Positions 1 through 64,000 of a DNA stretch of 64,000 nt are shown here, piece by piece (within the stretch, counting starts at the first letter, position 1; each line of letters starts with the position of its first letter). The stretch is from Levilactobacillus enshiensis. GTDB lineage: Bacteria; Bacillota; Bacilli; Lactobacillales; Lactobacillaceae. Under the pieces are notes generated by a model. The model saw nothing but the letters and a program-made list of their open reading frames with translations. It ran no database searches and had not been told where the DNA came from. The position numbers and the translations under genes are program-made. The stretch covers positions 1 through 64,000 of the forward strand of contig NZ_SULH01000006.1 of the NCBI RefSeq assembly GCF_007115095.1, given 5' to 3'.

Positions 1-891
1 AATATAGTCGACAAACGCAACATACTCATTTTGCTTAGCCTCACTCGCATGTCGTCGAATCACACTAGCAATTTGAGCAAGCGTCTTCGTCTGGTCATAG
101 ACGGACAAATTTAGCCGCTCCATCTTCTCTGACGACTGCTTGACCACTTGCTTAATAGTTGGCGTCAGTTCGTTAGCATTGGCACGCAGAGCCGTACTTG
201 GCACACCCGTATCTCGACTAATGAACCGGTTCAACATCTCACGCTTTGTCATTTCCAATGTAAAATAATCGACATGAAGCTTGGGGTCCTTAGCCATCAT
301 TTGTGCGGCCAGATTGACGCTGTACGCCGTTTTACCAATGCCAGGTCTTGCACCTAGGGTAAAGAGCATACCGCCGTAAAATCCGCCTGCTAGACACGTA
401 TCCAGTTGTGGATATGACTTGATACCAGACTGAACTGGGTGTTCAAGGTTATACCGCAGTTCTTCCGCTTCAGCGTCAATGCTCCCGTCGTCAACATGCT
501 CGTCAATTGAGTTGACGTTATTAATGGCAACCGATAATTTTTCCAAATTGTCATCGTAAGGTGCGTCTTGATACATTTGAATCACTTGGTCTAACTGGTC
601 TTCAGCGTAAACACGGTGTAAGTCCTTAACCATTTCGCCAATATGTGCGTCAGTGACGGCACTACCCCGTATAGCAATCACGTCACTGTAACTCAACGTC
701 ATTTGTTCAAATAGGGTCTTGGCCTTACCGAAAATCGTCATAAGCGAGGGATCGTTGGCTTCCTTCAATGCCACGTACAAAGCTCGATAGTTTCTGTCAG
801 AGAACCACTCAGGATTGATGTTTACTAATTCAACATCCTTAGGCGTCTTAAGCAAGACGGCAATAAGTCCCTGTTCAATTTCGTCATTCAC
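1..891 (-). CDS. DnaB-like replicative helicase of prophage, 3' end beyond window
   Basis: I read this frame directly; 297 codons are open from a GTG at 891 to the left edge, so the C-terminus is missing. The N-terminal ~150 residues resemble the DnaB primase-interaction domain. A Walker A motif GARPGIGKT lies near residue 178, and a Walker B-like FVDYI lies at the very edge. DnaB-family hexameric helicases unwind DNA at the replication fork. The GTG start is favoured because AGGTGAG precedes it and it overlaps the stop of the upstream organiser gene by 8 bp, which implies translational coupling. Family assignment is strong; its loader is probably the product of the next gene. Confidence 0.9.
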   Translation of the reverse strand, partial: MNDEIEQGLIAVLLKTPKDVELVNINPEWFSDRNYRALYVALKEANDPSLMTIFGKAKTLFEQMTLSYSDVIAIRGSAVTDAHIGEMVKDLHRVYAEDQLDQVIQMYQDAPYDDNLEKLSVAINNVNSIDEHVDDGSIDAEAEELRYNLEHPVQSGIKSYPQLDTCLAGGFYGGMLFTLGARPGIGKTAYSVNLAAQMMAKDPKLHVDYFTLEMTKREMLNRFISRDTGVPSTALRANANELTPTIKQVVKQSSEKMERLNLSVYDQTKTLAQIASVIRRHASEAKQNEYVAFVDYI

Positions 892-1648
892 TTAACTCAC
901 CTGCCTCATATTTTTTCTCCAATTCCGCCATATAGTCGGCGACGCGGGCGGAACCCTCTCCAACACTTAAACCCGGTTGTTCAGGGGTTTTCCCTTTTTG
1001 CTTTCTACTCTGCTTAGCTTCATCCAGATACTGGTCAAACTTCTTAGATGATCCAAATAGTGTCCCTGGTCTCAGGTATTGTTCCATCTTTGAATCACCT
1101 AGCCATTGCTTACACTTGAAGACAATGACTAATGCAAAGTCATGTTCCGAATACCCTTCATGGATTCTTGCTCGAATTAACTTTTGATTACCTTCAGCAT
1201 TCTTGAAGCCTCTTCCAGCCTTTTCATTCAAGAAATCAATAATTTCTTTATAGTGGATGGGGTTTTTCTTTTCTTCTGCCCCACTATGGTTCTTATTAAT
1301 ACTTGTAATATTATCTGTCCGATTTTTCGGTATAGGGGTATTCCGATTTTTCGGTATACCCCCCGGAATCACACGAATATATCGGTGGTCAATTTCTTTT
1401 GTTCCATCTTTATAAACGCTTTCCCGCGAAATGTATCCTTTGATTTCCAGAGACTTTAACCACGCCTGAATCGTTGATTTAGCAACTCCATAAAGCTTCA
1501 TGAAATAACTGTCACTCGCCCAGCAAAATCCTTTTTGATTACAAAGCGCCGTAATTTCACCATAGAGTAAGATAGCCTTCCCAGGGAGGTCCCTATCGTA
1601 TCGAACATTGGCCGGAATGATGGCGTAGTAATTAGGTGCTTCTACCAC
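884..1648 (-). CDS. Phage replisome organiser, helix-turn-helix plus conserved phage C-terminal domain
   Basis: This 254-residue protein should bind the phage origin and help load the helicase encoded just downstream. Residues ~1-80 form a winged-helix-like domain (YGVAKSTIQAWLKSLEIKGY). After a low-complexity linker near 95-130 comes the conserved phage C-terminal domain (Phg_2220_C type), recognised by NEKAGRGFKN, ARIHEGYSEHDF and YLRPGTLFG. The start is GTG with AGAAGGGTGG upstream. The gene is coupled to the helicase by an 8-bp overlap. An iteron-like duplication (GGTATAGGGGTATTCCGATTTTTCGG-type, near 1318-1365) lies inside the linker coding region, a common place for a phage origin; that origin role is inference. 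Confidence 0.85.
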   Translation of the reverse strand: MVEAPNYYAIIPANVRYDRDLPGKAILLYGEITALCNQKGFCWASDSYFMKLYGVAKSTIQAWLKSLEIKGYISRESVYKDGTKEIDHRYIRVIPGGIPKNRNTPIPKNRTDNITSINKNHSGAEEKKNPIHYKEIIDFLNEKAGRGFKNAEGNQKLIRARIHEGYSEHDFALVIVFKCKQWLGDSKMEQYLRPGTLFGSSKKFDQYLDEAKQSRKQKGKTPEQPGLSVGEGSARVADYMAELEKKYEAGELSE

Positions 1649-1665
1649 CAGTTTTCACCACCCTT

Positions 1666-2226
1666 CTAGAACGGCAAATCGTCTTCACTGATATCAATCG
1701 AGTCACCTGTGTTAGCAAATGGATCACTTGATGCTGGTGAAGGTGCCGCTGTTCCTTTACCTTTTCTGTTTGATTGGGTTTCATTTGGTCGGCGAACACC
1801 ATTTGGCTTACTTGCCTCAGAGCCTAGTAAGTGGTACCCATTTACTTCTAGGTAAATGTTTCCTTTGTTATTGGGTTCTCCCCAATCAACATCAATTGTC
1901 AGCTTTTTATTCAAAACCGCTTTTGCAAGCTGCGGAATAGATTCAATAGTTACACCGTCACCAACACCCAGTGCAACAACTAAAGTGTTAAAGCGGCGAA
2001 TCGTTTGCTTAAGCTTTTCAGCGTCATCTTTGACCCAGGTCATCGTTTGGTAGCGAATTTCGCCACCTTGGTATTTTCCGTCCAGTACCTGATAGTCCAG
2101 AGTCAACGTTTCACGTCCAGTGCTGGCTTTATCAGCAACGGCTTTAACAATTTGTGCGTTGTACTGGCCCGCTTCTTGAACACCCATTCCCATCACATTA
2201 TTACTATCTGTCGTAAATAAACTCAT
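1666..2226 (-). CDS. DUF669 family phage protein with SSB-like acidic tail
   Basis: The 186-residue protein matches the DUF669 family found in Gram-positive phage replication modules. The N-terminal ~135 residues are a predicted compact beta-rich domain. A Pro/Ser/Gly-rich linker follows, and the protein ends in an acidic tip DISEDDLPF. That tip resembles the C-terminal protein-interaction tail of bacterial SSB (DDDIPF). No separate ssb gene is seen in the module, so this protein may act as the single-strand DNA binder; that is inference. AAGGAGACTAAAAAATA precedes the ATG, and the gene abuts the ATPase gene upstream. Confidence 0.8.
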   Translation of the reverse strand: MSLFTTDSNNVMGMGVQEAGQYNAQIVKAVADKASTGRETLTLDYQVLDGKYQGGEIRYQTMTWVKDDAEKLKQTIRRFNTLVVALGVGDGVTIESIPQLAKAVLNKKLTIDVDWGEPNNKGNIYLEVNGYHLLGSEASKPNGVRRPNETQSNRKGKGTAAPSPASSDPFANTGDSIDISEDDLPF

Positions 2227-2909
2227 TATTTTTTAGTCTCCTTTTTAGTTGTTGCTTCCTTTGGCTTTAATAGTTCATCGGCACTAATCAGCTTTCGATT
2301 GTCCAGCCGATTTTTGGCATGGTTTCCATTTTCGGGATCTAAGTCAATCATTCGCTGACCATCCTTCAGATAGATACGGCCAACAAGGTCAAACATCGAA
2401 GTGAAGGCATTGAACGTCTTTTCATTCATGTCGGCGGCAAAACGTCCCTTACTGCTCAATCCATCCCCGTTACCGGTGTCGATTTGATGTGCCGTGGCAT
2501 AGACGGTCTTGCCGCTTTCCTTAAGCGCCATCCCCAGTTTGCGGAACCAGAGCTGAAGCTTTTGGTAATTTTGCCGACCGTCTTTCGAAGCACCATCGAT
2601 GTTTTCCAACACTAAGTTCTGAAGCGACGTCATGTTATCCAAAACGATCACGTCATATTTTTCATTGGCGAAGGCTCTAACAATCATCGTCGACACAATA
2701 TTCTGAATTTTCGGTGCGTCTTTTTCCTCAATGAGAGCCACGTCAACGTCCTTTTCACCAATCAGCACATTACTAGACAGGTCGAAGCTAAACACGAGCT
2801 TATGCCCCTTAAATTGCTTAATCAGCGTTGTTTTACCGGTACCCCCATCTCCGTAAATGAAGTACATGTTGGGAACGGGCTGAATCGCGCCATCCTTATA
2901 GAATTTCAT
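2226..2909 (-). CDS. Phage AAA/RecA-like ATPase, Sak4-like
   Basis: This 227-residue NTPase has Walker A GDGGTGKTT at residues ~20-28 and Walker B VIVLDN near 86-91. Short RecA-like phage ATPases of this kind (AAA_24/Sak4 group) are linked to single-strand annealing and recombination-dependent replication. The DUF669 protein downstream and DUF1351 protein upstream are usual partners in lactobacillus and lactococcus phages. The ATG is preceded by GAGGAGGGTTAG and touches the end of the DUF1351 gene, so the three genes form one translational block. The Sak4 assignment rests on size, motifs and context. Confidence 0.8.
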   Translation of the reverse strand: MKFYKDGAIQPVPNMYFIYGDGGTGKTTLIKQFKGHKLVFSFDLSSNVLIGEKDVDVALIEEKDAPKIQNIVSTMIVRAFANEKYDVIVLDNMTSLQNLVLENIDGASKDGRQNYQKLQLWFRKLGMALKESGKTVYATAHQIDTGNGDGLSSKGRFAADMNEKTFNAFTSMFDLVGRIYLKDGQRMIDLDPENGNHAKNRLDNRKLISADELLKPKEATTKKETKK

Positions 2910-3824
2910 CTAACCCTCCTCTTTGACTAACTCGACTTTGACTCCTAATTGCTTAGCCCCAGCCCATACTTGACCGAGAGCCTTGTGCGTCCCAGTCAGC
3001 TTGACGGTAATGGACTGTGGGACAACCTCGCCGGTGTCAGTATCGATAGTCTCACCGCCTTGTTTGACCTGATGTGTAGCGTCAATGGCCGCTTGTGCTT
3101 CCTTATGCTTGGCCTCACGGTCAGCCTTCTCTTTGACCTCCTGATCACGTTTAGCAGCGGCTTGATTGATTTGCTTGAAGATATCCGTCAAGGACACTCC
3201 TTGGTTCAGCAGAGCTGCCCAGCCAGCAGGCTCAATGTCCATTTGGTCGGCATACGTCTTGATAGTCTCGATGTCGATAGCTCGTTGGTCACGGTCCTTT
3301 TTGAGTTGGGTCATGTCGGCAGCAATCTCTTCGACCGTTGACTTGGTTAACGCGGTATCGGCCGAATTGGTAGCGGCCTTATTAAGCCATGACGGCCGTA
3401 CCTCAATGTCACTAGCTGACACACCATAGTTCGGTGCCATTTCAGCAATTGTGTCGGTCACCAGTTTGTAGCGTGCTTGACGTTCCTGCTCGGTGACCTC
3501 GGCAATCTTTTCATCAAGTGGATCGATGATAGATTTAATTCGGTCCTTGTACCCGTTCATGATGGCGTCAAACTCAACGATGGGTACTTTGTATTGGCGA
3601 TTAGTTGCCAACCGCGTATCGTTAATAGCCTTCATAATCTTGTTGATGTGAGTGCGCATTCGTTTGGTTTCCGTGATGTTGTCAGCAGTAACTACGAAGT
3701 CTTGACCGTATTTGGCAACAACTTCATCAATAGCCTTCTCAACCTGCTCACGATTGTTGATGACAATTGGTGATGGATTGACCTCAATACTTGGCTGAAA
3801 GTCTACCAGCTCGTTATTTGCCAT
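2910..3824 (-). CDS. DUF1351 family phage protein
   Basis: A 304-residue, strongly helical and charged protein with predicted coiled-coil segments over residues ~25-130 and ~195-245. The layout matches DUF1351, a family of unknown biochemical role encoded next to Sak4-like or other annealing proteins in Firmicute phages. Its place immediately upstream of the ATPase suggests a recombination or replication accessory. The RBS GAAGGGGTGACC precedes the ATG, and the coding region overlaps the small gene upstream by 11 bp. Confidence 0.8.
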   Translation of the reverse strand: MANNELVDFQPSIEVNPSPIVINNREQVEKAIDEVVAKYGQDFVVTADNITETKRMRTHINKIMKAINDTRLATNRQYKVPIVEFDAIMNGYKDRIKSIIDPLDEKIAEVTEQERQARYKLVTDTIAEMAPNYGVSASDIEVRPSWLNKAATNSADTALTKSTVEEIAADMTQLKKDRDQRAIDIETIKTYADQMDIEPAGWAALLNQGVSLTDIFKQINQAAAKRDQEVKEKADREAKHKEAQAAIDATHQVKQGGETIDTDTGEVVPQSITVKLTGTHKALGQVWAGAKQLGVKVELVKEEG

Positions 3825-3996
3825 TGACGGTCACCCCTTCCAACTTGGCCAACTTCATTTCGGTTCGATAAAGCTGTGTGAAATCACGCTTTAAAGATTC
3901 AACCCGTTCAATCGGTGTTTTACCAATTCGTTCCTTGAACGTTTTGATCATTACCTTATAGGCATAAATACGTACATCGTTATGAACTCGTTTCAT
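3814..3996 (-). CDS. Small basic phage protein of unknown function
   Basis: Sixty residues, rich in Lys and Arg, with no motif I recognise. It is supported by a good RBS (GGGAGGG, 6 nt before ATG) and by overlapping the DUF1351 start. It lies in the leftward early operon and probably serves DNA metabolism, but nothing in the sequence fixes a role. Confidence 0.6.
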   Translation of the reverse strand: MKRVHNDVRIYAYKVMIKTFKERIGKTPIERVESLKRDFTQLYRTEMKLAKLEGVTVNGK

Positions 3997-4037
3997 AATT
4001 TCCCTCCCAGTAGATATTGCAAAATTCGATGTTTCCG

Positions 4038-4113
4038 TCTACTCTTGGAGTAGATAATTCTCGTTAGGGATTTTCTACCGCTCGTCGGCACTGCCATGCT
4101 GACGGGCTTTTTT
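4038..4113 (+). terminator. Rightward intrinsic terminator with a preceding perfect hairpin
   Basis: On the + strand, arms GCTCGTC (4080-4086) and GACGGGC (4101-4107) pair with one G-T wobble and are followed by six T. Just upstream, TCTACTC (4038-4044) and GAGTAGA (4048-4054) form a perfect 7-bp hairpin with a TTG loop. All neighbouring genes run leftward, so a rightward terminator here has no annotated partner. It may end an antisense transcript. Confidence 0.6.
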
Positions 4114-4188
4114 CGTGCATTCAATTGCTCAAAGCTAGCAATTCTTAACTTGTGAACCGTCTTTTTACTTATGATTTCTGTCACCTCC

Positions 4189-4410
4189 TCAATAAAAGTC
4201 CCGATAAGATAAGCCACGAACGACCATTTGATATTCGAAATCATTGGCCGAGAGAATAAACATTTCATTAATCATTCGGTTAGTGACTCGTACACACTTC
4301 AAGTTGGCCCAATCGACATAATCCATGAGGTTATTCTTAACGAATCGCCGTTCAGCAGGTTTTGCCATATAAAACGGCTCGTCAATTTTCTTTGTCACTC
4401 TCTTATTCAC
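4189..4410 (-). CDS. Phage early protein of unknown function, GTG start
   Basis: A 73-residue protein with no family I can name. An ATG exists at 4431, but it precedes the RBS. The preferred start is GTG at 4410 because AAAGGTGGTGA sits at the right distance and overlaps the stop of the micro-ORF upstream. Downstream of its stop comes a perfect AGGAGGTGAC with no ordinary start codon. The gene belongs to the leftward early operon. Confidence 0.6.
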   Translation of the reverse strand: MNKRVTKKIDEPFYMAKPAERRFVKNNLMDYVDWANLKCVRVTNRMINEMFILSANDFEYQMVVRGLSYRDFY

Positions 4411-4427
4411 TATTCCGTCACCACCTT

Positions 4428-4505
4428 TCAAAAGTGCCTGTCATACCAGAATCTCAGTAGTCCGCCGATTCCAAAAATTAAAACGAAGATAATTACTGCT
4501 ACCAT
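4428..4505 (-). CDS. 25-residue single-span membrane micropeptide
   Basis: The frame starts at ATG 4505 after AGGTGGTGATGAA and ends with TGA at 4428. It encodes MVAVIIFVLIFGIGG followed by a short charged tail ending DRHF, giving one predicted membrane helix. The next gene's RBS overlaps its stop codon, which is the spacing expected of a translated operon member. Function unknown. Confidence 0.55.
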   Translation of the reverse strand: MVAVIIFVLIFGIGGLLRFWYDRHF

Positions 4506-4520
4506 TTCATCACCACCTGT

Positions 4521-4536
4521 TTCAGCACTGCCCGTG
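4521..4536. repeat. 16-bp repeat, copy 1 (TTCAGCACTGCCCGTG)
   Basis: The same 16 bases occur at 12846-12861, just before the integrase gene. Here the copy lies between the HTH gene stop and the RBS of the micropeptide gene. A core GCAC-TGCCC-GTGC could form a tiny hairpin. Confidence 0.6.
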
Positions 4537-4537
4537 A

Positions 4538-4819
4538 CTAACCATTGTCGATGACTGATAAAACGGCTCGCTTTAACTCGTTTGGATCATAGAAGACTTT
4601 GCTACTTCCCTTCGGCCGATGCTCAATCAGCTTCAATTGTGGCTTGTTCTTAAAACGTTCGTAGAAGTAAGACCGTGACATTGAAAGTACCTTATACGCG
4701 TTGTCCGCATCGACCAACAGGTATTCCCGACACACTCGCTCGATGAGCGGACCAAGCATTGCTTTAGCTTCATCACGGATGATGCCGTCATAGTGTTTTA
4801 CCAATTCAGTAGGATCCAT
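4538..4819 (-). CDS. Excisionase-like / DUF771-like HTH phage protein
   Basis: Ninety-three residues. The C-terminal half reads like a small winged helix of the excisionase or DUF771 type: a turn NAYKVLSMSRSYFYERF followed by a wing with VFYDPNELKRAV. Such proteins bind DNA as phage early regulators or excisionases. The start ATG 4819 has AAGAAGGTGAG upstream. Which of the two roles applies cannot be decided here; its distance from the integrase favours a regulatory role. Confidence 0.55.
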   Translation of the reverse strand: MDPTELVKHYDGIIRDEAKAMLGPLIERVCREYLLVDADNAYKVLSMSRSYFYERFKNKPQLKLIEHRPKGSSKVFYDPNELKRAVLSVIDNG

Positions 4820-4869
4820 ATGTTCTCACCTTCTTACTTAAATAACTTGTCGTGTTGATAGTCAAAGCT

Positions 4870-5043
4870 TCACTGAGCAGGCTTTAAAAGAAGCATCGCA
4901 AATATCAAAAGAGATACAACTTCCAAACATTGCAGAACCACTTTTAAAGAGAATCGAAGGTTAGAATCACGTATTATTATAAATATCAGGGTACTTGGAA
5001 ACGCAATAATACTAATAAGCTGCCAAGCAATGATTCGTGTCAT
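4870..5043 (-). CDS. 57-residue phage membrane peptide with two hydrophobic spans
   Basis: Frame from ATG 5043 (RBS AGAAGGTGG) to TGA at 4870. Two hydrophobic stretches (about residues 4-26 and 36-53) flank a short charged loop IIIRDSNLR. No family recognised. It sits with two other small membrane peptides (4428-4505 and 5058-5135) in the early operon. Possible roles include superinfection control or host membrane remodelling, but these are guesses. Confidence 0.55.
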   Translation of the reverse strand: MTRIIAWQLISIIAFPSTLIFIIIRDSNLRFSLKVVLQCLEVVSLLIFAMLLLKPAQ

Positions 5044-5057
5044 CAAGTACCACCTTC

Positions 5058-5135
5058 TTACTCGAATAGCTTGTCGCCATAATGGCCAATGACGATTCCC
5101 AGAATTAAGAAAAGGATTAATCGTAAAGTAATCAT
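5058..5135 (-). CDS. 25-residue membrane micropeptide
   Basis: Frame from ATG 5135 (preceded by AGGAGAATAAAA) to TAA at 5058, encoding MITLRLILFLILGIVIGHYG and a tail DKLFE. One predicted membrane helix. The strong RBS and the tight spacing to the genes on both sides support translation. Function unknown. Confidence 0.55.
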   Translation of the reverse strand: MITLRLILFLILGIVIGHYGDKLFE

Positions 5136-5147
5136 TTTTATTCTCCT

Positions 5148-5978
5148 TTAATCATCAAGACTTTCATCGACGACAACCGTACCGTTGCTTGTAACGTGAT
5201 AGTTAAGGTATTTTTCACTGCCAAATGGGAGATTTTGATTATAAGCATCAATTAACGCTTTAAGTGCACCTGGTTTAGTAAATGCCTTAACCTTTATTTC
5301 CTCACTAAGACCTGTAGAAACCACCTTCTTAATTAGTCGTTCCTTATCTACCTTGGGATATTGACAAAGGTTGTTAAGAGCTACACATACGTGATTCCGC
5401 TTTGGCGTATTTGTTTCTTTACGGAAGCGTTCGTAGAATTTTAGAAAAGTGACAGTTTTTCCGTAATTCTTGAATTCAAAATTTCCTTTTTTGACGGATT
5501 CATTTTTATATCCGCTGGCATTACCAAATAAACCGATGGAAATTGAAATCGTGGATGTCACGTCAGAATATCCTTGCTCAATCAACCCAGATAGCAGAAT
5601 GTATTGTTCTTTACCCTGATTGGCATAGGCTTCGATATAATCCTTTAGTCCCCATGGACGCTGGATTGTATTCATTCGTACAATGTCATGACGATTAAGT
5701 CCCGGTTTGATAATGTATTCAATTGGTACACCGGCCTTTTTAGCTGCAGCTAATCGATGTTGACCATCGATTACGACATAATCTTCATTGACGATAATTG
5801 GTGAAATTAGTCCCACTTTAGCCTGATTAACCATTTCTTTTTTTAAGAAAACGGTACGGTTGAATTCGCTAAGCTGAAAAATGCTCAACTTGTCTGTCTT
5901 GTAAACAACATTTGATGTTTGACCAACGTGTTGTCCTCTTAAATTTTTATTTGCTTGAAAATTGCGATCATTATTCAT
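5148..5978 (-). CDS. ParB-like nuclease/CTPase-fold phage protein
   Basis: A 276-residue protein with the ParB/sulfiredoxin-type N-terminal domain, marked by VVIDGQHRLAAAKKAG at residues ~68-83. Phage copies of this fold can act in partition, transcription control or as DNA nucleases. It overlaps the upstream DUF3102 gene by 8 bp, so the two are coupled and probably act together. The RBS AGAAGGAGATAT precedes the ATG. No centromere-like repeat array is visible nearby, so plasmid-like partition is not supported. Confidence 0.8.
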   Translation of the reverse strand: MNNDRNFQANKNLRGQHVGQTSNVVYKTDKLSIFQLSEFNRTVFLKKEMVNQAKVGLISPIIVNEDYVVIDGQHRLAAAKKAGVPIEYIIKPGLNRHDIVRMNTIQRPWGLKDYIEAYANQGKEQYILLSGLIEQGYSDVTSTISISIGLFGNASGYKNESVKKGNFEFKNYGKTVTFLKFYERFRKETNTPKRNHVCVALNNLCQYPKVDKERLIKKVVSTGLSEEIKVKAFTKPGALKALIDAYNQNLPFGSEKYLNYHVTSNGTVVVDESLDD

Positions 5979-6819
5979 GTGAAATATCTCCTTCTATAAA
6001 ATTCTGCTTTTTCAGCTTTTCCTTGGTATCACGGCACCACTTTTCAAGTCCGGTGATTGATGCCACCATGGTATTCAATGCATCCGATTGATTAGACAGC
6101 GTTTTAAAATCTGATACGTAGTTAGACGATGCCACTGACGTGAGAAAATCATTGATTTCTTGGTGAAGATTTCGAACACGATTCAATGATGAAATTTCTC
6201 TCTCAAGTTTTTTCTTTTCGACTATCAGTTCGCTATTGTCTTGAACGTCGTTATTTGAGTTTTCAAGCTCTTTACGAAGCTGCTTATTTTCTCGCTCATA
6301 CCGCTCGTTAATTGATTTGGTATTTTCGACAATGCCCTTAAGATAGTCATAGTCGTCGGGAACATCCTTGATATGAATTTCCTTTTCAACGACTTTAGGC
6401 GGCTGATTACGGAGCTTGTCTAACTCTTCGTTGCTCTGTTTAAGTTGTTTCTTGGTCTCACGCAGTTCACGCACAGTCATTTCATCGGGCTTTTTAATCT
6501 CACCAGATGGAAGTTGTTGTGGTTTATCGCGTTCGGATTCAGGCATGGTGGCAATTTCGCTTAGAACTCGCATTCCTAAATGTTGGTACGTGCCATCATT
6601 AGGAAGCTCACTTACTATCTTGATAAATCGACTTGCTTGTGTCCTATCCATATGAATAGAAGACAACCATTTAAGATATTCTCCATGAGCCAAATCATTC
6701 TCTTTCACCCATTTCAATCGACGACCAATCTCAAAGATTGCTTGTCCACCAATTGATTGGTAAGACTTGATTTCGGTGGTCAGTGTTGTTAAATCACTTG
6801 ATAATGATATTTCTTGCAA
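5971..6819 (-). CDS. DUF3102 family phage protein with long coiled coil
   Basis: The 282-residue protein has an N-terminal ~120-residue DUF3102 domain (IFEIGRRLKWVKEND and HMDRTQASRFIKI motifs), then a predicted coiled coil over about 125-245. DUF3102 proteins occur on phages and plasmids, often next to ParB-like genes as here, and are presumed DNA-binding. The start is TTG after AAGGAGGAATG. This is the first leftward gene after the divergent gap at 6820-6893. Confidence 0.75.
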   Translation of the reverse strand: MQEISLSSDLTTLTTEIKSYQSIGGQAIFEIGRRLKWVKENDLAHGEYLKWLSSIHMDRTQASRFIKIVSELPNDGTYQHLGMRVLSEIATMPESERDKPQQLPSGEIKKPDEMTVRELRETKKQLKQSNEELDKLRNQPPKVVEKEIHIKDVPDDYDYLKGIVENTKSINERYERENKQLRKELENSNNDVQDNSELIVEKKKLEREISSLNRVRNLHQEINDFLTSVASSNYVSDFKTLSNQSDALNTMVASITGLEKWCRDTKEKLKKQNFIEGDISHE

Positions 6820-6893
6820 GTGACATTCCTCCTTAAATTTGCTTCATACTTTCAAATTAAGTTGCTGTATCATTAATTTGAAAGGTGGTGAAT

Positions 6894-7172
6894 ATGATGG
6901 ATAATCGAGATATACATTTACACGTTTTACGTTTACTTGATGGACACAAGAATAGTGAGGCCAAGCCTTTAAAAGAAGTCATGAAATTCTTAGTGGGAGA
7001 AAATCATGGTGAAAAGTGGGCCAACGACATTCTTATCTCTATGGACATTAAGCATGATGCATTGATAAATTTGGAATTTATCGCAGATGCTCAGAATCAA
7101 CTTGGATTAGGAAATTATTCCAATTCCGAAAATTATTTAACATCTAAAGGTCAACGCATAGCTAACCTCTAG
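6894..7172 (+). CDS. Small rightward phage protein, possible winged helix
   Basis: A 92-residue reading from ATG 6894 (AAAGGTGG upstream; ATG 6897 is an alternative). The final YLTSKGQRI pattern resembles the wing end of small winged-helix proteins, but I do not recognise a family. It runs against the direction of the surrounding early genes and overlaps the end of the gene at 7162-7449 by 11 bp. That orientation suggests separate control, perhaps in lysogeny. Confidence 0.55.
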   Translation: MMDNRDIHLHVLRLLDGHKNSEAKPLKEVMKFLVGENHGEKWANDILISMDIKHDALINLEFIADAQNQLGLGNYSNSENYLTSKGQRIANL

Positions 7173-7449
7173 GCCATACCCGAAAGGCTTTACCCTGATA
7201 CAAGGCGTAGAGCCTTTCATTTTTATATCCATTAAACAGGTGGTCATATCCACTCTTGTACTTACCGGGAAACAAGACCATATCCGCATCCACTGTTAAA
7301 ATCGGAATACGTTCGATTCCATAATTTCCTTCTATGTCGCGGCTTAATACAGTTCGGTAAACAACTGCCTTATTTTGCGATTCCACCAAGTGATTAGAAA
7401 TGTTTCGTAATTCTTCGAGTAACTCAAGTTGAAATTCATTCTTTTTCAT
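7162..7449 (-). CDS. Phage protein of unknown function
   Basis: Ninety-five residues with an N-terminal helical segment and a beta-rich C-terminal half ending FRVWPRG. The RBS TAAGGAGATTACTC precedes ATG. No family recognised. It lies between the DUF3102 block and the antirepressor gene and is convergent with the short rightward gene at 6894. Confidence 0.55.
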   Translation of the reverse strand: MKKNEFQLELLEELRNISNHLVESQNKAVVYRTVLSRDIEGNYGIERIPILTVDADMVLFPGKYKSGYDHLFNGYKNERLYALYQGKAFRVWPRG

Positions 7450-7503
7450 GAGTAATCTCCTTAGATCCCGTATTTTTCGACCAGGTATTCATATTCAATT
7501 CTC

Positions 7504-8286
7504 CTAATATTCTTCGTTCCAAACTTGGTACCGAATGGCATATTCTTTAACAATTGCTGTGTAAATCTCAATCAGCTTCTTGTCATGGGCAATCACATCA
7601 ACCTTTGTTGTATTCTTACGCTGAGTTTTTGAAGTCCCTTCCTCAGCCATTCGACGTCTCAAGTTGGTTAGTCGTGTCTTAAGTGATACCCCGCCTCGCC
7701 GATCTACTTCGTCGTAGATGTCGTTGCGAGTCATTTTGTATGATTCGCCGGTGTTACCTTGCTGACGTGCAATCTTACTAATGAGGTGTGAGGTCTCATT
7801 TCGCCAGTCCATGGTAGACGTTGCTACAATCTCACTAACGCCATCAATTTTGTTTTCGAGGCGGTGTTGGGTACGTTCGCTAGCTGCTAACTTATCTACA
7901 ACACCCTGCATGAATTGGAGCTCAGGTGAGAGACCAGAAGTGTTTAAATGTGATTTAGGATTGAAATAGTTCTCTTCAAGTTGGTCAAACATATCCCAAG
8001 CTTGGTTGGTTCCCAACATTTTAGAATGTCGACTTGCTCCTCGTTTTGTCCACAAATTAATTGCTCCAGCATGTTCGTTAACCAATCCCGTTTTTCGGGT
8101 TTGGTTCTTGAAGGCCTTTAGTTGGTCGCCTTCTAAATGAAAGTAATGTGTACCCTCGACAAACTTGGTACGGTTAGCATTAAAATTGTCAGTAATGCGT
8201 CGTGACGTTGTCCCATAAAAATCTGCTAATTGTTCAGTAGTTAAAATCAATTCGTTATTAAACTTAACTTGTTTCAGTTCGTTCAT
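7504..8286 (-). CDS. Phage antirepressor, ORF6N and ORF6C domains
   Basis: A 260-residue protein with an N-terminal DNA-binding ORF6N domain (residues ~1-100: LTTEQLADFYGTTSRRI, WTKRGASRHSKML) and a C-terminal ORF6C-type domain (~130-255: TRNDIYDEVDRRGGVSLKTR). Antirepressors of this type counter the CI repressor or control early genes. The gene directly follows the Cro-like gene, the classic position in lactobacillus phages. The RBS AAGGAGGATTATTC gives a clear ATG start. Confidence 0.85.
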   Translation of the reverse strand: MNELKQVKFNNELILTTEQLADFYGTTSRRITDNFNANRTKFVEGTHYFHLEGDQLKAFKNQTRKTGLVNEHAGAINLWTKRGASRHSKMLGTNQAWDMFDQLEENYFNPKSHLNTSGLSPELQFMQGVVDKLAASERTQHRLENKIDGVSEIVATSTMDWRNETSHLISKIARQQGNTGESYKMTRNDIYDEVDRRGGVSLKTRLTNLRRRMAEEGTSKTQRKNTTKVDVIAHDKKLIEIYTAIVKEYAIRYQVWNEEY

Positions 8287-8298
8287 GAATAATCCTCC

Positions 8299-8517
8299 TT
8301 AGATTCCAAGAATTTTAGCCATTTGAAAACGAATCCGTTGTGACTTTGGTTCGTTCCCTCCTTTAACTGCTCGATTAACTTGCGATGGTGCCACTTTTTC
8401 GTCCTGAGTAGTAAGCAACGCTGCCATGGCTTTTTGAGATAATCCATGACGTTTTAGGGCGGCTGTATACTTCAATTCAATTTCCAACGCGGCGTCGTCA
8501 ATTGCTTGTTCTACCAA
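8299..8517 (-). CDS. Cro-like HTH regulator
   Basis: Seventy-two residues, TTG start after AAAGGAGCG. The helix-turn-helix is LSQKAMAALLTTQDEKVAPS followed by VNRAVKGG, as in small XRE/Cro proteins. It is the first gene of the leftward lytic operon and faces the CI-like gene across the operator region, so it probably represses lysogenic transcription. Confidence 0.75.
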   Translation of the reverse strand: MVEQAIDDAALEIELKYTAALKRHGLSQKAMAALLTTQDEKVAPSQVNRAVKGGNEPKSQRIRFQMAKILGI

Positions 8518-8543
8518 TTTTCTCGCTCCTTTTGTGTAATTTA

Positions 8544-8757
8544 TTCATCAAGTTATTGCATTTTTTACAGCAGTGCTGTAAAATGATTGCATACGAAATA
8601 AGCCATAAAACACCTATACTTCAACCGTTCCTCGCCAAAGTTACGTTATGAAGTTGCTGGTTTTTTGTTGCTTAATTACTTGATGAACTTATAATACCAC
8701 AGGTGTAAAAAATATCAACTATTTTTACACCTTAGCTGTTATTTTTGTGTTCATCAA
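8544..8757. promoter_or_regulatory. Divergent lysis/lysogeny operator region
   Basis: The 258-bp gap between the Cro-like and CI-like genes carries three kinds of repeat. A near-perfect palindrome lies at 8563-8583 (arm TTTTACAGCA, single central G). An 11-bp inverted repeat AGGTGTAAAAA / TTTTTACACCT spans 8701-8732 with a 10-bp spacer. The octamer TTCATCAA is at 8544 and 8750 and is inverted at 8680-8687; the 8544 and 8678 copies extend to 10-bp arms. These are likely repressor sites over back-to-back promoters. Confidence 0.75.
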
Positions 8758-8775
8758 ATCAAGGAGACCGTTGCT

Positions 8776-9192
8776 ATGTCAGTGTTTGACAACATAAAAA
8801 AATATTCCAAAAATCGTGGTATGAACTTACAACAAGTCGCTGTCTCGGCTGGACTAAGCAAAAATGTTATTTACCAATATAACAAGGGAAAGAGTCCTTC
8901 CATCGATACACTAAAAAAGATTGCGAACGTACTAGGTGTTTCCGCTGAGACTTTATTAGGCAATCAAGATGAATCAAAGTCTACTACAAATGATATTCAA
9001 AAAGTCAACATAGAAAAGCTTCTTGACGGAACCGCTATGTTGACTGACCGTGATGGTGAACTAACTGATGCAGACCGTGCTGCCCTTCGTGCACTTATCT
9101 CCACATACCTACAATCTACTGAAGGCCGTGAACGGCTTAAGAAGTACAGTAATATGGAACTCGACGATAATGGTGGAAACGGGGACGATTAA
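8776..9192 (+). CDS. CI-like XRE repressor, cleavage domain absent
   Basis: A 138-residue protein. The N-terminal XRE helix-turn-helix (LQQVAVSAGLSKNVIYQYNK, residues ~19-38, then IANVLGVSAETLL) would bind the adjacent palindromes and keep the lytic operon off. The C-terminal half is short and acidic and is not the LexA-like autocleavage domain. The ImmA-type protease gene starts 3 bp downstream, so induction probably goes through that protease, as in ICEBs1 ImmR/ImmA. RBS AAGGAG precedes ATG. Confidence 0.85.
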   Translation: MSVFDNIKKYSKNRGMNLQQVAVSAGLSKNVIYQYNKGKSPSIDTLKKIANVLGVSAETLLGNQDESKSTTNDIQKVNIEKLLDGTAMLTDRDGELTDADRAALRALISTYLQSTEGRERLKKYSNMELDDNGGNGDD

Positions 9193-9195
9193 TAT

Positions 9196-9675
9196 ATGCT
9201 ATTTGACACTTTAGATGGAGCAATTGCTGATATTGACTCCTTGCAAGATTACAATTTGGATCATCTGATTAAGCATTATGGAATCAGTTTCCAATATTCT
9301 TCCAGTTTGCCAAATCGCGTATATGGTTTCTCTCTTCCCTACACCAACACTATGTTCATCAACGCAAATACTGAGTATCCAGAACGAATTAAGGCTCATG
9401 AATTAATTCACTGTTTAGTTGACGATTCGGCTAACCCGCTTATTGAAAGCACCTACGTTAGCAACACGAAGATTGAAGGCCGCGCAGATCGTGGCGGATT
9501 TTATCTAATGATAATGGATTATCTTAACCTAACTGGTATAGAACCATCCCAATTTAATATTTTGAAATTTTGCGAGCAATACCACGTGCCTGAAAAATAT
9601 GTTTATACAGCTGGACTTGTGGCTAATCAAGTTCTTGATATTTCGCTTACTGATAATGACTTTATTGCAAATTAA
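9196..9675 (+). CDS. ImmA/IrrE-type metallopeptidase
   Basis: A 159-residue protein with the zinc-peptidase motif HELIH at about residues 70-74 (KAHELIHCLVDD) and a downstream conserved Glu-containing helix (EGRADRGGFYLM). Proteases of this family cut or inactivate the partner XRE repressor to induce the element. It lies 3 bp after the repressor gene, so they form one operon. Length is typical of phage ImmA proteins. Confidence 0.85.
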   Translation: MLFDTLDGAIADIDSLQDYNLDHLIKHYGISFQYSSSLPNRVYGFSLPYTNTMFINANTEYPERIKAHELIHCLVDDSANPLIESTYVSNTKIEGRADRGGFYLMIMDYLNLTGIEPSQFNILKFCEQYHVPEKYVYTAGLVANQVLDISLTDNDFIAN

Positions 9676-9738
9676 AGTAATTTTACGTCCAATCGCTGAA
9701 GACACTAAAAGCTGAAGACATACTTCTAAGGAGAAATT

Positions 9739-10623
9739 ATGAATAAAATAGCAATGTATTTCATATGTACAGTTTCTATTGGTGCATTGACTGGCTGTGG
9801 AACTAACAATAGTAAACAAGTATCTAAAAAAGTTGCTACAACTAAAATAGATTTACTGGGAAATTTTAAGTCTGAATCCAATGGTGTTTATAACCTAAAA
9901 GGAAAAACTAATCCCGGGGCCAAAGTTTGGTACCATTATAAGGTTGGTTCAAAAACTTTTAAAAATAGCCTTCTAGCAAATAAATCTGGTAAATTTCAGA
10001 TAAGAGTTGTAAATACCTCAGCTGACCAGGATACAACGAATGTCGAAGTTGATGTAAAAGCGAAGGGATTAAAGCAAAATTATGACGTTGCTTCAATTGA
10101 AAATCACTCATCTGAGTTCGTTTCAAAAAGATCCAAGCGTTACAAGCTGACCAGTAGTGATAAGGCATACTTAGCCTCAAGTCGTGTCAAAGCTTCTTAT
10201 GATAAAAAAAGGAATGCGGCCAAGCAATCGTCTGAGGAAGAACGTATTGAAAAACAGATTGATAACGACTCAAAAAAGAGCAATTCAACTAAATCTAGTT
10301 ATAAATCTCGATATAAGTCAGTGTCTCTTGATGACTTTATTGGTAACCCCGAGCGTTATGAAGGTAAGAATATAAAGACTTCTGGTACCGTTTCATACAT
10401 TCAACGAGAGTCCGACAACAACACTATGGATTATGTTGTATTGAATAATAGTGATGACTCTGCTGCTACAGTAACAGAAATCGAAGTTGAAGATATGCGC
10501 GATAATCATATTACTGAGGGCGATAACATTACTGTTGAGGGTGGTGGCCTTACTCAAACCGTGAAACTTCATGGTAAAACTCTTAAATCTGATATTATCG
10601 TGGACAGTGTTATTGTGAATTAA
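9739..10623 (+). CDS. Prophage cargo lipoprotein with C-terminal OB-like domain
   Basis: A 294-residue protein with a lipoprotein signal peptide and lipobox LTGC (Cys at residue 20). Residues ~36-125 look like a beta-sandwich. A Lys/Ser-rich spacer covers ~130-190, and a C-terminal domain (~196-294) has an OB-fold look (DDFIGNPERYEGKNIKTSGT). Surface lipoproteins at this prophage position often block superinfection or modify host surface; that is inference. RBS AAGGAG precedes ATG. Its base composition is more AT-rich than the chromosome to the right. Confidence 0.7.
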   Translation: MNKIAMYFICTVSIGALTGCGTNNSKQVSKKVATTKIDLLGNFKSESNGVYNLKGKTNPGAKVWYHYKVGSKTFKNSLLANKSGKFQIRVVNTSADQDTTNVEVDVKAKGLKQNYDVASIENHSSEFVSKRSKRYKLTSSDKAYLASSRVKASYDKKRNAAKQSSEEERIEKQIDNDSKKSNSTKSSYKSRYKSVSLDDFIGNPERYEGKNIKTSGTVSYIQRESDNNTMDYVVLNNSDDSAATVTEIEVEDMRDNHITEGDNITVEGGGLTQTVKLHGKTLKSDIIVDSVIVN

Positions 10624-10640
10624 TTGAGAAAATAAAAAAA

Positions 10641-10673
10641 GTGCATCCCCTCCCGTTAGGAAGTAGGATGCGC
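10641..10673 (-). terminator. Leftward hairpin with T tract, first of two related copies
   Basis: Arms GTGCATCC (10641-10648) and GGATGCGC (10666-10673) flank a loop starting CCTCCCG. Seven A precede it on the + strand, so it would terminate leftward RNA. A related hairpin lies at 12695-12730; the two bracket the cargo genes in between. Confidence 0.55.
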
Positions 10674-10725
10674 GCTGACCAAATACTGATGTCATTAAAA
10701 GCTGAATCATTTTAGGGGGAATACT

Positions 10726-11058
10726 ATGCAGGAGAATGGTAAGGAAACACCGCAAGAGATTAAAGGTTGGAATTGGGGAGCTTTTATTTACAACGTTTTT
10801 TGGGGAGTCGGTAACAAAACATATCTCCCACTTTTGACTCTCATTCCAGTATTCAACATTTTTTGGATATTTGTTGTTGGCTTCAAAGGTAATGAATGGG
10901 CTTGGCAAAAAGGTGATTACAAAGACGTAGAAACTTTCCGTGCCGTTCAGGCTACTTGGAACCGAGCGGGACTATGGAACTTTATTATTTCTATTGCGAT
11001 TTTTGCTATTTATCTTATTTTCTTTTGGTCAGTTTTAATGAACTTTTTTGATCAATAA
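10726..11058 (+). CDS. Small membrane protein of the WNWGAF/GNEWAW type
   Basis: A 110-residue protein with two or three membrane helices (about residues 18-32, 38-58 and 84-108). Motifs WNWGAFIYNVFWG and KGNEWAWQKGDY recur in small lactobacillus membrane proteins of unknown role. The RBS AGGGGGAATACT precedes ATG. It is probably a cargo gene expressed in the lysogen. Nothing points to a substrate or partner. Confidence 0.6.
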   Translation: MQENGKETPQEIKGWNWGAFIYNVFWGVGNKTYLPLLTLIPVFNIFWIFVVGFKGNEWAWQKGDYKDVETFRAVQATWNRAGLWNFIISIAIFAIYLIFFWSVLMNFFDQ

Positions 11059-11068
11059 ATCAACAATG

Positions 11069-11113
11069 TCCCCTCCTCGGCAGCTAGAATCGGTTCGACT
11101 CCGGTTGGGGGAA
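11069..11113 (+). other. tRNA-like acceptor/T-arm minihelix
   Basis: A canonical T arm is present: ATCGG (11089-11093), loop TTCGACT, CCGGT (11101-11105). Directly after it, TGGGGGA (11106-11112) can pair with TCCCCTC (11069-11075) at six of seven positions, followed by an A. Only 13 nt replace the D and anticodon arms, so this cannot be a working tRNA. It may be a tRNA relic or a chance structure. Confidence 0.35.
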
Positions 11114-11145
11114 TTCCAAATATAAAAATAAAGGGGATAAATTTC

Positions 11146-11835
11146 ATGGCAACTTCAATATCTATTAGAGAAATTAAAGACTTCACTCTTCCGGAAGGTA
11201 AAACGGAAGTAAAAAAAGCAAAAGTTCCATTAGGATCTATTATCAAAAGCCCAAGAAAACTGACTATTTCTGGAATCGTTTTCGAAGTTTTGGACTGCAC
11301 CTACTCAAAAGATATATCAGACGACATTACGGTTTTCATTAGTGAGTTGGAAGACTATAAAGAACTAGATACCTATAAAAAGCAATTCTCATTTGAAATG
11401 TACTATAGCAGAGAAAAGAAACTATTATTTTCAAATTCTACGACTCCAATCACAAAATCGTTTTTAAAAGCTTTATCAAATACCGATGGAGTCAATATCG
11501 AATTCAACTCTATCCACTTTGATTTGGATGATATTTCAAACCTATTCGGCCAAACAAAGGGAGTCCGCTTTAGCAGTACCGATCAAGGAGTAAATACTAA
11601 ATCATTGAGTGGATATCAAGTGGATATTAACCCAGAGGCTTTAGCAGCCCTACAAAATGATGATGCAACACAAATCATCGGTATAATGGACATTGGCAAG
11701 CAAAGTTACACAATTATGTTAACTCAGTCAGGAACGATTATGTCTTTTAGTAAATTGCTCGAATATGACACTCTTGATATTCCCATGCTATCCTTTGCAA
11801 TTGATGTACTAAAAAAAATCAACTACCTAAATTAG
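11146..11835 (+). CDS. Prophage cargo protein of unknown function
   Basis: A 229-residue soluble-looking protein without signal peptide, membrane span or a motif I recognise. AGGGGATAAATTTC precedes the ATG. Low GC and the position between repressor and integrase mark it as a cargo (moron) gene. It converges on the gene at 11846-12634, 10 bp away, so the two may be regulated against each other. An accessory or defence role is possible but unproved. Confidence 0.6.
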   Translation: MATSISIREIKDFTLPEGKTEVKKAKVPLGSIIKSPRKLTISGIVFEVLDCTYSKDISDDITVFISELEDYKELDTYKKQFSFEMYYSREKKLLFSNSTTPITKSFLKALSNTDGVNIEFNSIHFDLDDISNLFGQTKGVRFSSTDQGVNTKSLSGYQVDINPEALAALQNDDATQIIGIMDIGKQSYTIMLTQSGTIMSFSKLLEYDTLDIPMLSFAIDVLKKINYLN

Positions 11836-11845
11836 GCAGCCGATC

Positions 11846-12634
11846 TTAATATACCGAAGTTAACGGAATATATTGTTTTATTATTTTGTCTATTAAACTA
11901 GGGTCTGGAGACGAAGCAGCTATTCTATTCTTTGTTATTTCAACCTTCAAATCATCCTCTTTAAATTTCAGAGAAACATTGTCAAGATTTTTAGCATTAA
12001 CTGGTTTTAGAGTTAATCGGTAAAAAGGATTTAATCCGGTCTCTTTCATATCAATGACCACATTGTATTGCCGTTTCTGGGTAGCCAAACCATTAGTAAA
12101 CCCATCTCTAAATTTCTTAAAATCAGACCAGCTGTTTTTTACGGTTCGACTTGAAATTTGATAATCGAGCTGTACATCAATAATATTTATTTCCTCATTT
12201 GGATCTATGCTGATACTTAAGCTAAAATTCAGACCATTACTTGTTTTTAATCCTGTTTTATAATGATCTGACGTAATTTCTCTCGGCTCTCCCTTTTGAA
12301 ACGAGAGGTTACACATCTTCATGGCATCAGAAACCCGTTGCTGCAACTCTTCATAACTTATTTGTTCATCAGTATATACAAAGAAGCTGCTGCTAAAGGC
12401 AACCGTGTTGTTTTTAAGCCAAGAGCGCAATTTATTCCAGTTCACGTATAGCCAATCGAATTCACTATACATCGCAATCGTCACAGGTGCCAATGCGGTT
12501 AAACTCATCCAATTAACTGCAATCTTATTTGTCACAGCATTATAAATATTTATTGTTGTCATAACTAAAGTAAGAACTATTAGTGTGGATACAAAGATTT
12601 TTTTCTTCATGTTTAATCGACACCTCCTTATCAC
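11846..12634 (-). CDS. Prophage cargo membrane protein of unknown function
   Basis: A 262-residue protein. Two hydrophobic helices lie near the N-terminus (about residues 12-30 and 37-55), followed by a ~200-residue soluble domain. The first ATG at 12634 has no clear RBS; ATG 12610 (MKKKIFVSTL) is better placed, with GGTGTCG upstream, and would give 254 residues. It is the only leftward gene between the repressor and integrase. No family recognised. Confidence 0.6.
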   Translation of the reverse strand: MIRRCRLNMKKKIFVSTLIVLTLVMTTINIYNAVTNKIAVNWMSLTALAPVTIAMYSEFDWLYVNWNKLRSWLKNNTVAFSSSFFVYTDEQISYEELQQRVSDAMKMCNLSFQKGEPREITSDHYKTGLKTSNGLNFSLSISIDPNEEINIIDVQLDYQISSRTVKNSWSDFKKFRDGFTNGLATQKRQYNVVIDMKETGLNPFYRLTLKPVNAKNLDNVSLKFKEDDLKVEITKNRIAASSPDPSLIDKIIKQYIPLTSVY

Positions 12635-12694
12635 TAGCCGTATTTTAACATACCTAGCAGTTCGATTTCATGAAAGCAAACTGCTAAATCAAAA

Positions 12695-12730
12695 GCGCAT
12701 CCCCCTACCCGCCAAGATAATGGGATGCAC
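12695..12730 (-). terminator. Second copy of the cargo-flanking hairpin
   Basis: Arms GCGCATCCC (12695-12703) and GGGATGCAC (12722-12730) enclose a loop beginning CCTACCCG. Four A precede it on the + strand. Arm and loop start match the hairpin at 10641-10673. No leftward gene lies upstream that would need this terminator. Confidence 0.5.
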
Positions 12731-12845
12731 ACACATAAATACATATAAGCTTACAGCTAAACTGTGAGCTGTTTTAAGAATACATAAATGCACCCTTTTC
12801 ATTAATTCTAACCTAAAGGAGGTGAGGCTTCAATACTTCTTCTAA

Positions 12846-12861
12846 TTCAGCACTGCCCGTG
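12846..12861. repeat. 16-bp repeat, copy 2 (TTCAGCACTGCCCGTG)
   Basis: Identical to 4521-4536. Here it lies 20 bp before the integrase ATG and just upstream of its RBS GAGGAGG. Confidence 0.6.
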
Positions 12862-12881
12862 CAATTTGAGGAGGAAGAAAT

Positions 12882-14009
12882 ATGACTAAAATAACAAAAT
12901 CAAAAAACTACAAAAACGTCTACTCATATGAAACACAGCAAGGCATTCGCTACATGTTCCGTATGCCTTACTATGATGAGTTAGGCAAACGTCGTGAAAA
13001 AGCTGAACGTAAGTTTAAGAGCGAGCAGGAAGCCTACAAAGCCGCACTTAATGCCGAGGTATTAGCTGCCAACGGTCAAGCGTCACGTCTCGTAGGCTCA
13101 ACCGTCACCGTCGAACAGTGGACAAAAAAGTTCGTCAAGATGAATGAGAGCAAATGGCGGCCAAACTATAAGAAGAATATAGACACTTGTGTCGAAAACT
13201 ATATTCTTCCACTACTTGGCAAATACCAATTGAATAAGTTGACGAAAATGGAGTATAGCTACTTGTACCTTCAGCCTCAGCTTGAACATCTTAAGCCGTC
13301 ATCGGTCCGAATGAATCATCGATATTTTATGATCATCATGAACGCGGCTGTCGAGAACGAGATTATCCCTAGAAACAAACTCAAGGGACAGCACTTCAAG
13401 AAGTCCCCTCGTCGACTGCCTTTTAGCATTGATGATCTCAAGAGATTTAATGGTCAGCTGAAGAAGGAAACCCTTCAGAAGGAAGCCTACTTCACTACGC
13501 TAGAAATGACTGGTATGCGTCTCGGCGAAGGACTTGGCTTAGAGTGGTCAGACATTGACTTTAAAAAGAAGACCATATCTATCAAGCGTGCTCGTGGTCG
13601 ATTTGGAATTGGACCGACAAAGACTCCATCGTCGGTTCGAACCATCTCAATCGATGAGTCTCTGGTCGGTCTCCTGCATAGATTCTCTGTGCAAGAAAAA
13701 TACGATTACCTTCGCAGCGGACAATCGTATGATGACGACAAATTGGTATTCAATTTTACTCCGGTATCTGCGCATAACTACTTCAAGGAAATTATCAAAA
13801 GCGCAGGTATTCAGGAAGGACGATACGTCATCCATAGTTTACGCCATACTCACGCAACTCTGCTAATTTCAGCCGGTGTTTCTCCAGTAGACGTTGCAAA
13901 TCGTCTAGGTCATTCCGACCCTGCAATTACTCTGTCAATTTACGCTCATGCCGTAAAAGACAATGACGCGAACAATGCAAAAATATTTGCTAAAATAGTT
14001 AACGAATAG
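12882..14009 (+). CDS. int: Phage tyrosine integrase
   Basis: A 375-residue site-specific recombinase that inserts and excises the prophage. It has an AP2-like arm-binding N-terminus (residues ~8-55), a SAM-like core-binding domain (~60-165) and a catalytic domain (~175-370). Catalytic residues are visible: Arg in GMRLGEG, HSLRHTHATLL (H-x-x-R), His in RLGHSD, and the nucleophile Tyr in SIYAHAV. RBS GAGGAGGAAGAA precedes ATG. As the last phage gene, it places the right attachment site just downstream. Confidence 0.95.
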   Translation: MTKITKSKNYKNVYSYETQQGIRYMFRMPYYDELGKRREKAERKFKSEQEAYKAALNAEVLAANGQASRLVGSTVTVEQWTKKFVKMNESKWRPNYKKNIDTCVENYILPLLGKYQLNKLTKMEYSYLYLQPQLEHLKPSSVRMNHRYFMIIMNAAVENEIIPRNKLKGQHFKKSPRRLPFSIDDLKRFNGQLKKETLQKEAYFTTLEMTGMRLGEGLGLEWSDIDFKKKTISIKRARGRFGIGPTKTPSSVRTISIDESLVGLLHRFSVQEKYDYLRSGQSYDDDKLVFNFTPVSAHNYFKEIIKSAGIQEGRYVIHSLRHTHATLLISAGVSPVDVANRLGHSDPAITLSIYAHAVKDNDANNAKIFAKIVNE

Positions 14010-14022
14010 GTGAATGTGGGGT

Positions 14023-14044
14023 TGTGGTAAGTCCTGTGGTAAGT
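14023..14044. repeat. Direct repeat TGTGGTAAGT x2, putative integrase arm sites
   Basis: TGTGGTAAGT occurs at 14023-14032 and 14035-14044, 14 bp after the integrase stop. Closely spaced short direct repeats beside an integrase are typical arm-type binding sites near attP/attR. The att core cannot be defined because the other prophage end is outside the window. Confidence 0.5.
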
Positions 14045-14152
14045 TGGGTTTGGGAAAATTCGAAATGCCTTGATACCAGTGCTTTAGGTGCTGTTCAAAG
14101 ATGCATTTTGTTATTACAACCGTTAAGATTAACGTCTTAATTGGTTTAAAAA

Positions 14153-14181
14153 AGTCTTGCCTATTGGTAAGGCTTTTTTTA
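14153..14181 (+). terminator. Intrinsic terminator after int
   Basis: AGTCTTGCC (14153-14161) pairs with GGTAAGGCT (14166-14174) using two G-T wobbles, followed by seven T. The region 14182-14344 holds no gene. Confidence 0.75.
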
Positions 14182-14344
14182 TACAGCAAATTGCCACAGT
14201 TCGATTTAGCATTCGGCATTCAAATCATTGGTACCCTTTTCTAAAATCATCAATCTGTGATAGGCTTATAGCATCAATCATTATCAAGCTTAAAATCTGT
14301 CGCCAACGTAATTGTCGGCAGAACTACATATTGGAGGTCTCACT

Positions 14345-14545
14345 ATGCCCGTTCTAAACATTGTCATGAGTGTGTCAGCCATTTTAAACATACTACTCGG
14401 TCTAGCCGTGATTGCCCTACTCATTGTTTTTGTTCTGTGGCTACGCGATCGGCACAGCAAGACGCCTAAAGTTACCAACAAGACGTTGGCCTACTACGCT
14501 GGACTGCTGATTATTTTTATCATCGCCAAACTACTCATCCATTAG
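14345..14545 (+). CDS. Small two-span membrane protein of unknown function
   Basis: Sixty-six residues from ATG 14345, chosen because TTGGAGG lies 8 nt upstream; the longer frame from 14312 lacks an RBS. Two hydrophobic helices (about residues 5-34 and 46-64) flank a basic loop RDRHSKTPK. No family recognised. It is the first chromosomal gene after the prophage and converges on the AI-2E-family gene across a very long hairpin. Confidence 0.6.
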   Translation: MPVLNIVMSVSAILNILLGLAVIALLIVFVLWLRDRHSKTPKVTNKTLAYYAGLLIIFIIAKLLIH

Positions 14546-14552
14546 TTGCACC

Positions 14553-14654
14553 AAAAAAGCTTAGCATCCCCGATTTATTTGGTGAAGTGCCTCATAATTG
14601 TTAGACAAAGAAGTCTAACGATTGTGAGGCACTTCAGGGATACTAAGCTTTTTT
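14553..14654. terminator. Exceptionally long bidirectional hairpin terminator
   Basis: Outer arms AAAAAAGCTTAG (14553-14564) and CTAAGCTTTTTT (14643-14654) are perfect and extend into ATCCC/GGGAT. After an asymmetric loop, GAAGTGCCTCA (14584-14594) and TGAGGCACTTC (14625-14635) continue into a stem closed by GTTAGAC/GTCTAAC with loop AAAGAA. About 41 base pairs form in all, with U tracts on both strands. It separates convergent genes. Confidence 0.8.
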
Positions 14655-15699
14655 ATTTCTTATCTGCCAACTCTTCCGATGTAATTCGCTTCGGCTTCAG
14701 CTGCACGTCAAAGACATCCAAGAAGAACGCCACTAGTGGTACACCTACCAGCAACCCCCAGGCACCAAAGATGCGCTCACTAACGATCAATGTTATAAAG
14801 GTTACGAAAATCGGCAGGTTCGTGGCATTCGCCATTAACCGTGGGTGCAGAAAGTACGATTCGAACATGTGGATCAAGATCACCAGCACCAATACCGCCA
14901 GGACCCGAATCAAGCCACCCGTGATAAAGGCCACGGCAGTGAGGGGAATCAGTGAAATCAACACCCCCGCCACCGGAATCAGGCCGAGGAAGAAGACCAG
15001 AATTCCTAAAATCAGTAAGCTTGGCATTCCGATTACCCACAGACCTAAGACCATCAGCACCGTATTGATCGTACAAATCACCAATTGCGTCTCGATAACC
15101 GTTCCGAAGATGTGCACAAACTTCAATATCAGCTCCCCCATCGGCACAAACAGGCCCGCAAACCGGCTCCGTGTAAAGGCATGGGCAAATGTTTTTAACT
15201 GATTTTTGGTCAGATTAAAAATAAAGCTAAAGAAGAAGGCTAAGACCACCGTCTCCACTCCTGAACTGAGACGGGAAAGTTTACCGATACCACTAGAAAA
15301 TAACATCTTCCCATTGTTGATGACCGACGCATTTTGCGACAAATTTTTCACCAGCTTAGTGACGGACGTCTCCAACTGCGGATAGGCCTTGATCAGTGCA
15401 TCTAATGTGTGCGGCAAGCTGGACGCCTCCGACACCAACGGCGGAATGATCTGGCCAAATGCCGCCACCAAAATTCCTAGAAATAGAATGTAGACCAGCA
15501 ATGTTGACCATAAATGATGCAAGTGGACGTGGCGTTCAATCCCCATAATCGCCGCATTCCCTAAGTAGATAAAAATAATCGTAAAGAGTGCCAACGACAG
15601 GAAATCGCGCACTTCCCACGCAATGATGATCAGCAGTACCAACGCCAAGTAATACGTAGTCAGCGGATTTTGCCACCACCGTTTCAATATCTCAATCAC
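14653..15699 (-). CDS. AI-2E family transporter (YdiK/PerM type)
   Basis: A 348-residue integral membrane protein with the AI-2E transporter pattern: about eight helices, an extracytoplasmic loop near residues 80-140, and the conserved C-terminal stretch LLVGVPLVAFFLDVF. Members export small molecules or act as Na+(Li+)/H+ antiporters; the name from autoinducer-2 export does not prove that substrate. The start is GTG at 15699 with AAGGGGG upstream. The stop codon lies inside the long shared hairpin terminator. Confidence 0.85.
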   Translation of the reverse strand: MIEILKRWWQNPLTTYYLALVLLIIIAWEVRDFLSLALFTIIFIYLGNAAIMGIERHVHLHHLWSTLLVYILFLGILVAAFGQIIPPLVSEASSLPHTLDALIKAYPQLETSVTKLVKNLSQNASVINNGKMLFSSGIGKLSRLSSGVETVVLAFFFSFIFNLTKNQLKTFAHAFTRSRFAGLFVPMGELILKFVHIFGTVIETQLVICTINTVLMVLGLWVIGMPSLLILGILVFFLGLIPVAGVLISLIPLTAVAFITGGLIRVLAVLVLVILIHMFESYFLHPRLMANATNLPIFVTFITLIVSERIFGAWGLLVGVPLVAFFLDVFDVQLKPKRITSEELADKK

Positions 15700-15818
15700 T
15701 AAAAATCCCCCTTCGACCCCAGTTACGTTTCAGCCTACAGATGTCCCCCTGCCGATTGCAATCAATCACGGGGACACAGAAAAATCTGGAAACTAACTTC
15801 CAGATTTCCGAATCAAAT

Positions 15819-16418
15819 CTAAATGCGAATCAATTGATCATACAGTGGCAAGAGGGCGCGCACCGTCTCTTGAATCACTTGCGTCTGTGCGACCGCCGAC
15901 AGCTCAAAAAAGTTGCTGCCCCGCATGAAGTTACGTCCCACTTGCCATTCGGCGTGGCGGTTCGTCTGCGTTGCCATTAACGCCTGATAGCTATCACGGG
16001 TCAATGGCACACCACAGTTCTTATCCGTGTGGTCGCCACCACACGCAAACCCGGCTGGTAACCGCATGACCGTATCTTCCTTCAAACTACGCAACAAAGC
16101 TTGCCGATTCTTGGCTTCCTGTAAGACGGCCAGCCAGATAAAGAACCGGTCATCCCAGAACCCCACTTCGATGTGTGGTAACATCTTATACCCCCGCTTG
16201 GACGTGCTAAACGCAACCCAGGTATCCGGCGGTGGATTTTTCGACCGGCGCCGATGAAGCGAGATATGATCGTAGATTGGCACCGCAAGTTCCGCAAAAA
16301 CCGGTGCCAGTTCTGTAACCGTTTGTTCAAACTTAGGGTCGATGTGTGCCCGAATCTTTCCCAGTCTTCCCGGTAATGTTTGGTCATCCCACACGTGAAA
16401 ATCTTGGTCCTGATACAT
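15819..16418 (-). CDS. DUF1054 family protein (YktB-like)
   Basis: About 199 residues. Recognised by its pattern of basic and aromatic segments (HIEVGFWDDRFFIWLAVLQEAKNR, about residues 80-103). B. subtilis YktB is the known relative and has no firm function. An ATG at 16454 would overlap the promoter of the divergent gene. ATG 16418 is preferred because AAGGGGG sits 6 nt upstream. It is divergent from the YueI-like gene. Confidence 0.8.
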   Translation of the reverse strand: MYQDQDFHVWDDQTLPGRLGKIRAHIDPKFEQTVTELAPVFAELAVPIYDHISLHRRRSKNPPPDTWVAFSTSKRGYKMLPHIEVGFWDDRFFIWLAVLQEAKNRQALLRSLKEDTVMRLPAGFACGGDHTDKNCGVPLTRDSYQALMATQTNRHAEWQVGRNFMRGSNFFELSAVAQTQVIQETVRALLPLYDQLIRI

Positions 16419-16492
16419 CCAAAGCCCCCTTCCTAAACGTCTGTTCAATTCCATGTTATACTAGTGAAACTAACTTGAAAAGAGGGAATCCT

Positions 16493-16948
16493 ATGGCAGA
16501 GAAGAGTCAAATGGAACAACACTTGCAAAATTCCGTCTACGGTACACCGAAGATCAATCCCGACGAGCAACGCCATTACTTGGGCACGTTTCGTGAACGG
16601 GTCTCACTAGCAATGACCATCGCTGAGGTCACGAATCGTGACAACCTGGATCCGTTTATCACGGAGATCAGCGCGCATCCAGACTATCAAGTCATTCTAA
16701 ACGGCCACGTTGACCAGGCTGACCTCGCACCGTACCTCAAGTTGGCAAGTCAGCACAATCTAAAATTTACGATTCGTCAAGACATCATCTATGGTGTCAA
16801 TGATAGTGATCTTGGCTTAGTCGTGGCTAGTGATCACGCTATCGACCAGAGTCCCATTGCACTAAGTAAAAAGTATCCACCTAAGTCACCGGCACCAGCC
16901 GAACAACCCGCGAAAAAGGGGTGGCTCGACAAGTTGCTGGGACACTAA
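16493..16948 (+). CDS. DUF1694 family protein (YueI-like)
   Basis: A 151-residue protein from ATG 16493 (RBS GAGGGAATCCT). The domain (residues ~12-130) includes the pattern YLGTFRERVSLAMTI typical of YueI/DUF1694. The family has no established biochemical role. A Pro/Ala/Lys-rich tail ends the protein. It is followed after 17 bp by rarA and may share its transcript. TATACT near 16459 may be its -10 element. Confidence 0.8.
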   Translation: MAEKSQMEQHLQNSVYGTPKINPDEQRHYLGTFRERVSLAMTIAEVTNRDNLDPFITEISAHPDYQVILNGHVDQADLAPYLKLASQHNLKFTIRQDIIYGVNDSDLGLVVASDHAIDQSPIALSKKYPPKSPAPAEQPAKKGWLDKLLGH

Positions 16949-16965
16949 GAAAGGAGTCCCGTTTT

Positions 16966-18240
16966 TTGGCACAACATCCATTAGCCTACCGCATGCGACC
17001 CCGGCGCTTAGAAGAGGTCGTTGGGCAACAAGATCTCGTTGGTCCCGGAAAAATCATTGCCCGTATGGTGGCTGCTAAATTACTGTCGTCGATGATTCTT
17101 TACGGGCCACCGGGCACGGGTAAAACCAGCATCGCCAGTGCCATCGCCGGCTCTACCAAGTATGCCTTTCGCAAATTAAACGCCGCCACCGATACCAAAA
17201 AGGACCTTCAGGTGGTCGCCGAAGAGGCTAAGATGAGCGGCACCGTTATTCTCTTGCTTGATGAAATCCACCGTTTGGACAAGACCAAACAAGACTTTCT
17301 ATTGCCTCATTTGGAGAGCGGCCGCATCGTCTTGATCGGTGCAACCACTGAAAATCCCTATATCAACATTAACCCCGCCATTCGGAGTCGTACCCAAATT
17401 TTTGAGGTCCACCCGCTTTCATTAGCTGACATTAAGACAGCCCTGCAGCGTGCTATGACGGATGAAGAACGGGGCCTTGGTAAGCTGAAGTTGACCGTCG
17501 ACGATGATGCGCTTGGGTTTATGGCCGGCGCCACCAACGGTGATCTGCGGAGTGCCCTGAACGGTTTGGAATTGGCTGCCCAATCGACGCCCCCCGCCGA
17601 AGATGGTGTGATTCACGTCACACTTGCGGTCGCCGAAGCCTGTTTCCAACGCAAGGCCTTGATGGGCGATAAGGACGGTGATGCCCATTACGATGTCATT
17701 TCTGCTTTTCAAAAGTCCATTCGGGGCAGTGATACCGATGCCGCTCTCCACTACCTAGCCCAGTTGGTTGCAGCCGGTGACCTCCCTTCCATCTGCCGGC
17801 GCCTAATGGTGATTGCCTATGAGGATGTGGGTATGGCTAATTTACCAGCTGCTGGTCGGACGGTCCAAGCCGTTCAGGCCGCGCAGCAACTTGGCTTTCC
17901 TGAGGGCCGAATTCCATTGGCTGATGCCGTCATCGAACTGTGCTTGTCACCAAAATCCAACTCCGGTATTCTAGCAATGGACGCTGCTCTAGCCGATGTC
18001 ATGAACGGTCACAACGGCGCCGTGCCCGACCGTTTAAAGGATGCGCACTATAGTGGCGCCAAAAAGCTCGGTCATGGCAACGATTACCAATACCCCCATG
18101 ACTTCCCTGGCGACTGGGTCAAGCAACAATACTTGCCCGATGACCTTAAACGGGTCGAATATTATCAGCCGAAAACTAATGGCCGCTTCGAAACGCAACT
18201 GGCTGAACAGTACCGCCGACTACGACAGGCTAACCGGTAA
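16966..18240 (+). CDS. rarA: Replication-associated recombination protein A
   Basis: A 424-residue AAA+ ATPase (RarA/MgsA/WRNIP1 family) that acts on stalled replication forks in the cytoplasm. Walker A GPPGTGKTS lies at residues ~45-53 and Walker B LLLDEIHRL near 100-108. The C-terminal half is the tetramerisation and SSB-contact domain (VDGDAHYD-like VISAFQKSIRGSD region onward). The start is TTG at 16966, chosen because AAAGGAG is 9 nt upstream; longer readings run into yueI. The 6S RNA gene follows. Confidence 0.92.
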   Translation: MAQHPLAYRMRPRRLEEVVGQQDLVGPGKIIARMVAAKLLSSMILYGPPGTGKTSIASAIAGSTKYAFRKLNAATDTKKDLQVVAEEAKMSGTVILLLDEIHRLDKTKQDFLLPHLESGRIVLIGATTENPYININPAIRSRTQIFEVHPLSLADIKTALQRAMTDEERGLGKLKLTVDDDALGFMAGATNGDLRSALNGLELAAQSTPPAEDGVIHVTLAVAEACFQRKALMGDKDGDAHYDVISAFQKSIRGSDTDAALHYLAQLVAAGDLPSICRRLMVIAYEDVGMANLPAAGRTVQAVQAAQQLGFPEGRIPLADAVIELCLSPKSNSGILAMDAALADVMNGHNGAVPDRLKDAHYSGAKKLGHGNDYQYPHDFPGDWVKQQYLPDDLKRVEYYQPKTNGRFETQLAEQYRRLRQANR

Positions 18241-18248
18241 TGGAAAAA

Positions 18249-18277
18249 TTGTATTTTTATTATTTATATGATAATAT
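18249..18277 (+). promoter_or_regulatory. Promoter of the 6S RNA candidate
   Basis: -35 TTGTAT (18249-18254), 17-bp spacer, -10 TAATAT (18272-18277), predicted start near 18284. Confidence 0.6.
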
Positions 18278-18283
18278 ACAAGT

Positions 18284-18470
18284 GGTTCTAAGGTGTACGC
18301 GTTGTCTCACTACAAGTTGCCGAACAAGTAATTCTTAAACGGGAACGCCTAACGATATCGCAGCTGACATGCCTTTTCACTTGGAAGTCAAAAACTTTAT
18401 CAGACGCTCCCCCCTGCATTGTCATCGCGGGTCAACATGACTGGACAATTAACGGCACCACTTAGATCAG
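18284..18470 (+). ncRNA. ssrS: 6S RNA candidate (Lacto-usp type), regulator of RNA polymerase
   Basis: The rarA-usp spacer has its own promoter, no ORF, and ends in a clean terminator. The predicted ends pair: TCTAAG (18287-18292) with CTTAGA (18461-18466), GTG with CAC next to it, and GTTGTC (18301-18306) with GACAAT (18444-18449), leaving a large central region. This long rod of ~187 nt fits 6S RNA, which mimics an open promoter and holds sigma-70 RNA polymerase in stationary phase. Lactobacillus 6S RNAs were first described as the Lacto-usp motif, named for usp genes as found here. I could not fold it computationally. Confidence 0.7.
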
Positions 18471-18488
18471 TCAAAGCCTCGTGCTTTG

Positions 18489-18520
18489 AAGGCCATTCCA
18501 TTGAATGGCCTTTTTCTTTT
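18489..18520 (+). terminator. Intrinsic terminator of the 6S RNA unit
   Basis: GGCCATTC (18491-18498) and GAATGGCC (18503-18510) form a perfect stem with loop CATT, followed by a T-rich run. Confidence 0.85.
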
Positions 18521-18568
18521 GCCCATTAATCTTTTTTGGGCATCGCTTAAAAAGATTAATGGGTAAAA
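18517..18568. repeat. Long inverted repeat, 20-bp arms
   Basis: CCCATTAATCTTTTT (18522-18536) and AAAAAGATTAATGGG (18549-18563) are perfect, and the arms extend to 20 bp with one mismatch around a 12-nt loop. The following stretch, 18569-18890, contains no convincing gene; I see only a small hairpin AGACTGG/CCAGTCT near 18755-18775. Confidence 0.75.
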
Positions 18569-18908
18569 GGGCTTCTAAAATGCCGATATCCTGAATGGTC
18601 ATCGTTGATGTCGTCATCTCAACCTATCTAAACTAAACGTTGAAAGTTAAAATACCCGTCTCAGCCCAGTAATTGATAAGCATTCACACCATTAAATTAG
18701 GCTAAGTTGGGCGCAGGATGGTTGTCAGGGCGACCACCTGCTGTGAGAATGCTTCAGACTGGAAAAATACCAGTCTTCTCGCTCGCTTTGACCACGACTT
18801 TCAGCAGCAAAACAGAGCACTTCCCCCACACTAATTTCATCCGCTTACTGTTTTTACCCTTGGACTCAGGTATACTTAGCAATAGATAATTTAAGGAGGA
18901 ATCTTCTC

Positions 18909-19196
18909 TTGGCTATAACGATTTTAATGATTTGCTACACCCTGATTTCCTTTGGGCTTGGCTGGTACTTTTTTAGTCACCGGCAACGCCCCTTTCTCGT
19001 TTTCCATCCCGAAGAGAGTCGTGAGTTGCAACGGGTCTTAGCCGTTGGCGGTATTGTCATGATGGTCATCGGTATCTTCTCCGCCGCCGCTACCATTATG
19101 AATAATACAATCTTTCTGGCTGCCGTTTTAGTGGTCGGTGTCATCGCCGTCATGGCCCTGCAACTCATCTTGTTGCACTGGTTCCCTAAGGGGTAA
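18909..19196 (+). CDS. Small three-span membrane protein of unknown function
   Basis: Ninety-five residues from TTG 18909 with AAGGAGGAATC upstream. Hydrophobic helices lie near residues 3-22, 44-64 and 68-90, with a soluble stretch RPFLVFHPEESRELQR between the first two. The pattern recalls small DUF3784-type membrane proteins, but I cannot confirm it. It precedes the usp gene by about 96 bp. Confidence 0.6.
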   Translation: MAITILMICYTLISFGLGWYFFSHRQRPFLVFHPEESRELQRVLAVGGIVMMVIGIFSAAATIMNNTIFLAAVLVVGVIAVMALQLILLHWFPKG

Positions 19197-19292
19197 CCGG
19201 TTACAACTTTTGCGACCTTTTTTACCATTTTGCTTTTTATTTGGCGGTAAATAACGTATGATAAGAGTATAAAGTAATGAGAGGTGAACAAT

Positions 19293-19772
19293 ATGTTACA
19301 ACAATACAAGCACATTTTAGTTCCAGTTGACGGGTCCTACGAAGCCGAATTAGCTTTTAAGAAGGCGGTCGCTGTGGCTAAACGTAACGATGCTGATTTA
19401 CATCTCGTTCACGTTGTTGATACGCGGGCTTTCCAAAACATTTCCAGCTTCGATACCAGCATGGTTGAACAAGTTACGGAAACGGCAAAGAAGACACTCG
19501 ACAAGTACGTTGCCGATGCAAAGGCTGATGGCCTGCAAAGCATTGACTACGCGATTGAATACGGGGCGCCGAAGACCATTATTGCTCGCGACGTTCCCCG
19601 GGATAATGACACCGATTTGATTATGATCGGCGCTACTGGACTGAATGCCGTTGAACGGCTCTTAATCGGTTCCGTAACGGAATACGTCACCCGGACTGCT
19701 GTCTGCGACGTTATCGTTGTTCGGACTGATCTGAACAACCAACCAGCCAAGGTTACCAAACCAGAAGGCTAA
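19293..19772 (+). CDS. Universal stress protein UspA family
   Basis: A 159-residue cytoplasmic protein with a single Usp domain. It starts HILVPVDGSYEAELA and ends with the ATP-binding signature GATGLNAVERLLIGSVTEYV (G-2x-G-9x-G-S), so it is likely an ATP-binding Usp. The ATG at 19293 follows GAGAGGTG; an upstream GTG lies inside that RBS. A nearby 6S RNA gene fits the Lacto-usp context. Usp proteins help survival under acid and starvation stress. Confidence 0.92.
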   Translation: MLQQYKHILVPVDGSYEAELAFKKAVAVAKRNDADLHLVHVVDTRAFQNISSFDTSMVEQVTETAKKTLDKYVADAKADGLQSIDYAIEYGAPKTIIARDVPRDNDTDLIMIGATGLNAVERLLIGSVTEYVTRTAVCDVIVVRTDLNNQPAKVTKPEG

Positions 19773-19787
19773 GTTATTTTGAAACAG

Positions 19788-19824
19788 TAACACCGCTACC
19801 GAATTTTAGGTGGCGGTGTTTTTT
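19788..19824 (+). terminator. Intrinsic terminator of usp
   Basis: AACACCGCTACC (19788-19799) pairs with GGTGGCGGTGTT (19808-19819), followed by T6. Confidence 0.85.
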
Positions 19825-19834
19825 ATTTTGTAAA

Positions 19835-19869
19835 TTAAAACCAGCCAAAACAAGTTAATTCGGCTGGTT
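19835..19869 (-). terminator. Intrinsic terminator of the RRNPP regulator gene
   Basis: AAACCAGCC (19837-19845) and GGCTGGTTT (19861-19869) form a perfect stem; the leftward RNA then reads TTTTAATTT. Confidence 0.7.
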
Positions 19870-19886
19870 TCCTTATTTATTCAACT

Positions 19887-20744
19887 TTAATCAGCCACTG
19901 CGCCTAGCGGAGACGTCGTCAAACGTTCCTGGAGGGCCACATTGTGCGTGACTAACGCTAACGTTTTAGCAATCGTCAGACTCCGTTTGGCCGCAACCGT
20001 CGCTAACAATGCTTGTTCAGCTTGGCCCCGAACCTCATATAACACATCGATCAGGTAAAGCGAAGCTTGCTTCTTCACGGCAGTCAGCGCCGCTTCGACA
20101 TTTTCAATCACGAGTTGTGGTTGGTCTAATTCCAAGTACATCAAGGCAATCTGGTACCGTGCCCAGACTAACCGTTTAAAGTTAGCTTCATCATGCCACT
20201 CGAAGTCATCCAAGTACCCCGCTGCCTCATTCAAATAGTAGTGGGCCTTATCGAACTCCTTACGTGACAGGTAGGCCGACGCCATCCCCACATTACCAAC
20301 GATGGCGTACAGATCCCAGGGCATCCGGTAAGACCGGTGCAATAATAAATTAAAATGGAAAATAGCTTCATCCGGCCGCTTGTGCGTGTTCAACTCAATA
20401 AAGCCGCGATAATAATGATACCGTTCCCGGTCAAATGAATTCTGGACGTTGGTCATATTGACCTTAGTCAGCAGCTCGCCCGCAGTCGTGTAATCGTCGC
20501 GCCGAATTGACTGAGAAATGGCTTCAAACTGATCATCCATGCTACTCCCGAGACCAGATAGAATATCCCCCAGTGACACGTTCAATCGCCGACAGATCTG
20601 TAAAATAATTTTGATGCTGGGCACCTTATTTTTCTTCTCCATCAGACTCACAGTCGCTTGCGTACAGATTCCTTCGGCGAGCTCCTGTTGCGATAAATTC
20701 TTTTGCTTACGGTATTGTTTGATCTTATTCCCTAGTAAACGCAT
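19887..20744 (-). CDS. XRE-TPR regulator of the RRNPP (Rgg/PlcR-like) type
   Basis: A 285-residue protein. Residues ~6-60 are an XRE helix-turn-helix (LSQQELAEGICTQATVSLME). The rest, ~75-275, is helical with TPR-like repeats, as in peptide-sensing PlcR/Rgg regulators. RRNPP proteins bind short imported peptides and switch quorum-dependent genes. No convincing pheromone gene lies beside it, so it may respond to a peptide encoded elsewhere or to none. RBS GAGGGAGAGATGAG precedes ATG. Confidence 0.8.
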   Translation of the reverse strand: MRLLGNKIKQYRKQKNLSQQELAEGICTQATVSLMEKKNKVPSIKIILQICRRLNVSLGDILSGLGSSMDDQFEAISQSIRRDDYTTAGELLTKVNMTNVQNSFDRERYHYYRGFIELNTHKRPDEAIFHFNLLLHRSYRMPWDLYAIVGNVGMASAYLSRKEFDKAHYYLNEAAGYLDDFEWHDEANFKRLVWARYQIALMYLELDQPQLVIENVEAALTAVKKQASLYLIDVLYEVRGQAEQALLATVAAKRSLTIAKTLALVTHNVALQERLTTSPLGAVAD

Positions 20745-20769
20745 CTCATCTCTCCCTCACGAATCGTGA

Positions 20770-21120
20770 TGCTGGGCAACTTACCAATTTATGATAAAAA
20801 CCGAACATTTGTCTAAGCGACCACCAGTGACCGTTCCCCGACCCGTCATGCGATTCACCGATGATTTTTCCCTGATGATGATGATAACCGTTCGGCTGAT
20901 TCATCATTAATTATTATAATAAGCGATTTATAGGGAATTACAAGCAATAAACCAGTTTATGAAGGAACTCTAATCTGTCTATACCATTTTATCATTTTAA
21001 AATAAATAAATTTATATCAACGTTTTCTTACCGTATATAAATTTATTAATACAAAATAATATTCGTTATTAATTCATTTAATCATGATGTCAATTCTCAA
21101 ACGATTCGCTTCTAACCCAA
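20770..21120. promoter_or_regulatory. AT-rich spacer with a perfect 13-bp inverted repeat
   Basis: No gene is seen in this 350-bp stretch. AATAAATTTATAT (21006-21018) and ATATAAATTTATT (21036-21048) form a perfect inverted repeat with a 17-bp spacer. It lies upstream of the regulator gene and could be an operator or a structural AT element. Confidence 0.45.
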
Positions 21121-21127
21121 ACGCGGC

Positions 21128-21290
21128 TGGGACATCATAACTCAAAGATCAGTCTTTTTGCCATTATCGTGTCGAAACGTGCGCCATCAGGCAGTTTGTT
21201 GCGCTTAACCCGCGAACAGAACTTATGCCAGGACCAGGCATAACCCCTGTTCTCACGTTAATGCTCGCAAACTAACCGTCTGATGTCCCA
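21128..21290. repeat. Hairpin element bounded by TGGGACATC / GATGTCCCA
   Basis: The 163-bp block begins TGGGACATC (21128-21136) and ends with its inverse (21282-21290). Inside, a long imperfect hairpin runs from CATCAGGCAGTTTG near 21189 to GCAAACTAACCGTCTGATG near 21283, with a central TTATGCC/GGCATAA stem. It codes for no protein. It looks like a small mobile repeat (MITE-like) or a structured RNA just after the GDPD gene stop. Confidence 0.65.
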
Positions 21291-21300
21291 CTCTCGCTTC

Positions 21301-22902
21301 CTAAATGTAACTCAGAATAAAGTTTTGAATGACCGCCCACCAATTGGCTGCCGGATCTTGGTGCGTCACCGCTCGCAATCGCGTTAACTCATTGGTAATT
21401 TGGCCATCCGCCCCTAACGCCCACGTCCGCGTCATTGCTGCTTGCGAATCTGGTGTCCACACATAGGCTGGTGCTCCTGTACGGTGGGCTGCCGCTAAGA
21501 ATTGCTGACTCATCGAAATCCGTTGAAAGGAATAAAAATCGGCCGGAACCACATTGGGGGCTACCCAGTTAAACGGGGTGATGTACCCCACTCGTAACTG
21601 GGGGGCCGCTATCCGCAGTTGCCGGACAACCCGGTAATCCAGCGAATGAACGGCTGACTGGTCACGAGCTAACCGGGCCCCATACTGCTGGGCAAATCGA
21701 CGGGTCATCCCCCGCGAATCTTGCGGCGTTGTTTTTATCTCGACCAGCAAGCGCTGACGCAACCGTTCGGCCGTCCGTAAATAAGCTGGCCACCCCGCCA
21801 ATTTTGCTCGATGACCATCTTCCCGTAACGTTAACCCTTGGAGTTGGCGCAACGTCAATTGGTGCGGTGTGACTCGCTTTTGAGCGAGTACCTCTAGATT
21901 CTCATCGTGCAAGACCACCCACTGATGGTCTTTGGTCTCATGCAAATCCATCTCGACATAGGTTGGCTGCTGGCGGTGAATCAACCGCAGCGCAGTGACC
22001 GAATTTTGGACCGCCTGATGGTGATCAACGCCCCGATGGCTGATCAGCGTGGTGGTCGTAAACCGTGGCGTTTGCGTCATCGTCTGTCCGACAACCGCCA
22101 CCCCGATAATTCCGGCCACGGCCACCAATCGCCAAAGCGGTCGGTGGTAGTAGCTGGACCGTTGGCGCTGTTGTCCCGTCCAGCTCCAAATAGTCGTAAT
22201 CACCGTTAAGATGGCTACCAACGTAAAGCCCATTAAAATCAGCCACAAAGACGCGCCAGCAAGGACACCACGACCAAACTGAAGCGCATGCCCTGCCCAG
22301 ACGTTGACCCCCACTAGCAGCTCACTAACGGCCAACCACAGCAAGGTCAGTCCACCACCCAGTAATAGACCCGTGACCATTTGCCCAATGGACCCAGGAT
22401 GCGTTAATTGCGGCGTGAGTCGCCGAAAGTAATGGGGCCCCCGTAAAAGGACCACACCAGCAATCACAAAATAAACGACCGCCGCCACCATTAAGACTGG
22501 CCGTCGATTGAGGCCAACAAAATTGACCCAACTGGCTGGGACAGGAAGGCGCACTAAGAAACGACTGCCTAATCCCCACAACCCCCATGGCACCGTTAAA
22601 ATAGCCACGGCAATCAGTACGCCGCACCACGTGAACCAGTGCTGGACAACTAGTCGGTAACTAGCACGGCGGTCGCTAACGGGCACATTAGCCAGCGTCA
22701 ATGCCAACTGGGTCAATTGCCCAGCACTGGTTACCAGCGTTGCACCCAGCACCAAGACGAGTGCTACCGACCAGCCTGGCCGGGTTGCCAGCAATCGTAA
22801 GCCACTAAATTCCAGAATCAGCAGTCCCCATCCCCGCAACAAGCCCGGCGAGGTGAGACCCCGTCGCCAACTCTGTCGTAGTTGATGCCATTGCTCACGC
22901 AT
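21301..22902 (-). CDS. Membrane-anchored glycerophosphodiester phosphodiesterase
   Basis: A 533-residue protein. Residues ~20-290 form about seven or eight membrane helices, as in the GPDPase membrane domain. Residues ~295-520 are a GDPD TIM barrel with catalytic signatures SHRG, EMDLHETKD and LHDENL. The enzyme cleaves glycerophosphodiesters to glycerol 3-phosphate and an alcohol, and may act on lipid or teichoic acid breakdown products at the membrane. RBS GGGAGGGAG precedes ATG. Confidence 0.88.
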   Translation of the reverse strand: MREQWHQLRQSWRRGLTSPGLLRGWGLLILEFSGLRLLATRPGWSVALVLVLGATLVTSAGQLTQLALTLANVPVSDRRASYRLVVQHWFTWCGVLIAVAILTVPWGLWGLGSRFLVRLPVPASWVNFVGLNRRPVLMVAAVVYFVIAGVVLLRGPHYFRRLTPQLTHPGSIGQMVTGLLLGGGLTLLWLAVSELLVGVNVWAGHALQFGRGVLAGASLWLILMGFTLVAILTVITTIWSWTGQQRQRSSYYHRPLWRLVAVAGIIGVAVVGQTMTQTPRFTTTTLISHRGVDHHQAVQNSVTALRLIHRQQPTYVEMDLHETKDHQWVVLHDENLEVLAQKRVTPHQLTLRQLQGLTLREDGHRAKLAGWPAYLRTAERLRQRLLVEIKTTPQDSRGMTRRFAQQYGARLARDQSAVHSLDYRVVRQLRIAAPQLRVGYITPFNWVAPNVVPADFYSFQRISMSQQFLAAAHRTGAPAYVWTPDSQAAMTRTWALGADGQITNELTRLRAVTHQDPAANWWAVIQNFILSYI

Positions 22903-22917
22903 AAACTCCCTCCCATC

Positions 22918-22957
22918 AAAAAAAGCCGACCGGAACGTTTCCGCTCCCAGCCGACTT
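22918..22957 (-). terminator. Intrinsic terminator of ddl
   Basis: Leftward RNA forms a 13-bp stem rich in G-U pairs between AAGTCGGCTGGGA and TTCCGGTCGGCTT, followed by a run of U. Confidence 0.65.
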
Positions 22958-22967
22958 ATCGTTACTT

Positions 22968-24110
22968 TTAGTTCTTTGGCTTGTACGTTGAGGCCGCCGA
23001 GTTATCACTCAGTGGGATAAAATCGTAAGCCAGTTGATCTTGCACCTTGAATTCATCCAAAGCGAGTTGGATCAAGCGGTCGATCAGGTCGGCGTAGCTA
23101 ATCCCCGTTGCTTGCCACAGTTGTGGATACAAGCTGATGTTGGTGAACCCAGGCAAGGTGTTGACCTCACCCACGTACGGTACGCCATCCTTGGAGACCA
23201 GATAATCGATACGGGCCATCCCTTTGAGGCCTAACGCCGCATAGGTTTGAAGACCCATTTGTGTAATCTCTTGCGTTAAGTCTTCTGGTAATTCGACGGG
23301 AACTTCAAAGGTCACGCCGCTAGCATCGACGAACTTGTTGTTGTAATCGTAGAAGACATCTGACTTCGGTACCCGAATCGCACCCAATTTAGAGGCTTCG
23401 GGATGTTCATTACCCAAAATGGAAATTTCGACTTCCTCGGGACCGTCGATCGTTTGTTCAACCAGTACTTTGTAATCGTACCGGAAAGCGTCAGCAATGC
23501 CATCGTTGTACTCTTGGGCATTGCCTGCTTTGTGAATCCCAACCGAAGACCCTTGGTTCGCGGGCTTGATGAAGACGTTGTCGCCTAATTTAGCTTGGAC
23601 CGTGGCGTAATCAAATGCGTCGCGGTTATCCGGCGTTAACACCACGTATTTCGTGTTGCGAATACCATGAGCCGTCAAAACCTGCTTCGTCATATCCTTA
23701 TCAAAGGACACAGCCGATGCCAAGACGCCACTCCCCACATAAGGCTTTTTCAGTAAGCGAAAAAGCCCTTGGATCGTACCGTCTTCACCCAAATTACCAT
23801 GGATAATTGGGAAGAAAACATCGATGTCCTTTGCCTGGGATAAATTCCAAATGGGTGCCAATGGGTTGGAAGGGTCTACCTGGGTCTTTTCCTCAGTCGC
23901 CACAGCGGCCTCGTCTTCACCATCGAAGACACGCCGTGAAGCGGCATCACTCAGTACAAAACCATCCCGCGTCAGTAAAAATAGACTAACATCGTAGTTG
24001 GCTTTATCCATTGCATCGTAGATGTTGTGGGCAGAACGCTTAGACACATCATGCTCCGAGGAATTACCACCGAATAATAGACCTACGTGTAACTTGCTTT
24101 TCGTTTCCAT
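22968..24110 (-). CDS. ddl: D-alanine--D-alanine/D-lactate ligase, Phe-type
   Basis: About 380 residues of the ATP-grasp Ddl family, which joins the two terminal residues of the peptidoglycan stem. Signatures include GGNSSEHDVS near the N-terminus, HGNLGEDGTIQG and PANQGSSVGI. The omega-loop motif reads YDYNNKF, ending in Phe where D-Ala-D-Ala ligases have Tyr (E. coli DdlB Tyr216). Phe marks D-Ala-D-lactate ligases of vancomycin-resistant lactobacilli and Leuconostoc. ATG 24110 has AGGATGAG upstream; ATG 24122 is the alternative. A terminator follows. Confidence 0.92.
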   Translation of the reverse strand: METKSKLHVGLLFGGNSSEHDVSKRSAHNIYDAMDKANYDVSLFLLTRDGFVLSDAASRRVFDGEDEAAVATEEKTQVDPSNPLAPIWNLSQAKDIDVFFPIIHGNLGEDGTIQGLFRLLKKPYVGSGVLASAVSFDKDMTKQVLTAHGIRNTKYVVLTPDNRDAFDYATVQAKLGDNVFIKPANQGSSVGIHKAGNAQEYNDGIADAFRYDYKVLVEQTIDGPEEVEISILGNEHPEASKLGAIRVPKSDVFYDYNNKFVDASGVTFEVPVELPEDLTQEITQMGLQTYAALGLKGMARIDYLVSKDGVPYVGEVNTLPGFTNISLYPQLWQATGISYADLIDRLIQLALDEFKVQDQLAYDFIPLSDNSAASTYKPKN

Positions 24111-24184
24111 GTTGTCACTCATCCTATCGTATATATTTCGGTTAGCCTTCAGTATACCATTTCTCCTAAAAATTGAGAATAAAA

Positions 24185-25153
24185 TCAGCCTAAAAAATCG
24201 ATAGTTGAGTTCAAATATTCGCGGAGCTTGACCGGCAGATCTTGATGCAAGCGCAGTGCATCCACTAACCGTTTGCGGTTGAAGAACTGGTTCCAGCCAG
24301 CGATGGTATCTGGCCGCCGCTTATAAGCGACCTGTTGCCGCCACTGTTTGAGGGTCAGTAAGAAGGTCGTTTCGTATAGTGGATGCCGATTAGCCAATTC
24401 GACGAGATACGTTGCCATTCGGTCATTTTCCCCATAGATCAGCGGTGTCGTCAAGCGCTTCAGGCGTTCCATCAAGGTGACGAGTAAGAACAGCTTGTCG
24501 GCACGGGGCAACGTGCTGTTGCCCGCTAAGACCGCGAGCAAGTCCGTAATGGCCGTGTAGGCATGCGCCCAACCCTGATGATTCACGAACCCGCGGGTGT
24601 CCGTCTCCAAGCAAATATAGGTTGCCGTCAGGAGGACGATCTGCCGCAGATCCATCCCCCGCGCTTCGCTGGGATCCATGAAGTGCAGCAATACCGCAAG
24701 TAATGCCAACCGAGCAGAGCGGCCAAAGACGGCCGCATTAGCGGGTTCGAGGATATGATAAAATAGGTCCTGTTGTTGCGTCAGGCGTTCGAACAGATAC
24801 TTCATCTGTGCGGAATCAAATGCGTCTTGCTGTAAGGCATCGTACACCGCAAAGTTAATGCCGTTGTAACGAATCTGGGGGTCGGTTGAGGATAAGTGGT
24901 CGATCAAAACGCCCATTTTTTCCCGCGACAAAGTCACTGGCACATTTTCGCCCAGTTGCCGGGTCAGATCCGTTAGAATGTCTTTTACCCCATCATTATC
25001 GTCGGGGAGCGTCACGGGCGTCCGCCGCTGCCGGTGAATGCCGTCCATCACTTTCCCTAGCCGCGTCCCCAACGATTGGTAGACCTCACCACTTCTGACC
25101 TGTTCATTTAACGTCGCGAGTTGCTGCATGACCGCGCCTATCTGCTCATCCAT
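24185..25153 (-). CDS. DUF2785 family protein
   Basis: A 322-residue helical, soluble protein recognised by FVNHQGWAHAYTAITDLLAVL (about residues 190-210), typical of DUF2785. The family has no known activity. The preferred start is ATG 25153 with TGGAGG upstream; a TTG one codon earlier is possible. It lies between the Band-7 gene and ddl, all leftward, and could be cotranscribed with either. Confidence 0.75.
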   Translation of the reverse strand: MDEQIGAVMQQLATLNEQVRSGEVYQSLGTRLGKVMDGIHRQRRTPVTLPDDNDGVKDILTDLTRQLGENVPVTLSREKMGVLIDHLSSTDPQIRYNGINFAVYDALQQDAFDSAQMKYLFERLTQQQDLFYHILEPANAAVFGRSARLALLAVLLHFMDPSEARGMDLRQIVLLTATYICLETDTRGFVNHQGWAHAYTAITDLLAVLAGNSTLPRADKLFLLVTLMERLKRLTTPLIYGENDRMATYLVELANRHPLYETTFLLTLKQWRQQVAYKRRPDTIAGWNQFFNRKRLVDALRLHQDLPVKLREYLNSTIDFLG

Positions 25154-25174
25154 CAAAAAACCTCCATTATTTGA

Positions 25175-26026
25175 TTACGAATCGACTTTCCCCGTGTTGA
25201 TCACCGGTTGCGAGCCACGTTCATTGATTATTGAAACCATCATATTATTGATCAACTGTAACTTTTGATTATCCGTTAATTTCAGATCCGTCTCGGCACC
25301 CAACCGGTCGATGGCACCTTCCGTAATAGAAACGGCCCCTTCAACGATGATCTTTCGTGCCGACAGGATAGCTTGTGACTGTTGTCGCTGTAACATCGCT
25401 GAGGCAATTTCAGTGGCGTAAGCCAAGTGTGTCAGCCGTGTCTCGATAATTTCAACCCCGGCAACGTTCAAGCGCTCCTGCAATTCCTCAGTCAATCGAT
25501 TGGAGACATCGGTCGGATTACTCCGCAGCGTGAGTTCCTTACCCTCATTAAAGTTGTCATAGGCATATTCCGAAGCCACGTGTCGAATAGCAGATTCGCT
25601 TTGAATCTCCACGAACTGTTCGTAGTCTTCCACGGAGAACAACGCCTTACTGGTATCAACTACCTTGAAGACGATAACTGCAGCAATTTCAACGGGGTTT
25701 CCTTGGAGGTCGTTGACCTTTAGGATAGCGCTATTAAAATTTCGAACCCGCAACGACACCGTCGACTTATTCGTCAGGGGAACCGTTAGATACAGTCCCG
25801 CCTCCCGAATGGTCCCGATGTAACGGCCAAAGAACGTCAGCACCTTAGACTGATTGGGACTGATAATGGTCAGACTGCTGGCGGCCAAAACGGCCACAAC
25901 GATAATCAATCCACCCAAAACAATCATCGTGCCGGTCGCAAGTAAAAATCCACCGCCGATGATCAATGCCAAGACAATGACTAAGCCCAGGTACCCGTTG
26001 ATATGGAACACATTCTTTTCTTCCAT
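25175..26026 (-). CDS. SPFH/Band-7 domain membrane protein
   Basis: About 283 residues. Two hydrophobic stretches at the N-terminus (about residues 10-55) are followed by the SPFH domain (SKVLTFFGRYIGTIREAGLY through VEIIETRLTHLAYA) and a helical C-terminus with AMLQRQQSQAILSARK. These membrane-anchored scaffold proteins organise microdomains and protease access. ATG 26026 follows GGAGTGAGTGAC; GTG 26035 is possible. Confidence 0.85.
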   Translation of the reverse strand: MEEKNVFHINGYLGLVIVLALIIGGGFLLATGTMIVLGGLIIVVAVLAASSLTIISPNQSKVLTFFGRYIGTIREAGLYLTVPLTNKSTVSLRVRNFNSAILKVNDLQGNPVEIAAVIVFKVVDTSKALFSVEDYEQFVEIQSESAIRHVASEYAYDNFNEGKELTLRSNPTDVSNRLTEELQERLNVAGVEIIETRLTHLAYATEIASAMLQRQQSQAILSARKIIVEGAVSITEGAIDRLGAETDLKLTDNQKLQLINNMMVSIINERGSQPVINTGKVDS

Positions 26027-26039
26027 GTCACTCACTCCA

Positions 26040-26436
26040 TTCTCCTAAATTTAAAACTGGTCGTTGACTGACCGCTTTAATGGCCAGCCAACTGTATGTA
26101 AGTCTAACGGTGGCCCCTAACTGATGACACTTGTGGCCATTTAACTAAGGGCGAAAACGTCGAAGCACTGGTCATGTTGTTCTAAGCTAAGCACAGGACA
26201 CCGCCACTTCTCAGGCCAGATTACGTGCCATCAACTGCCTTTGACTATATGTAACCCGTCATCTGACAACTCATGAATTGACCCTACTTAAAACTTCTCG
26301 CCAACTGCCGCCACCTTTATTATACCCGACCACTGATGAAAACCCTAAGTATCTCCTAGAATTATCATTTCCAACAACAGTTGCTCTAAAAATAGGCAAC
26401 ACAGTGGTTAAGTCGCCTTCCCGGCCCATTTTGTCG
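26040..26436. other. Non-coding spacer, nothing recognised
   Basis: About 400 bp between the Band-7 gene and the GcvH-like gene. I see no supported ORF, tRNA or long repeat. Promoters for the Band-7 gene are expected near the left edge. Confidence 0.5.
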
Positions 26437-26439
26437 TAC

Positions 26440-26471
26440 AAAAAAAGCGTCATTCCCGTAAGGAATAACGC
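26440..26471 (-). terminator. Intrinsic terminator of the rodA-gcvH transcript
   Basis: GCGTCATTCC (26447-26456) pairs with GGAATAACGC (26462-26471) apart from one mismatch; leftward RNA continues with U7. Confidence 0.8.
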
Positions 26472-26488
26472 CATGCTTCAGTTCGCGT

Positions 26489-26791
26489 TTAGTCCTCTTG
26501 AACGTCAACGAACCATGCAGCATCTACATCGCTACCGTTTAAAGCATCGAAATCGTTGGCCAAGGCTGGGTTAACAGCGGTAACCTTACCGGAAACAGGG
26601 CTAGGAATATCAGAAACCGCCTTGTCAGCTTCAACGCTCAACAGGTTTTCACCCTTCTTCACATCGTCGCCAACTGCTGGCAATTTTGCAAACTTGATTG
26701 TCCCAAGTTCATCTTGCCCCTCAGTCGTTAAACCAATCCGCGTACCGTCGTTAACAGCTTTCGTCCAGAAATACTTTACCATTTCACTCAT
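26489..26791 (-). CDS. GcvH-like lipoyl-domain protein, no GcvPT partners nearby
   Basis: A 100-residue biotinyl/lipoyl-fold protein with the lipoyl-lysine site SVEADKAVSDIPSPVSGKV near residues 52-70. GcvH carries the aminomethyl group in glycine cleavage, but no other gcv gene is seen here and lactobacilli often lack the pathway. It may instead serve in lipoate relay or as a GcvH-L type protein. It is 17 bp after rodA and probably cotranscribed. RBS AGAAGGAGACTG precedes ATG. Confidence 0.82.
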   Translation of the reverse strand: MSEMVKYFWTKAVNDGTRIGLTTEGQDELGTIKFAKLPAVGDDVKKGENLLSVEADKAVSDIPSPVSGKVTAVNPALANDFDALNGSDVDAAWFVDVQED

Positions 26792-26808
26792 GTGTAAACA
26801 GTCTCCTT

Positions 26809-28014
26809 CTACTTAAACGATTCGTTACGACTAAACATGTAACTCTTATAATGATACCTCATTGACATGATTAAGCCAATCCCTATCAGGTTCCCAATCA
26901 ATGCGGACCCCCCTTGACTAACAAACGGCAAGGGAATCCCCGTTAGTGGTAAGAGACCAATACTCATCCCAATGTTTTCGAACACGTGGAAGAGAATCAT
27001 CATGATGACCCCGGTCGAGATGTAGGCGTAGAACACGTTCTTAGTGTCGAACGTGACCCGAATCATTTGGTAGATCAACAGAAAGTACAAGAAAATCAAG
27101 ATACAACCACCAATGAACCCAAAGTTTTCCCCAACTACGGAGAAGACCATGTCAGATTCACGAACGGGCACATACACGTGAGACACGTTGAAGCCGGTCC
27201 CAAAGATACCACCGGAGCCAATGGCCTTCATACTTTGCCAGAGTTGGTACCCCGAGTTAGAGGTATCTGATGAGGGATGTAGCCAGTTATCGACACGTGA
27301 GAATTGGTAGGCTTGAAAACCGACCTTCTCCAGAATCTTCCGACCAAAGTCCGTGGTCACCAACGTCAGCGCACCACCCCCGACAATCGCCACCGTCCCA
27401 AAGGCCGGCGCGATAATCTTCCAGGTGATTCCAGAAACCAGTAAGACCCCACCCACGATGGCAAAGAACACCAGCATGGTCCCGAAGTCATTTTGCAGCT
27501 TTAATAAGACCGCCACCGGTAACGTCCACAAAATCAATTTACCGATCAATACCCAATCCGTCCGCACCGTGTGCAGGGGATTGGCGTTGTTGTGTTCCGT
27601 CACTACCCGGGCCAGCATCAAGATGAAGGCGGGTTTCATGACTTCTGAAGGTTGAAAGGTCAGTGAGCCAATGGCAAACCAACTTTTGGCTCCGGTATTT
27701 TGGTAGTAAGCCCGACTGTAAAGGACCAAGACGGCTACCAACAGGAAGATTCCTAACCAGTAGAGCACCGGTGCCACCTTCCACAGTTGCTCTGAATCGA
27801 ATTGCATAATAATCACGATGGCGACCGTCCCAATGACATACCACATCAATTGAGAAACTACGGCCGATGTAATGCTGGTGGCACTACTATCGTGGGTCGC
27901 CGCCACGTAGATCGATGCTAGCCCAATCAGCGCTAACATCAGGACACAGAAGATAATTCCCCAATCGATTCGGGAATCAGGCTCGCTTCGTTGTTCCGTC
28001 GCATTCTTTGCCAC
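26809..28014 (-). CDS. rodA: RodA/FtsW family peptidoglycan glycosyltransferase
   Basis: A 401-residue SEDS protein with about ten membrane helices. Visible SEDS signatures include AKSWFAIGSLTFQPSEVMKP (residues ~115-135), VVGENFGFIGG and the C-terminal GIPLPFVSQGGSALIGN. It polymerises lipid II during elongation. The mbl, yidD and DUF2969 neighbours support RodA rather than FtsW. The start is GTG with AAGGAGCAATCATT upstream. Confidence 0.9.
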   Translation of the reverse strand: MAKNATEQRSEPDSRIDWGIIFCVLMLALIGLASIYVAATHDSSATSITSAVVSQLMWYVIGTVAIVIIMQFDSEQLWKVAPVLYWLGIFLLVAVLVLYSRAYYQNTGAKSWFAIGSLTFQPSEVMKPAFILMLARVVTEHNNANPLHTVRTDWVLIGKLILWTLPVAVLLKLQNDFGTMLVFFAIVGGVLLVSGITWKIIAPAFGTVAIVGGGALTLVTTDFGRKILEKVGFQAYQFSRVDNWLHPSSDTSNSGYQLWQSMKAIGSGGIFGTGFNVSHVYVPVRESDMVFSVVGENFGFIGGCILIFLYFLLIYQMIRVTFDTKNVFYAYISTGVIMMILFHVFENIGMSIGLLPLTGIPLPFVSQGGSALIGNLIGIGLIMSMRYHYKSYMFSRNESFK

Positions 28015-28220
28015 AATGATTGCTCCTTAATTCAAAATAGATTATTCCCTTGGCTCTGGCGTGACCCGTGGCCAGTTTCTTGTCATTGGTCACGCCCATT
28101 TAAACGCCAAGACGTCCAGTCTGTCGCGTAAAAGACCGGCCGCGTTGTACACGCTCATTGTAAGTATAAAGGCCGAAGTGTACGATAACGTCACACTCCG
28201 GCCAACTTTACTAAAATTTA

Positions 28221-28445
28221 TTAACCGCGATGCAGGTGGTAATCCCGCAACAGGAGTTCGACACCTTCGTCAACCGTCTTAACTCGGTAAACGTCGCCGT
28301 CATTCAATTGGGCTTCAAAACGGTCGTCCATTGGGGTAACCGTCCCAATCGTCTCGTCGCCAATCTTTAACACGGACATCGTGCCACCGTCCGGCAACTT
28401 TTGGTCGTCAACGGTGACTTCTACAGATTTTTCTCGTTTGCTCAT
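28221..28445 (-). CDS. DUF2969 family protein
   Basis: A 74-residue protein with the pattern GGTMSVLKIGDETIGTV and FEAQLNDGDVYRVKTVDEGV, characteristic of DUF2969 in lactobacilli. Function unknown. RBS AAAGGAGAG precedes ATG, and the gene follows yidD by 12 bp. The 206-bp gap to rodA holds no gene. Confidence 0.8.
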   Translation of the reverse strand: MSKREKSVEVTVDDQKLPDGGTMSVLKIGDETIGTVTPMDDRFEAQLNDGDVYRVKTVDEGVELLLRDYHLHRG

Positions 28446-28457
28446 GCCAACTCTCCT

Positions 28458-28751
28458 TTACTTGATGGGGGGTTCTTGATCCAATTTCATGGCGTCACGG
28501 TATTCTTTCTCCGCTGCCACGTTACGTTTCAGGGTGAAATGGTCCGGTACAGGATCCACGCCACCCCGAACGAACGGCTGACACCGTAAGATTCGTGCGA
28601 TGCCCATGAGGCTTCCCTTAAATGCACCGTGCTTCTCTAAGGCCTGCAACATATAGGTTGAACAGGTCGGATAATACCGACAGGTTGGTGGGAACAGTGG
28701 TGAAATAAACCGCTGATACCCGCGGACCAAGAAGCTTAGTAGGTGGCGCAT
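28458..28751 (-). CDS. yidD: Membrane protein insertion efficiency factor
   Basis: A 97-residue YidD homologue, a peripheral membrane protein that aids YidC-dependent insertion. It starts with an amphipathic segment ([18 protein letters not shown]) and carries the hallmark [15 protein letters not shown] and RILRCQPF with conserved Cys. RBS AAAGGGGGACTGGCG precedes ATG. It follows mbl by 24 bp. Confidence 0.92.
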
Positions 28752-28775
28752 CGCCAGTCCCCCTTTAATGACTTA

Positions 28776-29783
28776 CTAGTCGTTGTTTTCCTTTGCCGTC
28801 TTCGTATCCATGTGTTCCAACAGAACACCGGCACCCTTAGCCACGTTATCCAGTGGGTCTTCGGAAATGATGACGGGCACCGTCAAGCGTTCTGAGAACA
28901 ACTTGTCGATACCATCCAACAAAGCACCCCCACCGGTCAACATAATGCCCCGGTCGATGATGTCCGCAGCCAATTCCGGTGGTGTCGTTTCCAACACCGC
29001 CATGGCAGCGGAAACAATCTGCTCAACGGAATCGTGAATGGCTTCTTCGACTTCAGCGGCGGTAATCGTCACTTCAGTTGGCATCCCACTCACGGAATCC
29101 CGGCCACGAACATCCATGGTCTTGTCGTTGTTCCCAGGTTCTGGGTAAGCCGTCCCAATCTTGATCTTGATGGTTTCAGCGGTCCGTTCCCCAATTACGA
29201 GGTTGTGGTTCCGCTTAACGTAGTTGACGATTTCAGAGTTCATCCGGTCACCAGCAACGCGAATTGAACGACTAGCAACGATATCACCCAAGGAGAGAAT
29301 CGCAATGTCACTGGTTCCCCCACCCATGTCGATCACCATGTTACCACTAGGCTTAAAGATATCCATTCCGGCACCCAGCGCAGCGACCTTAGGTTCAGCT
29401 TCCAAGTAAACCTTGGCGCCACCAGACTTTTCGGCGGCCTGAATGATGGCCTTGCGTTCAATTTCCGTGATGTTCGTTGGTGCACAGATCATAATGTTAG
29501 GCTTGGATAAAAAGCCTTTGACACTAAGTTTGTTAATGAAATAGGAGAGCATAGCTTCGGTAATATCGAAATCAGAAATGACCCCGTCCTTAAGGGGACG
29601 AATTGCCCGAATGTTGCCTGGTGTCCGTCCAACCATTCGGTAAGCTTCTGAGCCCACCGCTAATACCTTATCCGTCTTGGTATCGATTGCCACAACGGAC
29701 GGTTCGTTTAATACAATACCCTTACCGACCACGTAAATTAAAACATTCGCGGTTCCTAGGTCAATTCCAATGTCTTTCGCCAT
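28776..29783 (-). CDS. mbl: Rod-shape protein MreB/Mbl
   Basis: A 335-residue actin-fold protein that guides elongation synthesis along the cell cylinder. Phosphate-binding loops DLGTANVLIYVVG (residues ~8-20) and DMGGGTSDIAILSLG (~157-171) are clear. The variant sequence and the position after murA are typical of Mbl in lactobacilli; MreB proper usually sits with mreCD. RBS CAGGAGGACGC precedes ATG. Confidence 0.9.
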   Translation of the reverse strand: MAKDIGIDLGTANVLIYVVGKGIVLNEPSVVAIDTKTDKVLAVGSEAYRMVGRTPGNIRAIRPLKDGVISDFDITEAMLSYFINKLSVKGFLSKPNIMICAPTNITEIERKAIIQAAEKSGGAKVYLEAEPKVAALGAGMDIFKPSGNMVIDMGGGTSDIAILSLGDIVASRSIRVAGDRMNSEIVNYVKRNHNLVIGERTAETIKIKIGTAYPEPGNNDKTMDVRGRDSVSGMPTEVTITAAEVEEAIHDSVEQIVSAAMAVLETTPPELAADIIDRGIMLTGGGALLDGIDKLFSERLTVPVIISEDPLDNVAKGAGVLLEHMDTKTAKENND

Positions 29784-29829
29784 ACTTATGCGTCCTCCTG
29801 ATTTTTAATGCCAATTTTCAACATTTCAT

Positions 29830-30196
29830 TATACCATAATCCTTGCGAACACTAAATGATTTCTCGGGGAATGTTCGGTTAAGGCCCCTTGTTATCGCTT
29901 TCTTTAACTAAACCAGCCTTGAGGTGCTCGCCAGCTCAGTTTGACCACTACCAGTATTGGCTTATCTTATATAAACCTACCAGTTAGGTCAAAATATCAG
30001 TCGCTGTTAACTATAATATATCATTCGACTTAATTAACGATATGATATGACCCATCCAGCCTGCTTCAAGTACGGCAGTTTACGATTGAAACGATCTGAT
30101 TTTCTACACGGAAACTGACTCCCACCCATGGCTCCTGCCCTGCCGATAGCACGCGACACTCAGCTTCAAAATCAGCCCATCACACTGAACGGAAAC
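29830..30196. other. Non-coding spacer upstream of mbl
   Basis: About 370 bp between the murA terminator and mbl. No gene, tRNA or strong repeat is visible. Promoters for mbl are expected near 29800-29900. Confidence 0.5.
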
Positions 30197-30221
30197 AAAA
30201 AGGTGGCAAACACTGCCACCT
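30197..30221 (-). terminator. Intrinsic terminator of murA
   Basis: AGGTGGCA (30201-30208) and TGCCACCT (30214-30221) form a perfect stem; leftward RNA continues TTTTTGTTT. Confidence 0.88.
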
Positions 30222-30230
30222 CATGATTAC

Positions 30231-31538
30231 TTAATTATTAACGTGCGTGTTCTTCAGAACAACCGTGTCATCGTCAGGAACATTGATTCGTTTAACTTCG
30301 GCACCCAGTGCAGTCAACTTCTTGTGGAAATCATAGTAACCGCGGTCGAGGTACTTCAGATTCGTGACTTGTGTATAGCCATCGGCAACCAATCCTGCGA
30401 GGACTAAGGCAGCTGCGGCTCGTAAGTCCGTTGCAGCGACTTCAGCACCATTAAAATCAGTTGGGCCATGCATCACGACCGTCCGACCATTGATTTGGAA
30501 TTGGGCGTTCATCCGACGTAACTCTTCCAAATGCATGAAGCGGTTTTCAAATACCGTTTCGGTCATGGTGCTAGTCCCCTCAGCAGCCAATTGTAAAATC
30601 GTCATCTGTGGCTGCATGTCGGTTGGGAAGCCCGGATAAGGCAACGTCTTAACATCCGTTGGCTTGAGCTTGTCTGGACCGATTACCCGGATACCAGCAG
30701 GTTCCTCAGTCACTTGAACACCCATTTCTTGTAGCTTAGAAATTAAAGGTTTGTTATGTTCAACGATACCATCCTTAATCAACACGTTTCCGTGTGTCAA
30801 AGCGGCACCCACCATAAACGTTCCTGCTTCGATGCGGTCTTGAACGACACTGTGTTCGGCACCGTGCATCTTCTCAACCCCATCGATCCGCAACGTTTCA
30901 GTTCCAGCACCGCGGACCCGCGCACCCATCTTGTTCAAGACGTTTGCTAAGTCAACGATTTCTGGTTCACGGGCAACGTTATCGATTACCGTTGTCCCTT
31001 CAGCCAAGCAAGCTGCCATCATAATATTTTGTGTAGCACCTACACTTGGGAAATCTAAGTAGATGTGACTGCCCTGTAATCGGTCGGCAAAGGCTTCAAT
31101 GTAGCCATCGTGTTGTTCGATCCGCGCACCCAATGCTTCGAGACCCTTTAAATGCAAATCAATTGGTCGCGTACCAATGGCACAACCGCCAGGTAACGCT
31201 ACCCGAGCATGGCCAAGGCGAGCCAATAACGGCCCCATAACGACAATTGAAGCCCGCATCTTGGAGACATATTCAAACGGCGCTTCACTGGAAACTTGTT
31301 TCGTGGCGTCAATCGTCACTTCCCGCTTTGCTTCGTCAAAATCGACGCGCAAGTTCAGAAAGCGAAGAACCTTATTCATTGTATAAACATCAGACAAAAC
31401 CGGAACATTTGCTAAATGAGTGAGTCCGTCTTGAGCCAGAATGGAAGCTGCTAAGATTGGCAACACGGCATTCTTGGCCCCTTCAATGTGGACCACACCA
31501 GATAAGCGGTTCCCACCATGAACAACAATTTTTTCCAT
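30231..31538 (-). CDS. murA: UDP-GlcNAc 1-carboxyvinyltransferase
   Basis: A 435-residue EPSP-synthase-fold enzyme that adds enolpyruvate to UDP-GlcNAc, the first committed step of peptidoglycan synthesis. The active-site loop [16 protein letters not shown] carries the catalytic Cys, so the enzyme should be fosfomycin-sensitive. ATG 31538 is chosen because TTTGGAGGTATCCC precedes it; an upstream in-frame start adds ten unlikely residues. It is in the usual lactobacillus order after the atp operon and DUF1146 gene. Confidence 0.93.
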
Positions 31539-31568
31539 GGGATACCTCCAAAGATTTTTATAGGCCAA

Positions 31569-31796
31569 TCACAATAGATAGCCCAGATTACGAACATTAT
31601 TGATGAAGTCCAAAAAGAATGAGCTACAGGCAAAACCGACCGCAACCGCTAACATCACAATCAAGACGCGCGATTGGCGGGGGTAAAACGTCATTAGTCG
31701 CTCAATGTGCAACGCTGAAATCGCCCAAAATGCTAACGCGATAAAAGACAAGTGACTGATGATCGTTAATATGGCCTGTAACCCAATGAGTTTCAT
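31569..31796 (-). CDS. DUF1146 family small membrane protein (YwzB-like)
   Basis: A 75-residue protein with two membrane helices (about residues 5-28 and 44-66). B. subtilis YwzB holds the same position between atpC and murA. Function unknown. RBS TTAGGAAGGATTGAGG precedes ATG. Leftward transcription likely continues into murA 30 bp later. Confidence 0.88.
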   Translation of the reverse strand: MKLIGLQAILTIISHLSFIALAFWAISALHIERLMTFYPRQSRVLIVMLAVAVGFACSSFFLDFINNVRNLGYLL

Positions 31797-31940
31797 TACC
31801 TCAATCCTTCCTAAACATTCTCACTAACTATAGCATAATTTTTCGTGTGTGTCCTTGGGATTCCTTTAAAAACGGCATTTGTAATATTACAATTATTTTT
31901 ATTAACCCCATTGACTGAACGAACCTGTCAACAGGGTATC

Positions 31941-31974
31941 AAAAAAGCGAGCACTTCGCAATGGAAGTGCTCGC
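31941..31974 (-). terminator. Intrinsic terminator of the atp operon
   Basis: GCGAGCACTTC (31947-31957) and GAAGTGCTCGC (31964-31974) form a perfect 11-bp stem, followed leftward by U6. Confidence 0.92.
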
Positions 31975-32006
31975 TTAAAGCGAACCAAAAATGGTTTACA
32001 CAATAT

Positions 32007-32426
32007 TTAATGATTAGCGACGTTAATCCGGTTGATGGCACGTCGCAAAGCAACTTCAGCCCGTGCTAAAGTGTCTGGATCATGAGACTCTTGTGCCTTC
32101 TTGATCGTCTCTTCAGCCCGTTGACGAGCACTCTGCGCCCGGTCAACATCAATATCGTCTTGACGTTCCGCACTGTCTGCAACAATGGTTGCCACGTTGT
32201 CGGAAAACTCAATGAAACCGCCGTTTACGGCAATTTCATCTTCGTGATCGCCTAATTTTACCCGCGTCTCATCAACTTCTAGTGAAGCGATGAGCGGCAC
32301 GTGATTCGGCATGATCCCTAATTCACCAATTGTCGTCTTGACAACCAGCAAATCACTGTCTCCTTCATAGACGCGACCATCAGGGGTAACGATACTAACA
32401 GATAACACTGATTGATTATCAGCCAA
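32007..32426 (-). CDS. atpC: ATP synthase epsilon subunit
   Basis: The 139-residue epsilon subunit of F1, which regulates coupling and inhibits ATPase activity. It has the N-terminal beta-sandwich (SIVTPDGRVYEGDSDLL) and a C-terminal helical hairpin. The start is TTG with GGGAGGGATTC upstream. Last gene of the operon, 14 bp after atpD, followed by the strong terminator. Confidence 0.95.
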   Translation of the reverse strand: MADNQSVLSVSIVTPDGRVYEGDSDLLVVKTTIGELGIMPNHVPLIASLEVDETRVKLGDHEDEIAVNGGFIEFSDNVATIVADSAERQDDIDVDRAQSARQRAEETIKKAQESHDPDTLARAEVALRRAINRINVANH

Positions 32427-32439
32427 TTAGAATCCCTCC

Positions 32440-33861
<1,422 letters not shown>

Positions 33862-33877
33862 TTAATTCCTCCCGTCA

Positions 33878-34777
33878 TTAGTTATTTAAGGCTTCCTGCC
33901 CACCGGTAATTTCGGTGATTTCAGTCGTGATCGCTGCTTGCCGTGCACGGTTATAGTGCAGTTGCAGGGTCGCAATTAAATCATCGGCATTATCAGTAGC
34001 AGACTGCATCGCGTTGGTACTTGATGCATGTTCGGCCGTCTTTGCGTCCAAAATCGCACCGTAAACTAAGCTTTCTGCGTATTGAGGCAGAACGACCTGT
34101 AAGACACCCTCTTCAGAAGGTTCTGTGTCGTATTCAGCCGTTAACGGTGTCGTTTTCGTATCGTTTGCCGCATCAGAAGACAGGGCTTCCCCGTCAACTG
34201 GCAACATTTTTTCAGCCCGAAAACGGGATGAAATCCGGTTAACAAAGTGATTGTAGCACACGAAGAGTTCATCGAAGACTTCGTTGTTGAACATCGTGGT
34301 CACCGTCTTGACGATTTCCCGAACTTCATTGAATTCAGGAACGTCGCTGACACCACGGTATTCATAAGCTACATTAACGCCCCGGTGCTTGTAAAAATCA
34401 GCACCAGTGCCCCCAACGGCTAACACCATGTAGTCGTCAGGATTAGGCGTCCGTTCTTTAATGAACGCATTGGCATCCCGTAAAACGCTGCTATTGTAGC
34501 TTCCCACCATTCCACGATCGGAGGTGATCACTAAATATGCGGTTTTCTTTACTGGACGGTTCGACTGCAGGCTACTTGAGGAATTATCCAACAGATGAGA
34601 CTGCGAAAGATGCATGACGACAGCCTTAACCTTAGAAACATAGTCTTGGTAGCCGACTGCTTGTTTCTGAATCTTATTTAACTTCGCCGTCGAGACCATG
34701 TGCATCGCCGCCGTAATTTGACGGGTTGCTTTCGTGGACGTAATTCGACGTTGAACGTCATGAATTGATTCAGCCAT
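33878..34777 (-). CDS. atpG: ATP synthase gamma subunit
   Basis: The 299-residue rotor shaft of F1. The N-terminal helix ([20 protein letters not shown]) and C-terminal helix ([18 protein letters not shown]) form the typical coiled coil. It joins the catalytic head to the c-ring. RBS AGGAAGGATGGTGAG precedes ATG, between atpA and atpD. Confidence 0.97.
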
Positions 34778-34807
34778 TATTTCTCACCATCCTTCCTTCA
34801 AGTACTC

Positions 34808-36364
<1,557 letters not shown>

Positions 36365-36379
36365 TTATCACCGAATTCG

Positions 36380-36922
36380 TTATGCTAGCAGTTGCTGCCG
36401 TAAACGATTAATTTTAGTTCGTAAGCTACCGTCAAGAACCGTATCAGCAGCCTTAACGATGACGCCACCAATCACAGCTGGGTCAACCCGGCTGCTCAAG
36501 ATAACTTTTTCAGCACCCACGCGTTTGGCGTAGGCAGCTTCGATCTGTGACTTCTGGTCATCAGACAATTCCACTGCCGTCGTCACCTGTGCATAAACTG
36601 TGTGATGCAAATCATCATATAAGACCTGGAATTGATCGATAATATCGACCAAGTTTTCCACGCGACCGTAGTCGTAGACCATTTGAATCAGGTTCTTGAT
36701 ATACGGTGATGCTTGCTTCAACAGTGGTTGAAGTAACGCTTCGCGATCAGCAACCTGCAGGCTAGCGTCTGAGAGCATCGTGCTCAATTTTGGGTTGTCC
36801 TGGAAGATACGCCGAAGTTCTTGTAATTCTGTGTAACCTGACTCCAGTTGGTCTTTTTCGGACAACAAATCAAATAATGCTTTAGAGTAGCGCTTAGCTA
36901 CCGTTGCCCTATTAAGACTCAT
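36380..36922 (-). CDS. atpH: ATP synthase delta subunit
   Basis: About 180 residues of the OSCP/delta family, which clamps the peripheral stalk to F1. ATG 36922 ([18 protein letters not shown]) is chosen; it overlaps the end of atpF by 11 bp, the usual coupling, and the reading from 36955 lies inside atpF. The C-terminal [17 protein letters not shown] is typical. Confidence 0.95.
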
Positions 36923-37427
36923 GTTGCTTCCCCAACCCTTCGATATAAGAATCAATTAACGCCTTTTGATCGTCAGCCTTCAATTCTCGTTGAATGATCT
37001 TGGAAGCAATCTCAATAGATAAATCCGCCACATCGTTACGGGCATCGGACAGAGCGTCTTGACGTTCTTGTTCAATATCCTTTTGGGCATTTTGCTTCAT
37101 CGTTTGAACATCCGCTTGGGCTTGCGTCACGATTTGTTCGCGTTGCTGTTGACCATTAGTCTTGGCATCACTCACAATCGTTTGGGCTTCAGAACGAGAA
37201 TTTGCCAAAGCTGCCTGGCGTTTTTCAACCAGACTAGCGGCATCGGTACGAGACTTTTCAGCTGAGTCAATATCATTACTGATCTTGTCAGCCCGATCCT
37301 GCATCATCTTCGTCACTGGACCCCACGCAAAGATCTTAATGATCCACATTAAAAGTACGAAACTAATAATGTAGAAAAGCGAATCACCAAAGTAAAGCGT
37401 CTGACCAACTACTAAATGTGAGAGCAT
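36912..37427 (-). CDS. atpF: ATP synthase b subunit
   Basis: The 171-residue Fo peripheral-stalk subunit. One N-terminal membrane helix (about residues 14-34) is followed by a long charged helix that dimerises and reaches F1. RBS AAAAGGAGGTGTC precedes ATG. It overlaps atpH. Confidence 0.96.
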
Positions 37428-37486
37428 CTATTGACACCTCCTTTTGCTATCAGATATTTACAATTTTTACCGGTTGTTCGTTGTAA

Positions 37487-37720
<234 letters not shown>

Positions 37721-37731
37721 TTAGATAAAAC

Positions 37732-38451
37732 TTATTCCTCGAGTTCTAGCTTTTGAGAAATATAAACTGATGACAACGTAACGAAAACGAACGCTTGGAT
37801 AGCCCCTAAGAACGCGGAGAATCCTTGCCAAGCCATTTCGATTGGCAATGCAATAATCATCGTTACAATACCGTGTGAAACTGCCAGATCCCAGATTACC
37901 CCTAATAGCATTTCACCAGAGAAGATAACCCCGAAAATACGAAGACCCAACGTCAAAAAGTTCGTGAATTCCTCAAAAATACTGATTGGAAGCCAGAACA
38001 CAAAGGGCTTCATGTAGTTTGCAAAGTGCGCCTTGTAACCTAATTTCCAAACTCCTGCGAATTGGGCGATCATCATCGTCATCAACGAGAAGGTTAATGT
38101 CGCGATAGGATCGGAAGTTGGACTACGCATAATCGTCGCCCCACTTCGAGTTGCCACCTGGATAAACAACCCAATTTCGTTAGAAAGAAAGAGAAACAGG
38201 AACAGAGTGAACCCCCACAAACCGAACTTACCGACATCGCCGGCAGGAATGGATCCCTTCAAAATTCCGTTGGTAAAATCAATCAACCATTCCAAGAAGT
38301 TTTGCCCCTTGGTTGGCTTCATGGCCAATTTCCTGGAAGTGAAAAAAACGACTGCTACTACCAGTAGGAAAACAACCAAACCGGATACAACGTTAGCAGT
38401 ACTAAATGTCAGTCCCAAGAACTGGAAGGTTGAAACTGGATCATCACTCAC
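37732..38451 (-). CDS. atpB: ATP synthase a subunit
   Basis: The 239-residue Fo stator with about five or six membrane helices. The essential Arg lies in TLGLRIFGVIFSGE (near residues 165-178). The start is GTG with AAGAGGTGATATTCG upstream. It is the first gene of the atp operon; no atpI homologue precedes it in this window. Confidence 0.96.
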   Translation of the reverse strand: MSDDPVSTFQFLGLTFSTANVVSGLVVFLLVVAVVFFTSRKLAMKPTKGQNFLEWLIDFTNGILKGSIPAGDVGKFGLWGFTLFLFLFLSNEIGLFIQVATRSGATIMRSPTSDPIATLTFSLMTMMIAQFAGVWKLGYKAHFANYMKPFVFWLPISIFEEFTNFLTLGLRIFGVIFSGEMLLGVIWDLAVSHGIVTMIIALPIEMAWQGFSAFLGAIQAFVFVTLSSVYISQKLELEE

Positions 38452-38576
38452 CGAATATCACCTCTTTTCAACACTATATGGACGCAATCCCTAAGCTGAG
38501 CCCCTTCATGCAAGCGGTCGTCTCAAGAAAAGCGGAATAGCGAACGAAGCGAGTGCTCCATTCAAATACACTGGAA

Positions 38577-38605
38577 ATGATACCACCAATCCTAACAAAA
38601 AACAA
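38577..38605 (-). promoter_or_regulatory. Promoter of the atp operon
   Basis: Reading leftward: -35 TTGTTT (38605-38600), 17-bp spacer, -10 TATCAT (38582-38577). This leaves a leader of about 115 nt before atpB. The rest of 38610-38750 shows no gene. Confidence 0.6.
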
Positions 38606-38754
38606 AACAATTTTTCACAGGCTAAACATTCCCGACCACTTGGGTAAAATTCAGGCCGTAAAAGGATAGTTAGCGTTTTCACAGTCTATTTGCGTGCGCA
38701 CCGGCCCCGCTAAATTCCTAACCGAAATCATTAAAAAAGTGACCTTACTGAAAT

Positions 38755-38788
38755 AAAGAAGAGACTCGGCTGAATTCAGCCGAATCTC
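38755..38788 (-). terminator. Intrinsic terminator of upp
   Basis: GAGACTCGGCTG (38761-38772) pairs with CAGCCGAATCTC (38777-38788) with one wobble; leftward RNA continues TTCTTTATTT. Confidence 0.82.
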
Positions 38789-38796
38789 CTTAAAGT

Positions 38797-39426
38797 TTAC
38801 TTCGTCCCAAACAAACGGTCACCGGCATCGCCGAGACCAGGTACAATGTAGCCATCTTCGTTCAGGTGGTCATCAAGTGCCGCCGTGTAAATATCAACAT
38901 CGGGGTGCTTTTCTTGCAAGGCTTTGACCCCTTCAGGAGCAGAAACTAAGCAGACAAACTTAATGTTGCTTGCGCCCCGCTTCTTCAGTGCGTCAATCGC
39001 CATAATTGCAGAGCCACCCGTTGCCAACATTGGGTCCACAACAAAGACTTGTCGTTGATCAATGTCAGACGGCAACTTAACAAAATATTCATGAGGCTGG
39101 AGTGTTTCTTCATCCCGGTACATCCCGATATGACCTACTTTAGCAGCAGGAATCAGCTCTAGGATACCGTCGACCATCCCAATCCCAGCACGCAGAATTG
39201 GCACAATCGCTACTTTCTTACCGGCAAGTTCTTTGGCCGTCATCTTAGCCACTGGCGTCTCAATCTTCTTATCTTGGAGCGGCATATCGCGTGAAACCTC
39301 ATATGCCATTAAAGTCGAGATTTCGTTGACAACCTCCCGAAAACTGCGGGTCCCACAGTCTTTGTTCCGGATAATCGTCAGTTTGTGTTGAATCAACGGG
39401 TGGTCAAGTACTTGAAACTTCCCCAT
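38797..39426 (-). CDS. upp: Uracil phosphoribosyltransferase
   Basis: A 209-residue type I phosphoribosyltransferase that salvages uracil to UMP with PRPP. The PRPP loop [12 protein letters not shown] lies near residues 128-139, and the C-terminal uracil site [17 protein letters not shown] is present. RBS AAAGGAGCG precedes ATG. It follows glyA by 98 bp, an order common in Firmicutes (glyA-upp-atp). Confidence 0.96.
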
Positions 39427-39524
39427 GAATAAACGCTCCTTTATGATTTCTTACAATTGTACCATTATCTTCGCTACCAAAACGGACAAATTTTAAATGA
39501 AAACGTTTTTTCTAAAACTTTTTT

Positions 39525-40766
39525 CTAGGGTAAGGCATTTAACGGGTGGGCACTGGTTAATTTGTGAACGCGTTGGCGAACATCGGCCAAAATTTGTTCA
39601 TCATCGGGGTGGGTAATCGTTTGGACGATCAACCGCGCGACCTCACGCGACTCATCGGCGTTAAAGCCCCGCGTGGTAATGGCTGGCGTCCCAATTCGAA
39701 TACCAGAGGTCTTAAACGGACTCAACTTCTCATTCGGAATGGCCTCTTTGTTGGTGGTGATCATCACACTATCCAATAAGTCTTGTGCTTGCTTCCCATT
39801 GAGGGTCGTCGCCGACAGGTCCAGCGTCATCAAATGATTATCTGTTCCCCCAGAGATCACGCGCACGGCTGGTAACTTGGTGAATTCATCTGCCATCGCA
39901 TGCGCGTTGACAATAATCTGCTTCGCATAGTCCTTAAATTCCGGTTGCAGGTCTTCAAAGAAAGCTGCGGCCTTACCGGCAATGACGTGTTCCAACGGTC
40001 CACCCTGGGTCCCTGGGAACACGGCCGAGTTGATCCGTTTCGCATTCTCTGCTTGAGAAAGGATCAGGCCCCCCCGTGGTCCGCGCAACGTCTTGTGCGT
40101 TGTCGTGGTCACGACGTCGGCAATTCCAACTGGACTAGGGTGTAAGCCCGTGGCAACCAGCCCGGCAATGTGGGCCATATCGACCATCAAGTAAGCCCCC
40201 ACTTCATCCGCAATTTTGCGGAAAGCGTTCCAGTCAATGAACCGGGAGTACGCGGAAGCCCCCGCAACGATCATCTGTGGCTTTACCTTTTGGGCCACTT
40301 CGCGAATCATCTCGTAGTCCAGGAGTTCCGTATCCGGATTCAACGCATAGCTATAGGCGTTGTAGAGCTTACCAGAGAAGTTGACCTTGGCACCATGGGT
40401 CAAATGACCGCCGGCATCGAGCCCCATCCCAAGAATCGTGTCACCAGGCTTCAAGAATGCCGCATAGACGGCTTGATTGGCCTGTGACCCGGAGTGAGGT
40501 TGGACATTCGCATATTCGGCGTGAAACAGTTCCTTAGCCCGGTCAATGGCGAGCTGTTCAACCACGTCAATATACTGAGTGCCCCCGTAGTACCGTTTTC
40601 CCGGATAGCCTTCAGCATACTTGTTCGTCAACACGGACCCTTGCGCTGTCCGCACAGCTTCGCTCACAATGTTTTCGGAAGCAATTAACTCAATCGTGTC
40701 TTCTTGTCGCTGCTCTTCCTTTGCAATGGCGCCCCATAAAGCTGGATCTTTTTCTTTAAAATTCAC
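39525..40766 (-). CDS. glyA: Serine hydroxymethyltransferase
   Basis: About 413 residues of the PLP-dependent enzyme that interconverts serine and glycine and loads tetrahydrofolate with one-carbon units. The PLP-lysine motif [14 protein letters not shown] lies near residues 215-228 and [11 protein letters not shown] near the N-terminus. GTG 40766 is preferred because AGGAGGGATCGCCA precedes it; an ATG 11 codons earlier lies upstream of that RBS. Confidence 0.95.
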
Positions 40767-40809
40767 TGGCGATCCCTCCTGAACTGTAATTGATTTCATT
40801 CTACCAAAT

Positions 40810-41052
40810 TTTTTGGTGACGTGGGGCCACGATGGCTTATTTATCTTTTTATACCGAACGTTGTGTTACGCGCCCTACAAACTGCCCTCACCGGTGACAA
40901 AATTAGTTGCAAAGGCCCTACCAGCAACTAAGGATACTGCTGGTAACGAAACTGTTATCGCACCGACCTCCCCAAATAGTATTTCCTAGCATTAAAGCAG
41001 GACCTGAGACTTTTGATTGCCTCAGACCCTGCTATACGTTGAACGTCCATTA
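40810..41052. other. Non-coding spacer upstream of glyA
   Basis: No gene is seen. A small hairpin CTGAG/CTCAG nested in AGCAGG/CCTGCT lies near 40995-41035 without a T tract. Confidence 0.45.
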
Positions 41053-41092
41053 TAAAAAAGGTGCGGCAAAGGGTAACTTCCCTTTGCCACAC
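41053..41092 (-). terminator. Intrinsic terminator of the prfA-prmC-sua5 operon
   Basis: GTGCGGCAAAGGG (41061-41073) pairs with CCCTTTGCCACAC (41080-41092) with one mismatch; leftward RNA continues with U6. Confidence 0.85.
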
Positions 41093-41098
41093 GCTCAG

Positions 41099-42115
41099 CT
41101 ATTTTTCAAAATGTTGTTGTCCTGCAGACTTGTTCAGGCGATTCATGTACGCCGCACCCAGGCCTTCTGCCGCAAATCCCTGTGCCAGGATTCCCGTTAC
41201 TGGTGACTCCAGATCAAAATGCCGTAAACCAGCGAACAACCGGTGGCTAGCACTGGCCATATCTGCCCCTAGTGAGAAGACTTCAGTATTGGCCGGTAAC
41301 TGATCAGCCGCCAAGATATGGTCTAAAGCCATCACGCCAATCGTTCCATCCTGTTGGGCTGCCCAGGCCAATGCTGCTGGCCAGTCAGCTTCGTTATCGA
41401 CAATGGTGACCTGTGCATTAGGCGCATAATGCTTATATTTCATTCCGGGGGCCTTAGGAATCTCGCCCTTGCCGACCTTGTGGTGGTTCGATTGAACCGT
41501 ACCGATCACGGCTTCAAGCTGCTCTTCGGTCACCCCACCGGGACGCAAGATCGTTGGAATCTCGGTCGACATGTCAAGCACGGTCGATTCAACACCGACC
41601 TGCGTTGGCCCATCATCCAAGATGCCGGCAATTTTACCGTTTAAATCATGGTAAACGTGCTTGGCTAACGTTGGGCTTGGCTTCCCCGACGTATTCGCAG
41701 AAGGGCCAACTAGTGGCACCCCAGCGGCTTTAATCAAGTCTAAGGTCACCTGATTATCCGGGTTACGAAAGGCGGCCGTATTCAACCCCCCCGTAACGGC
41801 CTTCGACAGTTTACCGGGCTGTAATTCAAAGATCAACGTTAAGGGACCCGGCCAAAATGCCTTGATCAGCGCTTCTGCCTTGTCAGATAGGGGCTGTGCG
41901 TATTGTTTCACCGTATCTTCACCCGTAACGTGAACAATCAGCGGGTTGTCACTCGGACGGCCCTTGGCAATGTACACTTGCTTAACGGCCTGCTCATTAG
42001 TCGCGTCGGCGCCTAAACCATAGACGGTCTCAGTGGGAAAAGCCACCAATTCGCCCGCACGAATAGCGGCAGCCGCCTCATCAATTTCATTTGGTTGAAA
42101 AATTTTTGTTTCCAT
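41099..42115 (-). CDS. L-threonylcarbamoyladenylate synthase (Sua5 type)
   Basis: A 338-residue protein with an N-terminal YrdC domain (residues ~10-200: PTETVYGLGADA, AKGRPSDNPLIVH, GPSANTSGKPSPT) and a C-terminal Sua5 domain (KHYAPNAQVTIV onward). It makes the threonylcarbamoyl-AMP used for t6A in tRNAs that read ANN codons. It follows prmC by 21 bp in the leftward prfA operon. The RBS is weak (GGGAGATTAG). Confidence 0.93.
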   Translation of the reverse strand: METKIFQPNEIDEAAAAIRAGELVAFPTETVYGLGADATNEQAVKQVYIAKGRPSDNPLIVHVTGEDTVKQYAQPLSDKAEALIKAFWPGPLTLIFELQPGKLSKAVTGGLNTAAFRNPDNQVTLDLIKAAGVPLVGPSANTSGKPSPTLAKHVYHDLNGKIAGILDDGPTQVGVESTVLDMSTEIPTILRPGGVTEEQLEAVIGTVQSNHHKVGKGEIPKAPGMKYKHYAPNAQVTIVDNEADWPAALAWAAQQDGTIGVMALDHILAADQLPANTEVFSLGADMASASHRLFAGLRHFDLESPVTGILAQGFAAEGLGAAYMNRLNKSAGQQHFEK

Positions 42116-42136
42116 ATAATTCTCTAATCTCCCATC

Positions 42137-42979
42137 CTAACGTTTCAATTGAACGCGAACCATCCGGTCATGGCCGTTGATATCCGTTTTAACCGTCACC
42201 ACCGCGGTTGGCAACGCCGTCGTAAAGATCTCACGCACCGCTGCTCCCTGATGATAGCCAATTTCAGCGAAAAACTGGCCTGCTGGTTGTAAAACCGTGG
42301 TCAACTCGGCCGCAAAACGACGATAAAATGCCAGCCCGTGGTCAGCCGCAAACAAAGCTGTGTCCGGCTCATAACGTTTAACGGAGTCGTCCATGACGGG
42401 CAACTCCGCGCGATCAATGTAGGGCGGATTCGACACGATAATGTCGAATCGCTTTCCCTGTACGGATGCCAACAAATCTCCCGTGGCAAATGTGACTGGT
42501 GCCCCCAGTCGTTTGGCGTTTGCACGCGCCACGGTCACCGCCGCAGCGGAAATATCCGTCGCCGTGACCGTCCACGCCGGCCGCTCCGCCTTGAGCGAGA
42601 TTGCAATCGCGCCACTCCCGGTTCCGACATCCAAGAGACTGATCTTCGATGGCGCATCAGCCAGCACCCACTCAACCAATTCTTCCGTCTCTTGACGAGG
42701 AATCAGCGTTGCCGGAGTCACTTGGAACTCCCGTCCATAAAACGGCGCATGTCCCAAAATGTATTGGGCCGGTTCGCCCGCACAGACGCGTTTGATCTGC
42801 ATCTGATAGGTCGTTGTCAACTCACCAGGAACGACATCGCGATAATGTTGGACTAGTGTGGTAAATGTCCACTCCTGCCCCTCTAGTAACAGATACTGGG
42901 CCGCACTAGTGTCTTGACCAGCGGCAGCCAGTTGCTGCTCAGCAGCCTTTAACAGCTGAAAAAATGTCAGCTTAGCCAT
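42137..42979 (-). CDS. prmC: Release factor glutamine methyltransferase
   Basis: A 280-residue SAM-dependent methyltransferase that modifies the GGQ glutamine of release factors. It has motif [14 protein letters not shown] (near residues 112-124) and the catalytic SNPPYI (near 183-188). Its ATG overlaps the end of prfA, whose product is its substrate, by 8 bp. Confidence 0.95.
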
Positions 42980-44057
42980 TGTTCTTCAAGTCTTCAAGCT
43001 TAGCGGCTTGGTCTGACAGGATCAAGGCATCGATGATGTCATCCAATTCACCGTTCATGATCCGGTCAAGCTTGTTCAGCGTTAATCCGATACGGTGATC
43101 CGTCACCCGGTTTTGAGGATAGTTGTAAGTCCGAATCCGTTCAGAACGGTCCCCCGTCCCCACAGCAGACTTCCGTTCCGCATTGTAGGCACTTTCCTCT
43201 TGTTGCTTGTAGTAGTCGTAGACCCGAGCCCGCAAAATAGTCATGGCCTTCGCCCGGTTCTGTTGTTGTGACCGTTCATCTTGCATGGCAACGACAATTC
43301 CAGTTGGCAAGTGGGTCATTCGCACGGCAGAAGACGTCTTGTTGATGTGTTGCCCACCAGCACCAGATGACCGGTAAACGTCGGTCCGAATATCCTTAGG
43401 ATCGATATCGATATCCACGTCCTCTTCTTCGGGCATTACCCCAACCGTCGCGGTACTGGTGTGAACCCGGCCGGCAGATTCGGTAACAGGGACCCGTTGG
43501 ACACGGTGGGCCCCATTTTCATACTTCAGTTTAGAATAGACCTTGTCTCCAGAGATCATCATGACGATTTCCTTGAAGCCACCAACTTCGGTGGCGTTTT
43601 CGTCAACAACTTCGATCGTCCAACCCTGGCGTTCAGCGTACTTGGAGTACATGCTGAACAAGTCGGCAGCAAAGAGACTGGCTTCATCCCCACCAGCTGC
43701 CCCATGGATTTCCATAATGATGTTCTTGTCATCATTTGGGTCCTTCGGCAAAAGCAAGACCTTGATATCTTCTTCTAGCTTTGCCTTCTGTTCGTTGAGA
43801 TCTTTCAGCTCTTCTTTGACCATGGCATCCATGTCATCATCGAGCTTTTCACGTAGCATCTCATCGTCATCGGCAATCTGCTTGGTCACGTCTTGGTATT
43901 GGTGGTACTTATCGACGGTCTCGCGCAACTCCCCTTCTTCTTTAGAGAGCGCCATAAATTTTTGCGTGTCCGCAATCACTTCAGGGTCACTGATCAATTC
44001 ATTTAATTCGTCGTAGCGGTCCGCCACGGCTTGGAGCTTGTCAAACATTTCGTCCAT
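42972..44057 (-). CDS. prfA: Peptide chain release factor 1
   Basis: A 361-residue class I release factor that reads UAA and UAG. The GGQ loop [15 protein letters not shown] lies near residue 235. The codon-recognition PxT motif is PVT in [14 protein letters not shown], which identifies RF1 rather than RF2. No frameshift is present, as expected. First gene of the prfA-prmC-sua5 operon; RBS GAGGTTAAATCGA. Confidence 0.97.
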
Positions 44058-44061
44058 TCGA

Positions 44062-44360
44062 TTTAACCTCGTTTCAATTTGTGGAACTACATTTTGATTG
44101 TGTTAGTTTACTCGGCACAGGGCTATCTTCACTCTACCGGCTGCAACCAGAGGGCCACTATCCCTAGCTAATGACCCGCATTGCTAGCCTAATAATCACT
44201 AAGGGAAATTTCAACCGGCCACTGTGGCAACTAAATCGGCACCGTTCCCTCAACAAGCGACATGCTTAGTGGCAACCATATCGCCAACCTGGGCGGCCCT
44301 TTAAGCCTAAACTCAGAACTGCAAGTTTATCACATTTCGCCAGCCAAGCCGAGTTTATTT
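44062..44360. other. Non-coding spacer between tdk and prfA
   Basis: About 300 bp with no supported gene, repeat or clear terminator. The prfA promoter is expected near the left edge. Confidence 0.45.
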
Positions 44361-44367
44361 TTCACCG

Positions 44368-44958
44368 CTAGTCTTTCTTACCGAATTGATCTAATGGTGG
44401 GTTGAAGTAGTGACGCCGGCAAACTGGGTAGTAAGCTTCATTACCGCCGATTTGTACCTGCTCACCTTCGTAGACTGGCTGATTGTCGTGAAAGCGTAAA
44501 TTCATGATGGCCTTCTTGGTACAGAACCAGCAGATGGTCTTCATTTCTTCTATTTTATCCGCGTATAACATCAGGTATTTGGAACCTTCGAATAATTCGT
44601 TACGAAAATCATTCTTCAGACCAAAAGTCATCACAGGAATGTGTAAGTCGTCAACGACCTTCGCTAACTGCAACACGTGGGCCTTAGTCAAAAATTGGGC
44701 CTCATCGATCAGAACACAATTTGCCTGCGCGTCAATGCGTTCAATTTTGTCGTACAAATTGGTCTCTTTAAAGATTGGGTGTGCCTTACGCTTGAGCCCA
44801 ATCCGACTCGCAATATAACCGACCTCATCACGGGTATCCAACCCACTCGTCATAATAATGACTCGCTTATCTTGTTCCTCGTAATTGTGAGCGACCTTCA
44901 GGATCTCAATCGTCTTCCCACTGTTCATTGCGCCATAACGGAAAAATAGCTGCGCCAC
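44368..44958 (-). CDS. tdk: Thymidine kinase, type II
   Basis: A 196-residue enzyme that phosphorylates thymidine for salvage. P-loop [12 protein letters not shown] lies near residues 8-19, Walker [10 protein letters not shown] near 86-94, and a zinc ribbon with CWFCTKKA and CRRHY. In many Firmicutes tdk precedes prfA as it does here. The start is GTG with AGGTGGGAG upstream. Confidence 0.95.
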
Positions 44959-45162
44959 GTTACTCCCACCTTTTTGACAGTTTCTATCTATTATAGCTGA
45001 TTAGCTAGCAAAATTCGACCGTCACGCAAGCAAACTTTCCTTGCGATTTCCCAAAGTTCAAGCAAGGTCCTCCCCTAAACGCTTAAAAAATGCTAAAATT
45101 AAGGCTTGAATATTAAGGTACCGACACTAAAAAATCTTGTCGCGATTAAGGAGCGAATATCC

Positions 45163-46512
45163 ATGTCATTCAGAAGCGGCGTAGCCACCTTCGCGGGGAA
45201 ATCCTCTTACTGGTTTCTCCACACGTTTCTTCACGGGGGAAGTTCTCTCCCAGGTAAAATTACATTAAAACTCGACCCGAACATTTTGCGAACCCTTGGG
45301 GCCAAGTATGACGTCATCGTCATCACCGGGACGAACGGGAAAACCCTGACGACCGCACTGACGGTCTCTGTGCTTCACGAAAAGTACCCGACCATCTTAA
45401 CTAACCCGACCGGTTCCAACATGGAACAAGGTATCGTGACGACCTTTCTCAATGCTAAGAACCCCAAGACGGGGCGGCCATTAGCCGTTCTGGAAGTCGA
45501 TGAAGCTAACGTCATCAAGGTCACCCAGTACATTGAACCCAAGGCCTTTGTGTTCACCAACATTTTCCGTGATCAAATGGACCGTTACGGTGAAATCTAT
45601 ACCACCTACCAAAAGATCTTGGATGGTGTGGCACTGGCACCAAACGCCACGATCATTGCCAACGGTGATTCACCGATTTTTCACTCTAAGGAACTTCCGA
45701 ACCCGATTCAATATTACGGTTTCGACAACGAACCCGACAGTGACTTCAAGGCCAAGCCTAACACGGACGGGGTTTTGTGCCCCAACTGTGAGCACATTTT
45801 GCATTACCATTCCTTGACCTATAGCAACCAGGGCAAGTACTTCTGTCCCAACTGTGGGTTCTCACGGCCCGAATTGACCTACCGTTTGACCAAGCTGGGG
45901 GAACAAACACCAACGTCTTCGAAATTTGAAATTGACGGTCATCCCTTCAAGATTCAGGTCGGCGGAACCTACAACATCTACAATGCCTTAGCCGCTTACG
46001 CCGTTGGTCGGTTCATGGGCGTCGAACCCGAACAGATCAGTGACGCCTTTAACGCGAACCAACAAGTCTTCGGCCGGCAAGAGGTCATCAACGTTGATGG
46101 CAAACGGGTCACGATTATCTTGGTGAAGAATCCAGTGGGCCTCGACCAAGTTCTCCACATGATTGACACGGACACCCATCCATTCTCCCTAGTTGGCCTG
46201 CTAAATGCCAATTATGCGGACGGTATCGATACCAGTTGGATCTGGGATGGCGACTTTGAACAGTTGACCGACCGCGATATTCCTGCCGTAATCACTGGTG
46301 GTGAACGGTATAAAGACATCACGTTCCGTTTGAAAGTCGCTGGAATTCCCGATGATAAGCACATCGTTGAACCCGATTTGGAAAAAGTCGTTGACCGCAT
46401 CCAAGCAGTCCCGACTGAACGGGTTTACGTGCTGGCAACTTACACAGCCATGCTACAACTGCGGAAGATTTTAGCAACTAAGGGCTACATCAAGGAGGGT
46501 CTCGGCGTATGA
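45163..46512 (+). CDS. murT: Lipid II isoglutaminyl synthase, MurT subunit
   Basis: A 449-residue Mur-ligase-like protein that, with GatD, amidates the alpha-carboxyl of D-Glu in lipid II. ATP loop ITGTNGKTLTT lies near residues 53-63. A zinc ribbon is formed by CPNCEH and CPNCGF (near 205-235), and a MurT C-terminal domain follows. ATG 45163 is preferred because AAGGAGCGAATATCC precedes it. The gene overlaps gatD by 4 bp. Confidence 0.95.
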   Translation: MSFRSGVATFAGKSSYWFLHTFLHGGSSLPGKITLKLDPNILRTLGAKYDVIVITGTNGKTLTTALTVSVLHEKYPTILTNPTGSNMEQGIVTTFLNAKNPKTGRPLAVLEVDEANVIKVTQYIEPKAFVFTNIFRDQMDRYGEIYTTYQKILDGVALAPNATIIANGDSPIFHSKELPNPIQYYGFDNEPDSDFKAKPNTDGVLCPNCEHILHYHSLTYSNQGKYFCPNCGFSRPELTYRLTKLGEQTPTSSKFEIDGHPFKIQVGGTYNIYNALAAYAVGRFMGVEPEQISDAFNANQQVFGRQEVINVDGKRVTIILVKNPVGLDQVLHMIDTDTHPFSLVGLLNANYADGIDTSWIWDGDFEQLTDRDIPAVITGGERYKDITFRLKVAGIPDDKHIVEPDLEKVVDRIQAVPTERVYVLATYTAMLQLRKILATKGYIKEGLGV

Positions 46513-47213
46513 CTTACGACTTAAACGTCGCCCATCTGTATGGCGACCTCATGAACACTTACGGCGACGTCGGTAATATCTTGGCACTGAACTACTATGC
46601 CAAGCAAATGGACGTTCACTTAAACGTTAAGGTGGTCAGTCTGGAGGAAGACTTCAAAGCAGCTGACTACGACTTGGCCTTTTTCGGCGGTGGCCAAGAC
46701 TTTGAGCAGACCATCGTGTCTCAAGATATCCAGACCAAGAAGGCTGAATTGACCAAATTCATTGAATCAGATGGTCCCCTGCTGGCCATCTGTGGTGGTT
46801 TCCAGCTTCTCGGTCATTACTACATCGGGGCTGATGGTGAAAAACTCCCCGGCATCGGTGCATTAGACCACTACACCCTGGCGCAAGACCATAACCGGTT
46901 TATTGGTAATATCGTCATTAAAAACCAGGAGACCGGTGAGACGTACCACGGCTTTGAAAATCACCAAGGTCGAACATTCCTCGGCGATGGCGAACGTCCT
47001 CTGGGCAACGTCATCTCCGGTAAAGGGAATAACGGTGAAGATGGGACGGAAGGCGCTATTTACAAGAACGTCTATTGTTCCTACTTCCACGGCCCAATTC
47101 TCACCCGGAACGGTGACATCGCCAAACATCTGTTGGTGGCCGCTTTACAACGGAAGTACCCGGACGCTGACTTCAGTCAACAAAAAGCTTTACCGATTCC
47201 AGCAACTTTCTAA
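46509..47213 (+). CDS. gatD: Lipid II isoglutaminyl synthase, GatD glutaminase subunit
   Basis: A 234-residue class I glutamine amidotransferase of the CobB/CobQ type that supplies ammonia to MurT. The nucleophile Cys is in LLAICGGFQLLG (near residues 90-101), and the catalytic His in YFHGPIL (near 195). It is translationally coupled to murT and followed by a strong terminator. Confidence 0.95.
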   Translation: MTYDLNVAHLYGDLMNTYGDVGNILALNYYAKQMDVHLNVKVVSLEEDFKAADYDLAFFGGGQDFEQTIVSQDIQTKKAELTKFIESDGPLLAICGGFQLLGHYYIGADGEKLPGIGALDHYTLAQDHNRFIGNIVIKNQETGETYHGFENHQGRTFLGDGERPLGNVISGKGNNGEDGTEGAIYKNVYCSYFHGPILTRNGDIAKHLLVAALQRKYPDADFSQQKALPIPATF

Positions 47214-47221
47214 TCCAAGCA

Positions 47222-47266
47222 CAAAGGACGTTATCCCTGCCATTTCTGACGGGACAACGTCCTTTT
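47222..47266 (+). terminator. Intrinsic terminator of murT-gatD
   Basis: AAAGGACGTT (from 47223) pairs with AACGTCCTTT (to about 47264), with TCCC/GGGA inside, followed by T5. Confidence 0.85.
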
Positions 47267-47411
47267 TATATGCACAAGATCATATTTCTGACCGCCAGCG
47301 CAGCGCAATTGGGAAAGCACTCGTTTCGCGTGGCTTCAAAATCCGGTGATGAACCCACCTTTTTCTGCAGACGATTCTCATTAACGACGTTGACTGTTCA
47401 AAACCCTAGCC

Positions 47412-48428
47412 CTATTTTTCAGCCAAGTAAGTGCCAATCACTGCGTTGCGTTGGTCCAAGTACGGTAGATTTGGCGCTACCGGATGAACTCGGTTTGTCA
47501 GGAACACCATCGCTTGCTGGGCTTGTTGATCGATAACCAAGTAGGTGCCCGTGAAGCCGGAGTGCCAGATGACCCGGTGTGGTCGTGGCCACTGAGTCGC
47601 AGTCAGCGCCCAGCCCAGTGAACGGCCGGCCTGACCAGTTGGCGTCCAATCTTCCGTCAACCGGTGAATCCAGGTTGGCGGTAACACCGCTGGACAAGTC
47701 TCTGGATGCAGGTAGGCGTGGCAGAACGTTGCCAAATCCTCGGCTGTGCTAAACAGGCCAGCTGAGCCACACCGCCGTTGTAAGACGTAGCCCTTTGGAT
47801 CATGAACGTCGCCACGAACTAACCCGCGCCCCGGTGTAATTGCCGTGGGCACACATTGTTGCGGATCATTTGGCGTAAATGTACTGTGCCTCATCCCCAG
47901 TGGGTCCAAGACCCGTTGTTTAGCCGCCACCTGAATGGGCACGCCCAAGACCCGCTCGACGATCCACCCCAAGAAGATGTAGTTGACGTCCGCATAGACC
48001 ATTTTCCGATTAAACGTCGGCCCCACATGCAGGTGGAGTAAGGCGTGTGCGAGATCCGTTGCATCTAGTTGATTGCGATTCGGAATGTAGCCCGTAATCC
48101 CCGACGTGTGCGTCAGCAAGTGCTGTAACGTGACGCGTCCGTCCTGCCATTCTGGTAGCCACTGTGAGACCGAATCCGTCAGTTGTAATCGTCCTTGATT
48201 CAAAAGTTGAAGCACCACACTCAGGGTCCCGACAACCTTAGTGAGTGAGGCCACGTCGTAAATCATTCCTGGCCGCAAGACTTCCGGCTGGGGTACTAGC
48301 GCCGCCTGCCCGATTTCTCCAGTTTCCACGCTATCACCGTCGATCAACGCATAGCTCACGCCCGGTACGACCTTTTCAGTCACCAGCCGCTGTAACGCCG
48401 CCTTTGTTTGTGGATAAGTCATCGCCAT
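47412..48428 (-). CDS. Serine beta-lactamase-fold hydrolase (class C-like, PF00144)
   Basis: A 338-residue protein of the beta-lactamase/esterase/D-Ala carboxypeptidase superfamily. The S-x-x-K motif is SLTK in VASLTKVVG (near residue 61), the Y-x-N-like motif is YADVNY, and HSGFTG replaces the KTG triad. No signal peptide or membrane helix is seen, so it is probably cytoplasmic, perhaps an esterase. RBS AGAGGCG is weak. It is divergent from the coiled-coil gene at 48663. Confidence 0.82.
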   Translation of the reverse strand: MAMTYPQTKAALQRLVTEKVVPGVSYALIDGDSVETGEIGQAALVPQPEVLRPGMIYDVASLTKVVGTLSVVLQLLNQGRLQLTDSVSQWLPEWQDGRVTLQHLLTHTSGITGYIPNRNQLDATDLAHALLHLHVGPTFNRKMVYADVNYIFLGWIVERVLGVPIQVAAKQRVLDPLGMRHSTFTPNDPQQCVPTAITPGRGLVRGDVHDPKGYVLQRRCGSAGLFSTAEDLATFCHAYLHPETCPAVLPPTWIHRLTEDWTPTGQAGRSLGWALTATQWPRPHRVIWHSGFTGTYLVIDQQAQQAMVFLTNRVHPVAPNLPYLDQRNAVIGTYLAEK

Positions 48429-48662
48429 CGCCTCTACTTTCTCTAGCTTTCATTGTACCCATAGCTGGACTGTAGACGCAATTTTTCAGTGAAAACGACA
48501 CCAAACTCTAAGGATTGCTTACCAGCTTCCGGGCTCAATTATGTACGCCGCTACACTAAAAATGTAATAATTTTTTATAAAAAGATAGGTGAGCAAATCC
48601 CGCTGTATCGCCATCCGTTTAGGGTAAACTTAATCTAACTATTCACACGAAAGGTGGTTACC

Positions 48663-50075
48663 ATGGTTAACCAACAGTTTGATTTGAACGAGCAGTCAAA
48701 GCAAGATAAGCAACGCGCAAACGATGTTAAGTCGGAACTTCTAGAGCGTTATCGGCAACTTGAACAACAACGGCCCGCACTCGTCCTGACCAACTCAGCT
48801 GAGCACCCCACCACTAACGACCCACTAAAATCCGAATTGCGCCGTCTACGTCGTCAAGTTAAGCACGACCGGATCCGTAATCAGGTCGCTGAGTTACGCG
48901 AAAAATTGCGTATTGCACAACAATCGCAGCGTCATCTGAAAAAGGAAAATCAGGCACTACGCGAAGAAAATCAAACCCTCCATCGCAAGAACATTGACAT
49001 CACCCAGCGCTACCAAGCCAAACAACTTGATGCCGCTATGACCCAGCGACAGATCAATTACGTACAGGCCTACTTTGCGCAGGCCGGTTTCTTGCTTCAG
49101 GCCGCTGAAAATCGCCTTGAGACTGCCCGTCGGCTCCAGCACTCAGCACCACCGTTGCAGAAGATCCATAATCAGCGTAAGCAACTTCGCAAACTTACTC
49201 TCACTAAGAAACAGCTTCTGGTGGCCCAAAAACGGGAACGCGCGCTGAAGGTTAAGGTGACACGCCTCAAACAGGAACTCACGGCCAGCCACGCTACCGT
49301 AGACAAACTCACGCAAAAGCTCAGCCTTTTGCGCAGTGACGCTCCACAATACTTAGAAGCCGGTCTAAAAGCGTTTCTAACGCCCGAAAACTTCCAGCAA
49401 GTCCCTTGGTTGCCTGATTTTGCTAAACGTTATCGCCAACTGCGGCTTGACAATTTAATCATTCGACATGAGAAACAAACTTATGGCTACTTCGTCAAAG
49501 TTAATGACCACTTGGCATTCAAGACGATTGACGACCAGATTCTAGCCAATTACCACTTGAATCAGCTTGCCGAGCCACGCTTAGATGTCATTTACGCCGG
49601 CGTTTTAACCGGCAATCAAAGTATTCTGCTCACACAAACGTATGCTGAAGTGACCCCTCATGACCTGCATCGTGACAAGCTACGACGGCTGCATCAGCGC
49701 GCACAACCTAGGCACTTCACTAATTGGCTTCCCGCAGATGGCAAAGCCATTCTAACTGGCAAACGTATCCTGATTGTGACTTGGCAACAAACCCAAACTC
49801 TGAATCAAGCACTTCGATTCTTTGGCGTCACACCGGTCATCGTCAACAACCGTGAAAAGAGTATCCCCTGGATCATACAGCAAGCAACTGGTCAACGCAC
49901 CGACCTCACCTTCTTGATGAGTGAAGGCCTTTCGCACGCCGTCCTGGAAACGTTGACGAAGAGTCAGCTTCATTCACGTCCCAATATCCACTTGGTTTAC
50001 CGGCAATCTCCAGCCGACATTGTCAATCAAGCTTACCAACATTTCAAGACACAAGAACGACCAGAAGTAACCTAG
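48663..50075 (+). CDS. Coiled-coil protein with DUF2325-like C-terminal domain
   Basis: A 470-residue cytoplasmic protein. Residues ~10-245 are highly charged and predicted coiled coil (repeated Arg/Lys/Gln/Leu heptads). The middle (~250-350) may form a globular domain (GYFVKVNDHLAFKTIDD). The final ~100 residues (GKRILIVTWQQTQTLNQALRFF-like start at ~363) match the fold pattern of DUF2325, a small Rossmann-like domain of unknown activity. ATG 48663 follows AAAGGTGG. Monocistronic and divergent from the hydrolase. I know no characterised homologue. Confidence 0.65.
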   Translation: MVNQQFDLNEQSKQDKQRANDVKSELLERYRQLEQQRPALVLTNSAEHPTTNDPLKSELRRLRRQVKHDRIRNQVAELREKLRIAQQSQRHLKKENQALREENQTLHRKNIDITQRYQAKQLDAAMTQRQINYVQAYFAQAGFLLQAAENRLETARRLQHSAPPLQKIHNQRKQLRKLTLTKKQLLVAQKRERALKVKVTRLKQELTASHATVDKLTQKLSLLRSDAPQYLEAGLKAFLTPENFQQVPWLPDFAKRYRQLRLDNLIIRHEKQTYGYFVKVNDHLAFKTIDDQILANYHLNQLAEPRLDVIYAGVLTGNQSILLTQTYAEVTPHDLHRDKLRRLHQRAQPRHFTNWLPADGKAILTGKRILIVTWQQTQTLNQALRFFGVTPVIVNNREKSIPWIIQQATGQRTDLTFLMSEGLSHAVLETLTKSQLHSRPNIHLVYRQSPADIVNQAYQHFKTQERPEVT

Positions 50076-50096
50076 GGCGCTGACATTAGCGGCATC

Positions 50097-50144
50097 AAAA
50101 AAGCACCACACTCAGGAGCTACCTCCCTCATGTGATGCCCTTTC
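50097..50144 (-). terminator. Intrinsic terminator of the ABC exporter operon
   Basis: Leftward RNA pairs GCATCACATGAGG with CCTGAGTGTGGTGC (internal mismatches; loop region AGGTAGCTC) and continues with U6. Confidence 0.75.
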
Positions 50145-50151
50145 TCAAAAT

Positions 50152-51993
50152 CTAAGCCAAGTTATTCCCTGAAAATTGACTATTGTACAGATCGGCGTAG
50201 AACCCATTAGCAGCCAGCAAGCTCTCATGGTTCCCCGTTTCGACAATGTGACCATGGTTCATGACCACAATATTTTCAGCATTTTGAATCGTGGACAACC
50301 GGTGAGCGACCACGAAGCTCGTTCGACCAGCCAATAACCGTTCCATGGCGTGCTGAATCAACATTTCTGTCCGCGTATCGACTGAACTTGTCGCCTCATC
50401 CAGAATTAAGACGTCTGGATCAGCCACGAAGGCACGTGCAATTGTCAGTAATTGCCGTTGGCCTTGCGAAATGTTCGTCGCCGATTCATTCAGAATCGTA
50501 TCGTAGCCATCAGGCAGCTGACGAATGAAGGTGTCGGCATGGGCGGCCTTAGCTGCTTCATAGACCTCATCATCCGTTGCGTCTTCACGGCCATACTTGA
50601 TATTGTCGAAAATACTCCCGGTAAATAACCAAGTATCCTGCAACACCATGGCAAAGTTCCGCCGCAGACCAGCCCGGTCAACCGCATTGGTGTTTTGGCC
50701 CCGGTACTTGATTTCCCCGGACTTCACATCGTAGAACCGCTCAAGTAAGTTGATAATAGTAGTCTTCCCCGCACCAGTTGGCCCGACGATAGCCACCATT
50801 TCGCCTGGCTTGACCTTCAGGTTGAAGTCAGCGATCAGTGGATTATCTGCAACGTACTGGAAGGCCACGTCATTAAATTCAATGACGTTGTCCGCCGGTG
50901 TCGTTGCTGCCGGAACCTCGGCCGTTGCCGTGTCGGGCATATCGTCCTCATCTAAGACGGAGAAAATCCGCTCAGCAGATGCAATCGTCGCTTGAATCGT
51001 ATTGGTCAGGTTCGCCATTTGCGTAATAGGTTGTGAGAATTGGTTGGTGTATTGCAGAAAGGCTTGCACGTTCCCCAAGCTAACTGTCCCATTAGCAACC
51101 TGAATCCCACCAATAACCGCAACGGCTAAGTAGTCCAGGTTCTTGACGAAGTTCATCAGGGGAAAAATCAGACTAGATACAAATTGTGCTTTCCACGCTG
51201 ATTGGTAATACTTTTGGTTATGTTCCTCAAATTCTTCTTGCGTCGCGCCTTCGCGGTTAAAGGTCTTAACGACCGTATGACCGGCATAGGTTTCTTCAAC
51301 CGTATTGTTTAGCAGTCCCAAGTTCTTCTGTTGACTCGCGAAGAACCGTTGTGACTTTGGTGCCACAATCATGACCACCAGTAAACTCAGTGGCACAGAG
51401 ATCAACGCCACCAAGGTTAACCAACCACTAATGGTTAGCATCATGTACAGCACCCCAAAGAAGGTCAGCACACTGGTAACCATTTGGGACAGCGTTTGCT
51501 GCAACGTCCCACCGATGTTATCCATATCGTTTGCCATCCGGGACATCAAGTCCCCGTTACTATGCGTATCATAGTAACCGATGGGCAAGCGTTGCATTTT
51601 TTGCTTCAAGTCGCGTCGTAAACGATAAACGACCTTCTGCGAAATCCAACTCATAATCAACTGTTGAACGACCCCAAACAGGGCAGCTCCGGCATACATG
51701 ATGCCGACGACCAACAAAATGTGACCGATTTTCCCAAAATCAATTGGGAAACTATGAATGCCAATGCCGGCTTTCAATTCGGCCTGGCCCTTCATCACAC
51801 CCTTAAAGAGTTCCGTTGTGGCTTCACCTAAAATCTTTGGCGTCTTGATCTGCAGAATTACTGAAACGACAGCAAAGACTAAGACGACAAAGATGCCGGG
51901 GAGCCAGCGTTTCATGTAGCGGAACAACCGGAAAGTCGTTCCCCAGAATTTTTGTGGCCGCTGTTTCGTAGCGGCACCGCGTCCATTACGCAT
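50152..51993 (-). CDS. ABC exporter half-transporter, LmrD/BmrD-like (consensus Walker B)
   Basis: A 613-residue type IV exporter half with six membrane helices (~residues 30-345) and an ATPase domain (~370-605). Walker A is GPTGAGKTT, Walker B VLILDEATSSVD with the catalytic Glu, and the H-loop AHRLST. Its signature motif is altered (ISQGQRQ). Together with the upstream partner, whose Walker B is degenerate, this is the pattern of heterodimeric multidrug exporters such as LmrCD, BmrCD and TM287/288. It overlaps the partner by 8 bp. Confidence 0.9.
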   Translation of the reverse strand: MRNGRGAATKQRPQKFWGTTFRLFRYMKRWLPGIFVVLVFAVVSVILQIKTPKILGEATTELFKGVMKGQAELKAGIGIHSFPIDFGKIGHILLVVGIMYAGAALFGVVQQLIMSWISQKVVYRLRRDLKQKMQRLPIGYYDTHSNGDLMSRMANDMDNIGGTLQQTLSQMVTSVLTFFGVLYMMLTISGWLTLVALISVPLSLLVVMIVAPKSQRFFASQQKNLGLLNNTVEETYAGHTVVKTFNREGATQEEFEEHNQKYYQSAWKAQFVSSLIFPLMNFVKNLDYLAVAVIGGIQVANGTVSLGNVQAFLQYTNQFSQPITQMANLTNTIQATIASAERIFSVLDEDDMPDTATAEVPAATTPADNVIEFNDVAFQYVADNPLIADFNLKVKPGEMVAIVGPTGAGKTTIINLLERFYDVKSGEIKYRGQNTNAVDRAGLRRNFAMVLQDTWLFTGSIFDNIKYGREDATDDEVYEAAKAAHADTFIRQLPDGYDTILNESATNISQGQRQLLTIARAFVADPDVLILDEATSSVDTRTEMLIQHAMERLLAGRTSFVVAHRLSTIQNAENIVVMNHGHIVETGNHESLLAANGFYADLYNSQFSGNNLA

Positions 51994-53719
51994 CGATGAC
52001 GTCCCCCTTTCGGAGTTGTGAATCCAGAATTTCTTGATACGTTTCGTTATTGGCTTTCAGTTCATCGTGCGTCCCTTGACCAACGATCTTACCGCCATCA
52101 ATGACCAGAATCAGGTCAGCATCGGCCACCGTCGATACCCGTTGAGCCACGATAACTGTGACCCCTGCTTGAACTTGATCATCCTTACGCAATTCTTGAC
52201 GTAATAGGGAATCTGTCTTGAAGTCCAAGGCAGAGAAGGAGTCATCAAAAATATAAACGCTAGCACGCTTCAAAATCGTCCGGGCAATGACCAGTCGTTG
52301 CCGTTGTCCACCGGAGAAGTTATCCCCATTTTGTTCAACGGTTGCGTCCAGACCGCCCTCTTCTTTAATGAAGTCGCTGGCCTGAGCCACGTCTAAGGCA
52401 TGCCAAATCTGGTCGTCGGTTGCATCAGGCATCCCGAAGACCATGTTGCTGCGAACCGTTCCGGAGAACAGCACTGCCTGCTGTTGCGTAATAGAAATTG
52501 CATCATGCAGTGCCTTTTGACTAACTGCCGTCAGTGGCGTGCCATTCAACTTGATTTGCCCACTCTCGGGATCAAATAGTCGTGGAATCAGATTGACCAA
52601 CGTGGATTTTCCAGACCCGGTCCCCCCAATAATTGCCACGGTCTGACCAGCCGTCGCGCTAAAGTTCACATCGGCCAGTGCTAACTTTTCAGCACCCGTG
52701 TAGCGGAAATTAACGTGATCAAAGGTCAAGCTCGCTTGGTCCTGCGTCAGGTCAACTGGTGCATCGGCATCGTTGATCTTTGACTTCAAGTCCATGACCT
52801 CGTTGATCCGTGCAGCAGAAGCTTGTGCCCGGGGAACAAAGACAAAGACCATGGAAACCATCATGAAGCTAATCAACAATTGCGTTGCATAAGTCATGAA
52901 CGCAACCAAATTCCCAACTTCGAGGGCTTGATTACCAATCAATTGGCCACCATACCAGACGATACCGATGTTGGTCCCGCTCACGATCAACGTGATAATT
53001 GGAAACATCAACGAAACGATCATGAAAACTTTGATCCCCGTTTGGGTATAGTCTCGGTTGGCACCTTCAAACCGATCCTGTTCAAACTTATCTTGGTTGA
53101 ACGCCCGAATAACCCGGACACCGGTCAACCCTTCACGGAAAACCAGGTTGATCCGGTCAATCTTCTTTTGGAGACTCTTAAACAATGGCACGGCAAAGAC
53201 CATGATGGCCCCCGTAAAAATCGCTAGCACTGGTAAGGCAACCAAGAAGACCAGCGTTAACCGCGGACTCTTGACGTAAGCCAAGACACCAGCACCAATT
53301 AACATAATCGGTGCCATCAACATCATTCGAAGCATTTGAACCATGACATTTTGAATCTGGACCACATCGTTTGTCGTCCGGGTAATCAGTGAGGCATTCC
53401 CCACCGTTTCAAACTCTTCGGTCGAGGCAAACGTGACCTTCTTAAAAAGTTCGGTCCGAATCCGTTGCCCCATCTTCTGCGACTGTGTTGACGCATAGTA
53501 AACGTTACCTGCCGCGCCCAGCACACCGATAAAGCTTAAAAGCAACATTTGACCACCGGTGCGCCAGATGTAGCCAATATCATTGTTGGCAATCCCTTTA
53601 TCAATGATATTTGAGGTTAGTGTTGGCAGTGATAAATCACAGGCAACCTGAATAATCATAAAACCCACCGCAAGGACTACTGCCCACCAGTCCAAGTGTT
53701 TACGGGCAAGTCGCATCAT
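51986..53719 (-). CDS. ABC exporter half-transporter, LmrC/BmrC-like (degenerate catalytic site)
   Basis: About 577 residues from ATG 53719 (AAGAAGG upstream), with a TTG start at 53767 possible. Six membrane helices precede an ATPase domain with Walker A GGTGSGKST and signature FSGGQRQ. Walker B ends in Asp (YIFDDSFSALD) instead of Glu, and the H-loop His is Gln (AQRVST). So only one of the two ATP sites in the dimer should be fully catalytic. Transcribed first in the operon from a clear promoter. Confidence 0.9.
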   Translation of the reverse strand: MMRLARKHLDWWAVVLAVGFMIIQVACDLSLPTLTSNIIDKGIANNDIGYIWRTGGQMLLLSFIGVLGAAGNVYYASTQSQKMGQRIRTELFKKVTFASTEEFETVGNASLITRTTNDVVQIQNVMVQMLRMMLMAPIMLIGAGVLAYVKSPRLTLVFLVALPVLAIFTGAIMVFAVPLFKSLQKKIDRINLVFREGLTGVRVIRAFNQDKFEQDRFEGANRDYTQTGIKVFMIVSLMFPIITLIVSGTNIGIVWYGGQLIGNQALEVGNLVAFMTYATQLLISFMMVSMVFVFVPRAQASAARINEVMDLKSKINDADAPVDLTQDQASLTFDHVNFRYTGAEKLALADVNFSATAGQTVAIIGGTGSGKSTLVNLIPRLFDPESGQIKLNGTPLTAVSQKALHDAISITQQQAVLFSGTVRSNMVFGMPDATDDQIWHALDVAQASDFIKEEGGLDATVEQNGDNFSGGQRQRLVIARTILKRASVYIFDDSFSALDFKTDSLLRQELRKDDQVQAGVTVIVAQRVSTVADADLILVIDGGKIVGQGTHDELKANNETYQEILDSQLRKGDVIDA

Positions 53720-53783
53720 TAGAATTTTGGCCTTCTTTCTATACTGTACACTCTGTAAAAGTTTCAAAACTGCATATGCGATA

Positions 53784-53811
53784 ATTATACTCTGCTCAAT
53801 CCGGTTTGCAA
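53784..53811 (-). promoter_or_regulatory. Promoter of the ABC exporter operon
   Basis: Reading leftward: -35 TTGCAA (53811-53806), 16-bp spacer, -10 TATAAT (53789-53784). Confidence 0.65.
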
Positions 53812-53819
53812 TAAAGGAT

Positions 53820-54240
53820 TACTCGCAAATTTTGCTTGTGCCCACCTCCTAATTAATGTCCCAGTTAAATCGATTCGTTACGCTATATCATCAGCATTAT
53901 GGCCTGTCCACATCAGGAATCCGCCCGACTCGAGCCGTCTACTTCATGATCATCGTTACCAGCACCAAGGTCACATCCCCACCGTCATCTTGCGTTAACG
54001 CAATCTGCTCTGAAAAAGCTGTCGGTTCGCCGCCACGATTTTCTGTCATTCAGAATAATTCCAAGGTAGGCCACTGACAGCATACCGAGCACCATCGCCA
54101 ATAAATTCACTAATTTGGCGGGTATCTTCACTATATTTTCAGTTATCACCGCTACTCGACCAACTCCTGCAACCAGTTAATTGCCTAAACATCCCACTGG
54201 TAAAGCTAAAAATATTTGTTACAATAGTAGACACCGAAGG
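53820..54240. other. Spacer with possible gene debris
   Basis: No well-supported gene. On the minus strand, two overlapping short frames (about 53945-54110) encode a membrane-like segment and a 36-residue stretch that look like pieces of one small frameshifted gene. I could not assign it. Confidence 0.35.
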
Positions 54241-54253
54241 GAGACAGAAAACT

Positions 54254-54583
54254 GTGGCGAGCAACTCTGATTCAATCTATAATGTCTTAACCTACATCCA
54301 TCGACATCCGCAACAAGTCCGGTTCATTCGGCAACGCAACAGTAACGTCATGACCATTGGCGTTCCCGATACGGTTCCGGTCGCTAACGCTGATATTTAC
54401 TTCCCAGCGGGCCATCTACTGGTCAACCGGATGGATGAAAACTTTTTAGCTAAAAATGGCGATCTCCTCAATACATTCTTTGACCAGACACAAACGTCTA
54501 AGCTAGATTACCGTGACGTCTGGATCACCACCGGCTACGTGCCTGAGGAACATACCTATTTGGTTGAACTCTCATTTGAATAA
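54254..54583 (+). CDS. Conserved-looking small protein of unknown function
   Basis: A 109-residue soluble protein with GTG start; AGGGAGACAG lies 12 nt upstream, a little far. No family recognised. Predicted mixed alpha/beta without membrane spans. It is monocistronic and shares a bidirectional terminator with the next leftward gene. Confidence 0.55.
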   Translation: MASNSDSIYNVLTYIHRHPQQVRFIRQRNSNVMTIGVPDTVPVANADIYFPAGHLLVNRMDENFLAKNGDLLNTFFDQTQTSKLDYRDVWITTGYVPEEHTYLVELSFE

Positions 54584-54604
54584 ACGCCTATCTGGCGCAA
54601 ACTA

Positions 54605-54647
54605 AAAGGACCATGGAAGTTTTCAATCACTTCTGTGGCCCCTTTTC
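54605..54647. terminator. Bidirectional intrinsic terminator
   Basis: AAAAGGACCATGGAAG pairs with CTTCTGTGGCCCCTTTT with two mismatches around a 10-nt loop; A and T tracts lie on both sides. It separates convergent genes. Confidence 0.75.
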
Positions 54648-54654
54648 CAATACA

Positions 54655-54858
54655 TTAATTAAATAGTGCGCGCGATGCCCATAGTCCCCCAACGACCACC
54701 ACGGCGATCAAGAAGAACCGGAACAAAGCGGCAAAGGCAACGAGGACGATGGCCCCGATAATCACCGTCCCGACGATTCCCAATAACCAACCGGCTAATC
54801 CAAAAACCAACCGGAGAATCGGGAACAACAATAAGAGTAACAATAAAAGTAAGACCAC
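54655..54858 (-). CDS. Small Leu/Val-rich membrane protein
   Basis: Sixty-seven residues, GTG start with TTGGAGCG upstream. Nearly the whole chain is hydrophobic, giving two or three membrane helices with only a few Arg residues. No family recognised. The extreme hydrophobicity could also arise from a phase-variable or non-coding stretch, so confidence is moderate. Confidence 0.5.
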   Translation of the reverse strand: MVLLLLLLLLLFPILRLVFGLAGWLLGIVGTVIIGAIVLVAFAALFRFFLIAVVVVGGLWASRALFN

Positions 54859-54958
54859 GATAATCGCTCCAATCCGTCGTCGGCACGCCCACGACTAGCA
54901 GCAATTTTACACTAAATTTGAATGTTTGGCACGAATCTTCGTTCGAATTATTCTTTAC

Positions 54959-56083
54959 TTAACCAGCCGTAATCTGCATACGACCGTTCTTCTTGGAATG
55001 ATAAAGGTTCGCGTCGACCCGTTTGTAAAAGTCCAAGGGGTTGTGATCGCTTGCACTCAAGACGGAAACCCCCACAGAAATCGTGACGTTTAAAACCACA
55101 TCATTATAGGGAATCTCCAGCGTCTTGACCGCATCGAAGACCTGTTCGGCGACTTTTCGTGTCCGTTCTAAATCATAGTCAGGGAAAATAATGTTGAATT
55201 CTTCCCCACCGGTCCGGTACAGAACGATCCTGTTATCGACTTTTTTCAGGGTGGCCGTCACGGTACTGGCCACCTGCTTCAGCACCTCATCCCCTGCCAA
55301 GTGACCATAGGTATCATTCACGTGTTTAAAGTGATCAATATCAAACATGACCATCGACAGGTCCGTGTTGTGAGCCGTACTCTGTTGAAATTGATAAGCA
55401 ATGGCTCTGTCATATGCCGCATAGTTTTGTACGCGCGTCAGTGCATCCCAATTAGCAGACTGGAAAAGACGATCTTTGATGCGACGATCCTTATCCTGAA
55501 TCTTGAAGTAGCCATACATCAAAGATGCTAACGCTGCATAGTCGCCAAGCTCAATGAAATAGGTGCTCCAATCCAAGTTGAAGCGTACCTTGACCAAAAA
55601 CCACAACGCCAAAGCAAATAACATGGCAATTGTAATGTAACGCGTGAACGGCCAACGCCATAAATGCGTACTTTGTTGATAAGAAACGACATAGAACAAC
55701 ACAAATAAAATCGTATAGATCCACGACAGAATTGCCGTGTAATTACCATTCATTAACATAAAGCCGACCCCAGCTAAGAAAATCAGCCAGTGGGGAATCT
55801 TAAGCTGTAAGAAGTAAGCCACAAAAATCAACAGTAAGAGTTGAAAATTGGTAAACGTCCACGACAAATGACTATCGCGAACAATTAGTTGTAATGCAAA
55901 CACCGACACGACAGCACAGGTCGTCCCGATGGCAATCTGAACCTTCTTCACGTTGATTGGTTTGTTTTGCGATTCGACTTTCGCAGTAACCCAATTAAAA
56001 ATCGACCAGTACAGCGTGATAACCCCTAAGACAAAGAAAACACTCGTGACGATTGGGGGAACTAGCCAAATTGACCATGCCAT
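54959..56083 (-). CDS. Membrane diguanylate cyclase (GGDEF)
   Basis: A 374-residue protein. About six membrane helices cover residues ~5-190. The GGDEF domain (~210-370) has the active-site motif GGEEF in YRTGGEEFNIIFPD and the metal/substrate motif MVMFDIDHFKHVNDTYGH. It should convert two GTP to c-di-GMP. No RxxD inhibitory site is evident just before GGEEF. RBS GAGGAGAATGATT precedes ATG. Divergent from an EAL gene. Confidence 0.92.
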   Translation of the reverse strand: MAWSIWLVPPIVTSVFFVLGVITLYWSIFNWVTAKVESQNKPINVKKVQIAIGTTCAVVSVFALQLIVRDSHLSWTFTNFQLLLLIFVAYFLQLKIPHWLIFLAGVGFMLMNGNYTAILSWIYTILFVLFYVVSYQQSTHLWRWPFTRYITIAMLFALALWFLVKVRFNLDWSTYFIELGDYAALASLMYGYFKIQDKDRRIKDRLFQSANWDALTRVQNYAAYDRAIAYQFQQSTAHNTDLSMVMFDIDHFKHVNDTYGHLAGDEVLKQVASTVTATLKKVDNRIVLYRTGGEEFNIIFPDYDLERTRKVAEQVFDAVKTLEIPYNDVVLNVTISVGVSVLSASDHNPLDFYKRVDANLYHSKKNGRMQITAG

Positions 56084-56089
56084 TGTCTA

Positions 56090-56380
56090 ATCATTCTCCT
56101 CGTTAGTTAAGTTTAGTAATTGATTACCGACCAAGGTACCAATTATTCCCAGCTATTCCGCATTTCACAACAATCTGCGAACCCGGGCTAAATAACTCAC
56201 TACTCTTACTATAGAGCAAACCATATAATAAAACCATAAACCTTTATATAATATAATATGTTACATAAGAAATTAATACGACCAAAATTCGCTCTTTGTC
56301 CAACTTTTCTAATAATTCACTCTATTTTTAATCGTCAAAATAAAGTATGATGGTAGCAGACACCTGTTAAGGAGGAACTC
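56090..56380. promoter_or_regulatory. Divergent AT-rich promoter region of the GGDEF/EAL pair
   Basis: About 300 bp, AT-rich near 56215-56345, with no gene. TATGAT at 56346 may be a -10 for the EAL gene. No riboswitch-like structure was recognised. Confidence 0.45.
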
Positions 56381-56386
56381 ATACCT

Positions 56387-57061
56387 ATGTATCGTTATTT
56401 TCTTCAGCCACAACTAGATGTATCCAACAACTCGTTGATTGGCTACGAGTTGCTGATTCGCCAACAGGTTGATGGCAAGTGGGTCCTACCCCACAACTTT
56501 GCGTCCATTCCAATCAGCGTTCAAGCTGACCTCATCAATCGAACGGCCCAGAAACTAGCCTTAAAGATTGGGTCTGTTTCCTTTAACGTCAACCAAAGCC
56601 AATTCATTGATCCAACCATTGCCAACGCCATTATTGCTGCTCAGCGGCACATTTATCCGATCAATTTGGTTTTGGAGGTCACTGAAGAACGGACGGACGA
56701 GAAGGTTTCTAATCAACAAATCATCGATCAAGTTCACTTTTTCGATGAACATTTAATTCAATTGAGTTTGGATGACATCGGTACAGGCGTCAACACTTAT
56801 GATCATCTAGAACCCATCTTACCCTATGCTAGTGAAATTAAATTTGCTATGCAAAACTTCCGTCAGGAAAATCGTGAAAACGAAATTCCCGAGGCCCTGG
56901 CCTTTTGGGATAAGATTGCCAAGCAGTATAAGCTTCGTTTGATTCTTGAAGGCGTGGAAAATGAAGAAGAACACGACATGGCCAATGACTTAGAGATTGA
57001 TCTTCGTCAAGGCTGGTTCTACGGAAAGCCTCACCTCTTCAAATTGGACGGCGACAAGTAA
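56387..57061 (+). CDS. c-di-GMP phosphodiesterase (EAL domain)
   Basis: A 224-residue stand-alone EAL protein. Catalytic landmarks are kept although the name motif is ELL: YELLIR (residues ~20-25), FNVNQSQF, LEVTEE, LDDIGTG, IKFAM, LEGVENEEE and QGWFYGKP. These correspond to the metal ligands and general base of active enzymes, so it should hydrolyse c-di-GMP to pGpG. RBS AAGGAGGAACTC precedes ATG. Followed by a perfect terminator; opposite the GGDEF gene. Confidence 0.9.
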   Translation: MYRYFLQPQLDVSNNSLIGYELLIRQQVDGKWVLPHNFASIPISVQADLINRTAQKLALKIGSVSFNVNQSQFIDPTIANAIIAAQRHIYPINLVLEVTEERTDEKVSNQQIIDQVHFFDEHLIQLSLDDIGTGVNTYDHLEPILPYASEIKFAMQNFRQENRENEIPEALAFWDKIAKQYKLRLILEGVENEEEHDMANDLEIDLRQGWFYGKPHLFKLDGDK

Positions 57062-57092
57062 GAACCCGTATTTGCGAATACGGGTTCTTTTT
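57062..57092 (+). terminator. Intrinsic terminator of the EAL gene
   Basis: GAACCCGTATT (57062-57072) and AATACGGGTTC (57077-57087) form a perfect stem, followed by T5. Confidence 0.92.
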
Positions 57093-57110
57093 GTTAACAT
57101 TCAAAAAATA

Positions 57111-57160
57111 AAGAGCACCAAAACGTTGTCAAATCAACGCTTCGATGCTCTTTATTTATA
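57111..57160 (-). terminator. Intrinsic terminator of tRNA-Glu
   Basis: AGAGCACCAAAACGTTG pairs with CAACGCTTCGATGCTCT with internal mismatches; the leftward RNA ends TTTATTTTTTG. Confidence 0.75.
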
Positions 57161-57176
57161 AACGTCGTCTTAAGTA

Positions 57177-57250
57177 TCACCCGCACGGGGCTCGAACCCG
57201 TAACTCCGCCTTGAGAGGGCGACGTCTTAAACCAGTTTGACCAGCGGGCA
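57177..57250 (-). tRNA. tRNA-Glu (anticodon CUC)
   Basis: Seventy-four nt. Acceptor TGCCCGC/GCGGGTG pairs with two wobbles. The anticodon stem TCGCC/GGCGG holds the loop CTCTCAA, giving anticodon CTC, and the T arm is ACGGG-TTCGAGC-CCCGT. CCA is not encoded. The identity comes from the anticodon only. It is divergent from tRNA-Gln. Confidence 0.88.
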
Positions 57251-57272
57251 ATGTCATTTACTAGCAATATCT

Positions 57273-57301
57273 AATTTACGCTATCCAACAAAAAATGTCA
57301 A
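57273..57301 (-). promoter_or_regulatory. Promoter of tRNA-Glu
   Basis: Reading leftward: -35 TTGACA (57301-57296), 17-bp spacer, -10 TAAATT (57278-57273). Confidence 0.65.
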
Positions 57302-57371
57302 TTGTTCTCTGCATAAAATTACAGAAATTCGGAAATTCATGCAGTTCGCCCCATTTTTTAAAGAAAACTGG

Positions 57372-57400
57372 TTGACACCAAAAGCGGAACAAGTTACTAT
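57372..57400 (+). promoter_or_regulatory. Promoter of tRNA-Gln
   Basis: -35 TTGACA (57372-57377), 17-bp spacer, -10 TACTAT (57395-57400). Confidence 0.75.
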
Positions 57401-57430
57401 TAAATAGTTGCTTCAAGCAGCGCAGATCAT

Positions 57431-57502
57431 TGGGTATTCGCCAAATGGTAAGGCAGCGGACTCTGAATCCGTAAGTTACTGGTTCGAGCCCAGTATACCC
57501 AA
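57431..57502 (+). tRNA. tRNA-Gln (anticodon CUG)
   Basis: Seventy-two nt. Acceptor TGGGTAT/ATACCCA is perfect, the anticodon loop CTCTGAA gives CTG, and the T arm is ACTGG-TTCGAGC-CCAGT. CCA is not encoded. Its last ~22 nt recur at 59761-59783, so this tRNA is the insertion target of the element that follows. Confidence 0.92.
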
Positions 57503-57503
57503 T
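57481..57503 (+). repeat. attL-like site, 3' end of tRNA-Gln
   Basis: GGTTCGAGCCCAGTATACCC and AAT match 59761-59783 at 21 of 23 positions; the last 15 (CCCAGTATACCCAAT) are identical. This is the expected left junction of an element integrated in the tRNA. Confidence 0.75.
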
Positions 57504-57516
57504 TATTGTTTTACAT

Positions 57517-57560
57517 TAGTCGCTATTAGACCTCACGGGGGTTGATATAGCGGCTTTTTT
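57517..57560 (+). terminator. Element-borne terminator after tRNA-Gln
   Basis: CGCTAT (57521-57526) pairs with ATAGCG (57547-57552), then CTTTTTT. It replaces the original tRNA terminator, now at 59801. Confidence 0.65.
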
Positions 57561-57598
57561 AGTACATTGGGCTTTAAATTGGTGTCCATACGAGGTAG

Positions 57599-57880
57599 CC
57601 ATGTGACAGCCAAGATGACAGGGTAGAAAATACGGCCTTAAAGCTCGGCAGTGACCGACAAATAAAGGTACTGCGAGAAAATCAGGAAGCCGTTGCCTAC
57701 ACCCTACAGGGAAGTGACTCTGAAACTCAAACGATCATTAAACGAATGTATTTTAATCGCAATGATGAGGCTACTGTAATCACACTAGCAATAGAGCTTA
57801 GTTGTGATCGTACTGGGATAAGCCGTAAACGTATGGCCTTTTTCAAGGCATTAGCCAAAGAGCTGGGCTTACATCCCTAA
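57599..57880 (+). pseudogene. ArpU-type phage late-gene regulator, 5' end missing
   Basis: The frame is open for 93 codons between TAG at 57596 and TAA at 57878, but it has no suitable start codon or RBS. It encodes VENTALKLGSDRQIKVLREN near the start, then TIIKRMYFNRND, a helix-turn-helix (LAIELSCDRTGISRKRMAFF) and LAKELGLHP. This is the layout of ArpU/RinA-like regulators of phage late genes. It is a remnant of the prophage that inserted in tRNA-Gln. Part of a putative arm site lies at its 5' edge. Confidence 0.75.
57604..57621 (+). repeat. Putative integrase arm site, left copy
   Basis: TGACAGCCAAGATGACAG matches 59687-59704 (TGACAGCCAAAATGACAG) at 17 of 18 positions. The copies lie about 100 bp inside the left att core and about 57 bp inside the right one, in the same orientation. 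Confidence 0.55.
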
Positions 57881-57926
57881 CCGATCTACCCTGCTGGCTT
57901 TGAATTAAAGTATAATTTCACAAAAT

Positions 57927-57957
57927 AAAAAGACTATCCCTTGGGTAGTCTTTTTTT
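57927..57957. terminator. Bidirectional terminator between the ArpU remnant and the secreted-protein gene
   Basis: AGACTATCCC and GGGTAGTCT pair with one bulged T around a 2-nt loop; A5 and T7 flank the stem. Confidence 0.8.
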
Positions 57958-57963
57958 ATATGA

Positions 57964-58914
57964 TTATTGCAATCCCTGAACATATTGCTTGGCTTTTTGT
58001 TCGTCAAATGAGTATGCACCATAGTTATTGCCTTGTAATAAGTCGGCATATGACTCCGCAATATTGCCAAGATTGGTGTAGAACTTTTGATTACCAACTT
58101 TTACCATAATTCTGAACCCATCTGCGTCACCATTTTTGTCATCTTTTGCTTGGAACACGTCACCAAGTGACATTCTCAAACGATACAAAGTTTTCCCAAA
58201 GACCTTAACCTTCTTGGTTCCAAACCCCTTCAATGGTTTAGCCAGATAGTAAGTGTAAACTGACTTTCCACGGTTGAATTTTTTAATTTTAATTGACTGA
58301 GAAATTTTGGTGTAATTGGTATTGTTCGTGTAGTAATTCAAATAGTTGTCCGCAGTCACAGTTATAAATTTCTTACTACTTACTTGGCTACTTGAGTTTG
58401 AACCAGCCCGATACAGATCGGGTAAATTTGAATATCCGCCATATGCAAAGGCAGTTTTAGCAGTATGACTCTTTAATATTGATGGCTTAACAGTATTCAT
58501 AGATATGCTATACTGCCACTTTTTACCAATTTTACTGAATACTTTTTTCTGATTTTTCTTTGAAAGTGTAGTGTTCTTTATACTGGCAAGACCTCTGCTG
58601 TCCACACTGCCAATCACCACTGAATTTTTGGAGATTTTTGCACCCTTATTGCGGTATTGATTTCCCAAGTTTAGTGACTTAGATACCGTAAATACGTCCG
58701 GTTGTAATTTACCCGCATTTGTACGGCTATCGCTATCCCGTGTAATTCTCGTTAGATTACGAATACCAACTTTATCAAACTCGCTAGTTATCTTTTTACT
58801 AGTTGCCATGGCTTTTTTGCTAGTTTTAGCAGACGCATTGGTTACAGCTAGACTACCGGCAGCAGCACCGAGCAGCATTAGCAATACTGCACTCTTACTT
58901 CCCATCTTAAACAA
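57964..58914 (-). CDS. Secreted protein of unknown function, island cargo
   Basis: About 316 residues with a signal peptide ending near TNASA-K (residue ~30). The start is TTG 58914 or ATG 58905; AGGGGG lies 8 nt before the TTG. The mature protein is basic, Lys/Ser/Tyr-rich and beta-prone, with KPLKGFGTKKVKVFGKTLYR near residues 225-245 and no LPXTG. It is the only intact large gene between the att-like repeats. No family recognised; surface attachment or a small-domain lactobacillus secreted family is possible. Confidence 0.65.
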   Translation of the reverse strand: MFKMGSKSAVLLMLLGAAAGSLAVTNASAKTSKKAMATSKKITSEFDKVGIRNLTRITRDSDSRTNAGKLQPDVFTVSKSLNLGNQYRNKGAKISKNSVVIGSVDSRGLASIKNTTLSKKNQKKVFSKIGKKWQYSISMNTVKPSILKSHTAKTAFAYGGYSNLPDLYRAGSNSSSQVSSKKFITVTADNYLNYYTNNTNYTKISQSIKIKKFNRGKSVYTYYLAKPLKGFGTKKVKVFGKTLYRLRMSLGDVFQAKDDKNGDADGFRIMVKVGNQKFYTNLGNIAESYADLLQGNNYGAYSFDEQKAKQYVQGLQ

Positions 58915-58975
58915 ATAATTACCCCCTAATATAATTCCTTACTAAACATTATAGCGCAAGCCCAAGAACATTAAA

Positions 58976-59005
58976 AACCACCCTATTAACCGGCAGGGTG
59001 GTTTA
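58976..59005 (-). terminator. Intrinsic terminator downstream of the micropeptide
   Basis: CCACCCT and AGGGTGG pair around a 10-nt loop; the leftward RNA continues TTTTTAAT. It would end a transcript from about 59290 across the micropeptide frame. Confidence 0.75.
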
Positions 59006-59046
59006 CTGTTACTCTTTTGCTCAATATACTATCTGCTTTCTAATGT

Positions 59047-59075
59047 TTGAATTGTGCTACATCCCCCGCTAAAAT
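59047..59075 (+). promoter_or_regulatory. Candidate promoter of an RNA antisense to the micropeptide mRNA
   Basis: -35 TTGAAT (59047-59052), 17-bp spacer, -10 TAAAAT (59070-59075). RNA starting near 59082 would run into the 3' part of the leftward mRNA at 59121-59237. Confidence 0.45.
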
Positions 59076-59120
59076 TGAGGTACACAAATACAAGCGGTGT
59101 CTCACTGCCTATGCCATAAG

Positions 59121-59237
59121 TCATAGGAGCTTTGCGACTAACTGCCAGATTTCAATGACGAAATTGATTACTGTTATAATCAATGTTATCAACCCGGCTA
59201 GTTTTTCGTGAGGCTCTTTTTGTAAGTAATCAGCCAT
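59121..59237 (-). CDS. 38-residue membrane peptide, type I toxin-like
   Basis: Frame from ATG 59237 (AGTAGGTGCTTAGAA upstream) to TGA at 59121. A charged N-terminus MADYLQKEPHEKLAG is followed by a hydrophobic helix LITLIITVINFVIEIW and a tail QLVAKLL. A leftward -10 (TATACT near 59290) and a terminator at 58976 define a long mRNA with a large 3' region. A rightward promoter at 59047 would give an overlapping antisense RNA. This layout matches type I toxin-antitoxin loci, but the peptide does not match a toxin family I can name. Confidence 0.5.
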   Translation of the reverse strand: MADYLQKEPHEKLAGLITLIITVINFVIEIWQLVAKLL

Positions 59238-59269
59238 TTCTAAGCACCTACTGCAGCCCGACATAACTA

Positions 59270-59405
59270 GTTAGGACATCCCCGCAGCAGGTAGTATAAT
59301 ATAGATGTGATGTTGCCAATCTTAATTAAATTCCCCTGATATTTATTATTCTTACGCATTGTTGTGCTGAATGCCCTGCCCGAATAGATTGAGTGGGCGT
59401 TTTTG
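59270..59405 (+). ncRNA. Small RNA candidate 1 with its promoter
   Basis: The promoter box GTTAGGACAT (59270-59279) lies 15 bp before TATAAT (59295-59300), giving a start near 59307. The ~99-nt RNA ends at ATGCCC/GGGCGT followed by T5 (about 59405). No RBS-preceded ORF is inside. The same box precedes candidate 2. Confidence 0.5.
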
Positions 59406-59462
59406 TTTATCTTGGGAAATATCGCAACACTGCAGGGATGACTACGGTACTAGAACTTTTCT

Positions 59463-59590
59463 GTTAGGACATTTCAGCAACGGGTATTATAATTAGGTTA
59501 TAGTTAATGGCTTTACAATTTAATAAGTCACACGCCAATATGTACACACAGGTTTAGCTTTATCCGAACGGTTCGGATAAAGCTCTTTTT
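59463..59590 (+). ncRNA. Small RNA candidate 2 with its promoter
   Basis: GTTAGGACAT (59463-59472) again lies 15 bp before TATAAT (59488-59493), with start near 59500. The ~90-nt RNA ends in the perfect stem AGCTTTATCCGAA (59556-59568) and TTCGGATAAAGCT (59572-59584) followed by CTTTTT. No supported ORF is inside. Confidence 0.5.
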
Positions 59591-59686
59591 GATACATGAA
59601 GACAAAATAAAAACTGCCAGCCATTAAGCTAACAGTTTCATCGCCCTGCCAAAATTAAGTATCAAATATGTGTGAGTTACTGTCAT

Positions 59687-59704
59687 TGACAGCCAAAATG
59701 ACAG
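59687..59704 (+). repeat. Putative integrase arm site, right copy
   Basis: TGACAGCCAAAATGACAG, 17 of 18 identical to 57604-57621; a further ACAGCC follows directly. It lies close to the right att-like core. Confidence 0.55.
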
Positions 59705-59760
59705 CCAGTTTATAGTCAAATGTACATAAATGCCTATGCAACGCTGTTTCTAAGGGGGGT

Positions 59761-59783
59761 GGTTCGTTCCCAGTATACCCAAT
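59761..59783 (+). repeat. attR-like duplicate of the tRNA-Gln 3' end
   Basis: GGTTCGTTCCCAGTATACCC plus AAT repeats the tRNA-Gln 3' end with only AG to TT changed in the T loop region. No tRNA body precedes it. It marks the right junction of the inserted element. Confidence 0.75.
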
Positions 59784-59800
59784 CAGAAGAACAACCCGTT

Positions 59801-59845
59801 AACCGCTAATCAGACGTGAAAACGTTGCGTTAGCGGTTTTTTTGC
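59801..59845 (+). terminator. Original tRNA-Gln terminator, displaced by the insertion
   Basis: AACCGCTAA (59801-59809) and TTAGCGGTT (59830-59838) pair, with ACGT/ACGT inside, followed by T7. It lies 18 bp after the right att-like repeat, where a terminator of the uninterrupted tRNA would be. Confidence 0.75.
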
Positions 59846-59856
59846 CGTTTTATTTT

Positions 59857-59906
59857 AAAAGAAGCTGCTGGTCTCGATAATTTTGGCGAGACCAGCAGCT
59901 TCTTTT
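59857..59906. terminator. Perfect 19-bp bidirectional hairpin
   Basis: AAAAGAAGCTGCTGGTCTC (59857-59875) and its exact inverse (59888-59906) flank a 12-nt loop. It probably terminated the now broken leftward gene at 59963. Confidence 0.85.
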
Positions 59907-59962
59907 ACTAAAGCAAGTTATCATCCAGCTGGCTTGACGTTAAGTTCATCCCTAACGAAAGT

Positions 59963-60229
59963 TTAGTTCCAACCATAGTTGTTACCGTAGTTGTCTCCCT
60001 TAGGATTCGTTTGCTTGGTCAGCTACTTACTGGTGTAAAAATACGGTTCATCAACCGGCATTGACGATAGGTTCTTGGCATGCAACACTTTTACCTTTTT
60101 GCCATCAACCTTGGCCGTCACGACTTTGTAGCTCTCCAATGCCTGTTTAGGTCCCATAAAACGTTTACTCGTGTCCCAGATTCCCCAGGTGGTCGTCTTA
60201 CCAGCCTTATAAGCAACTGCCCAGTTGTC
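59963..60229 (-). pseudogene. C-terminal remnant of a secreted lactobacillus protein
   Basis: Leftward reading gives DNWAVAYKAGKTTTWGIWDT near the start, then FMGPKQALESYKVVTAKVDG and VDEPYFYTSK, an in-frame TAG, and LTKQTNPKGDN followed by an Asn/Gly/Tyr tail to TAA. Stops lie just upstream and no start codon or RBS exists. The sequence looks like the end of a surface or secreted protein. A loss of the 5' part plus an internal amber stop makes it a pseudogene. A strong hairpin terminator still follows. Confidence 0.65.
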
Positions 60230-60260
60230 CCTCTAGAATTTTTAAATTTTGTCGACTAGT

Positions 60261-60842
60261 TTAAACCGGTAAATTTCGATAAAGCTTTTGGAGATTCTTC
60301 TTGTCATACTTGGTTGGCTTATCTTCCTTAAATGACGAAAAATTCATGACACTCTCAAAATTTTTGGACGGTCGCAATCCTAAGATATCACCAATTGCGG
60401 TACTCCCCCAACCAGCTCTTTCAGTCTTGTTGAAATAAAATTGCTTCATCATTTTGCGCGACAATAGAATTTTGTAATTGGGGGACTGCGTCGTCTCTAA
60501 AGTTGAATCATCATCACCATTTTCCACTGGTGGGTAACTCGCTGTATCCGTATAAGCATAATTCTTTCCAGCAGTCTTAATCGTTGTCAACACGATATTA
60601 GCCGTCGTCGCATCACGTGTTTCCACCAGCTTGACCACCTTCAACCGATTCCAATTCTTGACTGCTAACTGCCACACACCCTGGTAATAACGCCCGGTTG
60701 ACGAGATGTGATACGTAATCGTCTTTCGTGGAAAATTAGCCTGTGCTTTTGCCTGCGCATTGACTGGGCTGATTAAACCAACTCCAATCACCCCCAGAAT
60801 GACAATCATCCCCATGAGCCAACGCCTATTGACATATTTCAC
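60261..60842 (-). CDS. Secreted matrixin-like protein lacking zinc ligands
   Basis: A 193-residue protein from GTG 60842 (AAAGGGGAAAC upstream), with a signal peptide ending near VNAQAKA. The mature part follows the plan of small lactobacillus matrixin-like (M10-type) peptidases: ITYHISSTGRYYQG, a helix with AVKNWNRL, a strand ANIVLTTI, and a C-terminal SVMNFSSF after the metal site. Where HExxHxxGxxH is expected it reads TAIGDILGLRPSK, so all His ligands and the Glu are lost. It is probably inactive or has a new function. Confidence 0.65.
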   Translation of the reverse strand: MKYVNRRWLMGMIVILGVIGVGLISPVNAQAKAQANFPRKTITYHISSTGRYYQGVWQLAVKNWNRLKVVKLVETRDATTANIVLTTIKTAGKNYAYTDTASYPPVENGDDDSTLETTQSPNYKILLSRKMMKQFYFNKTERAGWGSTAIGDILGLRPSKNFESVMNFSSFKEDKPTKYDKKNLQKLYRNLPV

Positions 60843-60999
60843 TGTACGTTTCCCCTTTCCCGTAATCTTCCTGTTTTGATGGGTGATGCCCCTACCTAGT
60901 TTATTGATTGGGGACGCCCCCACCGCTCTTAAATTATACAAAAACAGCATGACACATTATGTCGTTTCCCGTTCTCGACTAAAAAATAATCGTCGGCTA

Positions 61000-61050
61000 A
61001 AAAGGGACCACGGCTCCTCGAAGAAAGTCCGAGAAACCATGGTCCCTTTT
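61000..61050 (-). terminator. Intrinsic terminator of the adhesin gene
   Basis: AAGGGACCACGG and CCATGGTCCCTT pair apart from mismatches, with CTCG/CGAG inside; leftward RNA continues with U tract. Confidence 0.8.
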
Positions 61051-61069
61051 AATTTCTATTCACTCACTC

Positions 61070-63085
61070 TCAGTGTTTCCGTAACCAACCGTAACCAAAT
61101 CCGCCTGCGATAGCCAGTAAGGCTAAGCCAACCATTGTGTACACCAGACCACGAGACTGATTTTCACCGGTCTGCGGTAAGGTGGTCCCAACGTATGACC
61201 CGTTGCCATTTGCCTGACTACTCCCACTTGTCGATGATCCGGTTGAAGAAGCCCCTGCTCCCCCAGTCGTTGTCCCTGGCGTCGCCGTGGTCGAACCGTT
61301 ATTGCCAGATGTTGTTGGCGATGTTACCGGTTTGTTCGGTTTCGTTGGTTTAGTCGGCAGTGTTGGTGTCGTTGGCTTTACTGGTGGCACTGTGGTTTCA
61401 GGTTTCTCCGGCGTGGTTGGTGGCGTCACCGGTGGCGTCGTCGTCCCAGGATTCTCTGGCGTCGTTACTGGCGGTGTCGTCGTTCCAGGGTTCTCTGGCG
61501 TCGTTACCGGCGGCGTCGTTGTCCCTGGGTTCTCTGGCTCCGTTACTGGCGGTGTCGTTGTCCCTGGGTTCTCTGGCTCCGTTACTGGTGGCGTGGTCGT
61601 CCCTGGGTTCTCTGGCTCCGTTACTGGCGGTGTCGTTGTCCCTGGGTTCTCTGGCTCCGTTACTGGCGGTGTCGTTGTCCCTGGGTTCTCTGGCTCCGTT
61701 ACTGGCGGTGTCGTTGTTCCAGGATTCTCTGGCTCCGTTACTGGCGGTGTCGTTGTTCCAGGGTTCTCTGGCTCCGTCACTGGCGGTGTCGTTGTTCCAG
61801 GGTTCTCTGGCTCCGTTACTGGCGGCGTCGTTGTTCCAGGGTTCTCTGGCTCCGTCACTGGTGGCGTGGTCTCACCGCTGTCTTCCTTTGTATCGGTCGC
61901 CTTAACTGACACAGTCGCTGTACTTCCAGCCGTAATTGTAAACGGTAATGGTTCCTTGTTCAACGTATAGCCAGTTGGTGGTGTCACCTCAACAAATTGA
62001 TAGTTGCCAGCCTCCAAGCCTGAATAAGTAAGCATTCCGTCTGCAGTTGTCGTTAGTCCCGCTTTAATGATGTTACCGGCACTGTCCAGCAAGTCGTAAA
62101 CGGCTCCGGCTAGTTTTTGACCCGTTTCGCTATCCTCTTTAGTCAAAATAACTTCACTGGGGACTTTTTCGTTCCCACTGTTATCACCATTGCCACTTCC
62201 AGAGCCTCCCCATGCGATCCGAGCAGTAATGTTCTGACCATTCATCGAAACGGTATTCAGCCACTCTCCGCCAGTCCCTGTAACCGTCGGAATCGTATGA
62301 TATGTCATGTTTACGGCCGTCTTGACATTTTCAAACGTAAAGATCAGCGTATTGCCAGCCGCTTCAACCGTGGGCGTTAGCGAACCTCCATCACTGTTAA
62401 AGTCCCCCGTCTGTGGATCAAAGTGGCCGGTTGTGGCCTGCACACTCCCATCAACGTACTCCTGATTAGGACCCATGTTGTCAGTAATAACAACTTGACC
62501 CATGTTCGTACTGTTCGGGTTAAAGGCCACGTTCCATGTCAACCGCGCTGGCGTGCCATCTGGATTGTGCTCGCTGACCCAGCCAATTTTATTAATGCCC
62601 CAATCCAACCCAACGTTTTGGTTCTGTGAACTTCCTTTAACGTAGAACTTCAAGGTCCCCCGTCGGTTCGTCGCCGTGCCAGCTAAGGCATCGTTAAAGG
62701 TAATCGTCCCGGTGTTTTCACCCTCCTTAATGGTAAACGTCCCAATCTGCCGACCACTATCATCGTAGAGTGGAAAGGTCACATCTCGCCGACCCACAGC
62801 GGAAAATGGAAATGTTACGGTCGCCGTATCACCATTCTGGATAGTCTCGCCGTCCGGTAGCCCCCAAGTGTAATCAACCATATAGTTGTCCCACTTGCTC
62901 AAGTCACTTCCATTAGGAATTCGGTTCCCATTAGCATCCGTAATAATAGCATCATTTTCACCCACACCAGAAATCGATATATTACTAGCATGCGCCGTAA
63001 TGCCACCAGCACCGAGGCCTCCGACAAGATAGACGATGATGGCTATCACTATACCCATCACGACAGCGGTTATCTTCCTTCGCAT
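61070..63085 (-). CDS. LPXTG-anchored adhesin with Cna_B domain and 13-residue repeats
   Basis: A 671-residue cell-wall protein. Signal peptide ~1-33; two Ig-like adhesive domains ~35-310, resembling MSCRAMM ligand-binding regions; a Gly/Ser linker; one Cna_B/SpaA domain ~318-410 with the isopeptide-type Lys in EVILTKEDSETG and Glu in FVEVTPPTGY. Eleven 13-residue Pro/Thr repeats span ~412-556. A Pro/Lys then Ser/Gly spacer leads to the sortase motif LPQTG (636-640), a membrane helix and RKH. Sortase A should link it to peptidoglycan. RBS TTGGAGGAGG precedes ATG. Confidence 0.92.
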   Translation of the reverse strand: MRRKITAVVMGIVIAIIVYLVGGLGAGGITAHASNISISGVGENDAIITDANGNRIPNGSDLSKWDNYMVDYTWGLPDGETIQNGDTATVTFPFSAVGRRDVTFPLYDDSGRQIGTFTIKEGENTGTITFNDALAGTATNRRGTLKFYVKGSSQNQNVGLDWGINKIGWVSEHNPDGTPARLTWNVAFNPNSTNMGQVVITDNMGPNQEYVDGSVQATTGHFDPQTGDFNSDGGSLTPTVEAAGNTLIFTFENVKTAVNMTYHTIPTVTGTGGEWLNTVSMNGQNITARIAWGGSGSGNGDNSGNEKVPSEVILTKEDSETGQKLAGAVYDLLDSAGNIIKAGLTTTADGMLTYSGLEAGNYQFVEVTPPTGYTLNKEPLPFTITAGSTATVSVKATDTKEDSGETTPPVTEPENPGTTTPPVTEPENPGTTTPPVTEPENPGTTTPPVTEPENPGTTTPPVTEPENPGTTTPPVTEPENPGTTTPPVTEPENPGTTTPPVTEPENPGTTTPPVTEPENPGTTTPPVTTPENPGTTTPPVTTPENPGTTTPPVTPPTTPEKPETTVPPVKPTTPTLPTKPTKPNKPVTSPTTSGNNGSTTATPGTTTGGAGASSTGSSTSGSSQANGNGSYVGTTLPQTGENQSRGLVYTMVGLALLAIAGGFGYGWLRKH
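61415..61870 (-). repeat. Tandem 39-bp repeats in the adhesin gene
   Basis: Eleven units of 39 bp encode TTTPPVTEPENPG (nine copies) or TTTPPVTTPENPG (two copies). Units are nearly identical in DNA, so copy number can change by slippage or recombination without a frameshift. Confidence 0.9.
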
Positions 63086-63099
63086 CGTAATCCTCCTCC

Positions 63100-63485
63100 A
63101 ATTTACTTTAAAGCAGCAGTTGCCATCATTAAAACAGTAATTCTGGTAATCACTGGCCTCATAAGCAACTTATTTCAGACAATACTTCGACTGCCTTGTA
63201 TTCACTATAACTGGTATTTAATTAGGTGGCTTGTCAGCAAGAAAAAATTAGGGTCGTTGAAAAAGAGAGAACTAGTAACCCTGCCTTGACGTTGTATTTC
63301 TATTGACCAGCGAAAAAAATTATCACCACTAACGTTGTCCTGACGCCATTTGTCGGCTTATGAACTAAGTGGGTAATTGGCTTGCCAGTCAGATTTGACA
63401 CCCATCACACAATTAAACGTTTTATATCCGCGTTAGTCCTCCTGCTGCCAAGGATGGGCCTCACTAATCTCATAAACCCGATAAG
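63100..63485. other. Non-coding spacer between the adhesin and pgi
   Basis: About 385 bp. No supported gene, tRNA or repeat was found. The adhesin promoter should lie in its left part. Confidence 0.45.
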
Positions 63486-63489
63486 CCAA

Positions 63490-63524
63490 AAAATACCCCA
63501 CCAATAATCTTGGTAGAGTATTTT
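63490..63524 (-). terminator. Probable terminator of pgi
   Basis: AAAATAC-CCC-ACCA pairs with TGGT-AGA-GTATTTT around a short loop; the T tract is part of the stem. Confidence 0.55.
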
Positions 63525-63544
63525 ATCAGTCACTTTAATTAGGA

Positions 63545-64000
63545 TTAAAGACGTGCGTTTAATTCCTTACCTAACTTTTCAAAGCCAGGCTTGCCTAACA
63601 ACGCGAACATGTTCGTCTTGTAAGCTTCAACACCAGGTTGGTTGAATGGGTTGATGCCGTTCAAGTAACCTGAGATGGCAACAGCCACTTCGAAGAAGTA
63701 GATCAAGTAGCCTAACGTGTAAGGTGTTTGGTCTGGGATGTGCACGCCCATGTTAGGTACGCCACCATCGGTATGAGCCAAAACAACACCTTGATAAGCC
63801 TTGGTGTTAACAAAACTCATTGGCTTACCTTCCAAGTACTTCAGACCATCTAAGTCATCACTAGCACTAGGAACGTCAACATCATTTTGTGGTTGGTCAA
63901 CCGTAATAACGGTTTCCATCAAGTTCCGCCGACCTTCTTGGATGTATTGGCCCAAGGAGTGCAGGTCGGTCGTAAAGTTTGCGGAAGATGGGTAGATTCC
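63545..64000 (-). CDS. pgi: Glucose-6-phosphate isomerase, C-terminal 151 residues only
   Basis: The frame is open to the right edge, so the N-terminal two thirds lie outside the window. Visible signatures are the family stretch [18 protein letters not shown] at the edge, [15 protein letters not shown], and [19 protein letters not shown], which holds the second conserved PGI signature. The enzyme interconverts glucose 6-phosphate and fructose 6-phosphate in glycolysis. It ends ELNARL. Confidence 0.95.

Follow-up and report, generated by a model that had tools for sequence, protein, structure and literature searches.

Features of the tRNA-Gln locus

The window (the whole 64,000-nt stretch of Levilactobacillus enshiensis DNA that was analysed) contains a tRNA-Gln gene whose 3' end recurs downstream, and the two copies enclose an element of 2.28 kb, measured core to core. 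The following features were recognised at the locus.

57430-57503, plus strand: tRNA-Gln(CTG), the host gene serving as attachment site (ARAGORN; Rfam tRNA, 65 bits, 57431-57502)
57480-57503, plus strand: left core (attL), the 3' end of the tRNA
57518-57560, plus strand: terminator-like hairpin and T run 3' of the tRNA, probably supplied by the element (hairpin found by eye, not listed by the terminator scan)
57604-57621, plus strand: left arm-type motif TGACAGCCAAGATGACAG, putative arm function
57622-57628, no strand: approximate position of a putative deletion junction, as similarity to the left end of the element in genome G031 stops at 57621
57629-57880, plus strand: C-terminal 83 residues of a presumably ArpU-type regulator (phrog_36, 'transcriptional regulator', E 1.4e-9)
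57927-57955, no strand: inverted repeat between two convergent genes (I8)
57964-58914, minus strand: SEC, a secreted-type protein of 316 aa, apparently under purifying selection, no Pfam or PHROG family
59079-59115, plus strand: block GGTACACAAATACAAGCGG..., like blocks at the tRNA-Ala loci of G004 and G008, putative RNA function
59121-59264, minus strand: small ORF of 47 aa, or 38 aa if translation starts at an internal ATG, containing a hydrophobic segment
59270-59300, plus strand: promoter-like repeat unit 1 (AGGACA-16-TATAAT), with similar sequences found in G016 and G004
59463-59493, plus strand: promoter-like repeat unit 2 (AGGACA-16-TATAAT)
59556-59584, plus strand: strong intrinsic-terminator-like hairpin after unit 2
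59610-59639, minus strand: terminator-like hairpin that recurs in many genomes of the genus and at several element ends
59687-59704, plus strand: right arm-type motif TGACAGCCAAAATGACAG, putative arm function
59760-59783, plus strand: right core (attR), with the GGTTCGTTCC half common to the right core of G031 and the downstream side like empty sites
59784-59843, plus strand: host tRNA-Gln terminator, apparently displaced by the insertion

The first-pass annotation had described the recurrence of the tRNA end with two changes, and the 24-nt cores indeed agree at 22 of 24 positions, with a second copy of the tRNA 3' end, in direct orientation, bounding the element on its right. These are the only two sites in the window at up to three mismatches, and none of 100 shuffled sequences gave such a pair. 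The only tRNA genes that ARAGORN reports in the window are those for Glu and Gln, with no sign of the degenerate tRNA array that would speak against an insertion. At 19 other tRNA-adjacent loci, a search for a second copy of the last 20 nt of the respective tRNA at up to four mismatches gave a same-strand copy at five (one with four mismatches); the single match at a sixth locus was inverted and had four mismatches.

The 18-nt motif proposed to lie inside each element end is present as exact copies at both positions, and these may be integrase arm sites. On its own it is a weaker signal than the core pair because two of 100 shuffles also had at least two sites at up to three mismatches. Across 35 genomes of the genus, it was found only in the window's own genome (G000) and in G031, twice in each. 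The arm pattern also occurred in two contigs of viral_contigs (L110, L111), which is near chance by a rough estimate made without a control run.

Empty sites and the terminators of tRNA-Gln

The predicted empty site, with 57503 joined to 59784, exists in G017 and G019, which, like all empty sites reported here, represent other species of the genus rather than other strains. In both genomes, the core and the right block (59760-59843) map to one overlapping place and the tRNA end runs directly into a terminator like 59784-59843. The flanks in G019 are likewise colinear with the window, starting at 55648 on the left side and resuming at 59963 on the right side, and the right block is continuous with the tRNA core in seven of the 18 genomes compared. 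The whole interior was matched at tRNA-Gln in no relative, with end pieces only in G031 and G026, and thus no relative among those compared carries the interior without the element. The right core appears recombinant, being partly like the right core of G031 and partly like the empty sites.

The stretch beyond the right core resembles the sequence 3' of tRNA-Gln in other species, in line with the earlier suggestion of a displaced tRNA-type terminator. On the other side, the 83 nt 3' of the left core are identical to G031 at 81 of 83 and to G024 at 78 of 82 positions (gaps ignored, near-full-length values only), whereas 57175-57621, which is mostly host DNA, is 88.9% alike with G031, as horizontal transfer would give. 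Judged by these similarities, the element brought the present terminator of tRNA-Gln and the host's own now lies 2.3 kb off, which is a new observation here.

Contents of the element

The broken regulator noted in the first pass is a real remnant, truncated at the N-terminus with its remaining frame open. The name ArpU comes from the first pass and was borne by no library match. The stump sits directly beside the left motif, and the segment that leads from integrase to regulator N-terminus in G031 is absent from the window copy. The ArpU label was also dropped for a 121-aa protein of L112, which matches no family.

SEC is the sole intact gene named in the element and corresponds to the secreted-protein gene reported earlier, its signal peptide being judged by eye. 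A dN/dS of 0.07 against the nearest relative indicates purifying selection, so that the gene seems to be still selected. This relative is 91% identical and occupies a site without a tRNA, which weakens the idea of SEC as fixed cargo, and the gene is absent from the elements of G031 and G015; SEC may have joined the element separately. SEC-type genes often adjoin tRNA genes, yet are also found away from them. The predicted structure (mean pLDDT 82.6, pTM 0.80) had no match among PDB and viral models at E 0.001.

The putative small-RNA-like units proposed in the first pass correspond to the two promoter-like 31-nt blocks (81% alike) and the strong terminator; no Rfam family besides tRNA reached the cut-off. 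The small ORF matched no family in the family searches, one of which included the 38-aa form. The sequence CATCCCCGCAGCAG was rejected as a shared operator, as it occurs in several elements but elsewhere too.

Integrase-bearing relatives at the same tRNA

A 5.2-kb element at the same tRNA-Gln in G031 shares the core, has the 18-nt motif at both ends, and encodes a tyrosine integrase, a repressor, two small HTH proteins and an ArpU-type regulator. A sister element in G015 measures 6.7 kb. Both carry the integrase at one end, a repressor, HTH genes and terminal repeats, and neither structural nor replication genes were recognised in them. Putative origin-like inverted arrays were seen in both. 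The integrases are closely tied to this site: nine of 25 matches were at least 72% identical, and all nine are next to either tRNA-Gln or a copy of the tRNA's end. The wider relatives of the integrase take in full prophages as well as satellites, and the G031 protein is 43% identical to the integrase of phage TMW 1.591 P1.

As had been stated, no integrase lies inside the window element: three integrase probes gave no match in 55001-62000 at E 1e-4, and no match above 40% exists in the window's own genome. The window copy, in contrast to the G031 sister, is thus a remnant only. The anticipated intact prophage with the same core and arm sites materialised only as the integrase-bearing G031 element; a full prophage with such ends came up neither in the DNA comparison with the phage collection nor with the arm pattern in viral_contigs or an attP-core pattern, the last of which gave no match. 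Comparison of 57400-59900 with the phage collection returned 23 records, and the 20 matches listed cover the tRNA only; the noncoding DNA of the elements in G031 and G015 had no match there.

Origin of the element

We consider it very probable that the locus holds a small phage-related element, most likely of satellite type, that was inserted at the 3' end of tRNA-Gln(CUG) by a tyrosine recombinase and later suffered an internal deletion. Site-specific recombination into the tRNA end would have introduced, with the element's attachment site, a copy of this end and a spare terminator, so that the tRNA was kept whole and terminated while the host terminator ended up beyond the element. A subsequent internal deletion would have taken the genes for the integrase, the repressor and the small HTH proteins together with the N-terminal region of the regulator, leaving both ends with their arm-like motifs, the regulator stump, the RNA-like module and a seemingly selected SEC. 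The element is presumably unable to excise unaided. A mobile-element scar is well supported, and such scars are of an ordinary kind. A satellite-like ancestor is favoured over a larger prophage, yet unproven because the stump is slightly nearer to regulators of prophage-like remnants with lysis genes (L092 44%, L091 43%, L090 41%) than to the G031 and G015 regulators (L021 40%, L063 39%).

This affinity touches on the most serious alternative, which we regard as possible but rather unlikely: the remnant of a full-length prophage, in which attL and the stump were followed by a lysogenic-conversion gene (SEC) and attR after loss of structural and lysis genes. Such an arrangement has parallels, since a prophage-like remnant near tRNA-Arg in G031 (C12, L090) consists of an integrase stump, primase, regulator, holin and endolysin followed by three SEC genes, G009 (L091) shows the order regulator, holin, SEC-like gene with similar genes in G032 (L092), and L. 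curvatus prophages are described in a tRNA-Gln gene (PMC10688831). However, the sole element with both window ends (G031) is only 5.2 kb long with no structural gene recognised, and a terminase search, limited to the phrog_2 family, found none in G031 and, for the tRNA-Gln integrases of G003, G015, G024, G030 and G033, placed the matches more than 60 kb off or on separate contigs, the exception being a weak match that lies roughly 6 kb from a copy of the core in G012.

We give less credence still to a non-autonomous element of the cis-mobilisable (CIME) kind, which would depend on a related element's integrase for movement in trans. Both window ends are kept with core and motifs, G022 has a 949-bp repeat-bounded unit without integrase at tRNA-Gln, and tRNA-Ala of G004 probably hosts a 2.5-kb integrase-less unit with a second copy (16/20 nt) and a similar right-end module; but the window's genome offers no integrase closer than 40%, and the contents of the integrase-less units differ, as independent erosion would give. 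T-arm sequences are similar from tRNA to tRNA, and those for Glu and Gln in the window match over 21 nt in inverted orientation, but it is hardly credible that the tRNA end recurs by chance or was duplicated locally with no integration involved, given the empty sites of G017 and G019, the G031 sister, the recombinant right core and the unique repeat.

One tRNA in one genus here offers a comparative series of empty, integrase-occupied and eroded sites, and suggests that successive insertions can replace what lies 3' of a tRNA, including its terminator. The locus also points to an uncharacterised family of secreted-type proteins, often near tRNA genes. A bolder and doubtful extension would be that tRNA-Gln elements swap in their own spare terminator and that the repeat-bounded, integrase-less units at tRNA-Gln and tRNA-Ala, with their shared RNA-like right end, make up a class of non-autonomous elements that trans mobilisation or an addiction-type module maintains in the genus, and are not mere decay.

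Comparison with known systems

CIMEs derive from conjugative elements and, like the window element, keep attL and attR without an integrase; trans mobilisation is hypothetical for the latter, whose own genome has no integrase above 40%. With lactobacillus prophages inserted in tRNA genes, the element shares the tRNA-Gln site described for L. curvatus (PMC10688831), but no capsid, tail, terminase or lysis genes were recognised among its scanned proteins, and all four phrog_2 terminase matches of its genome lie on other contigs. Phage satellites are described as elements of 7-20 kb with integrase, regulatory and replication genes and no structural genes (PMC13376191). Against this description, the G031 and G015 elements are small (5.2 and 6.7 kb) with no recognised replication gene, and the 2.28-kb window copy, with a regulator stump alone, falls short of PICI-type satellites in gene content and size. 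Neither a helper phage nor a packaging gene is known for these elements. The G031 and G015 sisters resemble the Gram-positive satellites (PICI/SaPI, streptococcal) in their integrase, repressor, HTH genes, terminal repeats and lack of recognised structural genes. Elements of 8-11 kb occupy tRNA-Ala and tmRNA in this genus and encode an integrase and a repressor as well as a primase or helicase, genes of the last two kinds being present in three satellite-like elements.

An eroded element in the tRNA-Gln gene

The reading of 57480-59783 as an eroded integrative element in tRNA-Gln, proposed in the first-pass annotation, is sound. Its parts are present as described: a repeat of the tRNA-Gln end (the sole such pair in the window, with none in 100 shuffles), an 18-nt motif inside each end, a terminator to the right of the second core, a regulator remnant and a secreted-type gene. 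The motif alone is less striking, with at least two sites at up to three mismatches in 2 of 100 shuffles. The regulator belongs to PHROGs family phrog_36, named "transcriptional regulator"; the label ArpU comes from that annotation.

Features of the element and its borders
57480-57503, left core (last 24 nt of tRNA-Gln)
57518-57560, present tRNA-Gln terminator
57604-57621, left copy of the 18-nt motif
57629-57880, +, regulator stump (83 C-terminal residues)
57964-58914, -, secreted-type protein gene (SEC), 316 aa
~59264-59650, right-end module of promoter-like repeats and terminator-like hairpins
59687-59704, right copy of the 18-nt motif
59760-59783, right core
59784-59843, terminator beyond the right core

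Empty and occupied sites in the genus

A DNA search of the window over 58 genomes matched 35, all of the same genus and including its own (G000, 3.07 Mb, with the window as contig C54); 34 of the 57 others belong to Levilactobacillus. The empty sites anticipated in relatives were found: in G017 the left part of the window stops and its right part starts on the same 24 nt, and G019 is alike with additional colinearity on both flanks. The right block (59760-59843) was continuous with the tRNA core in 7 of 18 genomes (G007, G009, G011, G017, G019, G021 and G032; 20 loci aligned). Emptiness is claimed for G017 and G019 only, and the site in G021 was not counted as empty because an integrase (42% identical) lies 203 nt past tRNA-Gln.

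A sister element with the same core, the same motif and an integrase is carried by G031. Its core copies lie ~5.2 kb apart and the 18-nt motif occurs at both ends, while no other genus genome besides G000 and G031 contained this motif (35 searched). The integrase (405 aa; arm-binding, SAM-like and catalytic domains) is followed by a repressor, two HTH proteins, a 73-aa protein and an ArpU-type regulator, in that order. The window's regulator stump (83 C-terminal residues) starts 8 nt past the left motif; given a G031-like ancestor, this position would be explained by a single deletion that began just within the left arm and ended midway through the regulator gene. Inverted short-repeat arrays (TTTTAC or GGAAC type), replication-origin-like, occur in the elements of G031 (L021 6453-6748) and G015 (L063 6990-8003).

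The integrase search (35 genomes, E up to 1e-30) gave 25 matches in 17 genomes. Nine were 72-100% identical, all beside tRNA-Gln or, once (truncated, contig C16 of G026), beside a copy of its end; the other 16 reached at most 42%, and by position just that of G021 adjoins tRNA-Gln. Matches in the window's own genome are just 40% and 38% identical and lie near tRNA-Ala and tRNA-Arg, thus there is no obvious excision helper.

Proposed exchange of tRNA terminators

The right core reads GGTTCGTTCC in G000 and G031 alike, while the left core has the letters of each host's own tRNA. The stretch after the left core matches G031 at 81 of 83 positions and G024 at 78 of 82, and that after the right core resembles empty sites; therefore, the present tRNA terminator is element-derived and the host's own is the one at 59784-59843. 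Sequences past tRNA-Gln across 35 genomes comprise several terminator types (sorted by eye), and in G022 both core and terminator are doubled, flanking a 949-bp unit. We infer that elements acquire terminators and take them along; no paper on a prophage attP restoring the transcription terminator of a tRNA gene was found in the open-access library searched.

Rearrangements were also seen at this locus. In L039 (G028, 2901-6058) and L040 (G027, 2964-6125), tRNA-Gln and tRNA-Glu are ~3 kb apart and share a strand, an inversion of the divergent arrangement that is usual for these two genes, and a single core copy (GGTTCGTTCCCAGTATACCCAA) remains beside tRNA-Glu; G010 has a similar inverted core copy. 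The tRNA-Glu/tRNA-Gln cassette (window 57082-59843) is flipped relative to the adjoining EAL gene in several species (L021, L025, L032-L034).

Satellite or prophage ancestry

Four elements at other tRNA or tmRNA genes are satellite-like in gene content, by the definition given in PMC13376191; their integrases are not of the tRNA-Gln type. Structural families had no matches among the scanned ORFs of at least 75 aa (10 of 16 in L114, 6 of 13 in L116, 4 of 9 in L118).

Satellite-like elements, all with terminal repeats
L112, 8.2 kb, tRNA-Ala, window's own genome: integrase, repressor, HTH and DnaD-like genes
L114, 11.0 kb, tRNA-Ala, G031: integrase, repressor-like and Rha-like matches, primase or helicase
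L116, 11.3 kb, tmRNA, G003: as L114, plus transposase
L118, 8.1 kb, tmRNA, G002: as L114

For the tRNA-Gln elements themselves, a search for the phrog_2 terminase (18 genomes) gave none in G031, and in G003, G015, G024, G030 and G033 no match lay closer than 60 kb to the integrase; G012 had a weak match ~6 kb from a core copy. Two observations speak against a satellite ancestry: prophage-like remnants (L090 and L091, with L092 by similarity) have the regulator with lysis and SEC genes after it, and the window's stump is slightly closer to their regulators (44, 43 and 41%) than to those of G031 and G015 (40 and 39%). In these remnants (L090 9794-16940, L091 2257-5959, L092 2655-7630), holin and secreted-type genes follow the regulator, no structural gene being evident between them, and L090 additionally has an endolysin; they are possibly retained lysis cassettes. 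Insertion into a tRNA-Gln gene is mentioned in PMC10688831. The open-access library searched yielded no paper joining phage satellites with Levilactobacillus, or with Lactobacillus and ArpU, nor one on ArpU in phage-inducible chromosomal islands.

Retained gene and right-end module

SEC matches occurred in 29 of 35 genus genomes (E 0.001), many partial, and the 22 loci in a named collection were all from the same genus or uncultured Lactobacillus. A tRNA or tmRNA lies in the fetched flank of 10 of the 22, some flanks ending at contig ends; the nearest relative (91%) has neither. Comparison with this relative gave a dN/dS of 0.07 at dS 0.66, thus the gene is maintained. Searches against protein families and known structures found nothing similar. 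In G026, a SEC of lower identity (36%) adjoins the truncated tRNA-Gln-type integrase. The promoter and leader region (58821-59018) has DNA matches of 72-89% in G003, G012, G026 and G033, with the mature part unmatched, and in L120 (9716-10657) a leader resembling it is followed by another mature protein. Outside the element, a surface protein (61070-63085, -) with an LPQTG-type end carries a 13-residue tandem repeat (PENPGTTTPPVTE), the array of which differs in related species.

For the right-end module (59264-59650), a counterpart with 74% similarity adjoins tRNA-Ala in G004, and G008, G016 and G026 contain parts of it. An Fst-type toxin above the NCBIfam cut-off is encoded inside L112 (9680), with Fst-like peptides also in L107 (which seems to be the contig of L142 as well) and ~0.5 kb outside L116. 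With no such toxin or peptide found in the window, an addiction role at this locus is speculative.

The element is biologically ordinary and gives a neat comparative series; the element-borne tRNA terminator is the one point of possibly general reach.
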